From an uncultured Clostridia bacterium (lineage in GTDB: Bacteria > Bacillota > Clostridia > Peptostreptococcales > Anaerovoracaceae), in assembly GCA_945876935.1 (NCBI GenBank), contig CAMCQA010000002.1, positions 1-64,000 on the forward strand: a stretch of 64,000 bases of DNA, read 5' to 3'. The translations under genes were made by a program, and so were the position numbers. The notes under the pieces are model-generated. The model was not told where the DNA came from. It worked only from the letters and a program-made list of their open reading frames with translations, and did no database searches. Shown piece after piece: positions 1 to 64,000 of this stretch (the first letter of the stretch is position 1; every line of letters starts with the position of its first letter).

Positions 1-573
1 GTTTTAAGGCAAGATAATGCAGATATTAGATTGACAGAAAAATCATATAATATAGGACTTGCAACTGAAGAGAGATTTAATCAGTTTAAAAAGAAGCAAG
101 AAAATGTTCAACTAGAGATTGAAAGATTAAAAAATATAGAAGTTTATCCTAAAGATATAGAAGAGAAGCTTCTTGCACTTGGAACAACGCCACTAAAGAA
201 CAAAATAACTTTATTCGAGCTTCTAAAGAGACCAGAAGTGACATATGATACATTAAAGGATTTTGATAAAGAAAGGCCTAATTTATCTAATCATGAAATA
301 ATGCAACTTGAAGTGCAGATAAAGTACGAGGGTTATATAGGAAAACAGTTAGCCCAGATTGATAGGTTTAAAAAGTTAGAAAATAAGCCACTTTCAGAAG
401 ATTTGGATTATGATAAAATAGATAGTTTAAGACTTGAAGCCAGACAAAAACTTAAAGAAATAAGACCTTTATCTATAGGGCAGGCATCAAGAATTTCTGG
501 AGTTTCTCCAGCAGATATAAATGTATTAATGATATATTTAGAGAAAGAGCGAAGAATAGGTCAAAGCAAGTAA
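1..573 (+). CDS. mnmG: tRNA uridine-5-carboxymethylaminomethyl synthesis enzyme MnmG (GidA), C-terminal part, truncated by window start
   Basis: Open frame from base 1; C-terminal motif RPLSIGQASRISGVSPADINVLMIYLE typical of MnmG; followed by rsmG. Confidence 0.93.
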   Translation, partial: VLRQDNADIRLTEKSYNIGLATEERFNQFKKKQENVQLEIERLKNIEVYPKDIEEKLLALGTTPLKNKITLFELLKRPEVTYDTLKDFDKERPNLSNHEIMQLEVQIKYEGYIGKQLAQIDRFKKLENKPLSEDLDYDKIDSLRLEARQKLKEIRPLSIGQASRISGVSPADINVLMIYLEKERRIGQSK

Positions 574-597
574 TTACAAGAGAAGTAATAATATAAA

Positions 598-1326
598 ATG
601 AATATTAAATTTCAAGAAATAAAGAAAATTTTAAGTGAATTAAATAAATTTTCAGAAGAAGAAATAAACGCAAAAATAGAGAAGATGTACCTTTATATGA
701 AAGGTATTTTAGAGTGGAATGAAAAAGTAAATTTAACTAATATTATTAATGAAGAAGATTTCATACAGAATCACTATATAGATAGTATTTCACCCATAAT
801 ATTAGAGGAATTTTTAAGTAGTCGTAATGTTATTGATATAGGTACTGGAGGAGGCTTTCCTGGCGTTCCATTAGCTATTATTTTTGATGATAAAAAATTT
901 ACTTTAGTAGATTCTTTAAATAAGCGAATATCTATTATAAATCAACTTTGCAGAGAAATTGGAATAAATAACGTTAAAGCTATTCATGGGAGAGCAGAGG
1001 ATTTAGCTAGAGAAAAAATGCTGAGAGAATCTTTTGATATTGCACTTTCTAGAGCTGTTTCTAATTTGCCTGTGCTCATAGAATTAGTGCTTCCTTTTGT
1101 TAAGGCTGAAGGATACTTCCTAGCCCATAAAGGTCCGAAGGGAGTAGAGGAGATAAAAGCAGCAGAAAAAGCGTTAAAAGAGTGTTCCGGTGAATATAAA
1201 GGATTTGTAGAGGATATATATCAAAAAAATGTAGAACATATAATTATAAAAATTAAAAAGTCTGATTCTATTTCTGATAAATACCCAAGAAGAGCTGGAA
1301 TTCCAAATAAAAAACCATTAATATAG
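598..1326 (+). CDS. rsmG: 16S rRNA (guanine527-N7)-methyltransferase RsmG
   Basis: 242 aa; motif VIDIGTGGGFPGVPLAI; position between mnmG and parA. Confidence 0.95.
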   Translation: MNIKFQEIKKILSELNKFSEEEINAKIEKMYLYMKGILEWNEKVNLTNIINEEDFIQNHYIDSISPIILEEFLSSRNVIDIGTGGGFPGVPLAIIFDDKKFTLVDSLNKRISIINQLCREIGINNVKAIHGRAEDLAREKMLRESFDIALSRAVSNLPVLIELVLPFVKAEGYFLAHKGPKGVEEIKAAEKALKECSGEYKGFVEDIYQKNVEHIIIKIKKSDSISDKYPRRAGIPNKKPLI

Positions 1327-1360
1327 ACCATGTTTCACGTGAAACATGGTTTCTTTTTTT
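1327..1360 (+). terminator. Rho-independent terminator of rsmG overlapping a parS-like palindrome
   Basis: ACCATGTTTCACGTGAAACATGGT palindrome followed by TTCTTTTTTT. Confidence 0.7.
1331..1346. promoter_or_regulatory. parS: parS-like centromere site TGTTTCACGTGAAACA
   Basis: Perfect 16-bp palindrome, very close to the B. subtilis parS consensus, just upstream of parA. Confidence 0.88.
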
Positions 1361-1435
1361 GAAAAGTTTAAAATTTTTATACTATTATATATTAAACTCG
1401 TGTATAATAAGGATATATTCAAGTAAGGAGGAGAT

Positions 1436-2206
1436 ATGGGAAAAGCAGTTGCGATATTTAATCAAAAAGGTGGAGTTGGTAAAACTACCACAAATATCAA
1501 CCTTGCAGCATGTTTAGCAAAAAAAGGTAAAAAGATTTTAGTTTTGGATATAGATCCTCAAGGAAATACTACGAGCGGGTTAGGAATCGATAAAAGGACA
1601 TTAGAATTATCATCTTACGATTTATTGGTTTCTGATGAATTAAGCGCTAAAGATACTATAATAAAAACAGGTGTAGAAAATTTAGATATAATACCGGCAG
1701 ATGTTAGTTTATCTGGCGCAGAAGTAGAGTTAGCCATTGTGAAAGGCAGAGAAAAAAGACTGAAGAAGGCTTTGGATACTGTAAAAAAAGAATATGATTA
1801 TATATTTATAGATTGCCCACCTTCATTAGGTTTATTAACTATAAATTCGCTGACAGCTGTTGATTCTGTTTTAATACCTATACAGTGCGAATTTTATGCG
1901 CTTGAAGGTGTTGCTCAGCTAATAAATACTATAGAAATAGTAAGAAAAAATTTAAACAAAAATCTTTATATACAAGGTGTAATACTTAGTATGTTTGATG
2001 GAAGAACTAACCTTTCTATCCAAGTTGTTGAAGAGGTAAAAAAATTCTTTAAAGAGAAGGTTTATAAGACAGTAATTCCAAGAAATGTAAGACTTGCCGA
2101 AGCTCCTAGTTATGGACTTCCTATTATAGAGTATGATCCAAAATCTAAGGGTGCAGAAGCGTATAATGAGTTTGCTGAAGAATTTTTAAGTGGTGAAAGG
2201 AAATAG
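1436..2206 (+). CDS. parA: Chromosome partitioning ATPase ParA/Soj
   Basis: Deviant Walker A QKGGVGKTTTNINLAA; IDCPPSLGLLT. Confidence 0.95.
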   Translation: MGKAVAIFNQKGGVGKTTTNINLAACLAKKGKKILVLDIDPQGNTTSGLGIDKRTLELSSYDLLVSDELSAKDTIIKTGVENLDIIPADVSLSGAEVELAIVKGREKRLKKALDTVKKEYDYIFIDCPPSLGLLTINSLTAVDSVLIPIQCEFYALEGVAQLINTIEIVRKNLNKNLYIQGVILSMFDGRTNLSIQVVEEVKKFFKEKVYKTVIPRNVRLAEAPSYGLPIIEYDPKSKGAEAYNEFAEEFLSGERK

Positions 2207-2207
2207 T

Positions 2208-3083
2208 ATGGCAGTAAAAAAGAATGGACTTGGAAGAGGCCTGGACTCATTACTTATAAATACAGATGTCTCTATAGATGATATAAAGGAAGATCATAAT
2301 ATTGATAACCTTAAAAGGATAGCTATAGATAAGATAAAGAGAAATAAAAAGCAGCCGAGAAAGGTTTTTGATGAAGAAAAAATTGAAGAATTAGCTGTTT
2401 CCATTCAGGAGCATGGAGTTATACAGCCTATTATAGTAAGAAAATCTGGGAAAGATTACGAAATTGTAGCAGGAGAAAGAAGATGGAGAGCGGCAAGGCA
2501 AGCCGGTTTAACAGAAATTCCAGCTGTAGTAAAGGAACTTACTGAAGAGCAAAATGTTTTCTTTGCTATAATAGAAAATATGCAAAGAGAAAACCTTAAC
2601 CCTATTGAAGAGGCTGAGGGAATAGATAATATGGTAAAGAGTTTTAATCTTAGCCAAGAGGAAGTTGGTAAAAGTATTGGAAAAAGCCGTCCATATATTG
2701 CTAATTCGCTTAGATTATTAAAATTGCCTGAGGAAATCAGGGATATGATTTCGGATGGTAGTCTGAGTGCAGGTCACAGCAGAGCACTTATAACTATAGA
2801 TGACATAGATAAGCAAATAGCTATTGCAAAGAAAATTGTTAGAGAAGGGCTTAGCGTTAGAGAGGTTGAGTCTCTATGCAAAGGTGAGAAGACAAGAAGA
2901 AGGGGAAAACCAGCAAAGAGATCTCCTAAGAGCAATGATGTGATATCTGTTGAAAGAGAATTAAAAGAAATATTTGGCACAAAAGTTTTAATAGATAATA
3001 CTGGAAAGCACCAAACAATTCAGATAGAATGTTACAATATTGAAGAATTAAATAGAATAATAGAAATGCTAAAAAGCTTGTAA
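2208..3083 (+). CDS. parB: Chromosome partitioning protein ParB/Spo0J
   Basis: ParB motifs QPIIVRKSGKDYEIVAGERRWRAA; ATG at 2208 preceded by GGTGAAAGG. Confidence 0.95.
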   Translation: MAVKKNGLGRGLDSLLINTDVSIDDIKEDHNIDNLKRIAIDKIKRNKKQPRKVFDEEKIEELAVSIQEHGVIQPIIVRKSGKDYEIVAGERRWRAARQAGLTEIPAVVKELTEEQNVFFAIIENMQRENLNPIEEAEGIDNMVKSFNLSQEEVGKSIGKSRPYIANSLRLLKLPEEIRDMISDGSLSAGHSRALITIDDIDKQIAIAKKIVREGLSVREVESLCKGEKTRRRGKPAKRSPKSNDVISVERELKEIFGTKVLIDNTGKHQTIQIECYNIEELNRIIEMLKSL

Positions 3084-3102
3084 CTTCAATACTATAGCTT
3101 TT

Positions 3103-3118
3103 AGTTTCACATGAAACA
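3103..3118. promoter_or_regulatory. parS: Second parS-like site AGTTTCACATGAAACA
   Basis: 14/16 match to the site at 1331-1346; lies just after parB. Confidence 0.7.
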
Positions 3119-3140
3119 AAGGTGGCTTTGCCACCTTTTA
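3119..3140 (+). terminator. Rho-independent terminator after parB
   Basis: AAGGTGGCTTTGCCACCTTTTA hairpin. Confidence 0.75.
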
Positions 3141-3153
3141 AAATGGAGGGAAT

Positions 3154-3780
3154 ATGATAATAAAAGATATGATTATTGAGAAATATATAGAAGATTTATC
3201 TAGTAAATCTCCAACTCCAGGAGGAGGTAGTGTCGCTGGTATATCTGCTGTTCAGGGTATTGCACTAAATTTAATGGTAATAAACTTAACTTTAAACAAT
3301 AAGAAGTATTCCAACTTTTTTGAACATAATGAAGATATAAAAGAAAAATGTGAAAAACTATATAGTGAATTAATAAACGCTGCAGATAGTGATAAAATTG
3401 CTTTTTCAAAATTGTCTAAAGCTTATAGTATGCCTAAAGAAACAGAGGAAGAGATACAATTAAAAAAGAATGCTTTGGATGAGGCATCCTTAGGAGCAAC
3501 AATGGCTCCTTTTGCAGTTATGGAGCGATCCTTAGAGGGTTTATACTTGACGAAAGAACTGATCGGTAAATCGAGTAAAATGGCAATTAGTGACCTAGGT
3601 GTAGCTGCAACAATGTTTAGATCTGCAAGTGAAAGTGCTTGGCTAAATGTTAAGATTAATTTACCTTATTTAAAAGATAGAGAAATTGCAGACAATTTCA
3701 ATCAAAAAGGTCAAAACTTATTAGTCAGTGTAAAGAAGCTTTCAGAAGAGATATATAATAAAGTAGAGAAAGAAATATAA
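3154..3780 (+). CDS. Cyclodeaminase/cyclohydrolase family protein (FTCD_C / FchA-like)
   Basis: 208 aa; SPTPGGGSVAGISAVQGIALNLMVINLT motif. Confidence 0.85.
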   Translation: MIIKDMIIEKYIEDLSSKSPTPGGGSVAGISAVQGIALNLMVINLTLNNKKYSNFFEHNEDIKEKCEKLYSELINAADSDKIAFSKLSKAYSMPKETEEEIQLKKNALDEASLGATMAPFAVMERSLEGLYLTKELIGKSSKMAISDLGVAATMFRSASESAWLNVKINLPYLKDREIADNFNQKGQNLLVSVKKLSEEIYNKVEKEI

Positions 3781-3897
3781 CAATAGACAATTAAATATAT
3801 TACTAGCATATACTAGTAGTTCTCATATAAACATGAGGGATAAAAAGAGGTAAGTTTAATATTATTATATTTTATGGTATACTACTAGATATGATTT

Positions 3898-3973
3898 GCC
3901 TCCGTAGCTCAGGGGATAGAGCGTCGGTTTCCTAAACCGTGCGTCGGATGTTCGAATCATCTCGGGGGTACCA
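3898..3973 (+). tRNA. tRNA-Arg (anticodon CCU), CCA encoded
   Basis: Cloverleaf readable: acceptor GCCTCCG/CGGGGGT, anticodon loop TTCCTAA, T loop TTCGAAT, 3' ACCA. Confidence 0.92.
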
Positions 3974-3977
3974 ATTT

Positions 3978-4015
3978 AAAACCGTTGAAATTTATGGGTT
4001 TCAACGGTTTTTTGT
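3978..4015 (+). terminator. Rho-independent terminator of tRNA-Arg
   Basis: AAACCGTTGAAA...TTTCAACGGTTTTTTG hairpin with T-run. Confidence 0.85.
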
Positions 4016-4060
4016 TTGTTGATATTGGGTTCTTTTCGTATCTAAAAAAGTAAAAATTGA

Positions 4061-4090
4061 GCCTATTTTTGCCTACTTTTGCCTATATTG
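4061..4090. repeat. Three tandem 10-bp near-repeats (GCCTATTTTT GCCTACTTTT GCCTATATTG)
   Basis: Read directly; exact 10-bp period. Confidence 0.7.
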
Positions 4091-4544
4091 TGTGGCAAAA
4101 AGTGTGACAAATTACTGGAAACTTTAAGAGAAAATGAAGTTAAATGAAACAATAAGTTAATATAGACTTAAAAGCGTTAGACATTATGTTTGTAGTTAGA
4201 TTTGACAAGCTTGCAAAGGGGGCATGTTGATAGTTATTACTCAATACTCAATAATAATGTAAGATCGTATAAAAAGATTGGAAAATAGATAGAGATGGAA
4301 GGATTAGAATTAAAAAAATAGCAAAACATTCATATAGTTAACTACAGTAGATTTTTGAGATTATTTAATCTCTATAATTTAAGATAATATCGACTTTTTC
4401 AATCTCGATTCCATTCCACCATCCTATATGCTATACTCTCATACTTTAGGACTAATTTTGTTGGTAGCTGTTCAATTGCTTATTTTTGCTCCTATTATGT
4501 TTATTTAACTTGCTATCTTGAGGTATAATATATACAAGATATCT

Positions 4545-4607
4545 AAAAAGGGTCCTGCTCTCCAACCTCTATTAATTTAGAGAAATTTTGGAGGGGGGTC
4601 CCTTTTT
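4545..4607 (-). terminator. Long hairpin at the 3' end of the decayed phage gene, possible bidirectional terminator
   Basis: AAAAAGGGTCC...CTCCAA / TTGGAGG...GGTCCCTTTTT. Confidence 0.5.
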
Positions 4608-5197
4608 ATTGTCTTTGTAACACTTTTAATATCTTATTATTTTTAATTATGACCAATATATTTACAAAATCAGTTCTGTCAGAATCATAAACGCCCTCTA
4701 AGTAGTATAGTGCATTCTCTAAATTCATTTCCGTTAAATCTAACGATAACACAAAGTTACTTGCTTGACCTCTATGCCCTTTAAACTGATTATATAGTAT
4801 TTTTGCTATTACCTGTTGGACTTTTTAAGTCCCATTTTTCGGCATCAACATAAAAATCAGGAGATTGTATATGTGCTGGCACATTCACTCTAGGTAATAT
4901 TTCAACGCTTTTTCCATACTGTCTTAATATGTTCGCAGCATTATATTCATTCTCTTTAGGCTCAAAAACAACATTTTACTATCAACCATATACCTAACAC
5001 CTTCTAATATAAGTAATTTATCCATTTTTATAACAAGTTTTCTTTTGTCTTATGGAACAATTTTCCATTCATCAGTTACATCAACAAAGTCTTTACTTAC
5101 AATCTCTTGATTACTATGTTTTTTTATTGATTGTGTTGACTTTTTTATCATCAAAACTAATAACAATAAAATAACGGCTTCTACATAACGGACTCAT
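4606..5197 (-). pseudogene. Decayed phage minor head protein C-terminus with CdiA_C-like nuclease domain
   Basis: Minus-strand frames stitch to ...SKDFVDVTDEWKIVP*DKRKLVIKMDKLLILEGVRYMVDSK/VVFEPKENEYNAANILRQYGKSVEILPRVNVPAHIQSPDFYVDAEKWDLKSPTGNSKNT/YNQFKGHRGQASNFVLSLDLTEMNLENALYYLEGVYDSDRTDFVNILVIIKNNKILKVLQRQ*; at least two frameshifts and one in-frame TAA. Confidence 0.65.
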
Positions 5198-5368
5198 ATG
5201 AAGAAAGGTAACTTATAGTTTTTTGCTTTTGAAAAGATATGAAAGAAAAGTGAAGCTAAAGTACATAGAATAATCATATTTTATAAATATGAGTTTATTT
5301 AAACTCATTTAGTGGTAAATTAGAAGTAACAATAAATAAGATAATAATATATAATATGGGAGGACGAT

Positions 5369-5674
5369 ATGGCAATAATTTTAACAAAAGACAACTTTAA
5401 TCAGGAAGTATTAGAGTCAGATAAGCCGGTAATTGTAGATTTTTGGGCAGATAGATGCACTCCTTGTAAAATGATAGCACCTGTTTTAGATGAAATCGCA
5501 GAAGAAAGAAGCGATGTAAAGATCTGTAAGGTAGATGTTGACTCTGAGTTTGAGCTTGCTATGCAGTACGGTATAATGTCCATACCTACGCTAATTGCTT
5601 TTGATAAAGGAGAAATATCAGGCAAAATTATTGGTGCAGTAGGTAAAGCAGAAATAGAAAAGTTGATTAAATAA
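5369..5674 (+). CDS. trxA: Thioredoxin
   Basis: 101 aa; WADRCTPCKMIAPVLDE active site (CTPC), SIPTLIAF cis-Pro. Confidence 0.93.
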   Translation: MAIILTKDNFNQEVLESDKPVIVDFWADRCTPCKMIAPVLDEIAEERSDVKICKVDVDSEFELAMQYGIMSIPTLIAFDKGEISGKIIGAVGKAEIEKLIK

Positions 5675-5680
5675 TAAATT

Positions 5681-5707
5681 GCCACCTATAGTTTCAGGTG
5701 GCTTTTT
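5681..5707 (+). terminator. Rho-independent terminator after trxA
   Basis: GCCACCT...AGGTGGCTTTTT. Confidence 0.8.
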
Positions 5708-5720
5708 AATGGGGGATGTT

Positions 5721-6191
5721 ATGAGTAAAGAGGAATTGTTTGTTGAGAAATTAGATGAACTTGTGGAAGTTTATGGAGAAGAAAATCAAGAGGGCATGAA
5801 GGCTGCACTTAAGGCATGTCAAGATGAATTTGGATATGTGGCAGCTAGCCATCAGGAACAGATTGCTGAGAAGTTTGCAGTTAATACTCCTATAGTAAAG
5901 GTCCTTATGAAGTTTATACCAAATATTAAGGAAATCGCAGTTGAAAAGGAAGTGGTTTGCTGTAGTGGGCCTAGATGTAAACAAAATGGATCTTTTGAGG
6001 TAATAAAGACAATGAGAGAAGAGTTAGGGCTGAACTTTGGAGAAGTTAGTAAAGATGGGAAGATAAGACTGTCATCTCAAAATTGCTTTAAAAATTGCAA
6101 GAATGGTCCTAATGTTGTAGTTAATGGAAAAATGTATGAACATATGGATAAAAAGAAAGTTAAAGAACTAGTTAAAGAAATTCATAAATAA
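5721..6191 (+). CDS. NuoE-like [2Fe-2S] thioredoxin-fold ferredoxin protein (NADH/hydrogenase subunit E family)
   Basis: Four Cys in CCSGPRCKQNGS...NCFKNCKNGPNVVVNG; ATG 5721 preferred over 5679 because 5681-5707 is a terminator. Confidence 0.8.
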   Translation: MSKEELFVEKLDELVEVYGEENQEGMKAALKACQDEFGYVAASHQEQIAEKFAVNTPIVKVLMKFIPNIKEIAVEKEVVCCSGPRCKQNGSFEVIKTMREELGLNFGEVSKDGKIRLSSQNCFKNCKNGPNVVVNGKMYEHMDKKKVKELVKEIHK

Positions 6192-6246
6192 ACTATATGT
6201 TTGTATAAGATAAAGGAAAGGAAACCTTTCAGTATTAGCAATTTTA

Positions 6247-6284
6247 AAAGACCTTCAAAGCTTTTGCTAGAAGGTCTTTTTTAG
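6247..6284. terminator. Convergent terminator hairpin
   Basis: AAGACCTTC...GAAGGTCTTTTTT. Confidence 0.8.
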
Positions 6285-6313
6285 TTAAGTTTTTAGTTTG
6301 AATGGATATTATT

Positions 6314-6859
6314 TTATTTAATATCTTCAAAAGTTGTAAAGTCTACTTTTCTAATATCCTCTTCTAAATATCTTGCAAATGTATAAATGGTATCAGATAG
6401 ACGATTTACAAATTTTATAACAGTAGGACGAACATTATCCTCTCTAGAAAGAGCTAATATTCTTCTTTCTGCTCTTCTACAAACAGTTCTTGCCACATGA
6501 AGCTGTGCTGAAGCATCAGAAGAACCTGGAATGATGAATGCATCAACTGTTTCCATCTTTTCTAGATAGCTATCTACCCACTTTTCAAGTGTATCTATAT
6601 CAGCATCTGTAACGCCATTCTTGAACTTTCCTTCTTCTGCTGTTGCAAGTTCACCTGCAACGAAAAATAGTTTCTTTTGAATCTGATATAGCTTATCAAG
6701 GATATCCTTATCAGAAATCTTTCTCATAGCTAATCCAATATTAGAGTTTAGCTCATCTACTGTACCATAAGATTCTACACGTACAGAATCTTTTCTTACT
6801 CTTGTTCCATCATATAGGGAAGTTTCTCCCTTATCACCTGTTCTTGTATATACGTTCAT
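6314..6859 (-). CDS. PduO-type ATP:cob(I)alamin adenosyltransferase
   Basis: MNVYTRTGDKGETSLYDGTRVRKDS...GTVDELNS, CRRAERR, FVNRLSD motifs. Confidence 0.93.
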   Translation of the reverse strand: MNVYTRTGDKGETSLYDGTRVRKDSVRVESYGTVDELNSNIGLAMRKISDKDILDKLYQIQKKLFFVAGELATAEEGKFKNGVTDADIDTLEKWVDSYLEKMETVDAFIIPGSSDASAQLHVARTVCRRAERRILALSREDNVRPTVIKFVNRLSDTIYTFARYLEEDIRKVDFTTFEDIK

Positions 6860-7087
6860 TTTTATTCTCCTTATAACTTTATATCAAAAGCTAACTTTCT
6901 TTATTATTCACGATTACTACTTAATAAATATATAACCGTAAAATGGGAAACAAAACATTAAAAGCGTTGTTAATTTTTTAATTTATAAAATTATAAGGTA
7001 TTTAGTAGCTATTACATAATATTTTTGTGTTTAACGACATACTTGTTTATAGGTAATATGTAAAGATGTATGTAGCAGATGCAGCTC

Positions 7088-8407
7088 TTATATCTCAATC
7101 ATGTGGAAGACTTTCTTTCCTTTTTGCACAAGAAGTTTTCCGTCTGTGAACATATCAGAAGTAATGAGCATCTTTTTATCTGTCACTTTATTTTCAGCTA
7201 TTTTTAGCCCTCCTTGCTCTATTAGTCTGAAGCCTTCAGAATTAGATTTTATAAGATCTACTTTCTTTAGCATGTCTATTACACCAAGACCTTCTTCGAA
7301 AAGAGAACTATCCAGCTTGCTGTGAGGAATATTATCCATATTACCATTACCAGAGAAAGCAGCTCTTGAGCCATCTAGCGCTTTTTTCGCCTCATCTTCT
7401 CCATGGACTAGGCATGTTAGTTCGTATGCTAATATTTCTTTAGCTTTATTTATTTCGCTGCCTTCTACATTTACTAGCTTTGATATTTCATCTAAAGGTA
7501 GGAATGTTAGCATTTTTAGACATTTCTCTACGTCAGCATCAGCAACATTTCTCCAGTACTGGAAAAAGTCAAATGGAGATGTCTTTTTAGGATCAAGCCA
7601 TAGAGCTCCTGCCTGAGTTTTACCCATTTTTTTACCATCGCTTGTTGTGAGAAGAGCAAATGTCATAGCATAAACCTGCTTATTTAATTCTCTTCTACAC
7701 AAGTCTACTCCACCTAAAAGGTTTGACCACTGGTCGTTACCACCAAACTGCATTTTAACATCAAGATCTCTAGCAAGAACCATAAAATCATAAGATTGCA
7801 TAAGCATGTAATTGATTTCTAGGAATGTTAATCCCTGCTCTAGTCTCTGTTTGTATGCTTCTGCTCTAAGCATTGTATTTACAGAGAAATGTTTACCAAT
7901 ATCTCTGATGAACTGAATATAGTTTACATCTAAAAGCCAAGTTCCATTATTTACGGCTATAGCTCTGCCTTCTGCAGGCTCTTTATTGGCTTCATTTTTT
8001 ACACCGTAATTAGCTCCTGTAAAAACGAAGTCATTATCAAAATCGATAAATCTATCGAAGAGTTTTGTAAAAGCGTTACAGTTATTTTTTACTGTTTCAA
8101 GATCCATAAACTGACGCATATCAGTTCTTCCTGAAGGGTCTCCTACCATTCCTGTGCCGCCACCTACTAACACTACTGGTGTATGACCGTATTTTTGCAT
8201 GTACATCATAATTATAATCTGCATGAAGTGGCCTATGTGAAGACTGTCTGCAGTAGGGTCAAATCCTATGTAGAATTTAATTTTTTCTTTTCCTAGAAGA
8301 TCTCTTATTTCATCTTCGTGTGTTGTTTGCTCTATGAACCCTCTCTCTTTGAGGATATCAAATACGTTTGTTTTATCGCTTACATTATCTGGTATAATTC
8401 TCTTCAT
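7088..8407 (-). CDS. tyrS: Tyrosyl-tRNA synthetase
   Basis: FYIGFDPTADSLHIGH (HIGH motif), KMGKT (KMSKS-like); RBS before ATG at 8407. Confidence 0.95.
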   Translation of the reverse strand: MKRIIPDNVSDKTNVFDILKERGFIEQTTHEDEIRDLLGKEKIKFYIGFDPTADSLHIGHFMQIIIMMYMQKYGHTPVVLVGGGTGMVGDPSGRTDMRQFMDLETVKNNCNAFTKLFDRFIDFDNDFVFTGANYGVKNEANKEPAEGRAIAVNNGTWLLDVNYIQFIRDIGKHFSVNTMLRAEAYKQRLEQGLTFLEINYMLMQSYDFMVLARDLDVKMQFGGNDQWSNLLGGVDLCRRELNKQVYAMTFALLTTSDGKKMGKTQAGALWLDPKKTSPFDFFQYWRNVADADVEKCLKMLTFLPLDEISKLVNVEGSEINKAKEILAYELTCLVHGEDEAKKALDGSRAAFSGNGNMDNIPHSKLDSSLFEEGLGVIDMLKKVDLIKSNSEGFRLIEQGGLKIAENKVTDKKMLITSDMFTDGKLLVQKGKKVFHMIEI

Positions 8408-8430
8408 TTTATATTCCTTTCCTTTTCGCA

Positions 8431-8811
8431 TTAGAGCGTTGCTATCGCTTCTATTTCCACTAAGCCGTTTTTAGGAAGCTTGGAAACCTCCAAAGCAGAT
8501 CTTGCTGGGAAGCTTCCTTCTCCTAAAAACTGAGTATAAACTTCATTTACAGCCGCAAAATCATCAATGTTTTTTAAGAAACAAGTAGTTTTCACAAGTT
8601 TACTAAGATCACTTCCTGCTTCTTTTAAGATAGCTTCGATGTTTTTGAAAGCCTGCACAGCTTGTTCTACAACATCATCAGAAACAAAGTTGCCTGTTTC
8701 TGGATCAAGTCCTAGTTGACCTGAAGTAAATATCATATCTCCAACGATTATCCCTTGTGAATATGGACCAATTGCTGCAGGAGCATTTTTAGTTGCGATT
8801 ATTTTTTTCAT
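8431..8811 (-). CDS. ridA: RidA family reactive intermediate/imine deaminase
   Basis: IGPYSQGIIVGDMIFTSGQLGLDPETG; C-terminal VEIEAIA. Confidence 0.93.
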   Translation of the reverse strand: MKKIIATKNAPAAIGPYSQGIIVGDMIFTSGQLGLDPETGNFVSDDVVEQAVQAFKNIEAILKEAGSDLSKLVKTTCFLKNIDDFAAVNEVYTQFLGEGSFPARSALEVSKLPKNGLVEIEAIATL

Positions 8812-10081
8812 AATAACTACCTATCCTTTCAATTATTTCTTTTACAGTTTCTTTAGAATCATTATTGTTTAATATTTTGATATCTGCTAGCTTTTCGTAG
8901 CTAGGGTATCGTTTATTGTAGATGGCTTTCCACTCTTCATAAGTATGGTAGAGTGGCCTTTTCTCATATTTGAATATTTCATTAAAGGTTAGCTCATTTA
9001 CATCTCTATCTAAGTATATTACAAGGCTTTTAGCTCTTATATTATCTATATTATTAGATCTTGTTAAAGCACCTCCGCCTGTTGCTATTACTTGGCCAGT
9101 TTCTTTAGCAACTTGTTTGATAACATCTTCCTCCAAGTCTCTAAAATAGCTTTCACCATGAGACTTTATTAGCTCATCTATGGACAGCTTTGTCCTTTCT
9201 GTAATTATATCATCTATATCTACAAAAGGCCTATTCATAGCTGTAGCAAGCTCTTTTCCTATATGACTTTTTCCAGCACCACCCATTCCAACTAATGTAA
9301 TGTTTTGCGTAATACCATGTAAACTTGAAATTAGTTGATTGTTATAGCTTAAAAGGTTGACTCCTATAAAGAATTCAGCACTTTTAGTAGCTTGAGCGAC
9401 AAGCATTGGAAGCCCGTTAACAGCCTTTATGCCAATATCCTCCGCCATCATCATAAGTTTTGTTTTAGATGGATTATAAATTATATCTATAATTAATTCG
9501 CACTTTTTAAAGCTCTTGATATCTTTTATAGGACTGTTGTCTATATCAGGATAAGTGCCTACTGGAGTGGTGTTTATAATAATTTCAGCATCCTTAGGCA
9601 AATTATTATAGTTGATATATTGTATATCGCTTTTTTTATTTTCAATTGAAGATAAATTTGACCTTGTTGCTATGGATATTTTTCGTGGTTCAAGAAGCTT
9701 TAAAAGACTTGAAATAGTCTTAGCAGAGCCACCATTTCCAAGTATTAAGATACTTTTACCTCGAACATCTATTTTGTTATATGATAGAAGGTACATGAAG
9801 CCGAAGAAATCAGTGTTTGTTCCCAGAAGCCTTCCATCTTTTCTATATACTGTATTGCAGGCTCCCAGATTTCTCGATATATCATCACATTCTACATAAT
9901 TCATAATCTTTTCTTTAAAAGGTATAGTGACATTTAAGCCGGAAAAGTTACCTTCTTCTATAAAGCTTTCTAGCTGATCTTCATTTAAATCTATTAAATT
10001 GTAATCATAGTACCCAAGAGATTTGTGTATTATTGCTGAGTAGCTATGAGAAATATTTTTTCCAATAAGAGCAAAGCTCAT
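8789..10081 (-). CDS. Bifunctional shikimate dehydrogenase (N-term) / shikimate kinase (C-term) fusion
   Basis: N-term GKNISHSYSAIIHKSLG, GLNVTIPFKE, NTDFFGF (AroE); C-term GMGGAGKSHIGKELA, FVDIDDIIT, FRDLEEDV, ATGGGAL (AroK). Confidence 0.92.
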   Translation of the reverse strand: MSFALIGKNISHSYSAIIHKSLGYYDYNLIDLNEDQLESFIEEGNFSGLNVTIPFKEKIMNYVECDDISRNLGACNTVYRKDGRLLGTNTDFFGFMYLLSYNKIDVRGKSILILGNGGSAKTISSLLKLLEPRKISIATRSNLSSIENKKSDIQYINYNNLPKDAEIIINTTPVGTYPDIDNSPIKDIKSFKKCELIIDIIYNPSKTKLMMMAEDIGIKAVNGLPMLVAQATKSAEFFIGVNLLSYNNQLISSLHGITQNITLVGMGGAGKSHIGKELATAMNRPFVDIDDIITERTKLSIDELIKSHGESYFRDLEEDVIKQVAKETGQVIATGGGALTRSNNIDNIRAKSLVIYLDRDVNELTFNEIFKYEKRPLYHTYEEWKAIYNKRYPSYEKLADIKILNNNDSKETVKEIIERIGSYYEKNNRN

Positions 10082-10104
10082 TTTATCACCACCTTTCAAA
10101 ATTT

Positions 10105-11442
10105 TTATAATTGCTTTTGTTTATCTTTGCTCAGAGTAATAATCTCTTTAAAGATATTTTGCATGTCTTTGGGAATATTTGATAATATTTCCATTTCACG
10201 ATTTTGATCTAAGATTTCTAGAGAATGTTCTTTTTTATAAGAACCTATTTCTTTAGATAGATTAAGCCTTTCTTCTAGGAGAGAAATTATTTCTTTATCT
10301 ATTTTATCGATCTCAAGTCTATTTTTCTCTAGAATGTTCTTGTCGTTATCGGAAGATAGAATTTTATTGTCGGCATAATCTAAAATTTTATCCAATATAG
10401 CTATGGCTAGAGCTGATGTTACCACAGGAGATACCCTTGTAACGAAAGCGATATCGTGTCGTCCCGCAGTTTTTGTCACAGCTATTCTACCTTCTTTTAT
10501 ATCTATAGTTTGTTGTTCCTTTTTTATGGAAGAAGTCGGTTTAAAGTGAGTTGTCAATACTATTGGCATTGAATTTGTAAGTCCACCTTGCAGACCTCCA
10601 CAATTATTTGTATAAGTTTTTATAATACCTGTATTTTCTTCATAACTAGCATAGATATCATTATTTTCACTGCCTGATATTTTTGAAGCTTTGATACCAT
10701 TTCCAAACTCTAAAGCCTTTGCTCCAGGTATGGAAAAAATAAGTTTTGCTATGGTGCTATTTATGCGGTTAAATATAGGTCCGCCTAGACCGATGGGTAA
10801 TCCTGTAGCGTAAGTTAAAATGCTACCACCAATGGAATCTTTACTATTAATAATTTCATTAAGATAATTGTTTGCATCTATTAAATTAATTTCTGATGAA
10901 TTTTCAGGATGCATATAATCAATACCTTTACTCTCTATAGATCCAAGGCTAATTAACTTGGAGTCTATTTTAAATTTTGGATAGAAATGCTCAATGATTT
11001 GTATTGATATAGCTCCAGCAATGACTAACATTATAGTCATCCTCCCTGAAAATGGACCTCCACCATTTAAATTTAATGTATTTTTATATTTATGGATAGC
11101 TGGTAGATCGCAGTGACCAGGCCTAGGTAGATGTAAATCGTAATCAGAAGATTTTACATTTTCATTTAATACTTTAAATTTAAGAGTTTTTTTGCTTGGA
11201 AATATACTTTTATACTCATATTCTCCAATCTCTTCAGAATATAAAAGAGGGATATCTTTTTCTATCCTTGTTGTAGAAAGAGGATTGATAGAACTAGCCT
11301 TTCTTTTTCCTAATAGCTTTTCTATTTTTTGCATATCTATAGATATGCCTTCTGGTAAGCCAGAAATTTCTAAATATATAGCTTCTTCATGGCTGCCACC
11401 TGATATTTTAATTTTTAAATTTTCAATAAAACTAGATTCCAT
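10105..11442 (-). CDS. Chorismate synthase fused to C-terminal AroQ-type chorismate mutase
   Basis: RPGHCD, GGPFSGRMT, AGRHDIAFVTRVSPV (AroC); C-term NRLEIDKIDKEIISLLEERLNLSKEIGSYKKE (AroQ); RBS AGGTGGG before ATG at 11442. Confidence 0.9.
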   Translation of the reverse strand: MESSFIENLKIKISGGSHEEAIYLEISGLPEGISIDMQKIEKLLGKRKASSINPLSTTRIEKDIPLLYSEEIGEYEYKSIFPSKKTLKFKVLNENVKSSDYDLHLPRPGHCDLPAIHKYKNTLNLNGGGPFSGRMTIMLVIAGAISIQIIEHFYPKFKIDSKLISLGSIESKGIDYMHPENSSEINLIDANNYLNEIINSKDSIGGSILTYATGLPIGLGGPIFNRINSTIAKLIFSIPGAKALEFGNGIKASKISGSENNDIYASYEENTGIIKTYTNNCGGLQGGLTNSMPIVLTTHFKPTSSIKKEQQTIDIKEGRIAVTKTAGRHDIAFVTRVSPVVTSALAIAILDKILDYADNKILSSDNDKNILEKNRLEIDKIDKEIISLLEERLNLSKEIGSYKKEHSLEILDQNREMEILSNIPKDMQNIFKEIITLSKDKQKQL

Positions 11443-12856
11443 TAATCTGCCCACCTAATTTGATAAAGTCATCCCAAAACCTAGGATAAGACTTTGATGT
11501 TACAAGAGCATTATCTATTGTGTATTTTGTATTTTCTTCAAGACCGGTTGATAAAATAGCCAAAATCATAGCTATTCTATGATCATTGAAGGAAGAAAAA
11601 CTATTGTCGTTTAACTTAACCTCTTTTGGAGTACTAACCTCCAAAGAAATGCTCTTTGTAGATTCTATAACTTTAACTATGCCGCCGAGAGCCTGAACTA
11701 TAGATTTACTTGCCTCAAGCCTGTTGCTTTCTTTTTTTCTTAGACGCCCTAAATTTTCAAATTTAAACTTCTTACTCTTTATAAAACAGGAGCTTATTAT
11801 TAAAATAGGAGCGATATCGGGTATATTTTTACAATCTATGGATAGAGTTTCCTTACTTTCTTTCATTTTTCTTAGAATGGCAGGTAATACTTTATCACCC
11901 TGCTCATCATTAAAGTCCAAGTTAGTAACTTTTATAGGCTCATCTAAGAGGTTTTCAGACCCCATTATAAAGTTTGCACATATCCAAAAGGATGCTAAGG
12001 ACCAGTCACCTGCAACAAAAGTGTCTATAAGGTCCTCTGTTATTTGAGGATATGATATATTGTTGCTTTTGTTTATGTATATATTCCATATAGAGTGATT
12101 ATCAGATTGAGAAGAATCTTCAATAACATTTATGCCAAATTTTTTGACTGAATCTACAGTAATATCTATGTATTGTTTGGACTCCTGATTTTTTAGTAAT
12201 ACTTCTATTTCAAAAGTTGATATAAGGCTGCACATAAGAATCCCGGACACGACCTGAGAACTTGTGAGATTTTCTCCATAAAACTGTAATTTTACTTGTG
12301 GATAACTTTGTTTATAATTGCTATTTCTAGTTATATTAATATAGTACTTTAATTGTCCTTCGACAGTATTAGACTCCTTTATGATGATAAGTCCTCTACA
12401 GTCTAGGATTGGTTTAAGGATGAGAAAATCATCTATACTTACTCTTTCGTATAAAGCTTTATCAACTTCAAGCTTGCATGATATATTTAGGAAGCATGCT
12501 ATAGGAACTATCATCCTAAGAGTTGAAGCACTTTCATCGCAATTGAGCGATAAATATGATAAATCAACATGTTTACCTGATATATCCTTTAAAACTAAGT
12601 CCGAATTATATTTGATAACGTGATTATCTATCAGAGCCTTTGTAAGCTTCTCCATAATTATAAATGTTGCTATATTATCACGATTTGACTCTTTGAGAAT
12701 AAAGTTTCTCAAAACTTCTAGCTCACTTGGAAAGCTTTCTTTTTTTGAAGCAAGTGAAGATAAAAAGAAACAAATAATAAGCCTGTGCATATATGATTTG
12801 CTATATATTTTATCCACAATACCTGCGAGAGGCTTGGAATATATCATTTTTTGCAT
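11432..12856 (-). CDS. aroA: 3-phosphoshikimate 1-carboxyvinyltransferase (EPSP synthase), divergent
   Basis: SKSYMHRLI, ESASTLRMIVP, LRKKESNRLEA, NDHRIAM motifs. Confidence 0.9.
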   Translation of the reverse strand: MQKMIYSKPLAGIVDKIYSKSYMHRLIICFFLSSLASKKESFPSELEVLRNFILKESNRDNIATFIIMEKLTKALIDNHVIKYNSDLVLKDISGKHVDLSYLSLNCDESASTLRMIVPIACFLNISCKLEVDKALYERVSIDDFLILKPILDCRGLIIIKESNTVEGQLKYYINITRNSNYKQSYPQVKLQFYGENLTSSQVVSGILMCSLISTFEIEVLLKNQESKQYIDITVDSVKKFGINVIEDSSQSDNHSIWNIYINKSNNISYPQITEDLIDTFVAGDWSLASFWICANFIMGSENLLDEPIKVTNLDFNDEQGDKVLPAILRKMKESKETLSIDCKNIPDIAPILIISSCFIKSKKFKFENLGRLRKKESNRLEASKSIVQALGGIVKVIESTKSISLEVSTPKEVKLNDNSFSSFNDHRIAMILAILSTGLEENTKYTIDNALVTSKSYPRFWDDFIKLGGQINGI

Positions 12857-12875
12857 TTGATAGCCTCCAATAAAT

Positions 12876-13982
12876 TTATTTTAAGTTATCTTTTAATATA
12901 CTTGCTATTTCATTGATGTTTATTTTTTCAATTATTAAGCCTTCTACTTTATGTGGCAGAACCATTGATATGGTATTTCCGTTTGCTTTTTTATCCTTTT
13001 GAAGAATTATAGCAATATCATCAATATTAAAATCGATATCGTCCAATGGCACTATTTTTTTCACAGCATTTTTTACATCTGATAGATGGACTTGATCTAA
13101 GTAGCCTTTATTTTTTGAAATAATAGATGCAAGATATATTCCATAAGCTACAGCTATACCATGAGGGATTGTAAAATCTTTATTAGTTTCTATAGCATGG
13201 CCTAGACTGTGACCTAGATTTAAAAATCTTCGCTCCCCTTTATCGAGGGGATCACCACTTACTAATTTAATTTTTATTTTTAAGCAAGACTCTATGAGTG
13301 TAGCTAGGTTTTTCTCACAATCAGTAGAAGGAAAGCTAAGATTGCAGGAAGAGAAAATCTTTAACTTGCTAATAACCTTATATTTCAATATTTCTCCATA
13401 AGCTGATGAAAGCTCTATTTCTGGCAATGTCTTTAAAAAAGTTGTATTTATTATAACAGCTTTAGGTTGATAAAATGTGCCTATAAGATTCTTGGAACAA
13501 TCTAAATTGATTGCATTTTTTCCGCCAACTGAGCTGTCAATCATAGATAAAAGAGATGTTGGCATTTGTATTAAGGAAAGTCCTCTCATATATAAGCTAG
13601 CTGCAAGACCGCAGATATCTCCTATACTGCCACCACCAAAGACTATGATAATGTCATTTCTTGAAAAAGCATTTTCGCTCAGAGCTTCAAGTATCTGCTG
13701 AAGACAAGAAAAAGATTTGGCATTTTCGCCTGCAGGTAAAACAACTTTGGATACGAAAAATCCTGTGTTTGCAAGCTCATCATCTATTGGAAATATAGGG
13801 TTTTCATCTAAAAGATTCATATATATATTGTCCAGATGGAAATCTGTTACTATACAGATTTTTTCAGCTTGCAGATAATCGGCTTCTTGATTTACTATAT
13901 CTATAACATCATCTAAATTCATAGCATCTATATGGATAGGATAACTATTTAGCTGTACACTTCCGTTGAAATTAAGTTGCAT
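12876..13982 (-). CDS. aroB: 3-dehydroquinate synthase
   Basis: FGGGSIGDICGLAASLYMRGL, QMPTSLLSMIDSSVGGK, NLGHSLGHAIE. Confidence 0.95.
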   Translation of the reverse strand: MQLNFNGSVQLNSYPIHIDAMNLDDVIDIVNQEADYLQAEKICIVTDFHLDNIYMNLLDENPIFPIDDELANTGFFVSKVVLPAGENAKSFSCLQQILEALSENAFSRNDIIIVFGGGSIGDICGLAASLYMRGLSLIQMPTSLLSMIDSSVGGKNAINLDCSKNLIGTFYQPKAVIINTTFLKTLPEIELSSAYGEILKYKVISKLKIFSSCNLSFPSTDCEKNLATLIESCLKIKIKLVSGDPLDKGERRFLNLGHSLGHAIETNKDFTIPHGIAVAYGIYLASIISKNKGYLDQVHLSDVKNAVKKIVPLDDIDFNIDDIAIILQKDKKANGNTISMVLPHKVEGLIIEKININEIASILKDNLK

Positions 13983-13996
13983 ACTATACCCTCTAT

Positions 13997-14995
13997 TTAT
14001 AAATGCTCTTTCAGATTAGATATCTTCTTAGAAAGAGCTGCAAACTCGTCTGGAACTAAAGCCTGCGGTCCATCACAAAGAGCTGTGTGAGGTGCACTGT
14101 GAACTTCTATCATAAGTCCGTCAGCTCCAGCTGCTACCGCCGCCATTGCCATTGGTATAACCAGGTTATTTTTTCCTGTTCCATGACTAGGATCTACTAT
14201 TACAGGTAGGTGAGACTTAGATTTTATAACAGGTATAGCACTGATATCCAAAGTGTTTTTTGTTGATGTTTCAAAGGTTTTAATACCTCTTTCACATAAA
14301 ATTATATTTTCATTCCCACCATTTAATATATATTCAGCTGACATAAGTAGCTCTTCTATCGTAGCTGCAGGACTTCTTTTTAGAAGAACAGGCTTTTTTG
14401 ATTTGCTGAGTTCTTTAAGAAGCTCAAAATTTTGCATATTTCTTGCTCCTACTTGAATCAAATCAACCTCTTCAAATAAATCTATTTGAGATACTTCCGT
14501 TATCTCTGATACTATTGGCATACCAACTTTCTTCTTTGCAGCAATTAAAAGCTCTAGTCCCTTTTCTCTCATGCCTTGAAAAGAGTAGGGAGAAGTTCTA
14601 GGTTTAAATGCGCCTCCTCTAAGCATATGAGCTCCGTTAGATTTAACTGAAGAAGCAACATCCATCAATATTGACTCGTTTTCTATAGAGCAAGGACCGG
14701 CTATGATAGGAAGAGAACCATCTCCAAAAGATACACCATCTACCTTTACAACGCTAGGCTCTGGTTTAAATTTAATGCTTGCTTTTTTAAATGGATCTTG
14801 TATTCTTAGGGCTTTGTCAACAACAGGAAGAGACTTCATCATATCTAAGTCAATCTGTGAAGTATCACCAATGAGCCCCATCAAAGTAGTTGAGCTTCCT
14901 TGACTATAATGAACCTCTAAATTTAGGCTTCGAAGCCAGTCCCTAAGACTGTTTAGCTCTGCTGGATTTGGGTTTTCCTTTAAAACAATTATCAT
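13997..14995 (-). CDS. aroF: 3-deoxy-7-phosphoheptulonate synthase (type I-beta, N-terminal ferredoxin-like domain)
   Basis: IAGPCSIENE, LRGGAFKPRTSPYSFQGM, VDPSHGTGKNNLV; ATG 14995 has RBS AGAAAGG. Confidence 0.95.
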   Translation of the reverse strand: MIIVLKENPNPAELNSLRDWLRSLNLEVHYSQGSSTTLMGLIGDTSQIDLDMMKSLPVVDKALRIQDPFKKASIKFKPEPSVVKVDGVSFGDGSLPIIAGPCSIENESILMDVASSVKSNGAHMLRGGAFKPRTSPYSFQGMREKGLELLIAAKKKVGMPIVSEITEVSQIDLFEEVDLIQVGARNMQNFELLKELSKSKKPVLLKRSPAATIEELLMSAEYILNGGNENIILCERGIKTFETSTKNTLDISAIPVIKSKSHLPVIVDPSHGTGKNNLVIPMAMAAVAAGADGLMIEVHSAPHTALCDGPQALVPDEFAALSKKISNLKEHL

Positions 14996-15061
14996 GACTA
15001 TACCTTTCTGATATATTAAATCTTTTGACATAATTTATATGCCATTTTCACTTTGCTTATA

Positions 15062-15096
15062 AATTAAAAAACTCCACAGGGGATTTCACTGTGGAG
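15062..15096 (-). terminator. Leader terminator upstream of aroF (candidate attenuator)
   Basis: Minus strand CTCCACAGTGAAATCCCCTGTGGAG followed by TTTTTTAATTT, between the leader ORF and aroF. Confidence 0.85.
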
Positions 15097-15145
15097 ATAT
15101 AGTTCAAACTTATGAAGATACACCTTTCTTTAATAGCAAAAACCC

Positions 15146-15220
15146 CTACTTAACATTTAATTGTGAAGTAGAGTAATAGTAACCAAAAACGTTCCAAAGA
15201 TTTCTGCTTTCTAGTCTCAT
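15146..15220 (-). CDS. Putative aromatic leader peptide MRLESRNLWNVFGYYYSTSQLNVK (24 aa)
   Basis: ATG with upstream AGAGGAAGG; contains Trp, Phe and three consecutive Tyr codons; lies between a free intergenic 5' region and an intrinsic terminator ahead of the aro operon. Confidence 0.8.
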   Translation of the reverse strand: MRLESRNLWNVFGYYYSTSQLNVK

Positions 15221-15308
15221 GTGTGATACCTTCCTCTTTTTTCTGTAATATACTGAAAGTGTAGCATAAAGAATAAAAAAAGTAAATATATTTTATAAAT
15301 TGCGGCCT

Positions 15309-15848
15309 CTATCTCAGAGAGTCTACGCCTTTATTGGCTAGGGCATCTGCACGGTTGTTCATCTCTATAGCAGATATCATATCTACCATTGTAAAATGAT
15401 CGCCGTTCCACTCTTTAAATTTTTTTAATAGTTTTTCTTTATCGAGTTGAGAGCTGTTTAAATTTACATGGCCTTTTACTTTATAAAATGAAATAGTATG
15501 ATTATTTAAAAATCCTATAAGTGATTTCCATAAGTCTATATTTTCAACAGGCTTTTTAGATGAAGTCACCCAGCCATTCTTCTCCCACTTTGAGAGCCAT
15601 CCGTCTTGAAAAGCTTTTACCAGATAAGAACTATCTGAAAAAATATGAATTATCTGATTAGGTTTTTTTATTTGTTCAAGAGCTTTTATTACTGCTGTAA
15701 GCTCCATTTTGTTATTTGTTGTGTTAACTTCTGCACCATAAATTTCTTTTTCATGATTGCCATATACTAAAATCGCACCCCACCCACCAAGGTTTTCTTT
15801 GCTTTGGTTTCCAGAACATGCGCCGTCAGTATGAATTTCTAGTATCAT
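15309..15848 (-). CDS. rnhA: Ribonuclease HI family protein
   Basis: IHTDGACSGNQ, NNKMELTAVIKAL, IFSDSSYLV, NNRADALAN. Confidence 0.92.
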   Translation of the reverse strand: MILEIHTDGACSGNQSKENLGGWGAILVYGNHEKEIYGAEVNTTNNKMELTAVIKALEQIKKPNQIIHIFSDSSYLVKAFQDGWLSKWEKNGWVTSSKKPVENIDLWKSLIGFLNNHTISFYKVKGHVNLNSSQLDKEKLLKKFKEWNGDHFTMVDMISAIEMNNRADALANKGVDSLR

Positions 15849-16102
15849 AAAACCCTCCGATTCTTTTGATAAATTATATCACAAATATAGGAGAAACTAG
15901 ATTGAAATAAGCACATTATGAAAAGAAACAGCAAAATTAAGATTAAAAAGATGTATATTGAAACAATATGCTGTTGGCTAGGTATATTTAATACGGGAAT
16001 GAATAGAGGTGTATCCTATATTTGAAAATCTATATAGACAAATATGATATAATAGAAGTTAGAAAAATATGGGTAAGGTCACTCTAAAAGGAGAGATGAA
16101 AA

Positions 16103-17044
16103 ATGAAAACATGTATATATAGTGGCAAGTATCTTATAGCTGTAGCTATACTTATTATATCAGCAATATTTTTAACAGGATGCCAACTATCATCAGATCA
16201 AGAAAAGCCAAAAATTGAAGCATACACAGATAAAATAGTAATAGATTTAAATAGTGATGTAGATTATGGTGAATTTATTGCAAGAGTAGAAGATAATAGA
16301 GATGGCAATCTGAAAGATAAGCTTGAGCACACAGATATAGATACTAGCCAAAAGGGGAAACAGACTATTATTTATTCTATCTCAGATAAGGCAGGAAATA
16401 AATCAGAAATTAAAGTTGATGTATATGTAGTTGGGCTTTTCTCAGATGGAAGTTTTGACCCTAGAGATATAGAAGCAAAAGAGGTTGAAAACCCAGAAGA
16501 TATAGATGTTTTAATAAATAAATTTTACAGCTTGCCATCATCATATGAGCCTAAAGACTTAGAACCTATTATAGATAGAAAAGATATATCTTTGAGAAAG
16601 GAAGCTAATGAAGCCTATACTGCCTTTTACAATGAGGCTAAGAAGAGAGGAATAAGTATATACACTATTTCAGCTTATCGAAGCTATTCATATCAGCAGG
16701 GTTTGTGGAACAATAGTATAGCAACTGATGGAGGTGAAAAAACATCAAGATTAGTTGCCTATCCTGGACGAAGTGAACATCAGCTCGGTTTAGTAGTAGA
16801 CATATCTAATATTAACGCAGGAGATGTTTTGAGTGAAAGAGTTGGCCAAAGTCAATTGGGTAAATTTATTGAAGATGAAGCATATAAGTATGGATTTGTT
16901 TTAAGATATCCTAAAAATAAGGTTAATATAACTAGGTATGCTTATGAGCCTTGGCACATAAGGTATGTTGGTAAAGATTTGGCTAAGAAGCTTCATGATG
17001 AGAAGATGACTTTAGATGAGTATCATGAAAAAAATCAGAAATAG
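16103..17044 (+). CDS. D-alanyl-D-alanine carboxypeptidase lipoprotein (VanY domain, N-terminal Ig-like domain)
   Basis: Lipobox LTGC; AYRSYSYQQGLW, PGRSEHQLGLVVDI, EPWHIRYVG. Confidence 0.9.
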   Translation: MKTCIYSGKYLIAVAILIISAIFLTGCQLSSDQEKPKIEAYTDKIVIDLNSDVDYGEFIARVEDNRDGNLKDKLEHTDIDTSQKGKQTIIYSISDKAGNKSEIKVDVYVVGLFSDGSFDPRDIEAKEVENPEDIDVLINKFYSLPSSYEPKDLEPIIDRKDISLRKEANEAYTAFYNEAKKRGISIYTISAYRSYSYQQGLWNNSIATDGGEKTSRLVAYPGRSEHQLGLVVDISNINAGDVLSERVGQSQLGKFIEDEAYKYGFVLRYPKNKVNITRYAYEPWHIRYVGKDLAKKLHDEKMTLDEYHEKNQK

Positions 17045-17062
17045 AAATATATGGAGAAATAG

Positions 17063-17878
17063 ATGGAGTTAAAGTTTTGCTCTCTGGCCAGTGGAAGCAA
17101 AGGAAATTGTTATGCTGTATGGCAGAGAGATAATATTTTTTTAGTAGATGTGGGGATAAGTGGTAAAAAAATAGAAGATGGCTTAGCCAGTGTAGGTTTA
17201 GACATTAGTCAAGTAACTGGAGTCTTTATAACACATGAGCATATTGATCACACTAAAAGCATAAAAATGATTTGCAAAAAAAGCCCTTTGGCTAAAATCT
17301 ATACTAGACCTGCCACATGGGCGCATATAAGAGATGAGAGAATGAAGGATGATAGTCTAAATCATAGGTTTATACCTATTGAAAGCAGTATAGTTCTAGG
17401 TGACTTAACGATTGAGACAATAAGCACAAATCATGATGCAGTTGATCCTGTAGGCTATAAAATATCATGTAAGGAAAGAAAACTTAGTATACTGACGGAC
17501 ACAGGATCTATAGATGATAAGATATTTCAAAAAATAAAAGATAGTCATTTGCTACTTTTAGAATCTAATCATGAAGAGAATATTTTACAAGTTTGTAGTT
17601 ATCCATACAAGACGAAGATGAGGATATTAAGTGATTTTGGACATCTTTCAAATAGTGCAGCAGCTAGTTGTATAAAAAATATACTTTCTCATAGGGTAGA
17701 GAATATTCCGGATGAGGACTTAATAATACTTCTTGCACATTTAAGCGCAGATAATAACTCTGAGCATCTTGCCAAGCAAGCTGCTAATAACGCCATTGAA
17801 ATTCATGGCTGGAAGCCTGACAAATTCCACTTGGACGTTGTAAGACAGGATAAAATAAGTAAAGTATATAAGGTTTAG
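17063..17878 (+). CDS. MBL-fold metallohydrolase (YycJ/WalJ-like)
   Basis: CSLASGSKGNCYAV, FITHEHIDHTKSI. Confidence 0.88.
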   Translation: MELKFCSLASGSKGNCYAVWQRDNIFLVDVGISGKKIEDGLASVGLDISQVTGVFITHEHIDHTKSIKMICKKSPLAKIYTRPATWAHIRDERMKDDSLNHRFIPIESSIVLGDLTIETISTNHDAVDPVGYKISCKERKLSILTDTGSIDDKIFQKIKDSHLLLLESNHEENILQVCSYPYKTKMRILSDFGHLSNSAAASCIKNILSHRVENIPDEDLIILLAHLSADNNSEHLAKQAANNAIEIHGWKPDKFHLDVVRQDKISKVYKV

Positions 17879-17910
17879 AATTAATAAAGGTAGCATAAAA
17901 AAGGGATATA

Positions 17911-18360
17911 GTGAATATTAATATTTTAACAGTAGGAAAATTAAAAGAAAAATTTCTAAGAGATGCTGTGGCAGAGTATGAAAAAAGGTTATCAGCATAT
18001 GCTAAAGTATCCATAGTAGAGATAAAGGAAGCTGTAGATGATAGTGTAGAAAAAGAAGGCTCCGATATTTTAAAGAAAATATCGGATAGAGATTATGTCA
18101 TAGCGCTTCACGTAGATAGTAAGCAGCAGACCAGCCCTGAGTTTTCACAGACTCTGGAGAATCTAGGCATCATGGGAAAATCGGATATTTCATTTATTAT
18201 AGGAGGCTCAAATGGACTGAGTGAAGAAGTACTGAGAAGATCAGATTTAAAGCTATCTTTTTCTAAAATGACTTTTACTCATCAAATGATGAGAGTGATA
18301 TTGTTGGAACAGATATATAGGGCATTTAAAATAATGAAGAATGAACCCTATCATAAGTAG
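17911..18360 (+). CDS. rlmH: 23S rRNA (pseudouridine1915-N3)-methyltransferase RlmH
   Basis: GTG start; FIIGGSNGLSEEV, MTFTHQMMRVILLEQIYRAFKI, YHK C-terminus. Confidence 0.95.
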   Translation: MNINILTVGKLKEKFLRDAVAEYEKRLSAYAKVSIVEIKEAVDDSVEKEGSDILKKISDRDYVIALHVDSKQQTSPEFSQTLENLGIMGKSDISFIIGGSNGLSEEVLRRSDLKLSFSKMTFTHQMMRVILLEQIYRAFKIMKNEPYHK

Positions 18361-18369
18361 GAGGTATTT

Positions 18370-19143
18370 ATGATTAAATTACAAAATATAGCTCATGACT
18401 ATGGCAATAAAAAAGCTTTGAATAATGTAAATTTAGAGATAAAGGAAGGTGAAATTTTTGGCTTGATAGGCCATAATGGAGCAGGGAAATCAACTACAAT
18501 TAAAGGTATAGTAAGTATAATAGACCATACTGAAGGCAATATTTTTATAGATGGAAAAAATATTAAAGAATTCAGAGATGAGTGTAAGAATAAGATTGCA
18601 TATGTTCCAGACAGTCCAGATATGTTTTTAAGATTACAGGCAATGACATACTGGAATTTTATATCTGATGTTTATGGTATAAGTGAAGAAGACAGAGAAA
18701 AGCGTATAAATGAGCTATGCGATATATTTAGCATGAGCGATGTAAAAGAAATGTTCATAGAAGAGTTTTCCCATGGTATGAGACAGAAAACTTTTTTAAT
18801 TGGAGCCCTTATACCTAATCCTAAAATATGGATTTTAGATGAACCGATGACAGGTTTAGATCCTCAGGCAGCCTTTAACCTTAAGGAACTTATGAAAAAA
18901 CATGTGAGCGAGGGAAATACGGTTTTATTTTCTACGCATGTTCTTGAGGTGGCAGAAAAGCTATGTGATAGAATAGGGATTCTTAAGAAGGGTGAGCTTA
19001 TATTTGTAGGTACTATGGAAGAACTGAGGGGAGATTCTACAAGGAATTTAGAAGAGATATATCTTGAAATGGTTTCAGATAAAAGCGATACAGAGAAATC
19101 ATTGGAAGATCCTAATCTAGAGAAAAAAGAAAATGTTAGATAG
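18370..19143 (+). CDS. ABC transporter ATP-binding protein
   Basis: Walker A GHNGAGKST, signature FSHGMRQK, Walker B WILDEP. Confidence 0.95.
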   Translation: MIKLQNIAHDYGNKKALNNVNLEIKEGEIFGLIGHNGAGKSTTIKGIVSIIDHTEGNIFIDGKNIKEFRDECKNKIAYVPDSPDMFLRLQAMTYWNFISDVYGISEEDREKRINELCDIFSMSDVKEMFIEEFSHGMRQKTFLIGALIPNPKIWILDEPMTGLDPQAAFNLKELMKKHVSEGNTVLFSTHVLEVAEKLCDRIGILKKGELIFVGTMEELRGDSTRNLEEIYLEMVSDKSDTEKSLEDPNLEKKENVR

Positions 19144-19152
19144 GAGGTAAAA

Positions 19153-20745
19153 ATGAAAGAGAAGGAAAAAAAGCTTTTTAAATGGCTATTTGGAATTAAC
19201 TTGATATATGCATACCCTATGGCAAACGGCAAAGCTAAGAAAAAGATAGAAAAGAATAAAAAAGTAGATTTTAAAAAGAATATTAGAAATCTATACTTTT
19301 TCAGTATATTCATAGTTTTAGGCACCTATGGTATATTAATGTCTCTTTTAGACTTTAATAACGCTCCAATTTTATTAGATAGTTTTGTGCTTGCATTTAT
19401 ACTGATGTCAATAATGCAAAACTTTGTATACTTTTTCAATGTTTTTTATGAGAGTAAGGATGTAGATTATCTAAAGGTGCTTCCTATAAGAGAAAGAACA
19501 GTATTTCTCAGTAAGTTGGCAACTGTATCTTTTGTTTCATTGCAGCTTAGCTTACCTATAGCAGCTATGATGTTTTTCTATTTTTTAGATATGGAAAAAA
19601 GTATAGCTTTTGCTATTGTTTTTGCTATTTTAGATTTTTTAGGCATCTTTATTGTAATTATAGCTATCAATTTGATTATAATGCTAGCACTTGCCAAGGC
19701 TAATGGATTTTACAGAATAAAGGGTGTGGTTACTACAGCGATTACCATAGTTGCTATGGTTATAAATATTGTATGCATCGTGGCTCTTCAGATGGAAATG
19801 CAGAATCAAATGATATCTAGCTTTTTTAAAGGAGAAAAGGCAACTTTCATATTATCGGATTTATCTTTATCTGTAGCGGGTCAAATTTATTTGCTTGGAG
19901 GACTTGTCGTTGTAGGTGGCGGTACAAGTTATATTATATATAGATTGATGTCAGATGGTTTTTATAATACTATAAGCTCAATAAATACTGCAGAAAGCAA
20001 AAATAGGAAAGCGAAGTCTGTAAAAATAAAGAAAAATAGCATCAATAAAACTCTGACAAGATTTAATATAGGATATTTGAAAGACTCAACTTTAGCTACT
20101 CAGGTTCTAGTACAGGAGATTCTGTTTCTATTTATGATAGTTGTTATTCTATTTACTATGGATGATCAAGCTAAGTTATACTTATCATACTACTCTGATC
20201 TTATTTTACCTTTTATAGCTATTATGGGTGTATTGATAGGAAATACAGGAAATAATATTGCAGCATTTATTGTTTCTTTAGATGGGGATACATATAACTT
20301 TATAAAATCTCTACCTATTAGTAGGAAAAAGTACATTTTAAATAAAATAGGCTTTGCTAGTGTTATCCAGTATGTTTTAGTTATACCGGCTGTTATAGGG
20401 CTGGGCATTTTCTTAGGTGCGAGCACATTGAATATTATTGTAAGCACGTTATTAGTAATTGTATTAGGAGTACCTGTAGCAGCTCTTTGGATTGTATATG
20501 ATGTGCACCATCTTCTTTTAGAATGGAATAATGTAACAGACCTTATGACCAAAGTAGGTAAAGTTATACCGGTTATCATTATGATCTTTTTAATGATGTC
20601 AATGGGTATAGGCATAGGTTTTGCTGGCATGATAACAGAGTATATTCCTATTTATGGCATATATATGATTTTAGCTGCGGTTATTTTACTCGTGTGGATA
20701 GTAGCTTTAAAAAATATAAAAAATGTCATTAAATCAAATGTTTAA
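19153..20745 (+). CDS. ABC exporter permease (multi-TM)
   Basis: 530 aa, many hydrophobic segments, follows the ATPase by 9 bp. Confidence 0.8.
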   Translation: MKEKEKKLFKWLFGINLIYAYPMANGKAKKKIEKNKKVDFKKNIRNLYFFSIFIVLGTYGILMSLLDFNNAPILLDSFVLAFILMSIMQNFVYFFNVFYESKDVDYLKVLPIRERTVFLSKLATVSFVSLQLSLPIAAMMFFYFLDMEKSIAFAIVFAILDFLGIFIVIIAINLIIMLALAKANGFYRIKGVVTTAITIVAMVINIVCIVALQMEMQNQMISSFFKGEKATFILSDLSLSVAGQIYLLGGLVVVGGGTSYIIYRLMSDGFYNTISSINTAESKNRKAKSVKIKKNSINKTLTRFNIGYLKDSTLATQVLVQEILFLFMIVVILFTMDDQAKLYLSYYSDLILPFIAIMGVLIGNTGNNIAAFIVSLDGDTYNFIKSLPISRKKYILNKIGFASVIQYVLVIPAVIGLGIFLGASTLNIIVSTLLVIVLGVPVAALWIVYDVHHLLLEWNNVTDLMTKVGKVIPVIIMIFLMMSMGIGIGFAGMITEYIPIYGIYMILAAVILLVWIVALKNIKNVIKSNV

Positions 20746-20765
20746 TAAAACCTAAATATATAAAT

Positions 20766-20796
20766 AAAATAGGCATCCTATTAGGATGCCTATTTT
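20766..20796. terminator. Bidirectional terminator
   Basis: AAAATAGGCATCCTATTAGGATGCCTATTTT. Confidence 0.85.
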
Positions 20797-20839
20797 GCTA
20801 TAACTTGTATAGCATTGTAATTATAGTGATGTATAAGGA

Positions 20840-21394
20840 TTATGCTAGAAGTTTGTTTGATATTTCATCTAGCCAAGTGATATACTCTTTTACTTTTTCA
20901 AGATTTTCATCTTCAAATATCTCTGTTTCCTTATTTACAGTCTTTTTGATTTCATCTGAAAGCTCTCTTTCAGCGAAAGTATAAATAACATTGTCTTCTT
21001 TATCTATATGTCTTCTTAAATGGTTAACATAACCGATTGTATTTGCGATAATGTCAAGTTTTAGCTTATCGTCGCCAGTAGAGCGGTAAGCATCTAGAGC
21101 TTCATCAAGACTTGTTAGGTATAATCTACCATAGTCATGTTCTATAAGCATACCGTAGTTAACAAGCTTTTCTGCAACAGCACCCATAGTGTCAACCATG
21201 TGCTTAAAAAGGATAAGTTCCTCTTTTCCATGATGATGCTTATCTGCGTAGTTTCTCGCCATATCTATATACTTTTTGAAAAGATCTACATCTACATCCT
21301 CACCTTTAAGAATGCCGTACGAACTTGCACTCATGCAGTCTAAAAGGCGAAGTATATTTTTATGTTCATCTACTAAAATTTCTATTCCGTACAT
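20840..21394 (-). CDS. Hemerythrin-like domain protein
   Basis: MYGIEILVDEHKNILRLL, HHHGKEELILF, IEHDYGR, HLRRHIDKEDNVIY iron-ligand pattern; RBS before ATG 21394. Confidence 0.88.
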   Translation of the reverse strand: MYGIEILVDEHKNILRLLDCMSASSYGILKGEDVDVDLFKKYIDMARNYADKHHHGKEELILFKHMVDTMGAVAEKLVNYGMLIEHDYGRLYLTSLDEALDAYRSTGDDKLKLDIIANTIGYVNHLRRHIDKEDNVIYTFAERELSDEIKKTVNKETEIFEDENLEKVKEYITWLDEISNKLLA

Positions 21395-21395
21395 T

Positions 21396-21992
21396 TTATT
21401 TTCTCCTAATCTCATAAGATTCATTTTCCATAACTTTAAACTCAAATTTTGATTCTATCATGCAGCCCTCAAGAACTTTTGCTCTTAATCTGTAGAATAT
21501 TTGGCTAGATAATCCTTGTTCATCCCAGTATTCTTTTCTTATATCAATCGTATCTCTCCATGCAACAAGATCATCACTCTTTTCCATCAATTGTTCCACT
21601 CTATCGCAAGGCATACCATTAAGTAATCTTTTTGACAGAGCCATATAAGCCTCTACTGCTGTTTCAACGTCCTCAATTTTTTCTGATACACCAAACTGAT
21701 ATCCTAAATCTATTAACTGATCTTCAGTTGCAAGTCCATCCTTTAGAAGAGAAGATACAACAAAAGCAAGCCTTCTTTCTACCGCTGTTACCATAACCTG
21801 TAGAGAGCCATGTATATCTGCAGTATCAACTATATCTTCTAGATTGCCTGTAGGAGGTGATGGATATTTTTCATCTGCTACAGTTTTTAAATTTTCAGCT
21901 TTTAAAGAGTCTATTAAGAAGTTTGATAGTCTATTTTGGAATTGAATTTTTCCGTATAGAAGGTGGTGTATCGGTCCTAAAAATAAGCTCAT
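21396..21992 (-). CDS. Uncharacterised protein between hemerythrin and DUF1858 genes
   Basis: 198 aa ORF, 1 bp from the hemerythrin ATG; no family recognised. Confidence 0.75.
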   Translation of the reverse strand: MSLFLGPIHHLLYGKIQFQNRLSNFLIDSLKAENLKTVADEKYPSPPTGNLEDIVDTADIHGSLQVMVTAVERRLAFVVSSLLKDGLATEDQLIDLGYQFGVSEKIEDVETAVEAYMALSKRLLNGMPCDRVEQLMEKSDDLVAWRDTIDIRKEYWDEQGLSSQIFYRLRAKVLEGCMIESKFEFKVMENESYEIRRK

Positions 21993-22008
21993 AGTTCACC
22001 TCTATATA

Positions 22009-22194
22009 TTAATACTCGTTTAATTTAGCAAGAACTTCATTTACATCTATACCATGTACCATACAAGCATCTTCAAGACTTTCCATCTGAGAAGATGGGC
22101 AACCTAGACAGTGCATTCCAAATCCTGTTAAAACTTCATATGCGTGTGGAACTTCCTTAATTAACTGACCCATTATCATTTCTTTCTTTATCAT
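22009..22194 (-). CDS. DUF1858 domain protein
   Basis: LIKEVPHAYEVLTGFGMHCLGCPSSQMESLEDACMVHGID; RBS AAGGAG. Confidence 0.88.
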   Translation of the reverse strand: MIKKEMIMGQLIKEVPHAYEVLTGFGMHCLGCPSSQMESLEDACMVHGIDVNEVLAKLNEY

Positions 22195-22343
22195 TTTGTT
22201 TCTCCTTTTTATTAACTATTTACTATAATTTACTTTTATTTATCTCCATTGAGATATCCTTAACATCTTTAAGAAGTTTTGTTTTCACCCGCCATCTTTC
22301 TGGTGTATCGCCTTCTTGAATACATATTACCACGATTCACCAC

Positions 22344-22373
22344 TTATTTTTGTTGTATTTACAACAAAAATAA
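22344..22373. promoter_or_regulatory. 13-bp-arm inverted repeat upstream of the DUF1858 gene
   Basis: TTATTTTTGTTGT ATTT ACAACAAAAATAA perfect inverted repeat. Confidence 0.55.
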
Positions 22374-22443
22374 AAATATATGCAAAAAATTTTAAAAAAA
22401 TATGTATTCTTCAAACTTTATAGGCTAGTGAATGCTTAAATTA

Positions 22444-22473
22444 TTAAAAAAGAGACTCGAAGAAGAGTCTCCT
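22444..22473 (-). terminator. Terminator of tpx
   Basis: Minus strand GAGACTCTTCTTCGAGTCTCTTTTTT. Confidence 0.8.
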
Positions 22474-22490
22474 TTAAATTCTAATTTAAT

Positions 22491-23000
22491 TTATAGGCTT
22501 TTAACTGCTTCTAAAGCCTTTGCGTAATCTACGTGGTTTACGTTTTCTTCAAGATATTCTACATACTTTACTGTATTGTCTTTATCTAGGATAACTACGC
22601 CTCTGTTTAAAAGCTGAAGTTCGTCAATAAGAAAACCATATTTCTTACCAAAGTCATGTCTGTTATAGTCAGATACGATAGTTGACTCTGCAGCTTCTTC
22701 ATGACTCTGCTTAAATCTGCTGATTGCGAAAGGTAGATCAACACTTATTGTGATAACAGCAGTGTCTTCTAGCTTTTTAGCTTCATTACTAAAGTTTACA
22801 GTCTGCAGTTCACAAACGCCAGTATCTAGAGAAGGAACTACACTGATAACCTTTTTCTTATCACCTAGAGACTCTAGTGTGAAAGGCTGTAGATCCTCAT
22901 AAAGTGCTGTAAAGTTTGGAGCCTTATCGCCAACTTTAATAGCTTCACCAACTAATGATATTGGATTTCCATCCATAAATGCTTTTCTTGCGTTACTCAT
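22491..23000 (-). CDS. tpx: Thiol peroxidase
   Basis: GDKAPNF, SVVPSLDTGVCELQTVNF, ISVDLPFAISRF. Confidence 0.93.
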   Translation of the reverse strand: MSNARKAFMDGNPISLVGEAIKVGDKAPNFTALYEDLQPFTLESLGDKKKVISVVPSLDTGVCELQTVNFSNEAKKLEDTAVITISVDLPFAISRFKQSHEEAAESTIVSDYNRHDFGKKYGFLIDELQLLNRGVVILDKDNTVKYVEYLEENVNHVDYAKALEAVKSL

Positions 23001-23129
23001 TTTGTAACCTCCTTATTTATTAAAACGTTATTATGCACAATTATTATTAAATAATTTATACACAAAAGAGATGAAAAGTAACACTCTATAATAAAAAAAC
23101 ATATTATTAAATATATATCAATAAGCTTC

Positions 23130-23453
23130 TTACTGTTTAATGAATTTCTGAATTACTTGAACGTATTTGTTGTGAAGACCAATATTTACATAGTAATAAG
23201 AAAACTTATCAACTTTTTGAACTTGCAATAGTCCTGATTTGACTAGCGTTTTTATATGCTGGGAAATAGTAGCTTGAGCGTAATCGAAGTTTGCTACAAC
23301 TTCTTTGTTATTTACTTTTTCAAGACGAGAATTTTTTCCCATAATAAATTGAAATATTTTTATTCTTACAGGATGTGCTAAGGCATCCGAAACCTTTGCT
23401 AATAACAGTATATCCTCTTCATGCATTTCATCTTTATCTCTTCTTATTCTCAT
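23130..23453 (-). CDS. ArsR family transcriptional regulator
   Basis: ALAHPVRIKIFQFI...DYAQATISQHIKTLVKSGLLQVQK winged helix. Confidence 0.9.
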   Translation of the reverse strand: MRIRRDKDEMHEEDILLLAKVSDALAHPVRIKIFQFIMGKNSRLEKVNNKEVVANFDYAQATISQHIKTLVKSGLLQVQKVDKFSYYYVNIGLHNKYVQVIQKFIKQ

Positions 23454-23516
23454 AATATTCCTTTCTATATGTTCTATATTTACAATTTTTTAGGCTCAAC
23501 TCGTAGGCTTGTTGTA

Positions 23517-24077
23517 TTATAGTTTTTTTGTTATCACCAATATTTCAGGAGGAGAGTTCTCCTGGTTTATCATTTGAACATATGCACAGTGAAAACGGCT
23601 TTTACTAAGGCTCTTAGCCATATTTAAAATATCCGCCTTTTCTTTTTTTCCTTCATCATGGCCATCATACAACGTTATGACGCAAATACCATCTACAGCA
23701 AGAATGGACAAAACATCTCTAATAGCTTTTAAGCTCGTATTTGATGTAGTAGATCTGCTCTTATCTCCTCCAGGAAGATATCCTAAATTAAAAATCGCAA
23801 CATCTATAGAATCTACATAGTTTAATAAATTTTCATGACCGTCTAGAATAAAAGATACTTTATCTATAGATTTACAGGCTTGGTATATATTTTCTTTAGA
23901 TATTTTAATAGCTTCTTTTTGTGTATCAAAGGCATATACTTTTTTTGCTCCCATTTTTAGAAGCTCAAGGGTGTCATACCCTTTGCCTAGTGTTCCATCT
24001 AATGCCACAAAAGGCTCACATATATATGGCTTAATTAAATGATGGGCTAGGGCTGTTGTGTTTTTTATAATATTCAT
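23517..24077 (-). CDS. YtqB/MnmM-like SAM-dependent methyltransferase
   Basis: DGTLGKGYDTLELLKMGAKKVYAFD; FNLGYLPGGDKS. Confidence 0.88.
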   Translation of the reverse strand: MNIIKNTTALAHHLIKPYICEPFVALDGTLGKGYDTLELLKMGAKKVYAFDTQKEAIKISKENIYQACKSIDKVSFILDGHENLLNYVDSIDVAIFNLGYLPGGDKSRSTTSNTSLKAIRDVLSILAVDGICVITLYDGHDEGKKEKADILNMAKSLSKSRFHCAYVQMINQENSPPEILVITKKL

Positions 24078-24222
24078 TAATCTAACGCCTCTTAGAAAAA
24101 TTTAACAACTTTATCGAACGATTAATATCGCCTATTAACGATACAATAAAGGAAAGCTTTTGTCAATTGTTAAAATTCTTTGAAAATTTCTTCTGAGATG
24201 TGTATAATTAGAAGGTAATGAA

Positions 24223-24867
24223 ATGAATCAAGAGGAGTATTTAATGGAAAATAAACTAAAAAGTTTTAGATATGCTTTGATAGGTTTGACGCTTATGCTT
24301 TTCGGATATCTAGCAACGGAACTTGTAAACCTATATAAAATATATAGCATAACGCTCTGGATAAACTGGGCTGTATACATACCGGGAATGGCCTTAGTTG
24401 TCTTAGGTACAATTAAACTCAGAAGCATTAGAAAAGAATTGAACTACAGTTTTATATTATCAGTGGCTGGTCTCATTTTTTCAATTCTTGCTCTCGCTAT
24501 AGTTCTTAAAAACTATGGTGCTTTTGGGATAGTAGCTTTCATTGATATTAAGGCTATGTTTTTAAGATACTTGGCAGATTTATCTATGATAGGAATATAC
24601 TTTATGTCTATAAAGGGCTTTTTCCAAATTATGGCTAGAAGCAATGTAAGAAGAGACTTTAATGGAGATTTAAAGAAAATTAAAATTTTGATTATAGTAT
24701 TAATCATCACTATGATTCTTGTTCCTTTCGCAAATGCATGGGTCGGTGTGTTTAAGATTGTAATAGGCGTTATAGCGATAGGTGCAAACACATTTTGCAA
24801 ATTCTCTCTTTTAAAAATGCTAGAAGAAGTTCATAGCAAGATGTATGTAGTTAAAACGAAAGAATAG
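24223..24867 (+). CDS. Multi-TM membrane protein, function unknown
   Basis: 214 aa with about six hydrophobic stretches; start may be 24244. Confidence 0.7.
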   Translation: MNQEEYLMENKLKSFRYALIGLTLMLFGYLATELVNLYKIYSITLWINWAVYIPGMALVVLGTIKLRSIRKELNYSFILSVAGLIFSILALAIVLKNYGAFGIVAFIDIKAMFLRYLADLSMIGIYFMSIKGFFQIMARSNVRRDFNGDLKKIKILIIVLIITMILVPFANAWVGVFKIVIGVIAIGANTFCKFSLLKMLEEVHSKMYVVKTKE

Positions 24868-24982
24868 TCTAAATAAGTCCACTTCTATCTATATAAGAGG
24901 TGGATTTTCTTTATTAAAAGCTAAATATTTAATAAAGAAAAGTTTAATAAGAATATAAGGTATCAAAAAGAGGAGTTAAGTA

Positions 24983-26338
24983 TTGAAGGCTAAAGAATTG
25001 AATGAAGTTTTAAAAGTTCTTTCCGATATGGTAGGTGAAGGTGTTCATATAGTAGATGGACAAGGTAAAACAATAGTTTACAACAAGGTGATGGAAAGAC
25101 TTGAAAGAACCGAGGGAATATCCATAATAGGCCAGTCTTTTGATGAGGTTTTCAAGCATATACCCACTTCTCAAAGCACGGTAAAAAAAGCTCTTTTACA
25201 AAAGAAACCAACTATTTTATCAAAACAAGTTTATAAAATACAAAATGGGCAGGAAGTTCACACTATTAACTCTACAGTTCCGGTTATACACAAAGATCAG
25301 GTTATAGCAGTAATAGAAACATCTAGTGCTGTAAGAGAGACTAAAAATGTAGATTCTGACGGCAATAAACATAATAATAGCTATAAATTTAAATATATTC
25401 TAGGCAAAAATAAGTTGATGAGAAAGGCTATTAAGTTAGCCGAAGAAGCAGCGAGAAGTGATGTGGCAGTTATTTTGCAAGGTGATATAGGAACAGGTAA
25501 AGAGCTTTTTGCAAAGACTATTCATTTTGATGGACATAAAAAGAATGAAACATTTCTTTCGCAGAACTGCGGAGGCCTACAAGAAGAAAGACTCGATCAA
25601 TTATTATTTGGACTAGACGACCATAGCGACTTAGGTTATGAGAATACTATGGGTCTTTTAGAGGCTGCTAATGGAGGAAGTTTGTTTTTAGATGAACTTG
25701 AGACTATGCCTTATCAGATTCAGGAGAAGCTTCTTAGAGCTCTTCAGGAAGGATATATAAGAAGAATAGGTGGCAAGGAAGTTGTGCCTATTAACGTTAG
25801 AATTATCGTTGCCATAGAAAGTGATCCGGCGGAGCTTATAGAAAAAGGGTTATTAAAGAAAGAGCTATTTTATCGATTGAGCGGTATCAATATTCAACTA
25901 CCTAAACTTTCAGATAGAAAAGACGATATTGAAAAACTTTTTTATATGCTCTTAGACAAGGAGTGTGAGCATAAGAATAGACAGGTGCCAATCGTTAGAA
26001 AGGATGCTCTGCATAAGCTTCTCAATCATGAATATCATGGCAACATAAGAGAACTTGAAAATATAGCTATGTCAACTGTGGCAAGCCTTGGAAATAAAAT
26101 GGAGATTAAAGAGCAGGATATAGTTTTCAGCGATTATGATAAAAAAACATATTCCTCTGTAGTAGGATACTATAGTGGCAAAGAGAGTCTAGATGCATTC
26201 ATTTCCAATGTTGAGAAGAAGATAATATGGGAGGCTATGGAAAGAAACCTAGGGAATATATCAAATACTGCTAGAGAATTAGGAATGAAGCGTCAGACTT
26301 TACAACACAAATTAAAAAAGTATGGAAATAAAATATAA
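24983..26338 (+). CDS. Sigma-54-type enhancer-binding regulator (PAS-AAA-Fis HTH) lacking a recognisable GAFTGA motif
   Basis: TTG start with AGGAG; PAS region; Walker A GDIGTGKE; GLLEAANGGSLFLDELETMPYQIQEKLLRALQE; C-term NISNTARELGMKRQTLQHKLKKYG. Confidence 0.88.
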   Translation: MKAKELNEVLKVLSDMVGEGVHIVDGQGKTIVYNKVMERLERTEGISIIGQSFDEVFKHIPTSQSTVKKALLQKKPTILSKQVYKIQNGQEVHTINSTVPVIHKDQVIAVIETSSAVRETKNVDSDGNKHNNSYKFKYILGKNKLMRKAIKLAEEAARSDVAVILQGDIGTGKELFAKTIHFDGHKKNETFLSQNCGGLQEERLDQLLFGLDDHSDLGYENTMGLLEAANGGSLFLDELETMPYQIQEKLLRALQEGYIRRIGGKEVVPINVRIIVAIESDPAELIEKGLLKKELFYRLSGINIQLPKLSDRKDDIEKLFYMLLDKECEHKNRQVPIVRKDALHKLLNHEYHGNIRELENIAMSTVASLGNKMEIKEQDIVFSDYDKKTYSSVVGYYSGKESLDAFISNVEKKIIWEAMERNLGNISNTARELGMKRQTLQHKLKKYGNKI

Positions 26339-26386
26339 GTTATTTACTTTAGGATTTAATGGGAGATATAGGAGAAAAGAAGTTTA

Positions 26387-27316
26387 ATGAAAGATAAAGG
26401 AAATTTAACTATAGGTATAGGAAGTGCAATAGGCTGTGAGATTCTCTATGGAATGAGCTTTATGTTTACGAAGCAGGCAACAAATATGGCTAGCCCTTTT
26501 GCTCTTTTAGGTTGGAGGTTTTCCGTTGCTGTGATAGGTATGAGCCTTCTTATTATCATGGGCGTGCTTAAAATTAACCTGAAGGGAAAAAGCCTGAAAC
26601 CCCTATTAGTAATAGCATTACTTTTTCCTGTCATTTATTTTTTAGGTGAGACTTTTGGGATAAGTAAGACTACAGCGGCTGAAAGTGGTGTCGCGTTGGC
26701 AGGAATTCCTGTAACCGCACTGATAGCTTCTACATTATTAATAGGTAAAAAGCCAAATAGATTTGAGATAATAGGTATTGCAGTTACATGTATAGGAGTA
26801 GTTATAACTGTTTTGGCGGTAGGGGGATCCTCCAGCTTTTCTTTAGAAGGCTACCTGTTTCTTCTTGTGGCAGTTGTTGCATATTCTGTGTACTGTGTAT
26901 TTGTTGAAAAGGCAGATGAGTATACAGGAGTAGAGATTACTTACATAATGCTGGTTGTAGGCGCAATCGTTTTTGCTAGCTTAGCGATAATAGAAGGTAT
27001 TAAGAATGAAAATGTAGAATATATACTAAATCTTCCTTTAAAGAATAGTGGATTCTTAGCCGCTATACTATATCAAGGAATTGGATGCTCGATACTTGCA
27101 TTCTTATTGTCTAATATAGCTATCGCCAAATTGGGTGTAAATAAGACAGCTTCTTTTATAGGGATAGCAACAGTAGTATCGATCGCATCTTCTGCTATAG
27201 TTCTTAAAGAGAATTTCACCTACTTACAAGGTATAGGTGCAGCAGTAATTCTGGCAGGCGTTTATATTGCCAATGGTAAAAAAGATGAAAGTACGCTTTT
27301 GACGTATGACAGCTAA
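26387..27316 (+). CDS. EamA/DMT family transporter
   Basis: About 10 TM helices in two repeats; GISKTTAAESGVALAGIPV; GIATVVSIASSAIVLKENFT. Confidence 0.88.
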   Translation: MKDKGNLTIGIGSAIGCEILYGMSFMFTKQATNMASPFALLGWRFSVAVIGMSLLIIMGVLKINLKGKSLKPLLVIALLFPVIYFLGETFGISKTTAAESGVALAGIPVTALIASTLLIGKKPNRFEIIGIAVTCIGVVITVLAVGGSSSFSLEGYLFLLVAVVAYSVYCVFVEKADEYTGVEITYIMLVVGAIVFASLAIIEGIKNENVEYILNLPLKNSGFLAAILYQGIGCSILAFLLSNIAIAKLGVNKTASFIGIATVVSIASSAIVLKENFTYLQGIGAAVILAGVYIANGKKDESTLLTYDS

Positions 27317-27372
27317 ACCTATTAGAAAATATGGGTTTATATGAAATAATAACCATTGTGAATTTTATGTGA

Positions 27373-27390
27373 ATGCAAAAAAATTTGCAT
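27373..27390. promoter_or_regulatory. Inverted repeat, candidate upstream activator site
   Basis: ATGCAAA AAAA TTTGCAT perfect inverted repeat. Confidence 0.45.
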
Positions 27391-27437
27391 AGAAAATAAA
27401 TTGATTTTTTAGTATAATTGATTTGTATTAAATTGTG

Positions 27438-27457
27438 TTCAAAATATGAATTTTGAA
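27438..27457. promoter_or_regulatory. Inverted repeat, candidate upstream activator site
   Basis: TTCAAAAT ATGA ATTTTGAA perfect inverted repeat. Confidence 0.45.
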
Positions 27458-27528
27458 AGGATTTAATGTATTTTAGTCAATGTTTGGTTATTTATAGTCA
27501 AAGTTGATAAAAGGTTTGGTAAAAATTG

Positions 27529-27544
27529 TGGAGCTTGCTCTGCA
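27529..27544 (+). promoter_or_regulatory. Candidate sigma-54 (-24/-12) promoter of ord operon
   Basis: TGGAGCTTGCTCTGCA: GG and GC elements at canonical spacing, 46 bp before ord ATG. Confidence 0.65.
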
Positions 27545-27589
27545 ATTAAAAGAATACATAATATTACATGAGGAAAAGGAGATTGTATC

Positions 27590-28648
27590 ATGAAAAATGT
27601 AAAAGTAATTATTTGGGGCCTAGGTGCTATGGGTGGCGGAGTAGCTGACATGCTATTAAGCAAAAAAGGCGTAGACATCGTGGCTGTAGCTGGTAGAGGT
27701 AAGAAGATTGGTACTTCTATGTTCGACTACATCAAGACTGAAAAAGGCGACAGAGAAGACGTTCTTATCCAGGCTGCTGAAGATTGCATCAAGCCAGGTG
27801 CAGCAGATATCGTAATCCTATGTACTGACTCTTTCACAAAGGATGCTTTCCCAAGACTAAAGTTCATAATGGAACAGGGAATCAACGTAATCACTTCTGC
27901 TGAAGAAATGGCTTACCCAGCTGCTCAGAGCCCAGATTTAGCTGCTGAACTAGATAAGATTGCTAAAGCTAATGGCGTATCAGTTCTAGGTACTGGTATC
28001 AACCCAGGTCACATCATGGACCTTCTAGTTCTAGTTATGACTGGATGTATGACAGATGTTGAGCACATCCTATCAAGAAGAGTTAACTCTCTATCTCCAT
28101 TCGGACCAGTTGTAATGGAAGAACAGGGTATCGGTATCTCAGTTGATGAGTTCTATGAAAGAAAAGCTAATGGAACAATGTCAGGTCACGTTGGATTTGC
28201 TGAATCAGTTGGCATGATTGCTGAAGGTCTAGGTCTAGGCGTAGACAAGTTCTCTCAGGATATGGAACCTATCACAACAGATGTTGACAGAAAATCTCCA
28301 TATGGATTTGCTGCTGCTGGATCTTGTGCTGGTGTAGCAATGACTGCAGATGCTGTTCTAAGTAACGGTATGGAAGTAGTTATGGAACACCCACAGCAGA
28401 TCGAACCAGAACAGGTTGGCGTTCAGACTGGTGACTATGTAATCATCAAGGGTACTCCTTCTTGCAACATGGTTAACAGCCCAGAAATCGAAGGTGGTCT
28501 AGGAACAATCGCAATGTGCGCTAACATGATTCCTCAGGTTATCAACGCTGAGCCAGGTCTAGTAACAATGATCGACCTACCAATTCCAAGAGCTCTAATG
28601 GGAGACGTTAGAGAAAGAATCAATCCAGATAAGAAGATTGTAAAATAA
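27590..28648 (+). CDS. ord: 2,4-diaminopentanoate dehydrogenase
   Basis: VIIWGLGAMGGGVADMLLSKKGVDIVAV Rossmann; gene order with ortA/ortB/oraS/oraE. Confidence 0.93.
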   Translation: MKNVKVIIWGLGAMGGGVADMLLSKKGVDIVAVAGRGKKIGTSMFDYIKTEKGDREDVLIQAAEDCIKPGAADIVILCTDSFTKDAFPRLKFIMEQGINVITSAEEMAYPAAQSPDLAAELDKIAKANGVSVLGTGINPGHIMDLLVLVMTGCMTDVEHILSRRVNSLSPFGPVVMEEQGIGISVDEFYERKANGTMSGHVGFAESVGMIAEGLGLGVDKFSQDMEPITTDVDRKSPYGFAAAGSCAGVAMTADAVLSNGMEVVMEHPQQIEPEQVGVQTGDYVIIKGTPSCNMVNSPEIEGGLGTIAMCANMIPQVINAEPGLVTMIDLPIPRALMGDVRERINPDKKIVK

Positions 28649-28671
28649 GATTTCTATTAATTAAGATTTTT

Positions 28672-28708
28672 AGCGGTGGGTCTGGACTATTCAGTCTGGC
28701 CCAACGCT
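28672..28708 (+). other. Intercistronic imperfect hairpin between ord and ortA
   Basis: AGCGGTGGGTC...GGCCCAACGCT without a long T-run. Confidence 0.5.
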
Positions 28709-28763
28709 TTATATTCATTTTAAAGCTTATGTTTTAAATTATAATTATTTAAGGAGAAGAGAC

Positions 28764-29063
28764 ATGGTAAAGAAAGGTGAATGGGTTAGAATTCACAAAG
28801 TGATTCTAAAGCCAGAAGAAAGAGCACCACAAGTACCCGATGATACTAAAAAAGTTCCTTTGGAAATGTGGGTAAAGGGCTTCTTACAGGAAGATGCAAA
28901 CTTTGGTGACACAGTTGAAATTGAAACTGTTACAGGAAGAAAAGAAACAGGTGAGCTAATTGAGCTTAACCCATACTACACTCACAACTTTGGTGTATTC
29001 GTACCAGAGTTAATCGAAATCGATAAGCAGGTTAGAGGAATTTTATTCGGAGGTGACAAATAA
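28764..29063 (+). CDS. ortA: 2-amino-4-oxopentanoate thiolase subunit alpha
   Basis: 99 aa, VRIHKVILKPEERAPQVPDDTKKVPLEMWVKGFL; operon context. Confidence 0.92.
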   Translation: MVKKGEWVRIHKVILKPEERAPQVPDDTKKVPLEMWVKGFLQEDANFGDTVEIETVTGRKETGELIELNPYYTHNFGVFVPELIEIDKQVRGILFGGDK

Positions 29064-30478
29064 TGACTAAGGCAAATGATTACACTTCCGTAATGGCTAG
29101 AAAGCCGGAAGTAATGCTTGACTCTATCAAGATTGACTATTCAGAATTTGAAAGCGGTTCTATCGCATTCGATTATGAAAGAATGATGAGAGAAGCTGGA
29201 TACACAATTGAAGAAATGGAAAAGATGCAGTTAGAAACAGGTGTTGGTAACACTCCACTTGTAGAACTAAAGAATCTAAGTGCATTAGCTAGAAAAGTAG
29301 CTCCAGAAGGAAAGGGTGCAAGAATTTTCATAAAAGATGAAGCTGCAAATGCATCAGGTTCATTCAAGGCTAGAAGAGCTGCTACTTCTTGTTACCATGC
29401 TAAAAAGCTAGGATACAAGGGTGTTATTTCTGCTACTTCAGGAAACTATGGTGCAGCTGTTGCATCTCAGGCAGCAAAATATGGCCTAAAATGTATTATC
29501 GTACAGGAATGTTACGACTCAAACAGCGTAGGACAGCCAGAAATCATTGAAAAGGCAAGAGCTTGTGAAGCTTTAGGAGCAGAAGTAGTTCAGCTAACAG
29601 TAGGACCAGAACTTTTCTATAAGTTTATCCTTATGCTAGAAGAAACAGGATACTTCAATGCGTCTCTATACTCACCATTTGGTATAGCTGGTGTTGAAAC
29701 TCTAGGTTACGAGCTATCAATGCAGTGTAGACAGAGATTTGGTAAAGACCCTGATGTAGTAGTTGCTACAAACGCAGGTGGTGGTAACTTAACAGGTACT
29801 GCTAGAGGTCTAATTAAGGCTGGAGCAACTGATACTCAGATCGTTGCTGCTTCAGTAGATTTATCAGGTCTTCACATGGCATCTGACAATGACTTCAACA
29901 GAAAATCATTCACAACTGGACACACAGGTTTCGGTGTACCATTCTCTAACTGGCCAGATAGATCTGACGTTCCAAGATCAGCTGCAAGACCTCTTAGATA
30001 CATGGATAGATACGTTACAATAACTCAGGGTTCTGTATTCTACATCACAGAATGTCTAGCAACTCTAGAAGGTATTGAAAAGGGACCAGCTGGAAACACT
30101 TCTTTAGCAGCTGCATTTGCACTTGCTCAGGAAATGGATGAAGATAAGATCATCGTTGTTCAGGAAACAGAGTACACAGGTGCTGGTAAGCACGTTCAGC
30201 CACAGCTTGCATTTGCTAAAGATAATGGCATTAAAGTTTGCTTTGGTAACCCTGCTGACGAAGTTCCAGGTGAAAACATCGTTCTACCTGAACATCCAAG
30301 CCTAATCAAGCCAAAAGATTTAGATCTAAACAAGATGAGAAAATCTTTAATCAAGACTGCTCTAAAGACTTACACAATGGATCCAACAGAAGAAGATATC
30401 AAGTTCCTTGTTGAAGAAACTAAGACAGATGTTGATTTTGTAAACAAGGCTATTGAAGAAATAAAGGCAGCATTATAA
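29063..30478 (+). CDS. ortB: 2-amino-4-oxopentanoate thiolase subunit beta (PLP)
   Basis: 471 aa; NASGSFKARRA PLP Lys motif; operon context. Confidence 0.93.
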   Translation: MTKANDYTSVMARKPEVMLDSIKIDYSEFESGSIAFDYERMMREAGYTIEEMEKMQLETGVGNTPLVELKNLSALARKVAPEGKGARIFIKDEAANASGSFKARRAATSCYHAKKLGYKGVISATSGNYGAAVASQAAKYGLKCIIVQECYDSNSVGQPEIIEKARACEALGAEVVQLTVGPELFYKFILMLEETGYFNASLYSPFGIAGVETLGYELSMQCRQRFGKDPDVVVATNAGGGNLTGTARGLIKAGATDTQIVAASVDLSGLHMASDNDFNRKSFTTGHTGFGVPFSNWPDRSDVPRSAARPLRYMDRYVTITQGSVFYITECLATLEGIEKGPAGNTSLAAAFALAQEMDEDKIIVVQETEYTGAGKHVQPQLAFAKDNGIKVCFGNPADEVPGENIVLPEHPSLIKPKDLDLNKMRKSLIKTALKTYTMDPTEEDIKFLVEETKTDVDFVNKAIEEIKAAL

Positions 30479-30518
30479 TTTAAGAGATAAGGCTTTTATT
30501 TAATTAAAAAGATTAAGT

Positions 30519-30541
30519 CAGAGAGGGCTTTGCTCTCTCTG
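30519..30541 (+). other. Intercistronic hairpin between ortB and oraS
   Basis: CAGAGAGGGCTTTGCTCTCTCTG, no T-run. Confidence 0.7.
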
Positions 30542-30593
30542 ATGAAATATTGTAACTTTTGATTAAGATACAAATAGGAAAGGAATTATTAAG

Positions 30594-30956
30594 ATGAGAA
30601 GAGATGACGATTTTGCAGTACGCAGAAAACACATCGCAGACCTATCAGACAAAGAGCTTTACGATAGATTTTGGGAGCTTACTGATAAGGTAGTTGATCC
30701 GCTATTAGATCTTGGAAGAAAGAACACAACTCCTTCTGTAGAAAGAGCTGTTCTTTTAAGAATGGGCGTATCTTCATTAGAAACTCAGTCTATCGTTGAA
30801 GGCTGTATGGATAGAGGTCTAATGGGTAAAGGTGCAGGCCATGTTGTTTACAAGCTATCTAAGGCAAAAGATATTTCAATTAAAGAAGCTGCTACAATGC
30901 TTGCAGAAGGCAAGGGTTGGGATGAAGCAGTAGAATTGTTCAAGGGAGGTAAATAA
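30594..30956 (+). CDS. oraS: D-ornithine 4,5-aminomutase subunit alpha
   Basis: 120 aa; precedes the large B12-binding subunit; TPSVERAVLLRMGVSSLE. Confidence 0.93.
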   Translation: MRRDDDFAVRRKHIADLSDKELYDRFWELTDKVVDPLLDLGRKNTTPSVERAVLLRMGVSSLETQSIVEGCMDRGLMGKGAGHVVYKLSKAKDISIKEAATMLAEGKGWDEAVELFKGGK

Positions 30957-30957
30957 G

Positions 30958-33171
30958 ATGACACAGCTATTACATAATGAAAAGCTAGATATAGAAAATA
31001 TCTTAAAAGACCTTGACAAATATGAGCCAAGAAGAAGAGGTTGGCACTGGAGAGAGCATGTTGAAAATCTACAGATGGGACCTTTCACATATAAGGATGC
31101 ATCTAAGCCTTTAACTAACAGCGTTCCACTACCACCAGCAAAATATTTTGGCAACATAGACCCACAGCCAAAAGAAACAATAACAACAGAAATCGCTTCT
31201 GGTAGATTTGAAGATGACATCAGAAGAATGAGAATGGGTGCATGGCACGGTTCTGACCACTTGATGGTAATCAGAACAGCTGGTCAGTCTCACATGGACG
31301 GACTAATTGAAGGTACTCCACAGGGTATCGGTGGTGTTCCTATCACAAGGAAACAGGTTAGAGCACAGAGAAAAGCAATCGATATGATCGAAGATGAAGT
31401 TGGTCGTCCAATCAACTACCACTCATATGTATCAGGGGTTGCAGGTCCTGACGTTGCTGTAATGTTCGCTGAAGAAGGTATCAATGGTGCTCACCAGGAC
31501 CCTCAGTACAACGTTCTATACAGAAACATCAACTGTGTAAGATCTTTCGTTGATGCTTGTGAATCAAAGAGAATCATGGCATGGGCAAACATCGCTCAGA
31601 TCGATGGTGCGCACAATGCTAACGCAACAGCTAGAGAAGCTTGGAAAGTAATGCCTGAGCTTATCGTACAGCATGCTATTAACTCAAGATTCTCTGAAAG
31701 AGTTGGTATTAAGCCAGAGAATATCTGTCTATCAACAGTACCTCCAACAGCTACACCAGCACCATGTGTATATCTTGATTTACCATATGCAGTAGCTCTT
31801 AGAGATATCTGTGATAAATATAAGATGAGAGCTCAGCAGAATACAAAATATATTGACTCATCTGCTAGAGAAGCTACAGTAACTCATGTACTAAACATGA
31901 TTATTTCAAAGCTAACAAGAGCAGACATTCAGTCAACAATCACTCCTGACGAAGGAAGAAACGTTCCATGGCATATCTACAACATGGAAGCTTGTGATAC
32001 AGCTAAGCAGACACTTATCGGCCTAGATGGTATTCTAGAAATGGTTGAGCTTAAGAAAGATGGTCCTCTAAGAGAAAAAGCTAGAGAAATCAAAGAAAAA
32101 GCTTGCCTATTTATGGAAGAAATCATTGAAGTTGGCGGATACTTTGAAGCTGTTCAGGCTGGATTCTTCGTTGACTCTGCAGAATATCCTGCAAGAAATG
32201 GTGATGGTATCGCTAGAAAGATTGAAGGCGGTATCGGATATGGTTACATCTACGAAAGAGATGAGGACTACATGGCTCCTGTAACAGCTCACTTCGGATA
32301 CAACAATGTTGAGCAGTACGGCGGAAACCCAGAAAATCCATCTGAATTAATCGGCGGATGTACATTTGAAGATAGAAGCAAGATTGTATTCATCGATGAA
32401 CTTGATGAAAATGATAACGTTCATAAGAGAATGGCTGAAACTGCTAAGTACAGAAACAGTGATCTAATCAAACCTGAAATGGAATGGCTTGCTGATGGTA
32501 TCGTAATGGTTACACTAATGATTCCTGCTAACAAGAGAACTTCAGAAGTAGTAGCTGTTGAAATCGGTAAAGGCCTAGGTCTTCAGGATGTTGAAGTAAT
32601 AAATAGAGAAGTAATGCAGGAAGCTGAAGGTACAAGAATCGAAATGAAGGGTAGAGTAGACTTCGACGTAGATGTATCTAAGCTAGTAATTCCACCAGAA
32701 CCAGAATACTTATCAGATGATGAAATTAGAGAAGATATTAAGAATCATCCTCTAAAGATTGTTTGTGGTACTGTTGGAGAAGACGAACACTCTGTAGGAC
32801 TAAGAGAAATCATCGACATTAAGCACGGTGGTATCGAAAGATTTGGTATCGAAGTAGAATATCTAGGAACTTCTGTACCTGTAGAAAAGCTAGTTGACGC
32901 TGCAATCGAATTAAATGCAGAAGCAATCCTAGCATCTACAATCATTTCTCACGATAATATCCACTACAAGAACATGAAGAGAATTCATGAGCTTGCAGTA
33001 GAAAAAGGTATCAGAGATAAGGTTATAATCGCAGCTGGTGGTACACAGGTAATTCCTGAAGAAGGTGTTAAGACTGGTATTGATGCTGCATTTGGCAGAA
33101 GCTCAAAGGGTATCGACGTTGCTTCATTCCTTGTTGAAGAAAGACAGAGAAGAAGAGGCGAAAGAGAATAA
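30958..33171 (+). CDS. oraE: D-ornithine 4,5-aminomutase subunit beta (PLP/adenosylcobalamin)
   Basis: 737 aa; RMGAWHGSDHLMVIRTAGQSH; C-terminal B12-binding-like domain. Confidence 0.95.
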   Translation: MTQLLHNEKLDIENILKDLDKYEPRRRGWHWREHVENLQMGPFTYKDASKPLTNSVPLPPAKYFGNIDPQPKETITTEIASGRFEDDIRRMRMGAWHGSDHLMVIRTAGQSHMDGLIEGTPQGIGGVPITRKQVRAQRKAIDMIEDEVGRPINYHSYVSGVAGPDVAVMFAEEGINGAHQDPQYNVLYRNINCVRSFVDACESKRIMAWANIAQIDGAHNANATAREAWKVMPELIVQHAINSRFSERVGIKPENICLSTVPPTATPAPCVYLDLPYAVALRDICDKYKMRAQQNTKYIDSSAREATVTHVLNMIISKLTRADIQSTITPDEGRNVPWHIYNMEACDTAKQTLIGLDGILEMVELKKDGPLREKAREIKEKACLFMEEIIEVGGYFEAVQAGFFVDSAEYPARNGDGIARKIEGGIGYGYIYERDEDYMAPVTAHFGYNNVEQYGGNPENPSELIGGCTFEDRSKIVFIDELDENDNVHKRMAETAKYRNSDLIKPEMEWLADGIVMVTLMIPANKRTSEVVAVEIGKGLGLQDVEVINREVMQEAEGTRIEMKGRVDFDVDVSKLVIPPEPEYLSDDEIREDIKNHPLKIVCGTVGEDEHSVGLREIIDIKHGGIERFGIEVEYLGTSVPVEKLVDAAIELNAEAILASTIISHDNIHYKNMKRIHELAVEKGIRDKVIIAAGGTQVIPEEGVKTGIDAAFGRSSKGIDVASFLVEERQRRRGERE

Positions 33172-33194
33172 TAAATCTCGATAAATAAGTAATT

Positions 33195-33223
33195 AAAGGG
33201 AAGAGTAATCTTCCCTTTTTTTT
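33195..33223 (+). terminator. Rho-independent terminator after oraE
   Basis: AAAGGGAAGA GTAA TCTTCCCTTTTTTTT. Confidence 0.9.
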
Positions 33224-33260
33224 ATGCCTTAAAAAATATCTAAAAAAATAGTTCAAAAAT

Positions 33261-33289
33261 TTGACATATTATTTAAAAGGTGGTATATT
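33261..33289 (+). promoter_or_regulatory. Sigma-A promoter of the FASII operon
   Basis: TTGACA, 17-bp spacer, TATATT. Confidence 0.75.
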
Positions 33290-33297
33290 TGTAAAAT

Positions 33298-33312
33298 ATT
33301 AAAATATTTTAA
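33298..33312. promoter_or_regulatory. Candidate lipid regulator operator copy 1
   Basis: ATTAAAATATTTTAA containing palindrome TTAAAATATTTTAA. Confidence 0.6.
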
Positions 33313-33325
33313 CTAAAATTTTTTA

Positions 33326-33340
33326 ATTAAAATATTTTAA
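33326..33340. promoter_or_regulatory. Candidate lipid regulator operator copy 2
   Basis: Exact second copy of ATTAAAATATTTTAA, 28 bp downstream. Confidence 0.6.
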
Positions 33341-33373
33341 GCAATAACACTATGTAATAAAAAGGAGAAAACT

Positions 33374-33604
33374 ATGACATTTGAAAAAGTAAAAGAAGCT
33401 ATGATAGAGACACTAAGAGTAGACGAAGAGAAGATTGCGCTGGAAGCAACATTAGCAGATGATTTAGGTATAGACTCTCTTGATGCGGTAGAGCTTGCTA
33501 TGGCACTGGAAGAAGAGTTTGGTATCAAATTATCAGATGATGAGCTTCAGGCTATGAAGACAGTTAAAGATATAGTAGATGGTGTAGATAAACACTTAGC
33601 ATAG
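33374..33604 (+). CDS. acpP: Acyl carrier protein
   Basis: DDLGIDSLDAVELAMALEEEFGI phosphopantetheine site. Confidence 0.96.
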   Translation: MTFEKVKEAMIETLRVDEEKIALEATLADDLGIDSLDAVELAMALEEEFGIKLSDDELQAMKTVKDIVDGVDKHLA

Positions 33605-33608
33605 TATT

Positions 33609-34064
33609 ATGGATTATAAGAATATAGTAAAAGAAATGATAAACCTTTTTGAGAAATCAAGCTTACACTCTTTGGAGATGGAGATTCCAGGTGTAAGCCT
33701 TTCTCTTAAGAAGGGTAAAGATGAAAACGATGTAGATAAGGTGTCTACACTTCATAAAGAAGAGAGTATCGAAATAAAAGAAGAATCTATTTCGCAAAAT
33801 GATAAAGAACTTATTGACTATAAGAAAGAATGTATAAATGCCCCTTTAGTTGGGACTCTATATATGGCTCCAGAGCCTAACAAAGCGCCTTTTGTTAAAT
33901 TGGGTCAGAAGGTTAAGGCTGGAGATACACTATGCATAATAGAGGCTATGAAAATGATGAATGAGCTAAAGGCACCATATGATCTAATTATTAAAAATAT
34001 TTTATTAGAAAATGGAACTATGGTTGAATATGATGAAAGTATTTTTGAGGTAGAAAAATGCTAA
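33609..34064 (+). CDS. accB: Biotin carboxyl carrier protein of acetyl-CoA carboxylase
   Basis: CIIEAMKMMNEL biotinylation motif. Confidence 0.95.
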   Translation: MDYKNIVKEMINLFEKSSLHSLEMEIPGVSLSLKKGKDENDVDKVSTLHKEESIEIKEESISQNDKELIDYKKECINAPLVGTLYMAPEPNKAPFVKLGQKVKAGDTLCIIEAMKMMNELKAPYDLIIKNILLENGTMVEYDESIFEVEKC

Positions 34065-35449
34065 AGAAAGTACTTGTTGCAAACAGAGGAGAGATTGCCC
34101 TTAGAATAATTAGAGAGTGTAAGGATAATAATATTGAAACAGTCTCTGTCTATTCAACTGAGGATAAGGAATCTCTTCATGTTTTGATGGCAAATAAATC
34201 TGTCTGCATAGGACCTCCCTCTCCAAATGAGAGTTATTTAAATAAAGAAGCATTGATACAAGTAGCGCTTGCCACAGGATGTGATAGTATCCATCCAGGA
34301 TTTGGATTTTTATCAGAAAGTGCCGATTTCTCACAGATGTGCGAAGATAACAATATTATTTTCATAGGGCCTAAAGCTGATGTAATAGATAAGATGGGAA
34401 ATAAGTCTGAAGCTAGAAGAACTATGATAGAGGCAGGTGTACCAGTAGTAAAGGGTTCTGAAGGAACAGTTAATTGTGTTTTAGATGCCAAGAATATAGC
34501 AAAAGACATAGGTCTTCCTATACTTATAAAGGCTTCTGCTGGTGGAGGTGGCAGAGGAATGAGAATAGTAAGAGAGGAAGAGGATATAGAAAAACTTTTC
34601 TTTGAGGCTAAGTCTGAAGCCGAAGCTGCCTTTGGAGATGGAAGTTTATACATAGAGAAGCTTATAGAAAACCCAAAGCATATAGAAGTTCAAGTTTTAG
34701 CAGACAATCACGGGAACATAATTCACTTGGGTGAAAGAAACTGTTCTATACAGAGAAAGAACCAAAAACTATTAGAAGAGGCACCAGCTTTTTGCTTAAG
34801 TAACTCTACCAAAGATAATCTTTATGAAGCAGCTGTTATGGCGGCGAGAAGTGCAAACTATAGAGGCGCAGGCACTATAGAGTTTGTCGTAGATGAGAAA
34901 GAAAACTTTTACTTCATAGAGATGAATACAAGAATCCAAGTTGAGCATCCTGTTACTGAGATGATAACAGGGGTTAATATTGTTAAAGAGCAGCTTAGAA
35001 TAGCATCAAATTTGCCTATTAGCGTAAAACAAGAAGAGGTTAAAATGGAAGGCTATGCCATTGAATGCAGAATATGTGCTGAGAACCCTTCAGAAAACTT
35101 TAGACCGTCACCAGGAACTATAGAGTTTCTTCACCTTCCATGTGGAAATGATGTTCGAGTTGAGACAGGAGTATATAACGGATGCAATATTAGTCCATAT
35201 TATGACTCTATGATAGCTAAAATAATCGTTCATGATAGTACGAGAATAAAGGCAGTGAGAAAGATGAGAAGAGCTCTTGAGGAAATGGTAGTGAGAGGTA
35301 TCGATACTAACATAGCGCTTCAACACGTTATTCTTTACAATAAGGAATTTCTTAGAGGTCACTATAACACTTCTTTTATGGATAGCCAGCTAGAAGATAT
35401 GCTTAAGCTTCTTAATACGGCAAAGGATATTAGAGAATTAGAGATGTAA
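34058..35449 (+). CDS. accC: Biotin carboxylase
   Basis: KVLVANRGEIALRIIREC; ASAGGGGRGMRIV; EMNTRIQVEHPVTEMITG. Confidence 0.96.
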   Translation: MLKKVLVANRGEIALRIIRECKDNNIETVSVYSTEDKESLHVLMANKSVCIGPPSPNESYLNKEALIQVALATGCDSIHPGFGFLSESADFSQMCEDNNIIFIGPKADVIDKMGNKSEARRTMIEAGVPVVKGSEGTVNCVLDAKNIAKDIGLPILIKASAGGGGRGMRIVREEEDIEKLFFEAKSEAEAAFGDGSLYIEKLIENPKHIEVQVLADNHGNIIHLGERNCSIQRKNQKLLEEAPAFCLSNSTKDNLYEAAVMAARSANYRGAGTIEFVVDEKENFYFIEMNTRIQVEHPVTEMITGVNIVKEQLRIASNLPISVKQEEVKMEGYAIECRICAENPSENFRPSPGTIEFLHLPCGNDVRVETGVYNGCNISPYYDSMIAKIIVHDSTRIKAVRKMRRALEEMVVRGIDTNIALQHVILYNKEFLRGHYNTSFMDSQLEDMLKLLNTAKDIRELEM

Positions 35450-35483
35450 ATAGAAGTTCTAGGTACGATAAAGAAAGGCAATT

Positions 35484-37190
35484 ATGGAAAAATTCTTAAA
35501 GGATAGGATGAATCTTATCAAGACTATAAAGAGTATTGTAAGATCAGATAAAACTATTGATGATATAAAAAAAGACCATGAACTTTTAGAATGTAAAAAC
35601 TGTCAAGGAAAATATACATATAAGAAGCTAAAAGATAATTACTTCGTATGTCCTGGCTGTGGAGATCATAAATATATCGGAGCTTATGAAAGAATTGAAA
35701 TAACATGCGATGAAGGAAGCTTTAAAGAGATGCACAAGGGAATCAAAGGATTTGATCCTTTGCAATTTCCGGAGTATAAAAAGAAGATAAAGGATGCTAG
35801 AAAGAATGCCAAGTTAAATGAAGCTGTTGTTATAGGAACGTGTAAAATCAAAGGGAAAAAAGCTTTTATATGCGTTATGGATAATAGGTTTATGATGGCT
35901 AGCATGGGTATGGCAGTTGGTGAAAAAATTGCTAAAGGTATTGAATTTGCTAGAAAGAAAAACTTGCCTTTGATTATTTTTTCAACATCGGGTGGAGCAA
36001 GAATGCAGGAAGGTATAGTGTCTTTGATGCAGATGGCAAAAACTTCCGCTGCTTTATCTAAATTTAGCGAAAGTGGTAATTTGTACATATCTGTTTTAAC
36101 TCACCCAACAACAGGTGGGGTTACGGCTAGCTTTGCTTCTCTTGGGGATATTCAGATAGGAGAAAGAGGCTCTTTGATAGGATTTACCGGTCCTAGAGTA
36201 ATAAGCCAGACCATAGGTGAGGAATTACCAGAAGGCTTTCAAAGTGCGGAATTTTTATATGAAAAAGGCTTTTTAGACATGGTTCTAGAAAGAAAGAACA
36301 TTAGAGGTGTTCTCGGAAGACTTTTAGAACTACATTTAAATAAAGGTAAGATAGAGATTTCCTCTGTCAAGAGTGAAGCTAAAGAATTGGCGGATGACGA
36401 GATGGAAGCATATAAGAGAGTTGAACTAGCTAGAGCATCCGATAGACCAACTTCTAAGGATTATATTGATAGTTTGATTGATGACTTTGTGGAGCTTTCA
36501 GGAGATAGACTATTTGGAGAAGACTATTCAATAGTAGGTGGAGTAGGTAAATTCAAAGGAGTCTCTGTCACTGTTATTGGACATAGAAAAGGTAAATCCT
36601 TAGATGAGAATCTAAAGTGCAGATTTGGCATGCCAAATCCGGAAGGCTATAGAAAAGCTAGACGTCTAATGCTTCAAGCTGAAAAGTTTAATAGACCAAT
36701 TATAACTTTTGTTGATACACCTGGGGCATATCCAGGCAAAGAAGCGGAGGAAAGAGGCCAAGGAAGTGCTATTGCTGAATGTTTGCTTACTCTATCTGGT
36801 TTAACAGTTCCGGTAGTCAATATTTTTATTGGGGAAGGTGGCAGTGGAGGAGCTTTAGCCATAGGATTCGGCGATTCTATGATTATGATGGAAAATAGCA
36901 TATTTTCTATACTGTCTCCAGAGGGTTTTGCAAGTATTTTATGGAAAGATGCAAAGCGATGGAAAGAAGCCTGTGAAGATATGAAACTTACAGCATATTC
37001 TATGAAAAGCTTAGGAGTTTGTGATTACGTCATAGAAGAAGCTGCTGGTGAAGGGCTTTCGTCCAAAGTAGTCAAAGATTTAGAAAAAACTGTAGCATAT
37101 GAGTTAAGTCTTCTTATGAAACAGAAAAAATCTGAGCTAGTTAATAATAGATACAAGAGGCTTAAAAACATAGGAAAGGATCTGACTTAG
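35484..37190 (+). CDS. Acetyl-CoA carboxylase carboxyltransferase, fused beta-alpha subunits (AccD-AccA)
   Basis: N-term zinc ribbon CKNCQ...CPGCG and FSTSGGARMQEG (AccD); C-term FVDTPGAYPGKEAEERGQ (AccA) in one 568-aa ORF. Confidence 0.93.
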   Translation: MEKFLKDRMNLIKTIKSIVRSDKTIDDIKKDHELLECKNCQGKYTYKKLKDNYFVCPGCGDHKYIGAYERIEITCDEGSFKEMHKGIKGFDPLQFPEYKKKIKDARKNAKLNEAVVIGTCKIKGKKAFICVMDNRFMMASMGMAVGEKIAKGIEFARKKNLPLIIFSTSGGARMQEGIVSLMQMAKTSAALSKFSESGNLYISVLTHPTTGGVTASFASLGDIQIGERGSLIGFTGPRVISQTIGEELPEGFQSAEFLYEKGFLDMVLERKNIRGVLGRLLELHLNKGKIEISSVKSEAKELADDEMEAYKRVELARASDRPTSKDYIDSLIDDFVELSGDRLFGEDYSIVGGVGKFKGVSVTVIGHRKGKSLDENLKCRFGMPNPEGYRKARRLMLQAEKFNRPIITFVDTPGAYPGKEAEERGQGSAIAECLLTLSGLTVPVVNIFIGEGGSGGALAIGFGDSMIMMENSIFSILSPEGFASILWKDAKRWKEACEDMKLTAYSMKSLGVCDYVIEEAAGEGLSSKVVKDLEKTVAYELSLLMKQKKSELVNNRYKRLKNIGKDLT

Positions 37191-37191
37191 T

Positions 37192-38142
37192 ATGATCACA
37201 GAAAGAAAGGCCGCCTTGACCATAGTAGGTGCTGGATATACTTGTGGAAATAAAAAGGTGAGCAATGACGATTTAACATCTATTTTTGATACAAGTGATG
37301 AGTGGATAAGGAGTAAAAGCGGCATAAAAAGCAGATATTATTGTAGTGATATAAGCAATAGTGATATAGCTTACGATGCTTGCAATAAAGCTTTGAAAAA
37401 CAATAATCACAATATTAGGGCTGAGGATATAGATGCTTTAATAGTAGCTACCTTCACACCTGATTATGCAACACCTACCGTTGCTAACGAAGTTGCATCA
37501 AGGTTAGGTCTTAGAGAAAATGTTTTGTCTATAGATATAAATGGAGCTTGTTCAGGATTTGTATACGGGATAATTATGGCTGATGGTTTATTGGCATCAG
37601 GTAATTTTAAAAATATATTAGTTTGTGGAAGTGAAAAGATATCTTCTAGTCTCTCAATGAGAGATCGAAGTGTAGATGTTTTATTTGGAGATGGAGCAGG
37701 AGCCGTTGTTTGTACTTCTAAAGAAGAAGGATTTTTCGCTAGCTACCAAGGTGTAACTTTCGATAAGGATGTCCTGTTTTGCGAGAGAGATAAGGTAGGA
37801 ATAAAGATGCAAGGTCAGGAAGTATACAGATTTGCTTTGAATAAGATTCCTGAGGTTGTAAATCATCTAATTGATGCAAATGATTTGGAATTAGAAGATA
37901 TAGACTGGTTTATTTTTCACCAGGCAAATGAGCGCATAATAAGTAAGGCATCAGATAGACTTAGTATTCCAAAGGAGAAAGTATATGTAAATATACACGA
38001 ATTTGGAAATACATCAGCTGCTAGCATACCTATAGTTATAGGTGAAATGTGGGAGAAAAATCTTTTAAAAGAAGGTATGACCATTATGCTAGTAGGTTTT
38101 GGTTCAGGGCTAACGTTTGGTGGGTCTATAGTTAAATTGTGA
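37192..38142 (+). CDS. fabH: Beta-ketoacyl-ACP synthase III
   Basis: DINGACSGFVYG; FIFHQANERI; NIHEFGNTSAASIP. Confidence 0.95.
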   Translation: MITERKAALTIVGAGYTCGNKKVSNDDLTSIFDTSDEWIRSKSGIKSRYYCSDISNSDIAYDACNKALKNNNHNIRAEDIDALIVATFTPDYATPTVANEVASRLGLRENVLSIDINGACSGFVYGIIMADGLLASGNFKNILVCGSEKISSSLSMRDRSVDVLFGDGAGAVVCTSKEEGFFASYQGVTFDKDVLFCERDKVGIKMQGQEVYRFALNKIPEVVNHLIDANDLELEDIDWFIFHQANERIISKASDRLSIPKEKVYVNIHEFGNTSAASIPIVIGEMWEKNLLKEGMTIMLVGFGSGLTFGGSIVKL

Positions 38143-38152
38143 GGAGAATAAC

Positions 38153-39067
38153 ATGAAAATAAATGAAATGTTAAATATAGAGTTTCCAATTCTACAAGGA
38201 GGGATGGCGCAGGTAGCTACTGCCGAGTTTGCAGCGGCAGTTTCTGAAGCAGGTGGCCTTGGTATTATCGGCTCAGGGGCTATGACAGCACAAGTATTGG
38301 AAGAAGAGATTAAAAAATTAAAAGCAATTACCAGTAAACCTTTTGGCATAAACCTTATGCTTATGAATCCGGATGCTGATAATATGGCAAAAGTTATTTC
38401 TGAGTCTGGTGCTGCTCTCGTAACGACTGGTGCCGGTAATCCCGGTAAGTATGTGGAAATGTGGAAAGGAAAAGGCATAAAGGTATTTCCTGTTGTGTCC
38501 TCTGTTGCTTTAGCTAAAAGGCTTGAAAAAGCAGGGGTAGATGGACTTATTGCAGAAGGTTCAGAAAGCGGTGGACATATAGGAGAGATTACTACTATGG
38601 TTTTAGTGCCGCAGATAGTTGATGCAGTTAATATTCCTGTAATAGCCGCAGGTGGAATAGCCTGTGGAAGGCAAATGACTGCAGCAGAAATTTTAGGAGC
38701 AGAAGGAATACAGATAGGAACCATACTTTTAGCTAGTGATGAGTGCCCGATTCATGACAACTATAAGACTGAAGTTTTAAGGGCTAAGGATAGAAGCACC
38801 ATAGTGACGGGTCTAAAAGCAGGTGCACCAGTGAGAGTCCTTAAAAATGCTATGGCTAAAGAGTATGTTAAAAGAGAAAATGCAGGTGCTGATTTAATGG
38901 AGCTAGAAAAGTATACTCTAGGGGCTCTTAGAAAGGCTGTCAGGGATGGAGATGTTACTCATGGATCTTTAATGGCAGGGCAGTGTGCTTCATTTGTAAA
39001 CTCTATAAGACCGTTAAGAGATATTTTAGAAACTTTAATGAAAGAGTATGAGTCATGCAAGAGATAA
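38153..39067 (+). CDS. fabK: Enoyl-ACP reductase II (FabK, FMN)
   Basis: FPILQGGMAQVATAEFAAAVSEAGGLGIIGSGAM; EGSESGGHIGE; IAAGGIA. Confidence 0.93.
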   Translation: MKINEMLNIEFPILQGGMAQVATAEFAAAVSEAGGLGIIGSGAMTAQVLEEEIKKLKAITSKPFGINLMLMNPDADNMAKVISESGAALVTTGAGNPGKYVEMWKGKGIKVFPVVSSVALAKRLEKAGVDGLIAEGSESGGHIGEITTMVLVPQIVDAVNIPVIAAGGIACGRQMTAAEILGAEGIQIGTILLASDECPIHDNYKTEVLRAKDRSTIVTGLKAGAPVRVLKNAMAKEYVKRENAGADLMELEKYTLGALRKAVRDGDVTHGSLMAGQCASFVNSIRPLRDILETLMKEYESCKR

Positions 39068-40164
39068 ATAATACTAAAGACAGCCAATTTCATACAGATG
39101 TTAAGGGTAATATCGACTACAAGAAACTGAGAAGAGATAAACTTTTTTTTGAACTTAAAAAGCCTATTATACAAGGTGGAATGGGCATTGGAATATCTCT
39201 TGGCAATTTAGCTGGTCATGTGGCATTAAATGGTGGAATGGGAACCATATCTACAGCAGTAGTGGGCTTTAGGGAAAAGGATTTCTATACTAATTCTCAC
39301 GAAGCCAATATGAGAGCTTTAAAAAAAGAGATTGATAAAGCTAAGGAAATATCTAAAGGTGAGGGACTAATAGCCATAAATGCTATGACTGTTACTAATA
39401 ATTTTAGAGAGAGTGTGGAAGTTGCTTGTGATAATGGTGTAGATGCTATTATATCAGGTGCTGGCTTACCGTTGAATTTGCCTGAATTTGTAAAAAAAGA
39501 AGATGTATTAATTGCGCCTATTGTCTCAAGTGGAAAAGCAGCTGCATTAATAATGAAAAGTTGGCAAAAAAATTACGATAGAGAGCCAGACTTTATAGTT
39601 GTTGAGGGCTCGCTAGCAGGTGGCCATTTAGGATTTAAAAAAGAAGAACTTATAGAAGGTAAAGAAAAGTCTCTTGAAGAAATTGTAAAGGAAGTTGTCT
39701 CTGTGGCAGGAGAAATACCTGTATTTGCAGCAGGTGGCATATTTGATGAGGAAGATATAAAAAAAGCTTTGTCGTGGGGCGCTAGCGGTGTGCAGATTGG
39801 TACAAGGTTTATATGTACTGATGAATGTGATGCTGGCGAGGGATTTAAAGAGATTATTTTAAATGCTGATGAAAAGGATGTTCAGCTGACAGTAAGTCCG
39901 GTAGGGCTACCAGGAAGAGCTTTAAAATCAAATATTTTAGAGATTCTCATATCAGGAGAGAGAAAACCACCGAATCACTGTATAGGATGTATCAGAACTT
40001 GTGATCCTAAAACTACGCCATACTGCATAAGTGAAGCACTTATAAAAGCTTGTGATGGGGATGTAGAAAACGGCTTATTCTTTGCAGGATCAAATTGCTA
40101 TAGAATAAAAGAGATGACCAGTGTAAAAGAGCTTATGGATGAATTATCGAAGGGATTTAAATAA
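39055..40164 (+). CDS. FabK/nitronate monooxygenase family flavoprotein with Cys-rich C-terminus
   Basis: PIIQGGMGIGISLGNLAGHVAL; EGSLAGGHLGF; C-term NHCIGCIRTCDPKTTPYC. Confidence 0.88.
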   Translation: MQEINNTKDSQFHTDVKGNIDYKKLRRDKLFFELKKPIIQGGMGIGISLGNLAGHVALNGGMGTISTAVVGFREKDFYTNSHEANMRALKKEIDKAKEISKGEGLIAINAMTVTNNFRESVEVACDNGVDAIISGAGLPLNLPEFVKKEDVLIAPIVSSGKAAALIMKSWQKNYDREPDFIVVEGSLAGGHLGFKKEELIEGKEKSLEEIVKEVVSVAGEIPVFAAGGIFDEEDIKKALSWGASGVQIGTRFICTDECDAGEGFKEIILNADEKDVQLTVSPVGLPGRALKSNILEILISGERKPPNHCIGCIRTCDPKTTPYCISEALIKACDGDVENGLFFAGSNCYRIKEMTSVKELMDELSKGFK

Positions 40165-40165
40165 T

Positions 40166-41089
40166 ATGAAAATAGGATTGTTGTTTGGAGGGCAAGGAAG
40201 CCAGATTGTAGGTATGGGTAAAGATCTGTATGAAGAATTTACTGCTGTTAGAGAAATTATGGATAGGTTGCCATCAGAAAAGAGGGAACTAGCTTTTGAA
40301 GGACCTATGGATGAGCTTTCTAGAACTACAAATACTCAGCCAATTTTATTGGCTTTTGGTATGGCTGTATTTAAAGAGCTTGAAAATAGGGGGCTTTCAG
40401 CATCGTTAGTAGGAGGCTTGAGCCTCGGAGAATATACTGCACTCTGTGCTTCAGGCGTCTTTGATATCGATGAGGCGATAGAGTTAGTTTCTTATAGAGC
40501 TAAAAGTATGGAAGAAGCTGCTACAGGTATAGAATGCGGCATGGCGGCTGTTATGGAAATGGATAAGGCGACATTAGAGTCTTGTTGTCGTGAGGCATCG
40601 TCTAATGAGAGTATTGTTGAAATTACAAATATAAATTGCCCAGGTCAGCTTGTAATATCCGGTGAGAAATCAGCTGTAGAAAGAGCTTCAAATTTAGCTA
40701 AGGAAAGAGGTGCTAGAAGAGTTGTTCCTTTGAATGTGTCAGGACCATTTCATACCTCATATATGGAGCCAGCTGGTAAGGCTATAAGAGAAAGATTCAA
40801 GCAAGTTGAATTTAAGGATATGAATATTCCTGTTCTATTCAACTGTATAGGAAGACAGAAAAAAGATGATGAATCAATAGAAAGTCTTTTAGAGAAGCAA
40901 GTATCTACTGGAGTTAGAATGGAAGATATGATAAGAGCAATGATAGATGAAGGGGTGGATATTTTTATAGAAATTTCACCTAGCAAAACAATATCAACAT
41001 TCATAAAGAAGATAAATAGAGACGTTAGAATAATACCTATTACTAATAGAGAAGATTTAGAGAAAGCATTAAAAGAGCTTGCTCTATAA
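40166..41089 (+). CDS. fabD: Malonyl-CoA:ACP transacylase
   Basis: LLFGGQGSQIVGMGKDL; GGLSLGEYTAL. Confidence 0.95.
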   Translation: MKIGLLFGGQGSQIVGMGKDLYEEFTAVREIMDRLPSEKRELAFEGPMDELSRTTNTQPILLAFGMAVFKELENRGLSASLVGGLSLGEYTALCASGVFDIDEAIELVSYRAKSMEEAATGIECGMAAVMEMDKATLESCCREASSNESIVEITNINCPGQLVISGEKSAVERASNLAKERGARRVVPLNVSGPFHTSYMEPAGKAIRERFKQVEFKDMNIPVLFNCIGRQKKDDESIESLLEKQVSTGVRMEDMIRAMIDEGVDIFIEISPSKTISTFIKKINRDVRIIPITNREDLEKALKELAL

Positions 41090-41131
41090 ATCCAACTAGA
41101 TTTTATCAAATAGGATATGAGAGGAAAGATG

Positions 41132-41869
41132 ATGAAAGATAAAATAGCCATTGTAACAGGAGCTAGCAGAGGTATAGGGAAAGCCATTGCAATTGAATTA
41201 GCAGAGAAAGGTGCCAATATAGTTATAAACTATTCCAGTAGTGAAGAAAGTGCTATGAATACGAAAAGAAGATGTGAAGAGCTAGGCGCAAAGGTGCTTT
41301 TAGTTAAAGGCAGTGTATCAGAGGTTGAGGACTGCAAGGATATAGTTGCCAAAACTTTAGAAGAGTTCGGTAGGATTGATATTCTTGTAAATAATGCAGG
41401 TATAACTAGAGATGGACTAGCTATGAGAATGAACGACGAAGAGTTTGACTCTGTAGTAAAAACTAATCTTTATGGAGTTTTCTTCATGATGAGAGAAGTG
41501 GCAAAGCCTATGATGAAGCAAAGGTATGGAAGAATAATAAATATGTCATCAGTATCAGGACTTACTGGAAATGCAGGGCAGATTAATTATGCAGCTACTA
41601 AATCGGCTGTGATTGGTATGACAAAGAGCATGGCAAAGGAAATGGCTACTAGAGGAATAACCGTTAATGCCATAGCGCCTGGTTATATTGATACAGATAT
41701 GACTAAAGAGCTTGCTTCTACTCAAACAGATGCCATTATTTCATCTATTCCTGTAGGTCGTAAGGGAGAAGGAGAAGACCTTGCCTATGCTGTATCGTTT
41801 TTAGCAAGTGAAAGGGCAGCGTATATTACAGGTGAAGTTATAAGAGTAGATGGCGGATTAGCAATGTAG
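41132..41869 (+). CDS. fabG: 3-oxoacyl-ACP reductase
   Basis: VTGASRGIGKAIA; NNAGITRDGL; NYAATKSAVIGMTKS. Confidence 0.95.
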   Translation: MKDKIAIVTGASRGIGKAIAIELAEKGANIVINYSSSEESAMNTKRRCEELGAKVLLVKGSVSEVEDCKDIVAKTLEEFGRIDILVNNAGITRDGLAMRMNDEEFDSVVKTNLYGVFFMMREVAKPMMKQRYGRIINMSSVSGLTGNAGQINYAATKSAVIGMTKSMAKEMATRGITVNAIAPGYIDTDMTKELASTQTDAIISSIPVGRKGEGEDLAYAVSFLASERAAYITGEVIRVDGGLAM

Positions 41870-41878
41870 GAGGAAGTC

Positions 41879-43108
41879 ATGAGAAGAGTAGTTGTAACAG
41901 GTATAGGATGTATATCGCCAATAGGCATTGGAACTAAAGAGTCTTGGGAAAATGCTAAAAATGGAACTTGCGGAATAGGAGAGATAACATCTTTTGATAC
42001 TTCTGAATCAAGAATAAAAATTGCTGGAGAGGTAAAAGGTTTTGATCCAGAAGCTATAATGGATAAGATGGAAGCTAGAAGAACAGCTAGATTCACTCAA
42101 TTTGCTCTATTTGCAGCGAAAGAAGCTATTAAAGAAGCTGGTTTAGATATGGATAAAGTAGGCCCATACAGATGTGGAGTTAATGTTTCCAGCGGTATAG
42201 GAGGTCTTCCTACTATCGAAAGAGAGCATAGCCGTGGCTTAAAGAGTGGTTTTGATAGAGTATCTCCTCTTTTTGTTCCATCCAGTATTACTAATATGGC
42301 AGCTGGTATGGTTGCCATAGAGTTAGGTTTTAAAGGGAGCTGTACTTGCGTTGTTACGGCTTGTGCATCAGCTACTGACTCCATTGGTGCTGCTTTTAGA
42401 TATATAAGAGATGGCTATGCAGAGGTAATGGCATGTGGAGGTGCCGAAAGCTGTATTTCGCCTTTAGGAATAGGAGGATTTTCTTCTATGAGAGCCCTAT
42501 CTGACTCTAGTGATCCTAAGAGAGCATCCATACCTTTTGATAAAGAAAGAAGTGGCTTTGTTATGGGAGAAGGTGCAGGTATCCTTATTCTTGAAGAATA
42601 TGAGCATGCAGTGAAAAGAGGAGCAAGAATTTTCGCAGAAGTTGTAGGCTATGGCGCTACATGCGATGCCAATCATATTACAGCGCCGCTAGAAGATGGA
42701 AGCGGAGCAGCTGCTTGTATGACTATGGCTATGAAAGATGCTAATATAACGCCGGATAATATAGGATATATAAATGCACATGGAACGGGTACACCTCTTA
42801 ATGATGCTGGAGAGACAAAAGCAGTTAAACTAGCTTTTGGTGAGCATGCAAGAAAGCTAGTGATGTCATCTACTAAATCTATGACAGGGCACCTTCTAGG
42901 CGCTAGTGGAGCTGTTGAGAGTATTATGGCTATCAAAGCATTGGAAGATGGATTTATACCACCTACAATAGGATATCAAGTTCCTGATGAAGCCTGCGAC
43001 CTAGATATATGCCCAAACGAAGGAAGAGCACTAGAAATAGAATATGCTATGTCTAATTCTTTAGGATTTGGTGGACATAATGCTACTTTGATATTTAAGA
43101 AAGCTTAG
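41879..43108 (+). CDS. fabF: Beta-ketoacyl-ACP synthase II
   Basis: VVTACASATDSIG; NAHGTGTPLND; STKSMTGHLLGASG. Confidence 0.96.
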   Translation: MRRVVVTGIGCISPIGIGTKESWENAKNGTCGIGEITSFDTSESRIKIAGEVKGFDPEAIMDKMEARRTARFTQFALFAAKEAIKEAGLDMDKVGPYRCGVNVSSGIGGLPTIEREHSRGLKSGFDRVSPLFVPSSITNMAAGMVAIELGFKGSCTCVVTACASATDSIGAAFRYIRDGYAEVMACGGAESCISPLGIGGFSSMRALSDSSDPKRASIPFDKERSGFVMGEGAGILILEEYEHAVKRGARIFAEVVGYGATCDANHITAPLEDGSGAAACMTMAMKDANITPDNIGYINAHGTGTPLNDAGETKAVKLAFGEHARKLVMSSTKSMTGHLLGASGAVESIMAIKALEDGFIPPTIGYQVPDEACDLDICPNEGRALEIEYAMSNSLGFGGHNATLIFKKA

Positions 43109-43171
43109 ATTTAAACTTTTCATGACAGGTTTTATATAAATTTGATTTAGTGTATAATGAAGGAGAATAAA

Positions 43172-43597
43172 ATGAAGCTAAGTGCAGAGGATATTAAGAA
43201 AATACTACCACATAGATTTCCGTTTTTATTAGTAGATAAAATAATAGATATGGAGCCTGGTAAATATGCTAAAGGGTTAAAATGTGTTTCTCAAAATGAA
43301 ATGCAGTTTTTAGGTCATTTTCCAGAAAAGTCTGTTATGCCAGGGGTCTTAATTTTAGAGGCTTTAGCTCAAACTGGAGCTTGTGCAATTCTATCAATGG
43401 AAGATAACAATGGCAAGATAGCCTACTTTGGAGGTGTTAAAAACTGCAGATTCAAACGAGTCGTAGTTCCTGGAGATGTTATCGAACTAGAATGTGAAAT
43501 TATTAGTCAGAGAGGGCCTGTTGGCTTTGGGAAAGCTACTGCTAAAGTGGATGGGGAGATTGCTTGCTCCTGCGAGATATCTTTTGCAATAAATTGA
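43172..43597 (+). CDS. fabZ: 3-hydroxyacyl-ACP dehydratase FabZ
   Basis: ILPHRFPFLLVDKI; GHFPEKSVMPGVLILEALAQ. Confidence 0.96.
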   Translation: MKLSAEDIKKILPHRFPFLLVDKIIDMEPGKYAKGLKCVSQNEMQFLGHFPEKSVMPGVLILEALAQTGACAILSMEDNNGKIAYFGGVKNCRFKRVVVPGDVIELECEIISQRGPVGFGKATAKVDGEIACSCEISFAIN

Positions 43598-43606
43598 TAA
43601 TCAAAG

Positions 43607-44110
43607 ATGGAGAATAGGATGCTAAACAGTAATTTTAGGCGAATGTATGACAAGTTCAAATTGATGTTGTATGATAAGGTTTTCAGATCTTTTGAGGAAG
43701 GAGAGGACGACTCTTTGACGACATTTGAAGTTCTTTGTATGGAAATCATAGGAGCTCTTAGAGAGCCTACTGTAAATGAATTTGCAGAAGCAGCGCAAAT
43801 ATCATCATCAAATGCAACATATAGAGTAAACCAAATAATAAAAAAGGGCTATGTTGAGAAAGTTAGAGGAGAAGTAGATAGAAGGGAATTTTATCTAGTT
43901 CCAACTAACAAGTATGCTGAAAGATACGGTATTATATATGACTATATAGACATTGTGAGCGATAGAATAAGAGATAGATTTCCTAAGGAACAAGTTGATA
44001 TGTTCACTGAAATGCTAGGAGTGGTTGCTAGAGAGTTAACTCCGGAGGCAGACTCTTTTTTAGAGGTAGCTAGGAGAAATGGAAACTTAAGATTAAAGAA
44101 AGATAGATAA
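43607..44110 (+). CDS. MarR family regulator (FabT-like position at end of FASII operon)
   Basis: Winged helix VNEFAEAAQISSSNATYRVNQIIKKGYVEKVRGEVDRREFYLV. Confidence 0.88.
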   Translation: MENRMLNSNFRRMYDKFKLMLYDKVFRSFEEGEDDSLTTFEVLCMEIIGALREPTVNEFAEAAQISSSNATYRVNQIIKKGYVEKVRGEVDRREFYLVPTNKYAERYGIIYDYIDIVSDRIRDRFPKEQVDMFTEMLGVVARELTPEADSFLEVARRNGNLRLKKDR

Positions 44111-44125
44111 GAAGTATTATATAAT

Positions 44126-44161
44126 GAAAAAGAGCCTGTGCTGAAGCACTAGCTCTTTTTG
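44126..44161 (+). terminator. Terminator of FASII operon
   Basis: AAAAAGAGC...GCTCTTTTTGTTTT. Confidence 0.85.
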
Positions 44162-44175
44162 TTTTATTTAAAATA

Positions 44176-44212
44176 AAAAAAGATGCACCAATTTTTAGGG
44201 TGCACCTTAATT
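44176..44212 (-). terminator. Terminator of FMN-binding surface protein gene
   Basis: Minus strand AAGGTGCACCCTAAAAATTGGTGCATCTTTTTTTA. Confidence 0.8.
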
Positions 44213-44215
44213 TTA

Positions 44216-46708
44216 TTATTTATTTTTTCTTAGTCTTAGACTGTAAGCAAGAACTGATAAAGCACTTGCTAACATAGCTGTGAAAAGAATTACCATGTTT
44301 CTAGTATCATCTGTTTTAACAGTGTGCTTGTTAGACTTCATTTTAGTATCCTTTTTAGCGCTAGTCATCTTATCATTATCCATTCCAGCATTATCAGAAC
44401 CCATTGCTGCATTATTTGCATCGTTATTTGCATCAGCACCATTCATGTTATTCTGATTGTTATTTCCAGGAGCGTTCTGGTCATTATCTCCTGTAGCATC
44501 AGCATCGTTATTTGCATCAGCTGGTTTATCTCCAATTACAGCAAATGGAGAAAGACTATTAACCTTGAACATAGTTTTGCCTTCTGCAACAGGAGCTTCA
44601 AACTGTTCTAGATCGCCAACTGTAGGAAGATGTGCTATTAAAGCCTTTTCAGCCACTAGAGAAGTAGGAAGAGTTATTGATATAGGTCCTTCATATTCTC
44701 CTTGAATAGAAACGTCATAGCTATCAAAAATCTTCTTGTTTTCCATTCCAGCTACTAAGTCTTTTATTGTTGCAGGTGTTGCAGCATCATCTAGTTTTGT
44801 TACTACAAGTTTTGCATCAGCGCTCATTTTAGCAGTTACAGAAACATCACCTTCTGTTAAAGTTTTTTCTGTTAACTCCGGCTTAACAGGACCATTTACA
44901 AGCTTTCCTTTTACACTTGGATATCCAACAGATACAAGCTCGATATCATATTCAGCAGAATCACCTTTAGTAAATATAGGTATTTTATTACCATGTCTTA
45001 CTAGAGCAGCGTTAAAGTCAGCAGTTAAGTTATCTCCAAATATAGTTTTTGGAATATCTCTTCCTCTTAAAGCCTGTCCATCAACAAGAACTCTAGTTAC
45101 GCTAGCATAGTATGCGTCTTTATCAATATCTTCAGGAAGAACTAATTTGTTATTTTCAATTTTTACAGAACCGTCTTCGTGATGTGATGTTAGAGCAAAA
45201 TTTGCAACCATATCAGCAAACATGTTATCTTCAAACTTTGCAGTATAACCACCTATGCCAGTATTATTAGTTGACATGAAAGTTATTTTGTTTCCATCGA
45301 CTGTATAGTCTGTTCCAGCTGCAAGCTTTGTTCTTCCCTTTGTAAGAGAAGCTAGAGTGTAGTTGCTGCCTTCTGGAGCAACTATTGTAGTCATTACAGA
45401 TACACCATTTTCAAATACAGCGTTTGGTATAGTTGCCTTTTGATCGTCTTCAAGAAGAGCTTTACAGAACAGATTTGTCTTAACTACTAAATCTGGTTTG
45501 TTCTTTACAAGGTATTTAACTTCTTTTATTGTTTTTTTCTGAATATCGCTATAAGCCATGTAATTAACTTTGTTTCCATGAGGTTCTACAAAACCATCTT
45601 TAGCAGCGAATGATATCTCTCTAGGATTTCTCCAAATATTTTCAAGATGCTTCATAGCATACTGTTTACCATCATCAGTTGTTACAACTACACCGTTGAT
45701 ATCTTCAACTGAAGGAAGACTATCGCTGTTAATATACAGACCGTAGTGACCATATCTATTTGTTGTAGAAATAGAAGCATCTACACCTTCCAGGATTATT
45801 GCAGCAGATGGTTCCATTGTTTTTGTAAGAGTACCATCTCCATTGATCTGCTTGTACTCTGTAGGTGCTGGCATATCAGGAGTATTTACAGTCATATTTT
45901 TAACAATATCTAGAAGAGGATTGTTAGAAGTTCTTCCATCCCTTATAGCTTTCTGAGCTTCATCGTATAGAGTTTTGCTTATAGCTACATCTACATCCTT
46001 AACACCTAGTATTTTACCTCCATTTCCACCTTCGTTATCCATACTGTAAGTAGTAGGGAATAGAGATTTATATTTGCTTGGCGTTGCACTTGATACAGTG
46101 TCGTACATTCCAGTTTCTTTAAGAGCTTTTGTTTTATCCATTGTAGTTAAATCCATAGTAGAGTTAACCATAGTAAGATTATTAAGCTCACCATAATAAA
46201 AATCTGCAAAAGGTAAATTTACTTTTCCATAAACCATTTCGTTATCTGTTGTTCCCGGCGGAGTTGGCTCACTTGGAGTATCCGGAGTTTTTGGCTTCGC
46301 TACATCAGCTTTTTCTAGTTGCTCAGACATAGCAGACTTAATAGAATTTACTGTGAATGTTGCTCCAGAAGTAGCATCTACAGCATTAAGATTCTCCATT
46401 GTAGCAGCTTTTCCTTCTAGAGTTTTGATTTTGTCATCAGCTATAGCTTTGTAAGTCTTGTTAGACTTGTGCATATTTGAACTGGTAACCATGATATTGC
46501 TGAAGTTCCCATCTACAACATCAAAACTTACATCAATATCGTAACCGTCAAAGTCATCCTGGTCTGCAACTTTAGCATGACCTTGATAACTTTTATCTGC
46601 AGCTACCTCTGAACCTGTTACAGCGTAAGCGGCTTGGAATCCTCCTGTCGCAATAACAGTAAAGGAGAGAGCCGAAGCTAACATTTTTTTGTAATTTAAC
46701 TTTCTCAT
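44216..46708 (-). CDS. Large secreted/surface-anchored FMN-binding domain protein with possible Tp47-like domains
   Basis: Signal peptide; FMN-binding pattern NLNAVDATSGATFTVNSIKSAM; Asn/Asp-rich linker; C-terminal TM plus RLRKNK. Confidence 0.75.
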   Translation of the reverse strand: MRKLNYKKMLASALSFTVIATGGFQAAYAVTGSEVAADKSYQGHAKVADQDDFDGYDIDVSFDVVDGNFSNIMVTSSNMHKSNKTYKAIADDKIKTLEGKAATMENLNAVDATSGATFTVNSIKSAMSEQLEKADVAKPKTPDTPSEPTPPGTTDNEMVYGKVNLPFADFYYGELNNLTMVNSTMDLTTMDKTKALKETGMYDTVSSATPSKYKSLFPTTYSMDNEGGNGGKILGVKDVDVAISKTLYDEAQKAIRDGRTSNNPLLDIVKNMTVNTPDMPAPTEYKQINGDGTLTKTMEPSAAIILEGVDASISTTNRYGHYGLYINSDSLPSVEDINGVVVTTDDGKQYAMKHLENIWRNPREISFAAKDGFVEPHGNKVNYMAYSDIQKKTIKEVKYLVKNKPDLVVKTNLFCKALLEDDQKATIPNAVFENGVSVMTTIVAPEGSNYTLASLTKGRTKLAAGTDYTVDGNKITFMSTNNTGIGGYTAKFEDNMFADMVANFALTSHHEDGSVKIENNKLVLPEDIDKDAYYASVTRVLVDGQALRGRDIPKTIFGDNLTADFNAALVRHGNKIPIFTKGDSAEYDIELVSVGYPSVKGKLVNGPVKPELTEKTLTEGDVSVTAKMSADAKLVVTKLDDAATPATIKDLVAGMENKKIFDSYDVSIQGEYEGPISITLPTSLVAEKALIAHLPTVGDLEQFEAPVAEGKTMFKVNSLSPFAVIGDKPADANNDADATGDNDQNAPGNNNQNNMNGADANNDANNAAMGSDNAGMDNDKMTSAKKDTKMKSNKHTVKTDDTRNMVILFTAMLASALSVLAYSLRLRKNK

Positions 46709-46810
46709 TTTTCCTCCATTTCTAAAGCTATAAAATAGCTTAGTTTCCTTAAGTTTATCAGTAACTATATGGGTATTATCTAACTGAAATTATACTGATT
46801 TTGTTTTAAT

Positions 46811-46850
46811 TAACTAACTAAAGTTATGATAACATAACTAACAGAGTTAT
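46811..46850. promoter_or_regulatory. Cluster of overlapping TAACT/AGTTA inverted repeats in divergent promoter region
   Basis: TAACTAACTAAAGTTATGATAACATAACTAACAGAGTTAT includes AGTTATG ATAA CATAACT. Confidence 0.5.
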
Positions 46851-47103
46851 ACAAGAAAATTTGACCTAAATTGTTAATATTTTTTCAATCTTTTTTTATG
46901 AATGGAGAATCATTGAAATTATTCCTTTGAAAAGTGCATATTTATATAGGGTAATGCATATAAATTTCAATTAAATTTAAAAGTACGATAAACTTAAGCA
47001 GTAACGGGGTAATAAATACATAATAAATGATAAATCGGTACGAATATCTACAATTTATATAAAAATAGTTGTATAATATAAATAATAAAATAGGAGGTTA
47101 TTT

Positions 47104-48774
47104 ATGAAGGTTGATGTATTAGTTGCGGAAATAGGCTCTACGACTACAGTAGTAAATGCATTCGTAGGTATAGCAGGAGATGATCCGCAGTTTTGGGCAC
47201 AAGGTCAAGCTCCAACATCAGTTGTTGAAGGAGATGTTAGAATAGGCTTACAGGGCGCCATAGATGATTTGTGTAAGAAAAAAGGAATAGATAAAATTGA
47301 GTATGATGATATGATAGCAACCTCATCTGCTGCAGGTGGACTTAAGATGACTGTTCATGGACTCGTTTATGACATGACTGCTAAGGCTGCTAAGGAAGCT
47401 GCTTTAGGTGCAGGAGGAATATTACATTTTATAACAGCCGGTAACCTTAGAAGAACAGATTTGCAGAAGATTAAGGAAATAAACCCTAATTTGATTTTAA
47501 TAGCTGGTGGAGTAGATTTCGGTGAAAGAGATACAGCTATTTTTAATGCAGAGAAGGTTAGAAGTCTAGATTTGAAAGTACCTGTTATATATGCCGGTAA
47601 CGTTGAGAATCAGGAAGAGATGAAGCTTATCTTCGATGAAGAGAGCGGACAACAACTCTATAATGTTGAGAATGTATATCCTAGAATAGATGAGTTGAAT
47701 GTTGAGCCTTGTAGAAAAGTAATTCAAGACGCTTTTGAAGATCACATCATTCATGCGCCAGGTATGGAGAAGGTTAGAGAGATGGTTTCAGGACCGATTA
47801 TGCCTACTCCAGGAGCAGTTATGCAGTGTACTAAGCTTTTAAATGAGTATATAGGAAACTGTATAGTTCTTGATGTTGGTGGTGCAACAACTGACCTTCA
47901 CTCAGTAAGTGAGGACTCAGATCAGATTGCTAGACTTTTAATAAACCCAGAACCTAAAGCTAAGAGAACGGTAGAAGGAGACTTAGGGGTTTATGTAAAT
48001 AGAATGAAAGTAATCGAGTCTATAGGTGAAGATAAGCTTAGAGAAAGACTTGGAGATATAGATTTAGACAAGACTTTAGAAAGCTATGTAGCTATTCCAA
48101 AGAACGAAGATGAAATAAAGCTAGTAGAAATTTTAACAGAAGAAGCTGTTCTTAGAGCTGTTGAAAGACATGCAGGAACAATAAGATACATATATGGGCC
48201 TAGTGGAAGAAGTACTGTAGCAGAAGGTAAGGATTTAACACAGGTTCAGTATATTATAGGTACTGGTGGTGCTTTAACAAGATTACCGCATAGAGAAGAA
48301 ATCATGAAGAAAATACTTACTCATAATGAGTCCGGTATGATGTTACTTCCAGGAGAACACGCTAAGATATTAGTAGACAACGACTATATCATGGCTTCTC
48401 TAGGAGCTTTATCACTAAAATATAAAGAAGCAGCGGCTAAACTGCTAGAAAAGTCTTTAGGAATTAAATTCCCAGATGTTAAACCAGGTGAAAAGTCATC
48501 CTACATGAAGGAAATTGAAGCTGTGAGAAAGTTAGAAAGAGACAAACATTTCAGATACCTAATGCATCTTGAAGAAGTTAAAGCTGAAGGGTATGATGTT
48601 AGCCAGTCAGAAGAAGCATTGATGGATAGGCTTGTGGAGGCAGGATTTAGCTATGATGAACTTCTTGCAGATGTTAGAGAAGAGATAGAAGCTAAGAGAA
48701 TTGAAAGAGAAAAAGCAGGCCTTATAGATTCACCTATGACAGCTAAAGCTAAGGCTGAAGCTGCTAAGAAATAA
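47104..48774 (+). CDS. GlmL/MutL-like ASKHA protein associated with ornithine aminomutase
   Basis: VLVAEIGSTTTVVNAFVG; VLDVGGATTDLHSV; upstream of ornithine racemase. Confidence 0.88.
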   Translation: MKVDVLVAEIGSTTTVVNAFVGIAGDDPQFWAQGQAPTSVVEGDVRIGLQGAIDDLCKKKGIDKIEYDDMIATSSAAGGLKMTVHGLVYDMTAKAAKEAALGAGGILHFITAGNLRRTDLQKIKEINPNLILIAGGVDFGERDTAIFNAEKVRSLDLKVPVIYAGNVENQEEMKLIFDEESGQQLYNVENVYPRIDELNVEPCRKVIQDAFEDHIIHAPGMEKVREMVSGPIMPTPGAVMQCTKLLNEYIGNCIVLDVGGATTDLHSVSEDSDQIARLLINPEPKAKRTVEGDLGVYVNRMKVIESIGEDKLRERLGDIDLDKTLESYVAIPKNEDEIKLVEILTEEAVLRAVERHAGTIRYIYGPSGRSTVAEGKDLTQVQYIIGTGGALTRLPHREEIMKKILTHNESGMMLLPGEHAKILVDNDYIMASLGALSLKYKEAAAKLLEKSLGIKFPDVKPGEKSSYMKEIEAVRKLERDKHFRYLMHLEEVKAEGYDVSQSEEALMDRLVEAGFSYDELLADVREEIEAKRIEREKAGLIDSPMTAKAKAEAAKK

Positions 48775-48805
48775 AGAGAACTATTTGTAGTAAAAGGAGA
48801 TAGAA

Positions 48806-49891
48806 ATGTACCCAAGATTAGTTATAGATATTGATAAGCTAAGAAACAATTTAGATGCTGTAGCAAAGATTACAAAAGATGATGGAAATTGTTCAATGAT
48901 GATAGTAACAAAAGCTGTATGTGCTGATGAAAAAGTTGTAGAGATGATTGCACAGCATCCCCAGGTTGACTATATAGCAGATGCAAGAATTCTTAACTTG
49001 AAGTCTTTGGCAGATGTTGCTCATAAGAATGGAAAAGAGACTGTTCTTTTAAGACTTCCTATGATGTCGGAGGTTGAAGATGCAGTTAAGTATGCGGACT
49101 TAAGTTTCAACTCTGAGATAGAAGTAATAAAGATGTTAAATGCAGAAGCTGCTAAGATCAATAAGACACATAAAATTGTTCTTATGATAGACTTAGGTGA
49201 CTTAAGAGAGGGTATCTTCTTTAGAGATGAAGACATTATTTTTAATACGGTTGAAGAGATTCTAAAGCTAGATAATATTCAACTTGAAGGAGTTGCAGTA
49301 AATCTAACTTGCTATGGAGCTATCATCCCTAAGAATGATAACCTTCAGGTATTAGTTGATATAGCTGGTAAAATCGAAGAGAAGTTTGGAATCGAATTGA
49401 AGATAGTTTCTGGTGGTAACTCAAGCTCTATATACTTGATAGATAAGAAGGATCTTCCTGCAGGTATTAACAATCTTCGTTTAGGAGAGTGCTTCTTACT
49501 AGGAAACGATACTGCTTATGGAACTCAGATTGAAGGTACTGTAAAAGATGCTATGATTTTAGAAGCTCAGATTATTGAGTTAAAGAAAAAGCCTTCTATG
49601 CCTATTGGTGAGATAGGAAAGGATGCTTTTGGAAATGTTCCTTACTATGAAGATAAGGGAGATATAATGAGAGCTATTATAGCTATTGGACAGCAGGACA
49701 CAACTCTTGATTCAATGATACCTGTTGAAGAAGGTATAGAGGTAATTGGAGGAAGCTCAGACCACACTGTTTTAGATGTAACAAATGCTAAGAGAGATTT
49801 AAAGGTTGGAGATATTGTATCGTTCAAGGTTGAGTATGGTGCACTTCTAAAGGCTACAACAAGCAAATATGTAGAAAAGGTATATAAGTAA
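48806..49891 (+). CDS. orr: Ornithine racemase (PLP, alanine racemase N-terminal family)
   Basis: MYPRLVIDIDKLRNNLDAVAKI; IMLIDLGDLREGI-type motif (VLMIDLGDLREGIFF); context. Confidence 0.88.
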   Translation: MYPRLVIDIDKLRNNLDAVAKITKDDGNCSMMIVTKAVCADEKVVEMIAQHPQVDYIADARILNLKSLADVAHKNGKETVLLRLPMMSEVEDAVKYADLSFNSEIEVIKMLNAEAAKINKTHKIVLMIDLGDLREGIFFRDEDIIFNTVEEILKLDNIQLEGVAVNLTCYGAIIPKNDNLQVLVDIAGKIEEKFGIELKIVSGGNSSSIYLIDKKDLPAGINNLRLGECFLLGNDTAYGTQIEGTVKDAMILEAQIIELKKKPSMPIGEIGKDAFGNVPYYEDKGDIMRAIIAIGQQDTTLDSMIPVEEGIEVIGGSSDHTVLDVTNAKRDLKVGDIVSFKVEYGALLKATTSKYVEKVYK

Positions 49892-49912
49892 AGTATGCTA
49901 ATAAAGTGAATG

Positions 49913-49947
49913 AAAAAGGTTTCCAGTACTAGTACTGGAAACCTTTT
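49913..49947. terminator. Bidirectional terminator
   Basis: AAAAGGTTTCCAGTACTAGTACTGGAAACCTTTT perfect palindrome. Confidence 0.9.
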
Positions 49948-50215
49948 ATTTATTTGAATTTATTAAAAGTATCTTATCTTTTTTCTTTAATTTCTTTATA
50001 GCTGATTCTCGTTTCATGGCATCAATTTTTGAAGGATGTTCTTCAAAATACACTAGCTTAACGGGAAGTCTAGGTTTTGTATACTTGGCGCCCTTGCCTC
50101 CATTATGGGCTTCCAATCTTTTTTCAAGGTTGTTTGTCCAGCCTGTGTAAAGGGTGTTGTCATTACAAAGGAGTATATATGTATATGCTTTGTGCATATT
50201 TTCATTTGTTTTCAT
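49946..50215 (-). CDS. GIY-YIG nuclease family protein
   Basis: YTYILLCNDNTLYTGWTNNLEKRLEAHNGGKGAKYT. Confidence 0.93.
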   Translation of the reverse strand: MKTNENMHKAYTYILLCNDNTLYTGWTNNLEKRLEAHNGGKGAKYTKPRLPVKLVYFEEHPSKIDAMKRESAIKKLKKKDKILLINSNK

Positions 50216-50332
50216 GATAGATTTGCTCCCATAAGAAAATTTATAGTGTGTAAAAGCTAAGTTAGATAAGGTATAATTACATAGTATGCATTATATATGA
50301 AAGAGGTTAAATATACAAGAAAGGATAAAATT

Positions 50333-51163
50333 ATGCTTTATTTAGGTTGCCATTTATCAACTACTAAAGGGTATGTAAATATGATGAAAGAAGCTCTATC
50401 TATCGGGGCTAATACTTTTGCTTTTTTTACAAGAAACCCTAGAGGCGGTAAAGCTAAGGCAATAGATGAAAAGGATTTAAATAAATTTTTAGAGCTATAT
50501 GAAGAAAATGGATTTGGAAAATTAGTTGCTCATGCACCATACACGCTTAATCCATGCTCTGCCAATGAAAATGTTAGAGAGTTTGCATATCAGGCAATGA
50601 AAGAAGATCTGGATAGGATGGAGTTAATTCCAAATCAATACTATAACTTTCATCCTGGTTCACATACTGGCTTAGGTGTTGATGCCGGGGTGGAGATGAT
50701 AGCTGAACTTTTGAATAAAGTTATAAAACCAGAACAAACTACTACAGTACTGCTAGAGACAATGGCTGGTAAAGGGAGTGAAATTGGTAGTAAGTTTGAA
50801 GAAATCAGGGCTATCATAGATAGAGTAGAGCTAAAGGATAAAATAGGAGTTTGCCTTGATACTTGTCACGTTAGTGATGGGGGCTATGATATTAAACAAG
50901 ATATAGGCACAGTTCTCAATGAGTTTGATAAGATTGTAGGTATAAAGTATCTAAAGGCGCTTCATGTGAATGATAGTATCAACCCTATAGGAGCAAAGAA
51001 GGATAGGCATGCCAAAATTGGAGAAGGATACTTAGGTGTTGATACGTTTAAGGCAGTTGTTAACAACCCATATTTAAAAGAGCTTCCGATGATCTTAGAA
51101 ACTCCAAACGAGTTAGATGGATATAAAAGAGAAATAGAATTACTGAGATCGTTAGAAGACTAG
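50333..51163 (+). CDS. nfo: Endonuclease IV (deoxyribonuclease IV)
   Basis: LGCHLSTTKGY; NFHPGSHTG; VCLDTCHVSDGGYD; HVNDS. Confidence 0.93.
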   Translation: MLYLGCHLSTTKGYVNMMKEALSIGANTFAFFTRNPRGGKAKAIDEKDLNKFLELYEENGFGKLVAHAPYTLNPCSANENVREFAYQAMKEDLDRMELIPNQYYNFHPGSHTGLGVDAGVEMIAELLNKVIKPEQTTTVLLETMAGKGSEIGSKFEEIRAIIDRVELKDKIGVCLDTCHVSDGGYDIKQDIGTVLNEFDKIVGIKYLKALHVNDSINPIGAKKDRHAKIGEGYLGVDTFKAVVNNPYLKELPMILETPNELDGYKREIELLRSLED

Positions 51164-51258
51164 TGAATTTTAAATTTAAAATTGCAGTTGATTCGTATGA
51201 GTGCTATAATTTAATAATGATATTTAAATCGAATATTTAAATTTAGAGGGAGAAGGAT

Positions 51259-52395
51259 ATGTACAAAGAAGCCATAAGACCAGCTTGGGTTGAAGTAAAC
51301 CTAGCTAATGCAGACTATAATATTAAGAAAATCAAGGAAAAAGTAGGAGCTAGTAAGGACATCATAGGCGTTATCAAAGCCGATGGTTATGGACATGGCG
51401 CAGTTAAGATGGCAGAAGTTTTAAGAGAAAATGATGTTAAGACATTTGCTGTAGCAACTCTTCAGGAATGTATTGCGCTTAGAGAAGCGGGAGCTATGGA
51501 AGAAATTATTATGTTAGGTCTAACACCAGATATATATGCTGATACTATCGTGAGATACAATATTACGCCTACTGTTAATTGCTCGGAAAATGCAAAAGCT
51601 ATCTCAGAAGCTGCTAAAGAATATGGTGTTGAAGTTAGAGGACTTGTTGCTATCGACACAGGAATGGGAAGAATAGGATATCTTACAGATGATGAAGATG
51701 CTGTAGAAGACATCAGAAAGATGACAGAGCTATCAAACTTTGCAATAAAGGGACTTTTCTCACATTTTGCAACAGCTGATGAAGCTGATAAGACTTTTGC
51801 AAAGTCTCAGATTGAAAGATATAAGAATTTTGCACAGAAGTTAGAAGAAGCAGGAATCGATGTTCCTGTTAAGACTATTGCTAACAGTGCAGCTATTATG
51901 GAGCTTCCACAGGCTCACTACGATGCAGTGAGACCTGGAATTATACTTTACGGATGTTACCCTTCAGGTGAAGTGGATAAGGCTGAGCTAGATATTAAGC
52001 CGGTTATGTCTGTTAAGGCAAATATCGTTCATATCAAGAAAGTTCCTGTAGGTTTCTCTTGTGGATATGGAAGAAAGTTCATAGCGGAGAGAGAATCAGT
52101 AATAGGTACAATTACTTTAGGTTATGCTGATGGATACCCAAGACCTTACAGTCCTAATGCTAAGGTTATTGTAAATGGTAAATTGGCACCTATAGCAGGA
52201 AATGTTTGTATGGACCAGTGCATGATAGACTTAACTGATGTAGGCGATGTAAAAGTTGGTGATGAGGTTATCTTAATGGGTACAGATGGAACTCATACTA
52301 TACTTGCTGATGATATAGCAAAGGCTACAGGCACTATAAACTATGAGATTGTTTGTGCATTTGGACAGAGATTGCCAAAAGTATATATAAAATAG
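51259..52395 (+). CDS. alr: Alanine racemase
   Basis: VIKADGYGHGAVKMA; FSHFATADE; GYADGYPRPYSP. Confidence 0.95.
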   Translation: MYKEAIRPAWVEVNLANADYNIKKIKEKVGASKDIIGVIKADGYGHGAVKMAEVLRENDVKTFAVATLQECIALREAGAMEEIIMLGLTPDIYADTIVRYNITPTVNCSENAKAISEAAKEYGVEVRGLVAIDTGMGRIGYLTDDEDAVEDIRKMTELSNFAIKGLFSHFATADEADKTFAKSQIERYKNFAQKLEEAGIDVPVKTIANSAAIMELPQAHYDAVRPGIILYGCYPSGEVDKAELDIKPVMSVKANIVHIKKVPVGFSCGYGRKFIAERESVIGTITLGYADGYPRPYSPNAKVIVNGKLAPIAGNVCMDQCMIDLTDVGDVKVGDEVILMGTDGTHTILADDIAKATGTINYEIVCAFGQRLPKVYIK

Positions 52396-52412
52396 TAAAA
52401 ATACAGTAATCA

Positions 52413-52448
52413 AGGGCTCTTCGATAATTTGTCGAGGAGCTTTTTTAT
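52413..52448 (+). terminator. Terminator of alr
   Basis: GGGCTCTTCGATAATTTGTCGAGGAGCTTTTTT. Confidence 0.85.
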
Positions 52449-52495
52449 TTCTATAGATTGAGAAAAAGACTATATGAAAATAGTGGCAATATAAA

Positions 52496-52529
52496 AAGGT
52501 AGAGCTCTGTATCGAGTCTACCTTAAAAT
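52496..52529 (-). terminator. Hairpin downstream of gatD
   Basis: AAGGTAGAGCTC...GAGTCTACCTT. Confidence 0.6.
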
Positions 52530-52535
52530 GTAATT

Positions 52536-53189
52536 TTATTTACTTTGCTGACTGTAAGCAATATCTATAATTCTATCTGCAAGATGGACATTTCTTACTA
52601 AGAGAGGACCATGAAGATAGCTGCAAAATACATTTTTGTATCGAGCTCCTTCTGTTTTATCTTCTCCATTATTGCCGAAGCCAAGCTCCACTTCTCCAAG
52701 AGGGCCAACCCCTTCACCAAGGAAAGTTCTTCCATTATGATTTTCATAACCTTCGTACTTTTCCCCTGTTTCTTTGTCGATTATAGTAATATCTCCAATG
52801 AATCTATTGTTAACTTGATTTAGAGTATAGTGGTTGAGAGCGCTGATACCATCTATTTTTTTGCCACTTGCAGTTGTATAGTAGTGACCTAGAAGCTGAA
52901 AACCGCCACATATTCCAATGAATACACCGCCATTTTCAATATATCTTGTGATGCTGTCTTTTTTGTTTTGTATATCTTTTGATATTACATACTGTTCGTA
53001 GTCTTGGCCACCACCGAGAAATACTATGTCGTATGCATCCGAATCAAAATGTTCATCTATGCTGACTAGCTCGGTAGATACGTTGAAGCCTTTTTGTCTA
53101 GCTCTCCATTGTAGAACAAGAAGGCTTCCGTTATCACCATAGGTGTTTAATAAATCGCCATAAAGGTGGCAAATCTTTAATTCTTTCAT
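52536..53189 (-). CDS. gatD: Lipid II isoglutaminyl synthase glutaminase subunit GatD
   Basis: CHLYGDLLNTYGDNG; FIGICGGFQLLG nucleophile; paired with murT. Confidence 0.92.
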   Translation of the reverse strand: MKELKICHLYGDLLNTYGDNGSLLVLQWRARQKGFNVSTELVSIDEHFDSDAYDIVFLGGGQDYEQYVISKDIQNKKDSITRYIENGGVFIGICGGFQLLGHYYTTASGKKIDGISALNHYTLNQVNNRFIGDITIIDKETGEKYEGYENHNGRTFLGEGVGPLGEVELGFGNNGEDKTEGARYKNVFCSYLHGPLLVRNVHLADRIIDIAYSQQSK

Positions 53190-54535
53190 TAATCGATTTC
53201 TCCTTTTACATAGCCGTGCTGACTTAGCTCTTTTCTAAGTTGAAGCATAGCTGTATAAGTTGCTAAAATGTGAACGTATTTTGTAGGAGCTTCTTTTATA
53301 GCCGGTATTACATCACTTATTTCGTCCAAAGTCATTATTTCATCTTCATTGAAATTAGCGACTTGCAGGCGGAACTTCATTTCTTTTCTTCTTATTCCAC
53401 CAACTTTTACACTCTTTATATCCATTTCTCCTAGTTTTTCAAACTGACCGTCCCATATCCAGCTAACATCCCTACCATCAGCATAATTATCATTTAGAAG
53501 AACAATCAGAGAGCAAGGATCTCCTTGAATCGTTATTAAATCTAGTACTTGATTTAATCCGACAGGATTTTTTATTAAATTTATAAGAACTTTTTTATCA
53601 TCTATATCAATAAGCTCTTGTCTTCCAAAGACCCTTTGCGCCTTGGAGAAACCTGAGGTTATTTCATCTATACTTAATCCCATGAATCGTCCTACAGAGT
53701 AGGCAGCAAGAGCATTGTATATATTGTATAAGCCAGCTACATTTATTTTGAAAGGATGGCCATCAATGTGAAATGATGAGGATTCTAAAGAAAGTTCATC
53801 TATGGATGTTAGAGAGTAGTTAAGCTGAGGTCTTTCAAATCCACAGTTCTTACAAAAATACTTTCCTAGGTTAGCATAACTTATATATTTATAATTTAAT
53901 ATTTTTTCGCATTTTGGACAAAGAACGTTATCAGTGTTGTAATGAGCTCTCATGTCGCCTTCTTCCTGGTTACTAAACCCAAAATATACCCTTGGATTTG
54001 AGAAGTTGGCAGAATTAAAAATAGGAGCATCGCCATTTGCTATAATAGTTGTCTCAGGGCTTAATTCGATACCTTCCAGTATTTTATTATATACGGTATA
54101 TATTTCGCCGAATCTATCCATCTGATCTCTAAATAGGTTTGTTGTTACAATAGCTTTAGGCTTTAAGTAGGAAACAATTTTTACTAAATATGCTTCGTCT
54201 ACTTCCAAAACAGCTATTTTCTTTTCGTTTTTAGGCACTTTGTGTGATAAGAATGCAGATACGATTCCTTGTATCATATTGGAACCAGAAGGGTTTGTTA
54301 ATAGATTAGGGTATTTTTCTTTAAGCAGACTAACAGATAGAGCAGTAGTAAGAGTCTTTCCGTTAGTCCCTGTTATTAAGATTACCTCATAATCTTTAGC
54401 AAGATCCTTCAGTATATCTGGATTTATTTTTAAAGCTAGAACACCTGGATAACTTCCGCCTGTTCTTCCTAGCAATTTAAGTGATAGTCTAGCTGTTTTA
54501 CCAGCTGTAGCAGCTATGAAGCTTTTGAAATTCAT
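53189..54535 (-). CDS. murT: Lipid II isoglutaminyl synthase (MurT)
   Basis: ITGTNGKTLTTAL; CPKC...CKNCGF zinc ribbon; C-terminal DUF1727-like region. Confidence 0.93.
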   Translation of the reverse strand: MNFKSFIAATAGKTARLSLKLLGRTGGSYPGVLALKINPDILKDLAKDYEVILITGTNGKTLTTALSVSLLKEKYPNLLTNPSGSNMIQGIVSAFLSHKVPKNEKKIAVLEVDEAYLVKIVSYLKPKAIVTTNLFRDQMDRFGEIYTVYNKILEGIELSPETTIIANGDAPIFNSANFSNPRVYFGFSNQEEGDMRAHYNTDNVLCPKCEKILNYKYISYANLGKYFCKNCGFERPQLNYSLTSIDELSLESSSFHIDGHPFKINVAGLYNIYNALAAYSVGRFMGLSIDEITSGFSKAQRVFGRQELIDIDDKKVLINLIKNPVGLNQVLDLITIQGDPCSLIVLLNDNYADGRDVSWIWDGQFEKLGEMDIKSVKVGGIRRKEMKFRLQVANFNEDEIMTLDEISDVIPAIKEAPTKYVHILATYTAMLQLRKELSQHGYVKGEID

Positions 54536-54823
54536 AATCATTCTCCTTTGTCCATTTGAACATCTGATTAATTATATCATAAGTATAACCCTTTTAAAAT
54601 AATGTAGCCTTTGAGAATTTTGATATGATCAAGAGAAAATATAACATAAAAATGTATTGTTTGTAGTACATAAAAAACAACTTAGACATAAATTGATAAA
54701 TATTTTGATAAAAGTTGACAAATAGTACTATATAACCAATAATTGAGGTGTAATTTTATTGTGTTTGAGGTACAATTATCTAAAGAAGAAACTTAAAATA
54801 TAAATTGGAAACAGGAGAAAAAA

Positions 54824-55642
54824 ATGCTATTTGATTCACATACACATATAAACCATCAAGGGTACTCAAAAGAAGAGAGAGATGCTGTAGTTGAAGCCAT
54901 AGAAAAGTCGGATGTATCCTATGCTGTGGATATAGGTTGCGACCTTGCTACTTCAAAAATGGCGGTAGAACATGCAGATAAGTATTCATGGTGTTATGCA
55001 ACAGTTGGATATCATCCTCATGATGCTAAGGAAATGGATGATTTATCTTTTGAGATGATACGCATGTTGGCAAGCAAGAACAAGGTTGTTGCCATAGGTG
55101 AGATAGGTTTGGATTTTCATTACGATCACTCTCCTAGGGATATACAGGAGGAGTGCTTTAGAAAGCAGATTCAATTAGCTTTAGAGCTTAAGCTTCCTAT
55201 GGTAATTCATAGTAGAGATGCAGATGAGAGAACCTTAACTATTCTTAAAGAAGAGGGTGCTTTTTCTGATGAAAGAAAATCACAATTTCCGCCTAAAAAA
55301 GATGGAAAAGGAGATGCTAGAGTTCTCCTTCACTGTTATAGCGGTAGTGCGGAGCTTGCAGAACAATATGTGCGATTAGGAGCAACGATTTCCATAGCAG
55401 GTCCCCTTACATATAAGAGCAATAAAAAGACTCCTAGGGTCGTAGAATCTGTTGATATAGATAATCTTCTTATTGAAACTGATGCTCCATACTTAACGCC
55501 TGAGCCGCTGAGAGGTAAGAAAAACATGTCCCCTTATGTTGAGCATACAGCGAGAAGAATAGCCTTAATTAAGGGAATAAGCTTTGAAGAGGTTGCAAAG
55601 GCAACTTTAGAGAATGGCAAAAGATTTTTTGGAATATCTTAA
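54824..55642 (+). CDS. TatD family metal-dependent hydrolase
   Basis: FDSHTHIN; GEIGLDFHYD; ETDAPYLTPEPLRGKKN. Confidence 0.95.
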   Translation: MLFDSHTHINHQGYSKEERDAVVEAIEKSDVSYAVDIGCDLATSKMAVEHADKYSWCYATVGYHPHDAKEMDDLSFEMIRMLASKNKVVAIGEIGLDFHYDHSPRDIQEECFRKQIQLALELKLPMVIHSRDADERTLTILKEEGAFSDERKSQFPPKKDGKGDARVLLHCYSGSAELAEQYVRLGATISIAGPLTYKSNKKTPRVVESVDIDNLLIETDAPYLTPEPLRGKKNMSPYVEHTARRIALIKGISFEEVAKATLENGKRFFGIS

Positions 55643-55657
55643 TAAGAGAGAGTATTC

Positions 55658-57079
55658 ATGATTAAAAAAATATTTTTAGATACTAACATAAGAAATAATT
55701 TAATATCTGAAGAGGACCATATTATAGTGGGATTTTCGGGTGGTCCTGACTCATTGACCCTTCTTCATCTATTAAACTCCATAAAAGATGAAAAGAGTTT
55801 GAATATATATACGGCTCACTTAAATCACAGTTTTAGAGGAGAGGAAGCTGATGGAGATGAGAAATTAGCTAAAGTCTTGAGTGATGATTTAGGTGTAAAA
55901 TATTTTTCTAAAAAAGTGGACTGCAGCGCACTGGCCAAGGAGCTTGGCATAAGTAGTGAAGATGCAGGGAGACGTGCTAGATATAGCTTTTTCAGTGAAA
56001 TTGCAGAGTCCCTCAAGGAAAAGGGAGTAGATGCAGACAAGATAAAGATTGCTATAGGTCAGAACAAAAATGACCAAGCTGAAACCGTCTTATTTCGCCT
56101 TATAAGAGGGAGTGGAACAGATGGACTTGGAGGAATAGAGTATATTTCTACAAATAGCTTCGGAAATACAGTAATAAGGCCTATTTTAGATATATGGCGA
56201 AAAGATATTGAGAAGTATTGCTCGGATAATAATCTTGCTCCACTTATGGATAAGACTAATGAGAAGAGCATTTATACCAGAAATAAGCTTAGACTTGATT
56301 TAATTCCAGCGATAGAAAAAGATTTTAACAGAAGCTTTCAAAGTAGCCTTGTTAAATTATCTAGACTAGCTAGAGAAGACAGAGATTTTATTTGGAAGCA
56401 TGCTGATATAGCTTATGAAAAGGCTGTTATTTCAAAAACGAGTGAAAGGATAAAATTAGATCAAAGCTATATAAAAAAGTTGGATAAAGCTGTTTGGAGC
56501 AGAGTTTTGATGAAGTCTTTTAAGAGCTTGTCAATAGATGAAAATATAAGTACAGCTCATATAGATAGCATAGGAAAGCTTTTGAATAATGAAGAGGGCA
56601 TTAAAATTGTGCCTCTGTCAGAAGGTTGGCAATGCAGGATAGGGTATGGCTCAATAGAAATATGCAGACCTTTAGAAGCGAGCCGATTAACCTTAAGCTC
56701 TAGTGTGTTAGACATTTCGCAATTAGACGATAAGATAGGAATTGCAAAGGGAATCAGTGCTTGTTTTGATGCGGATAAGCTTTGTAGTGATCTTAAACTG
56801 AGTATAGAAGATGTGCAGGGTAGATTGAACCTTAGAACGAGAGAATCGGGAGATTTTATTCGTATGAAGGATAATCTAGGAAGAAAGAAAATTAAAAACC
56901 TATTTATAGATATGAAGATTCCCAAGAGCGATAGAGATGGAATAATGATGGTTGCTCTAGGAAGCGAAGTGTTGTGGATTTTGCCTAGTAATTATCAAGG
57001 TAGAACCACTGGAAAATACGCTGTAGATGAAGGCACATCAAGAGTTGTTTATCTTGAAATTTTAGAGTCTATATGTTAA
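55658..57079 (+). CDS. tilS: tRNA(Ile)-lysidine synthetase
   Basis: GFSGGPDSLTLLHLL; HLNHSFRGEEADGD; GQNKNDQAETVLFRLIRGSG. Confidence 0.95.
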   Translation: MIKKIFLDTNIRNNLISEEDHIIVGFSGGPDSLTLLHLLNSIKDEKSLNIYTAHLNHSFRGEEADGDEKLAKVLSDDLGVKYFSKKVDCSALAKELGISSEDAGRRARYSFFSEIAESLKEKGVDADKIKIAIGQNKNDQAETVLFRLIRGSGTDGLGGIEYISTNSFGNTVIRPILDIWRKDIEKYCSDNNLAPLMDKTNEKSIYTRNKLRLDLIPAIEKDFNRSFQSSLVKLSRLAREDRDFIWKHADIAYEKAVISKTSERIKLDQSYIKKLDKAVWSRVLMKSFKSLSIDENISTAHIDSIGKLLNNEEGIKIVPLSEGWQCRIGYGSIEICRPLEASRLTLSSSVLDISQLDDKIGIAKGISACFDADKLCSDLKLSIEDVQGRLNLRTRESGDFIRMKDNLGRKKIKNLFIDMKIPKSDRDGIMMVALGSEVLWILPSNYQGRTTGKYAVDEGTSRVVYLEILESIC

Positions 57080-57143
57080 AATTAAGACTTAATTAGCTTG
57101 ATAAAAACGAGATGAAAATATAATGAAATAGAGGAGAAATAAA

Positions 57144-59135
57144 TTGAATAAAGTCTTTAAAACATTAGCCATATACACAGTAATTTTTGCTGTTGTTTTC
57201 GGTCTTGTTACTTTCATAGACCAAAAGCCTTCAGGCGCTGTTAAGGAAGTTAGCTATTCAGAGTTTACAAACTATATAGCAAATGGCGAATTGAAGGAAG
57301 TAACCTTTAAAGAACTTGAAATTACAGGTGTTCTAAAGGATGATAAAAAAGTTCATACTTATGCTCATAGCAGTCTTGATATAAATAGACTGCATACTGA
57401 CTATCTAGATCAACAGAGCAGAGAAGGGCTTGTTAATGTAAAGAACACAAAGCCAGAGAAAGAGTCTTGGATAGTGTCTTTAATTCCTACGCTCATAATG
57501 ATAGGAGCTCTAGTTTTCTTCTGGACGATGATTATGAGACAGCAGGGTGGCGGCAAAGCCATGTCATTTGGTAAAAATAGAGCCAGACTTCAAAAGGAAA
57601 ACACGAAGAGGGTTACCTTTAAGGATGTTGCAGGTTTAGAGGAAGAAAAGGAAGAATTAGAAGAAATAGTGGACTATTTAAGAGGTCCAAAGAGATATAT
57701 TAGTCAAGGTGCTAGAATTCCAAAGGGAGTTTTGCTGGTAGGCCCTCCGGGAACAGGTAAGACTTACTTATCAAAAGCAACAGCTGGAGAAGCAGGAGTT
57801 CCTTTCTTTACGATTTCAGGATCAGATTTTGTTGAGATGTTTGTAGGGGTTGGAGCGTCTAGAGTTAGAGAACTGTTCAAAGAGGCGAAGGCTCATGCTC
57901 CGTGCATAATTTTCATAGATGAAATTGATGCAGTTGGTAGAAGAAGAGGAGCTGGAATGGGTGGTGGCCACGATGAAAGAGAGCAGACTCTTAACCAGCT
58001 ATTGGTTGAAATGGACGGTTTTGATGAGCATGCGGGAATAATTATTTTGGCTGCTACAAATAGACCTGATATACTAGACCCTGCATTATTGAGACCTGGT
58101 AGATTTGATAGACAGGTTGTCATAGACATTCCGGATATAAAGGGAAGAGAAGCTATATTCAATGTTCATGCTAAAAATAAGAATCTAGCGGATGATGTAG
58201 ATATGCACGTTTTGGCTAGAAGAACTCCAGGCTTTACACCTGCTGATATAGAAAATATGCTTAATGAAGCAGCTCTTTTGTCAATTAGAAGAAGAAAGAA
58301 CGCTATTGGAATGGCAGAAGTTGAGGAAGCTATAACAAAGGTTATAGCAGGTCCTCAGAAGAAGAGCAGAGTAGTAAGTGAAAAAGATAGATGGCTTACA
58401 GCTGTTCATGAAGCGGGTCATGCTGTTGTAGCAAGAACACTTCCTGATGCGGACCCTGTTCATCAGATTACTATTGTTCCTAGAGGAAGAGCTGGCGGTT
58501 TCACCATGACTCTACCTAAGGAGGAAGTGAGCTATGTAACTAAGAGCAGAATGGAGGCTATGATAGTTGAGCTTTTAGGAGGCAGAGTTGCAGAGCAAGT
58601 AATACTTGGAGAGATATCTACAGGAGCAAGTAATGATATACAGAGAGTTACAAGCATCGCAAGAGATATGGTTACAAAATACGGATTCAGTGAATCTCTT
58701 GGAACTATAAATTACAGCTCATCACAGGAATTGTTCCTTGGAAGAGATTTTGGCTCAAAGCAGGAGTACTCAGAAGATACAGCTAAACAGATAGATATAG
58801 AAGTTAAAAAGATAGTCCATACAGCATATGAAATGACAGTAAATATTATAAAGGAGTATAAGGATACGCTTTTAGAAATAGCTAATGCTCTTATGGAACT
58901 AGAAACTATCAATGGAGATCAGTTCGAGAAGTTGTTTAAGGGAGAAGCAACTAGCAAATCTCTTGCAGCAGAAGAGGAGAACCTAGATGAGACAAATAAG
59001 CATTCTGAAGAGAATAAGGTTGAAGAGATCTCTGAAGAGACACAACCACAAGATGAAAGTGAAAACAAAGAAGCTGAAAACATTGGCAAAGAAGATGAAG
59101 AAGCCTTCTCAGATGATATTCAAAAAGAAGAATAG
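57144..59135 (+). CDS. ftsH: ATP-dependent zinc metalloprotease FtsH
   Basis: TTG start; [24 protein letters not shown]. Confidence 0.97.
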
Positions 59136-59262
59136 ACACTCTCTAATTCGAAGAATTAAGATAATAAAGTGGACGATTGAGAAAACTTTCTTTATACTAA
59201 TTGCTGTAAAAGCAGCTAAAAAGATACGTTTTAAACTTGAAAAGAAGCAAAAGGTAAATTAA
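59113..59262 (+). CDS. Possible 49-aa basic single-TM peptide overlapping ftsH 3' end
   Basis: ATG 59113: [49 protein letters not shown]; +1 frame overlap. Confidence 0.3.
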   Translation: MIFKKKNRHSLIRRIKIIKWTIEKTFFILIAVKAAKKIRFKLEKKQKVN

Positions 59263-59278
59263 ACAAGGGTGAGAGCCT

Positions 59279-60838
59279 ATGAAAATTACAATTAAAGATT
59301 GTTTCAGATTACCAGCATTTGAAAATGCAGTAATACTGGCAGGACAAAATAAATTAGATACGATTTTCAAAAGAGTTACGGTTCTTGAAGAATCAAAAGC
59401 GGCAGATATTGACGAAACTAATATTGAGAAGAATGTTATGGTAATAACCGGTTTCTTTTCTGTTAGAGATGACGTTGATGAGCAATGTAAGATGATTGAA
59501 AAATCTGTTCATTGCGGGATGACTATACTAGTTATACATAGAATAGGTGATATTATAAAAGATGTCGACCCTAAAGTTGTTAGCCTATGTAAGAAACTGG
59601 GTATTGTTTTAATCGCATTAGATAAAAATAGAAAAATACAGACTTTTGAGATTATCGATGAAGTAACGCAGCTTCTATTTTATGGAAGGGAAGATGGCTT
59701 TGGGCAAGGTCGTTTGATAGATATAGCCTTTGAACTTATAAATTTTGATAAATATAGCAGTTTTGAAGAGGCTTTGACAGATGCGGCGAAGAGTTACAAT
59801 TTTCAATTTGTACTTATGAGTCAGGAGTTTAATCAAGTTCTAACTATAGAAACTAGATATATAACATCAGTAGAAGCAGCTATAAATTTAGCTAGGGAAA
59901 AAGAGATGGCTAAACGAGCGGGAATTCATACGATGATTGACGTAGATGGAGTTCTGACTTATTGGGGCATAGTTGTTTTAGGTGGCAGCGAGTATTATAT
60001 GTTTATAGTAGACAACGATGACAGCTACTCTGAGGAAGATATAATAAAACTTTCTACTCTAATTACTATGTCTATGGGAATGTGGCAATATGAGCCATCT
60101 AAGGATTTAGATAGCGAGCTTATAAAGGAACTTAAACGAGGCAACAATGCTGTAGCACACTCTATAAAAAATGATATGAAGATTGATGAAAAAGATTTCC
60201 GAAGCGTATTCTTCTGCAAAGGCCTTATGGAAAGTGGATGTAGAGATATTTGGAACAAGTATTGTTCTGACAACAATATCGATTCATATATGATTAGAGG
60301 ATTGTCAGAATCTAATGGTCTTCTTGTTAGCAAAGAGGCAGTTCCTCTTGTTGTAGCATTATACGACGAGGTGAAGTCAAAGAGAGATACTAAGATTTTC
60401 CATGTATCAGGAATATCAGGAATAGAGGATGCTAGCGAAGGCTTCACTTTGATTGGTGAGACTTGGCAGGCGGCGGAGAAGATATTTCCATTTAAGAGAA
60501 ACTTCTCTAAATATGATTTGACTATGGTCAAAAACTGCATAACTATCAACGAGATAGGTGGTTTTGTCAAGAGAAGCTTCACAAAGATATGGGAACCATT
60601 CAATGAAGAAAAGAGCGCTAAGGGAAGAGAACTTCTTAGAACTCTTGAAACTTTCGTTTTAGATGCTAATATGAGTCTACAAAAAACAGCAGAAACCCTA
60701 AATATGCACACCAACACTATCCAGTATAGAATGAAGAGAATCAGTGATATTTTAGGCGTTGAAATTACAGCTAGCAGAGCTATACCAGGAATAACAACTG
60801 CTACAGCTATAAGACGTTTGGATAGAGAGAGCATTTAA
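59279..60838 (+). CDS. PucR family transcriptional regulator
   Basis: N-term PucR domain; C-term MSLQKTAETLNMHTNTIQYRMKRISDILG HTH_30. Confidence 0.9.
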   Translation: MKITIKDCFRLPAFENAVILAGQNKLDTIFKRVTVLEESKAADIDETNIEKNVMVITGFFSVRDDVDEQCKMIEKSVHCGMTILVIHRIGDIIKDVDPKVVSLCKKLGIVLIALDKNRKIQTFEIIDEVTQLLFYGREDGFGQGRLIDIAFELINFDKYSSFEEALTDAAKSYNFQFVLMSQEFNQVLTIETRYITSVEAAINLAREKEMAKRAGIHTMIDVDGVLTYWGIVVLGGSEYYMFIVDNDDSYSEEDIIKLSTLITMSMGMWQYEPSKDLDSELIKELKRGNNAVAHSIKNDMKIDEKDFRSVFFCKGLMESGCRDIWNKYCSDNNIDSYMIRGLSESNGLLVSKEAVPLVVALYDEVKSKRDTKIFHVSGISGIEDASEGFTLIGETWQAAEKIFPFKRNFSKYDLTMVKNCITINEIGGFVKRSFTKIWEPFNEEKSAKGRELLRTLETFVLDANMSLQKTAETLNMHTNTIQYRMKRISDILGVEITASRAIPGITTATAIRRLDRESI

Positions 60839-60891
60839 GAATATTATCAATTAGAGAATAGTTTATGTTATGAGCTTGAAAGGAGAAAAAA

Positions 60892-61707
60892 TTGCTACTA
60901 GCATTTGATGTAGGTAACACAAATATTGTTTTAGGTGTTTTTAAAGATGGGGTCTTGGTAGAAAATTGGAGAATGGCGACAGACGCACAAAAAAGTGCCG
61001 ATGAATATGGTATGATAATAAATCAACTATTTAATCATTCTAACTTAGATAGCAGTGAAGTTAAGGATGTTATTATAGCAACTGTTGTACCATCAGTTTT
61101 ATACACTTTACAACATCTTTCTATGAAATATTTCAATAGAAAGGCTATTGTAATAGAATCAGGAGTTAAGACAGGACTTCTAATTAAATACGATAATCCT
61201 AAACAAGTAGGTTCTGATAGAATTGTTAATGCGGTAGCTGCTTATGAAAAATATGGAGGACCTCTTATTCTGATAGACTTTGGTACAGCAACTACATTCT
61301 GTGCTGTAACTGATAAGGCAGAGTATTTAGGCGGTGCTATTGCACCTGGTTTGAAAATATCAAGTGAAGCTCTTTTCAGTATGACATCTAAGCTTCCTAA
61401 GGTTGAATTAGAAACTCCAAAGAAAGCTATATCAACAAATACTATTCAGTCAATGCAGTCGGGACTTGTTTATGGACATATGGGTATGGTTGACTTTATT
61501 GTAGCTAAAATGAAAAAAGAGCTTGTTGATATGGGCTGTGAAGAAGCCGATATAAAGGTTATTGCTACGGGGGGACTTGCAACTCTAATTTCAGAAGGTC
61601 TGACATGTATAGATCAAGTTGATAAGATGCTAACTTTGGAAGGCCTTAGAATCATTTATGAAAAGAATAAGAAGGTAAGAAAGTTTCATTGCGATAAAAC
61701 AAAGTAA
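60892..61707 (+). CDS. coaX: Type III pantothenate kinase
   Basis: TTG start; LAFDVGNTNIVLGVF; GSDRIVNAVAA; DFGTATTF. Confidence 0.96.
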   Translation: MLLAFDVGNTNIVLGVFKDGVLVENWRMATDAQKSADEYGMIINQLFNHSNLDSSEVKDVIIATVVPSVLYTLQHLSMKYFNRKAIVIESGVKTGLLIKYDNPKQVGSDRIVNAVAAYEKYGGPLILIDFGTATTFCAVTDKAEYLGGAIAPGLKISSEALFSMTSKLPKVELETPKKAISTNTIQSMQSGLVYGHMGMVDFIVAKMKKELVDMGCEEADIKVIATGGLATLISEGLTCIDQVDKMLTLEGLRIIYEKNKKVRKFHCDKTK

Positions 61708-61717
61708 TATAAATTTC

Positions 61718-61748
61718 AGCTAGATGGACTTTGTCTATCTAGCTTTTC
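61718..61748 (+). terminator. Hairpin/terminator after coaX
   Basis: AGCTAGATGGAC TTT GTCTATCTAGCT TTT. Confidence 0.75.
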
Positions 61749-61768
61749 TAATAGAGAAAGGTAGTAAT

Positions 61769-62740
61769 ATGTATATAGGTGGGATTAAAATTGATAATCC
61801 TTTTCTTTCAGCACCATTAGCCGGTGTGACTGATAGTGCTATGCGAAGAATAAATAGAGATTTCGGCTCGTCTATGGTATTTTCTGAGATGATAAGCGGT
61901 AAGGGTCTCATATATAACAATAAGGGAACTGAAGAGTTATTATCTTTTGCAGCAGAAGAGGAGCCTATCGCATACCAAATTTTTGGATGTGATCCGGAAA
62001 TTATGGGCAAGACTGCAGCTATATTGTCAGAAAGAAAAAATAAAATAATAGATATAAATATGGGCTGCCCTGTTCCAAAAGTTGTGAAAAATGGTGAAGG
62101 TTCAGCTATGCTGAGGGATCCTAAAACAGTATATGAGGTTGTTAAATCTGTTGTGGAGAACGCCAATAAACCAGTAAGTGTTAAAATAAGACTGGGATGG
62201 GATGACGATAGCAAGAACTATATAGAGATAGCAAAAACTATAGAGAAAGCAGGTGCGTCAGCCATTACAGTCCATGGAAGAACCAGAGCTCAGTATTATT
62301 CTGGTAAAGCAGATTGGCAGGCTATAAAAGAGGTTAGAGAAGCTGTTAAAATCGATGTTATAGGTAATGGAGATATATTCTGCGGAGAAGATGCTATGGC
62401 TATGATGGAAAAAACAGGATGCCAACTCGTTATGATAGGACGAGGAATGCTTGGAAATCCATGGATTTTTCAGGATTGTAACAGACTATATAAAGGTGAT
62501 ATATATAATAAAAATATAGCTTTTTCTGAGAAGGCTGATACCATAAAAAAACATTTACAACTTTTGGTAGAGATTAAAGGTGAAGAAAGAGGTGTAAAGG
62601 AAATGAGAAAGCATATTGCATGGTATACTAAAGGTATGGCTAATAGCAGTTTTTTCAGAAATCAGTTAAACCAAATAGCATCTTTTGAAGAAGCCTTAGA
62701 AAAAATTGATGAGTTTGCTTATTTTATAGAAAGAAAATAA
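61769..62740 (+). CDS. dusB: tRNA-dihydrouridine synthase DusB
   Basis: NPFLSAPLAGVTDSAMRRI; DINMGCPVPKV; VHGRTRAQYYSG. Confidence 0.94.
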   Translation: MYIGGIKIDNPFLSAPLAGVTDSAMRRINRDFGSSMVFSEMISGKGLIYNNKGTEELLSFAAEEEPIAYQIFGCDPEIMGKTAAILSERKNKIIDINMGCPVPKVVKNGEGSAMLRDPKTVYEVVKSVVENANKPVSVKIRLGWDDDSKNYIEIAKTIEKAGASAITVHGRTRAQYYSGKADWQAIKEVREAVKIDVIGNGDIFCGEDAMAMMEKTGCQLVMIGRGMLGNPWIFQDCNRLYKGDIYNKNIAFSEKADTIKKHLQLLVEIKGEERGVKEMRKHIAWYTKGMANSSFFRNQLNQIASFEEALEKIDEFAYFIERK

Positions 62741-62778
62741 GCTTATAAATATGTTTTATAAAATAGGAGGAAATTAAT

Positions 62779-63012
62779 ATGGAAAACAAGATTAAAGAAG
62801 TACTAGAACAGATTAGACCATTCTTACAGAGAGATGGAGGAGATATTGATTTTGTTTCTTATAATGAAGAAACTAAGATTGTTACAGTTAAATTGCAGGG
62901 AGCATGTGCTGGATGTCCGGGCGCTCAGATGACTCTTAAAGGAATCGTTGAGAATATTCTTAAAGAAGCTCTTCCGGAACACGTTGAAGCTGTAGAATCA
63001 ACAAACTTTTAG
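62779..63012 (+). CDS. NifU C-terminal-like Fe-S scaffold protein
   Basis: IRPFLQRDGGDIDFV; LQGACAGCPGAQMTLKGIVE. Confidence 0.95.
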   Translation: MENKIKEVLEQIRPFLQRDGGDIDFVSYNEETKIVTVKLQGACAGCPGAQMTLKGIVENILKEALPEHVEAVESTNF

Positions 63013-63024
63013 ACAGAGGAAAAT

Positions 63025-64000
63025 ATGAGAGATAAAATAAGAGAGCAGCTTCAGAAGGAGAAGGAAAATATGGTTCTTAGCCTTCAGGAGCTTATTTCTA
63101 TTCCTAGTGTTTTAGGAGAAAAAAAAGCCAATGCTCCTTTTGGGCTAGAAGTAAAAAAAGCCTTTGAATATATGCTAAGAAAAGGTGAAGAAGATGGATT
63201 TTCTATTATTAATATAGATGGTTATGGCGGACATCTTCAGTGGAATAAAGAAAGTGGCAGTCAGTCTGATTTTGGTTACGGAGACACTATGGGCATTCTT
63301 TGTCACCTAGATGTCGTGCCCGCAGGTGAAGGCTGGAGCTACAATCCTTTCGGAAAAAACTTAGTAGACGGAAAGATTTATGGAAGAGGTTCGGCAGATG
63401 ACAAAGGACCTACGATAGCTGCTTACTATGCTGTAAAAGCTTTGAAAGATTTAGGCTTTAAACCATCTAAAAATATAAGAATAGTTTTAGGTTTAGATGA
63501 AGAAACAAATTGGCTAGGAATGGAGAAATACTTAGAAAAAGTCGAACCGGCTGATTTTGGTATAACACCAGATGGGGATTTTCCAGTAGTGAATGGAGAG
63601 AAAGGCATCTTAAGCTTCACTATAGCTAAAAAGTTTAAATCTGAAAAGCAAGAGGGTATACATCTTCGCAAAATAAAAGGCGGAAATGCTCATAATATGG
63701 TAGCTGACTGGGCACGAGCTGTTATCCTGTCTAGCAATAAAGATGATTATGGGCTAGTTAAGGAAATTTGTAATAATTTAGCTAGCCAAGGTTTTTCTAT
63801 AAAGACTAAGGGCATAGGTAAGAGCTTAGAAATTTATGTCGAAGGCGTATCGGCTCATGGATCAACTCCAGAAAAAGGCAAGAATGCTATATCAAAGATT
63901 ATGGAAATTCTATCAAAATTGAATATAGCCTCAGATGATATAGCAGAATTTATAGAATTTTACATTACGCATATAGGCTACGAGACAGAAGGTTCTTCCT
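63025..64000 (+). CDS. Dipeptidase PepV-like (M20), truncated by window end
   Basis: ATG 63025; MGILCHLDVVPAGEGWSYNPFG; GRGSADDKGPTIAAYYA; LGLDEETNW; frame open to 64000 and absent from the ORF track. Confidence 0.92.
   Translation, partial: MRDKIREQLQKEKENMVLSLQELISIPSVLGEKKANAPFGLEVKKAFEYMLRKGEEDGFSIINIDGYGGHLQWNKESGSQSDFGYGDTMGILCHLDVVPAGEGWSYNPFGKNLVDGKIYGRGSADDKGPTIAAYYAVKALKDLGFKPSKNIRIVLGLDEETNWLGMEKYLEKVEPADFGITPDGDFPVVNGEKGILSFTIAKKFKSEKQEGIHLRKIKGGNAHNMVADWARAVILSSNKDDYGLVKEICNNLASQGFSIKTKGIGKSLEIYVEGVSAHGSTPEKGKNAISKIMEILSKLNIASDDIAEFIEFYITHIGYETEGSS

Follow-up and report, generated by a model that had tools for sequence, protein, structure and literature searches.

The window, the whole 64,000-nt stretch of DNA analyzed here, carries on its minus strand an operon for aromatic amino acid biosynthesis that opens with aroF and closes with tyrS. 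NCBIfam models agree with the gene names given in the preliminary description of this DNA, aroF-aroB-aroA-aroC/CM-aroEK-ridA-tyrS, although the aroB and aroA matches fall below cut-off. The start of aroF, earlier placed at 15031, is probably the ATG at 14995, which matches that of orthologs. Read directly in the sequence, the order along the minus strand from rnhA to aroF is a promoter-like site, a Shine-Dalgarno (SD)-like sequence, a leader ORF, a terminator hairpin, and aroF itself. The genes and leader elements are as follows:

7088..8431, minus strand: tyrS, last gene of the run (TIGR00234), and last gene of the operon in the congeners G001 and G002 too
8431..8811, minus strand: ridA (TIGR00004)
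8789..10099, minus strand: aroE-aroK fusion (shikimate dehydrogenase and shikimate kinase models)
10105..11454, minus strand: aroC, chorismate synthase, fused to chorismate mutase (TIGR00033 and TIGR01808)
11432..12856, minus strand: aroA, EPSP synthase, divergent (TIGR01356, below cut-off)
12876..13982, minus strand: aroB, 3-dehydroquinate synthase (TIGR01357, just below cut-off)
13997..14995, minus strand: aroF, DAHP synthase (NF006421/TIGR01361; start by ortholog alignment, ORF open to 15031)
15066..15096, minus strand: intrinsic terminator, segments 3:4, CTCCACAG-tgaaatccc-CTGTGGAG-TTTTTT (sequence and folds; same stem sequence in both leader-bearing congeners)
15079..15090, minus strand: segment 3, AGUGAAAUCCCC, comprising the end of the terminator 5' arm, the loop, and the first base of the 3' arm; antiterminator partner of segment 2 (duplex -15.9 kcal/mol)
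15135..15151, minus strand: segment 2, AAGUAGGGGUUUUUGCU, which overlaps the stop codon of the leader and has two alternative partners, segment 1 and segment 3 (folds and duplex comparison)
15166..15173, minus strand: segment 1, CUCUACUU, forming the 5' side of the protector helix and following immediately on the Tyr codons (minimum-free-energy fold; in G001 and G002 the bases differ but still pair)
15173..15181, minus strand: Tyr codons TAC TAT TAC in a row, where the ribosome is proposed to stall (only aromatic run common to the three genus leaders; stall model)
15146..15220, minus strand: leader peptide ORF, MRLESRNLWNVFGYYYSTSQLNVK, 24 codons plus stop (sequence, comparison with other leaders, and a reading-frame control over 128 leaders)
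15229..15237, minus strand: SD-like sequence of the leader, AGAGGAAGG (sequence)
15258..15286, minus strand: putative sigma-A promoter, TTTACT at 15286-15281, a 17-nt spacer, and an extended TGC with TACACT at 15263-15258 (consensus match only)
15309-15848, minus strand: rnhA, upstream of the leader (NCBIfam)

The preliminary description had reported an SD-like site and a 25-codon ORF; the SD and an ORF with Trp, Phe, and three Tyr codons are there, the length being 24 codons plus the stop. The strong hairpin followed by TTTTTT that it placed before aroF is likewise read directly in the sequence, with the hairpin at 15096-15072 and the T-run at 15071-15066. A simple terminator scan missed this hairpin because the scan was limited to loops of 8 nt and the loop here is 9 nt. 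Across 1,500 dinucleotide shuffles of the 314-nt intergenic region, an aromatic leader ORF arose in 61 and an ORF together with a terminator in none. The leader ORF and the terminator before aroF are real and not a product of chance. As a single sequence the leader folds unexceptionally (z -1.3), and the weight of the case therefore rests on comparative evidence.

The leader folds into a protector helix (1:2), an antiterminator helix (2:3), and a terminator helix (3:4) that are mutually exclusive. When the whole RNA is free to fold, the strand that immediately follows the Tyr codons, CUCUACUU, is paired with AAGUAGGGG at the stop of the leader. Trimming the 5' part shifts the latter strand to AGUGAAAUCCCC in the terminator (GGGG-U-UUUUUGCU : AGUGAAA-U-CCCC), and with further trimming the fold contains the terminator. 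Both pairings had been proposed beforehand, and both are present: CTACTT:AAGTAG within a helix of eight pairs, CUCUACUU:AAGUAGGG(G), and the pairing with the terminator in a longer form than first stated. Taken alone, the window leader gave moderate duplex z-scores of -2.2 for 2:3 and -1.5 for 1:2.

For the stall model, a ribosome footprint was shifted codon by codon along the full leader and the equilibrium probability of the terminator was computed. Folded with and without a stalled ribosome, a check suggested in the preliminary description, the leader lost its terminator at the Tyr codons and kept it at Trp9, Phe12, and the stop. Terminator probability was 0.89 at Trp9 and 0.92 at Phe12, 0.08 at Gly13, then 0.28, 0.24, and 0.60 at Tyr14, Tyr15, and Tyr16, respectively, and 0.88 with the ribosome at the stop codon or 0.80 with no ribosome at all. 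In this model the stall-sensitive positions are the Tyr codons, which is the logic of classical attenuation.

Within the genus, four genomes were compared, namely the window genome (G000) and three congeners, G001, G002, and G003. The leaders of G001 (MLTLSNAAKAYYYRATLLLNIR) and G002 (MFLTNLSVEKTFKYYYVALLLNK), each ending in a stop codon, keep the promoter position, the SD, the YYY run, the 1:2 and 2:3 pairings, the terminator stem, and the gene order ending in tyrS; their promoters, at the equivalent place, read TTTACA-17-TAGAAT and TTTACA-17-TAAAAT. No leader precedes aroF in G003, where aroF follows another, unrelated gene. Thus the architecture is kept in two of the three congeners, with YYY as the only invariant feature of the leader. 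In G001 and G002, segments 1 to 3 have changed bases relative to the window and have retained their pairing. Segment 2 of G002 clearly prefers the segment 3 of its own leader (-15.7 vs. -6.0 and -10.1 kcal/mol), while that of G001 pairs with segment 3 of all three genus leaders. In the stall model neither congener responded to a stall at equilibrium and the terminator was formed at every stall position, so the switches of G001 and G002 would have to act kinetically.

We assembled aroF upstream regions from relatives and from named GTDB contigs, 167 distinct loci in total, and scored as an aromatic leader any ORF that had an SD and a stretch of eight residues of which five or more were aromatic. 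Such an ORF preceded aroF at 122 of the 167 loci, compared with 1.7% of shuffles, and a terminator of -8 kcal/mol or stronger followed the leader in 116 of 128 cases, compared with 13 of 128 when shuffled; the surveyed sequences are related, and these counts express consistency, not independent events. The comparison of orthologous aroF leaders put forward in the preliminary description thus showed the ORF and its aromatic codons to be widespread, with helices that in G001 and G002 pair through changed bases. Over 128 leaders, 6.2 of eight residues were aromatic in frame, compared with 1.3 and 1.6 in the other frames. The Tyr codons were split between TAC (221) and TAT (201), which points to selection on the residue and not on the bases. 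Only eight leaders could be aligned, hence each leader's own duplex was compared with foreign duplexes instead of counting covariation in a fixed alignment. In 115 leaders, the mean duplex z was -2.75 for 2:3 and -2.08 for 1:2, and the own 2:3 partner was better than foreign ones (mean -19.0 vs. -13.2 kcal/mol), with a median percentile of 0.079 and 35% of cases within the top 5%. Mean 2:3 pairing across the same leaders was 0.64 when the ribosome was stalled on the aromatic cluster and dropped to 0.07 when it stood at the leader end. Counting the best-scoring aroF per genome, a leader was found in 22 of 40 genomes of the class, the 40 having been hand-picked from the match list. Near-identical leaders occur in Emergencia (L083) and at L173 of the window's family, a resemblance that suggests Anaerovoracaceae as this family.

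Outside the Firmicutes, going by contig labels, aromatic leaders also precede aroF at loci carrying Treponema-type labels (L071 and L091) and Lentisphaerae-type labels (L033, L040, and L090; Victivallales and Oligosphaeraceae), all of them metagenome-assembled and open to misbinning or mislabeling. A second leader type in other families (L020, L022, L023, L026, L029, L030, L056, L065, L281, L284, and L292) encodes peptides with a common motif resembling W-G-Y-F-Y-F-S-A-G-(x)-F, in which the codons for SAG are often identical (AGCGCTGG); the motif may reflect a peptide signal, a site of ribosome pausing, or an element of the RNA. One aroF locus (L149) had a cobalamin riboswitch match at its far end (1-141, minus strand), unrelated to the leader.

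All 122 leaders scoring at least five contained Tyr, 120 contained Phe, and 19 contained Trp. Within the genus, W occurs only in the leader of the window species and F is absent from G001, whose leader has neither. The four genus genomes, which are near complete, held no TrpE-type match and no credible prephenate dehydratase (PDT), the single G002 match (5e-4) covering a fragment. Prephenate dehydrogenase was not recognizable in them by either its N- or its C-terminal domain, apart from one weak PF02153 match in G001 (1.6e-5). The chorismate mutase fused to AroC (10105-11454) is accordingly present in genomes in which no known prephenate consumer was found, and an unrecognized Tyr-forming enzyme in the genus is possible. 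More broadly, the share of Tyr, Y/(Y+F), was 0.69 in leaders from genomes with more than one aroF (n = 16) and 0.47 in the others (n = 52; Mann-Whitney p = 1.3e-6, uncorrected for relatedness). Examples of Tyr-rich leaders from multi-aroF genomes are NYYYYYGKRSLS (G034) and RYYYYYYGKRSLS (G134). Presence of PDT against F in the leader, and of TrpE against W, gave weak trends, with few PDT-negative genomes in the set. The YYY run is the only aromatic feature shared in the genus, TrpE and PDT are missing there, and leaders in multi-aroF genomes are richer in Tyr; for these reasons Tyr is the likely signal of the window leader. The lack of a recognizable prephenate dehydrogenase in the genus counts the other way.

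We also considered whether paralogous aroF genes next to pheA carry Phe-rich leaders. This idea was discarded, most of these genes having no leader and several lying directly behind another aro gene. The exception is G016, where one of two aroF genes has a Y-rich and the other an F-rich leader (L008 and L245), a pairing that recalls E. coli, in which the DAHP synthases are regulated separately.

No T-box was found with covariance model RF00230 anywhere in the 64,000-nt window, and thus none at aroF or tyrS, which extends to the whole window the earlier remark that none was noticed before tyrS. Against Rfam 15, neither the window leader nor the leaders of 20 relatives had a match at gathering score; sub-threshold matches to ceN102 and the trpB motif were judged to be chance or generic. 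Elsewhere in the window genome, T-box matches precede valS, a gene for an NSS-family transporter, and ileS, with only valS above the gathering score. The transporter match (L186, G000:C1:60245-60484; 81 bits, sub-threshold) has a specifier that, read by eye, resembles UGG (Trp). Genomes of the window's family have 0 to 12 T-boxes, compared with 7 to 26 in the sampled sister families of the order. With T-boxes and a leader-peptide attenuator in one genome, both systems would coexist.

From the computed ORF, terminator, exclusive helices, conservation, and partner matching, we infer stalling, termination, and Tyr as the sole signal. The sequence evidence makes it very probable that a ribosome-mediated (leader-peptide) transcription attenuator precedes the aro-tyrS operon, most likely sensing charged tRNA-Tyr. 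The attenuator features found are an SD with an ORF rich in codons for the pathway product, a terminator between the leader and the first gene, exclusive helices conserved despite sequence change, and a segment 2 that is freed by a Tyr stall and blocked at the stop, both in the window leader and in the mean of 115 leaders. With ample Tyr-tRNA, the ribosome would pass YYY to the stop codon and cover segment 2, the terminator 3:4 would form, and aroF to tyrS would be off. With scarce Tyr-tRNA, it would stall on YYY and mask segment 1, so that 2:3 pairs, the terminator is lost, and transcription continues through the entire aro-tyrS operon. In the absence of translation, 1:2 would form and the terminator would win. 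The attenuator and helices proposed in the preliminary description are in this respect supported, being conserved in congeners and far beyond.

The preliminary description had one leader sensing all three aromatic amino acids, such that stalls at Trp9, Phe12, or Tyr14-16 would each release the antiterminator. The window leader does carry W, F, and YYY, and leaders with both Y and F are usual across the aroF leader family. Moreover, in transcripts ending before the terminator 3' arm, 2:3 pairing in the window leader reached 0.48 at W9 and 0.60 at Tyr, the range for W9/F12 stalls being 0.48 to 0.52, and a Trp or Phe response is to that extent compatible with folding. However, only YYY is conserved in the genus, which lacks a Trp or Phe branch, and full-length folding retains the terminator at W9 and F12. 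The NSS transporter behind a weak T-box with a tentatively Trp-like specifier also argues against a threefold sensor, which we consider unlikely.

The other readings are less probable still. Nascent-peptide arrest of the TnaC kind, in which the peptide itself stalls the ribosome on a free amino acid or other small molecule, would accord with the common motif ..YFYFSAG..F.C of some leaders in other families, but the genus of the window shares only YYY while the remaining peptide varies, and the conserved FAA/NFAA stretches of many relatives coincide with helix-forming RNA; we regard it as highly improbable. A metabolite- or protein-binding RNA (a riboswitch, a TRAP site, or a T-box variant) with an incidental ORF is slightly less probable again. 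T-boxes do exist in this genome, yet no Rfam family reached threshold on the leaders of the window or its relatives, no long conserved structure lies upstream of the ORF, inspection by eye revealed no array of NAG triplets of the kind that TRAP binds, and conservation falls on codons and alternative helices; the riboswitch and T-box readings were rejected on these grounds. That the hairpin is the 3' terminator of rnhA and the ORF a coincidence has a negligible chance of being correct. The gene rnhA is indeed encoded upstream in the same direction, but it is separated from the hairpin by the ORF and a promoter-like site, an ORF with a terminator recurs before aroF in most other lineages, and the shuffles gave no such combination, so this reading too was rejected. 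Ribosome-mediated attenuation at Tyr codons thus remains the preferred reading.

Beyond the window, the survey favors, with reasonable probability, a widespread and probably old family of aroF leader-peptide attenuators across the class Clostridia, whose codon content would be tuned to the supply of the operon: both Tyr and Phe if a single aroF supplies the two, a high share of Tyr if the genome has a second aroF, and Tyr as the sole shared element in the genus of the window, which is without Phe and Trp branches. If so, leader peptides would stand beside T-boxes as a main sensor of tRNA charge for entry to clostridial aromatic biosynthesis. Confirmation would mean that many Clostridia of the gut and rumen control the committed aromatic step through a ribosome that reads Tyr and Phe codons, would provide a clue, readable in sequence, to the aromatic amino acid sensed by each operon, and would explain an operon in which tyrS is coregulated with the pathway. 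The mechanism is classical; its breadth in Clostridia and the codon tuning are unexpected. Neither Rfam 15 nor the open-access literature searched yielded a description of aroF in Clostridia being controlled by an aromatic leader-peptide attenuator. Leader-peptide attenuation is a known form of regulation, and its clostridial aroF version is seemingly unreported, an absence that is not proof.

Amino acid operons of Firmicutes are expected to be under T-box, TRAP, or repressor control, and the classical leader-peptide attenuators are those of the proteobacterial trp, his, phe, and leu operons. The leader described here resembles the latter in its short ORF for translation, which contains a series of regulatory codons, its 1:2/2:3/3:4 logic, and its terminator before the operon, but it differs in phylum, in its target (aroF-tyrS), and in its Tyr codons, and a sequence relation is not expected. 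Like a T-box (RF00230), it would link the level of charged tRNA to transcription termination; unlike a T-box, whose RNA binds uncharged tRNA, its sensor would be the ribosome. The trpB motif RF04312 (PMC11109978) matched weakly around the terminator (E 0.2-0.4; 23.6 bits vs. a 59-bit gathering score), mainly through generic terminator features. Ribosome-mediated attenuators have been described in Firmicutes for the His leader peptides of Bacillus hisZ/hisS* (PMC2965389) and for the his operons of the C. difficile group and Erysipelotrichales (PMC9413887), so the rarity in this phylum implied by the preliminary description does not hold, the arrangement also being common upstream of Clostridia aroF; these His leaders share the ribosome as mediator and differ in their His codons and operons. 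The nearest report is the uORFC-13-1 motif upstream of Acholeplasma aroF, a uORF with a terminator for which attenuation was proposed (PMC8632094). That motif likewise places one or more aromatic codons and a terminator before aroF. It has been described only for Acholeplasma and for environmental sequences and contains one Phe codon or more, where the leader in the window has a Tyr run and belongs to Clostridia.
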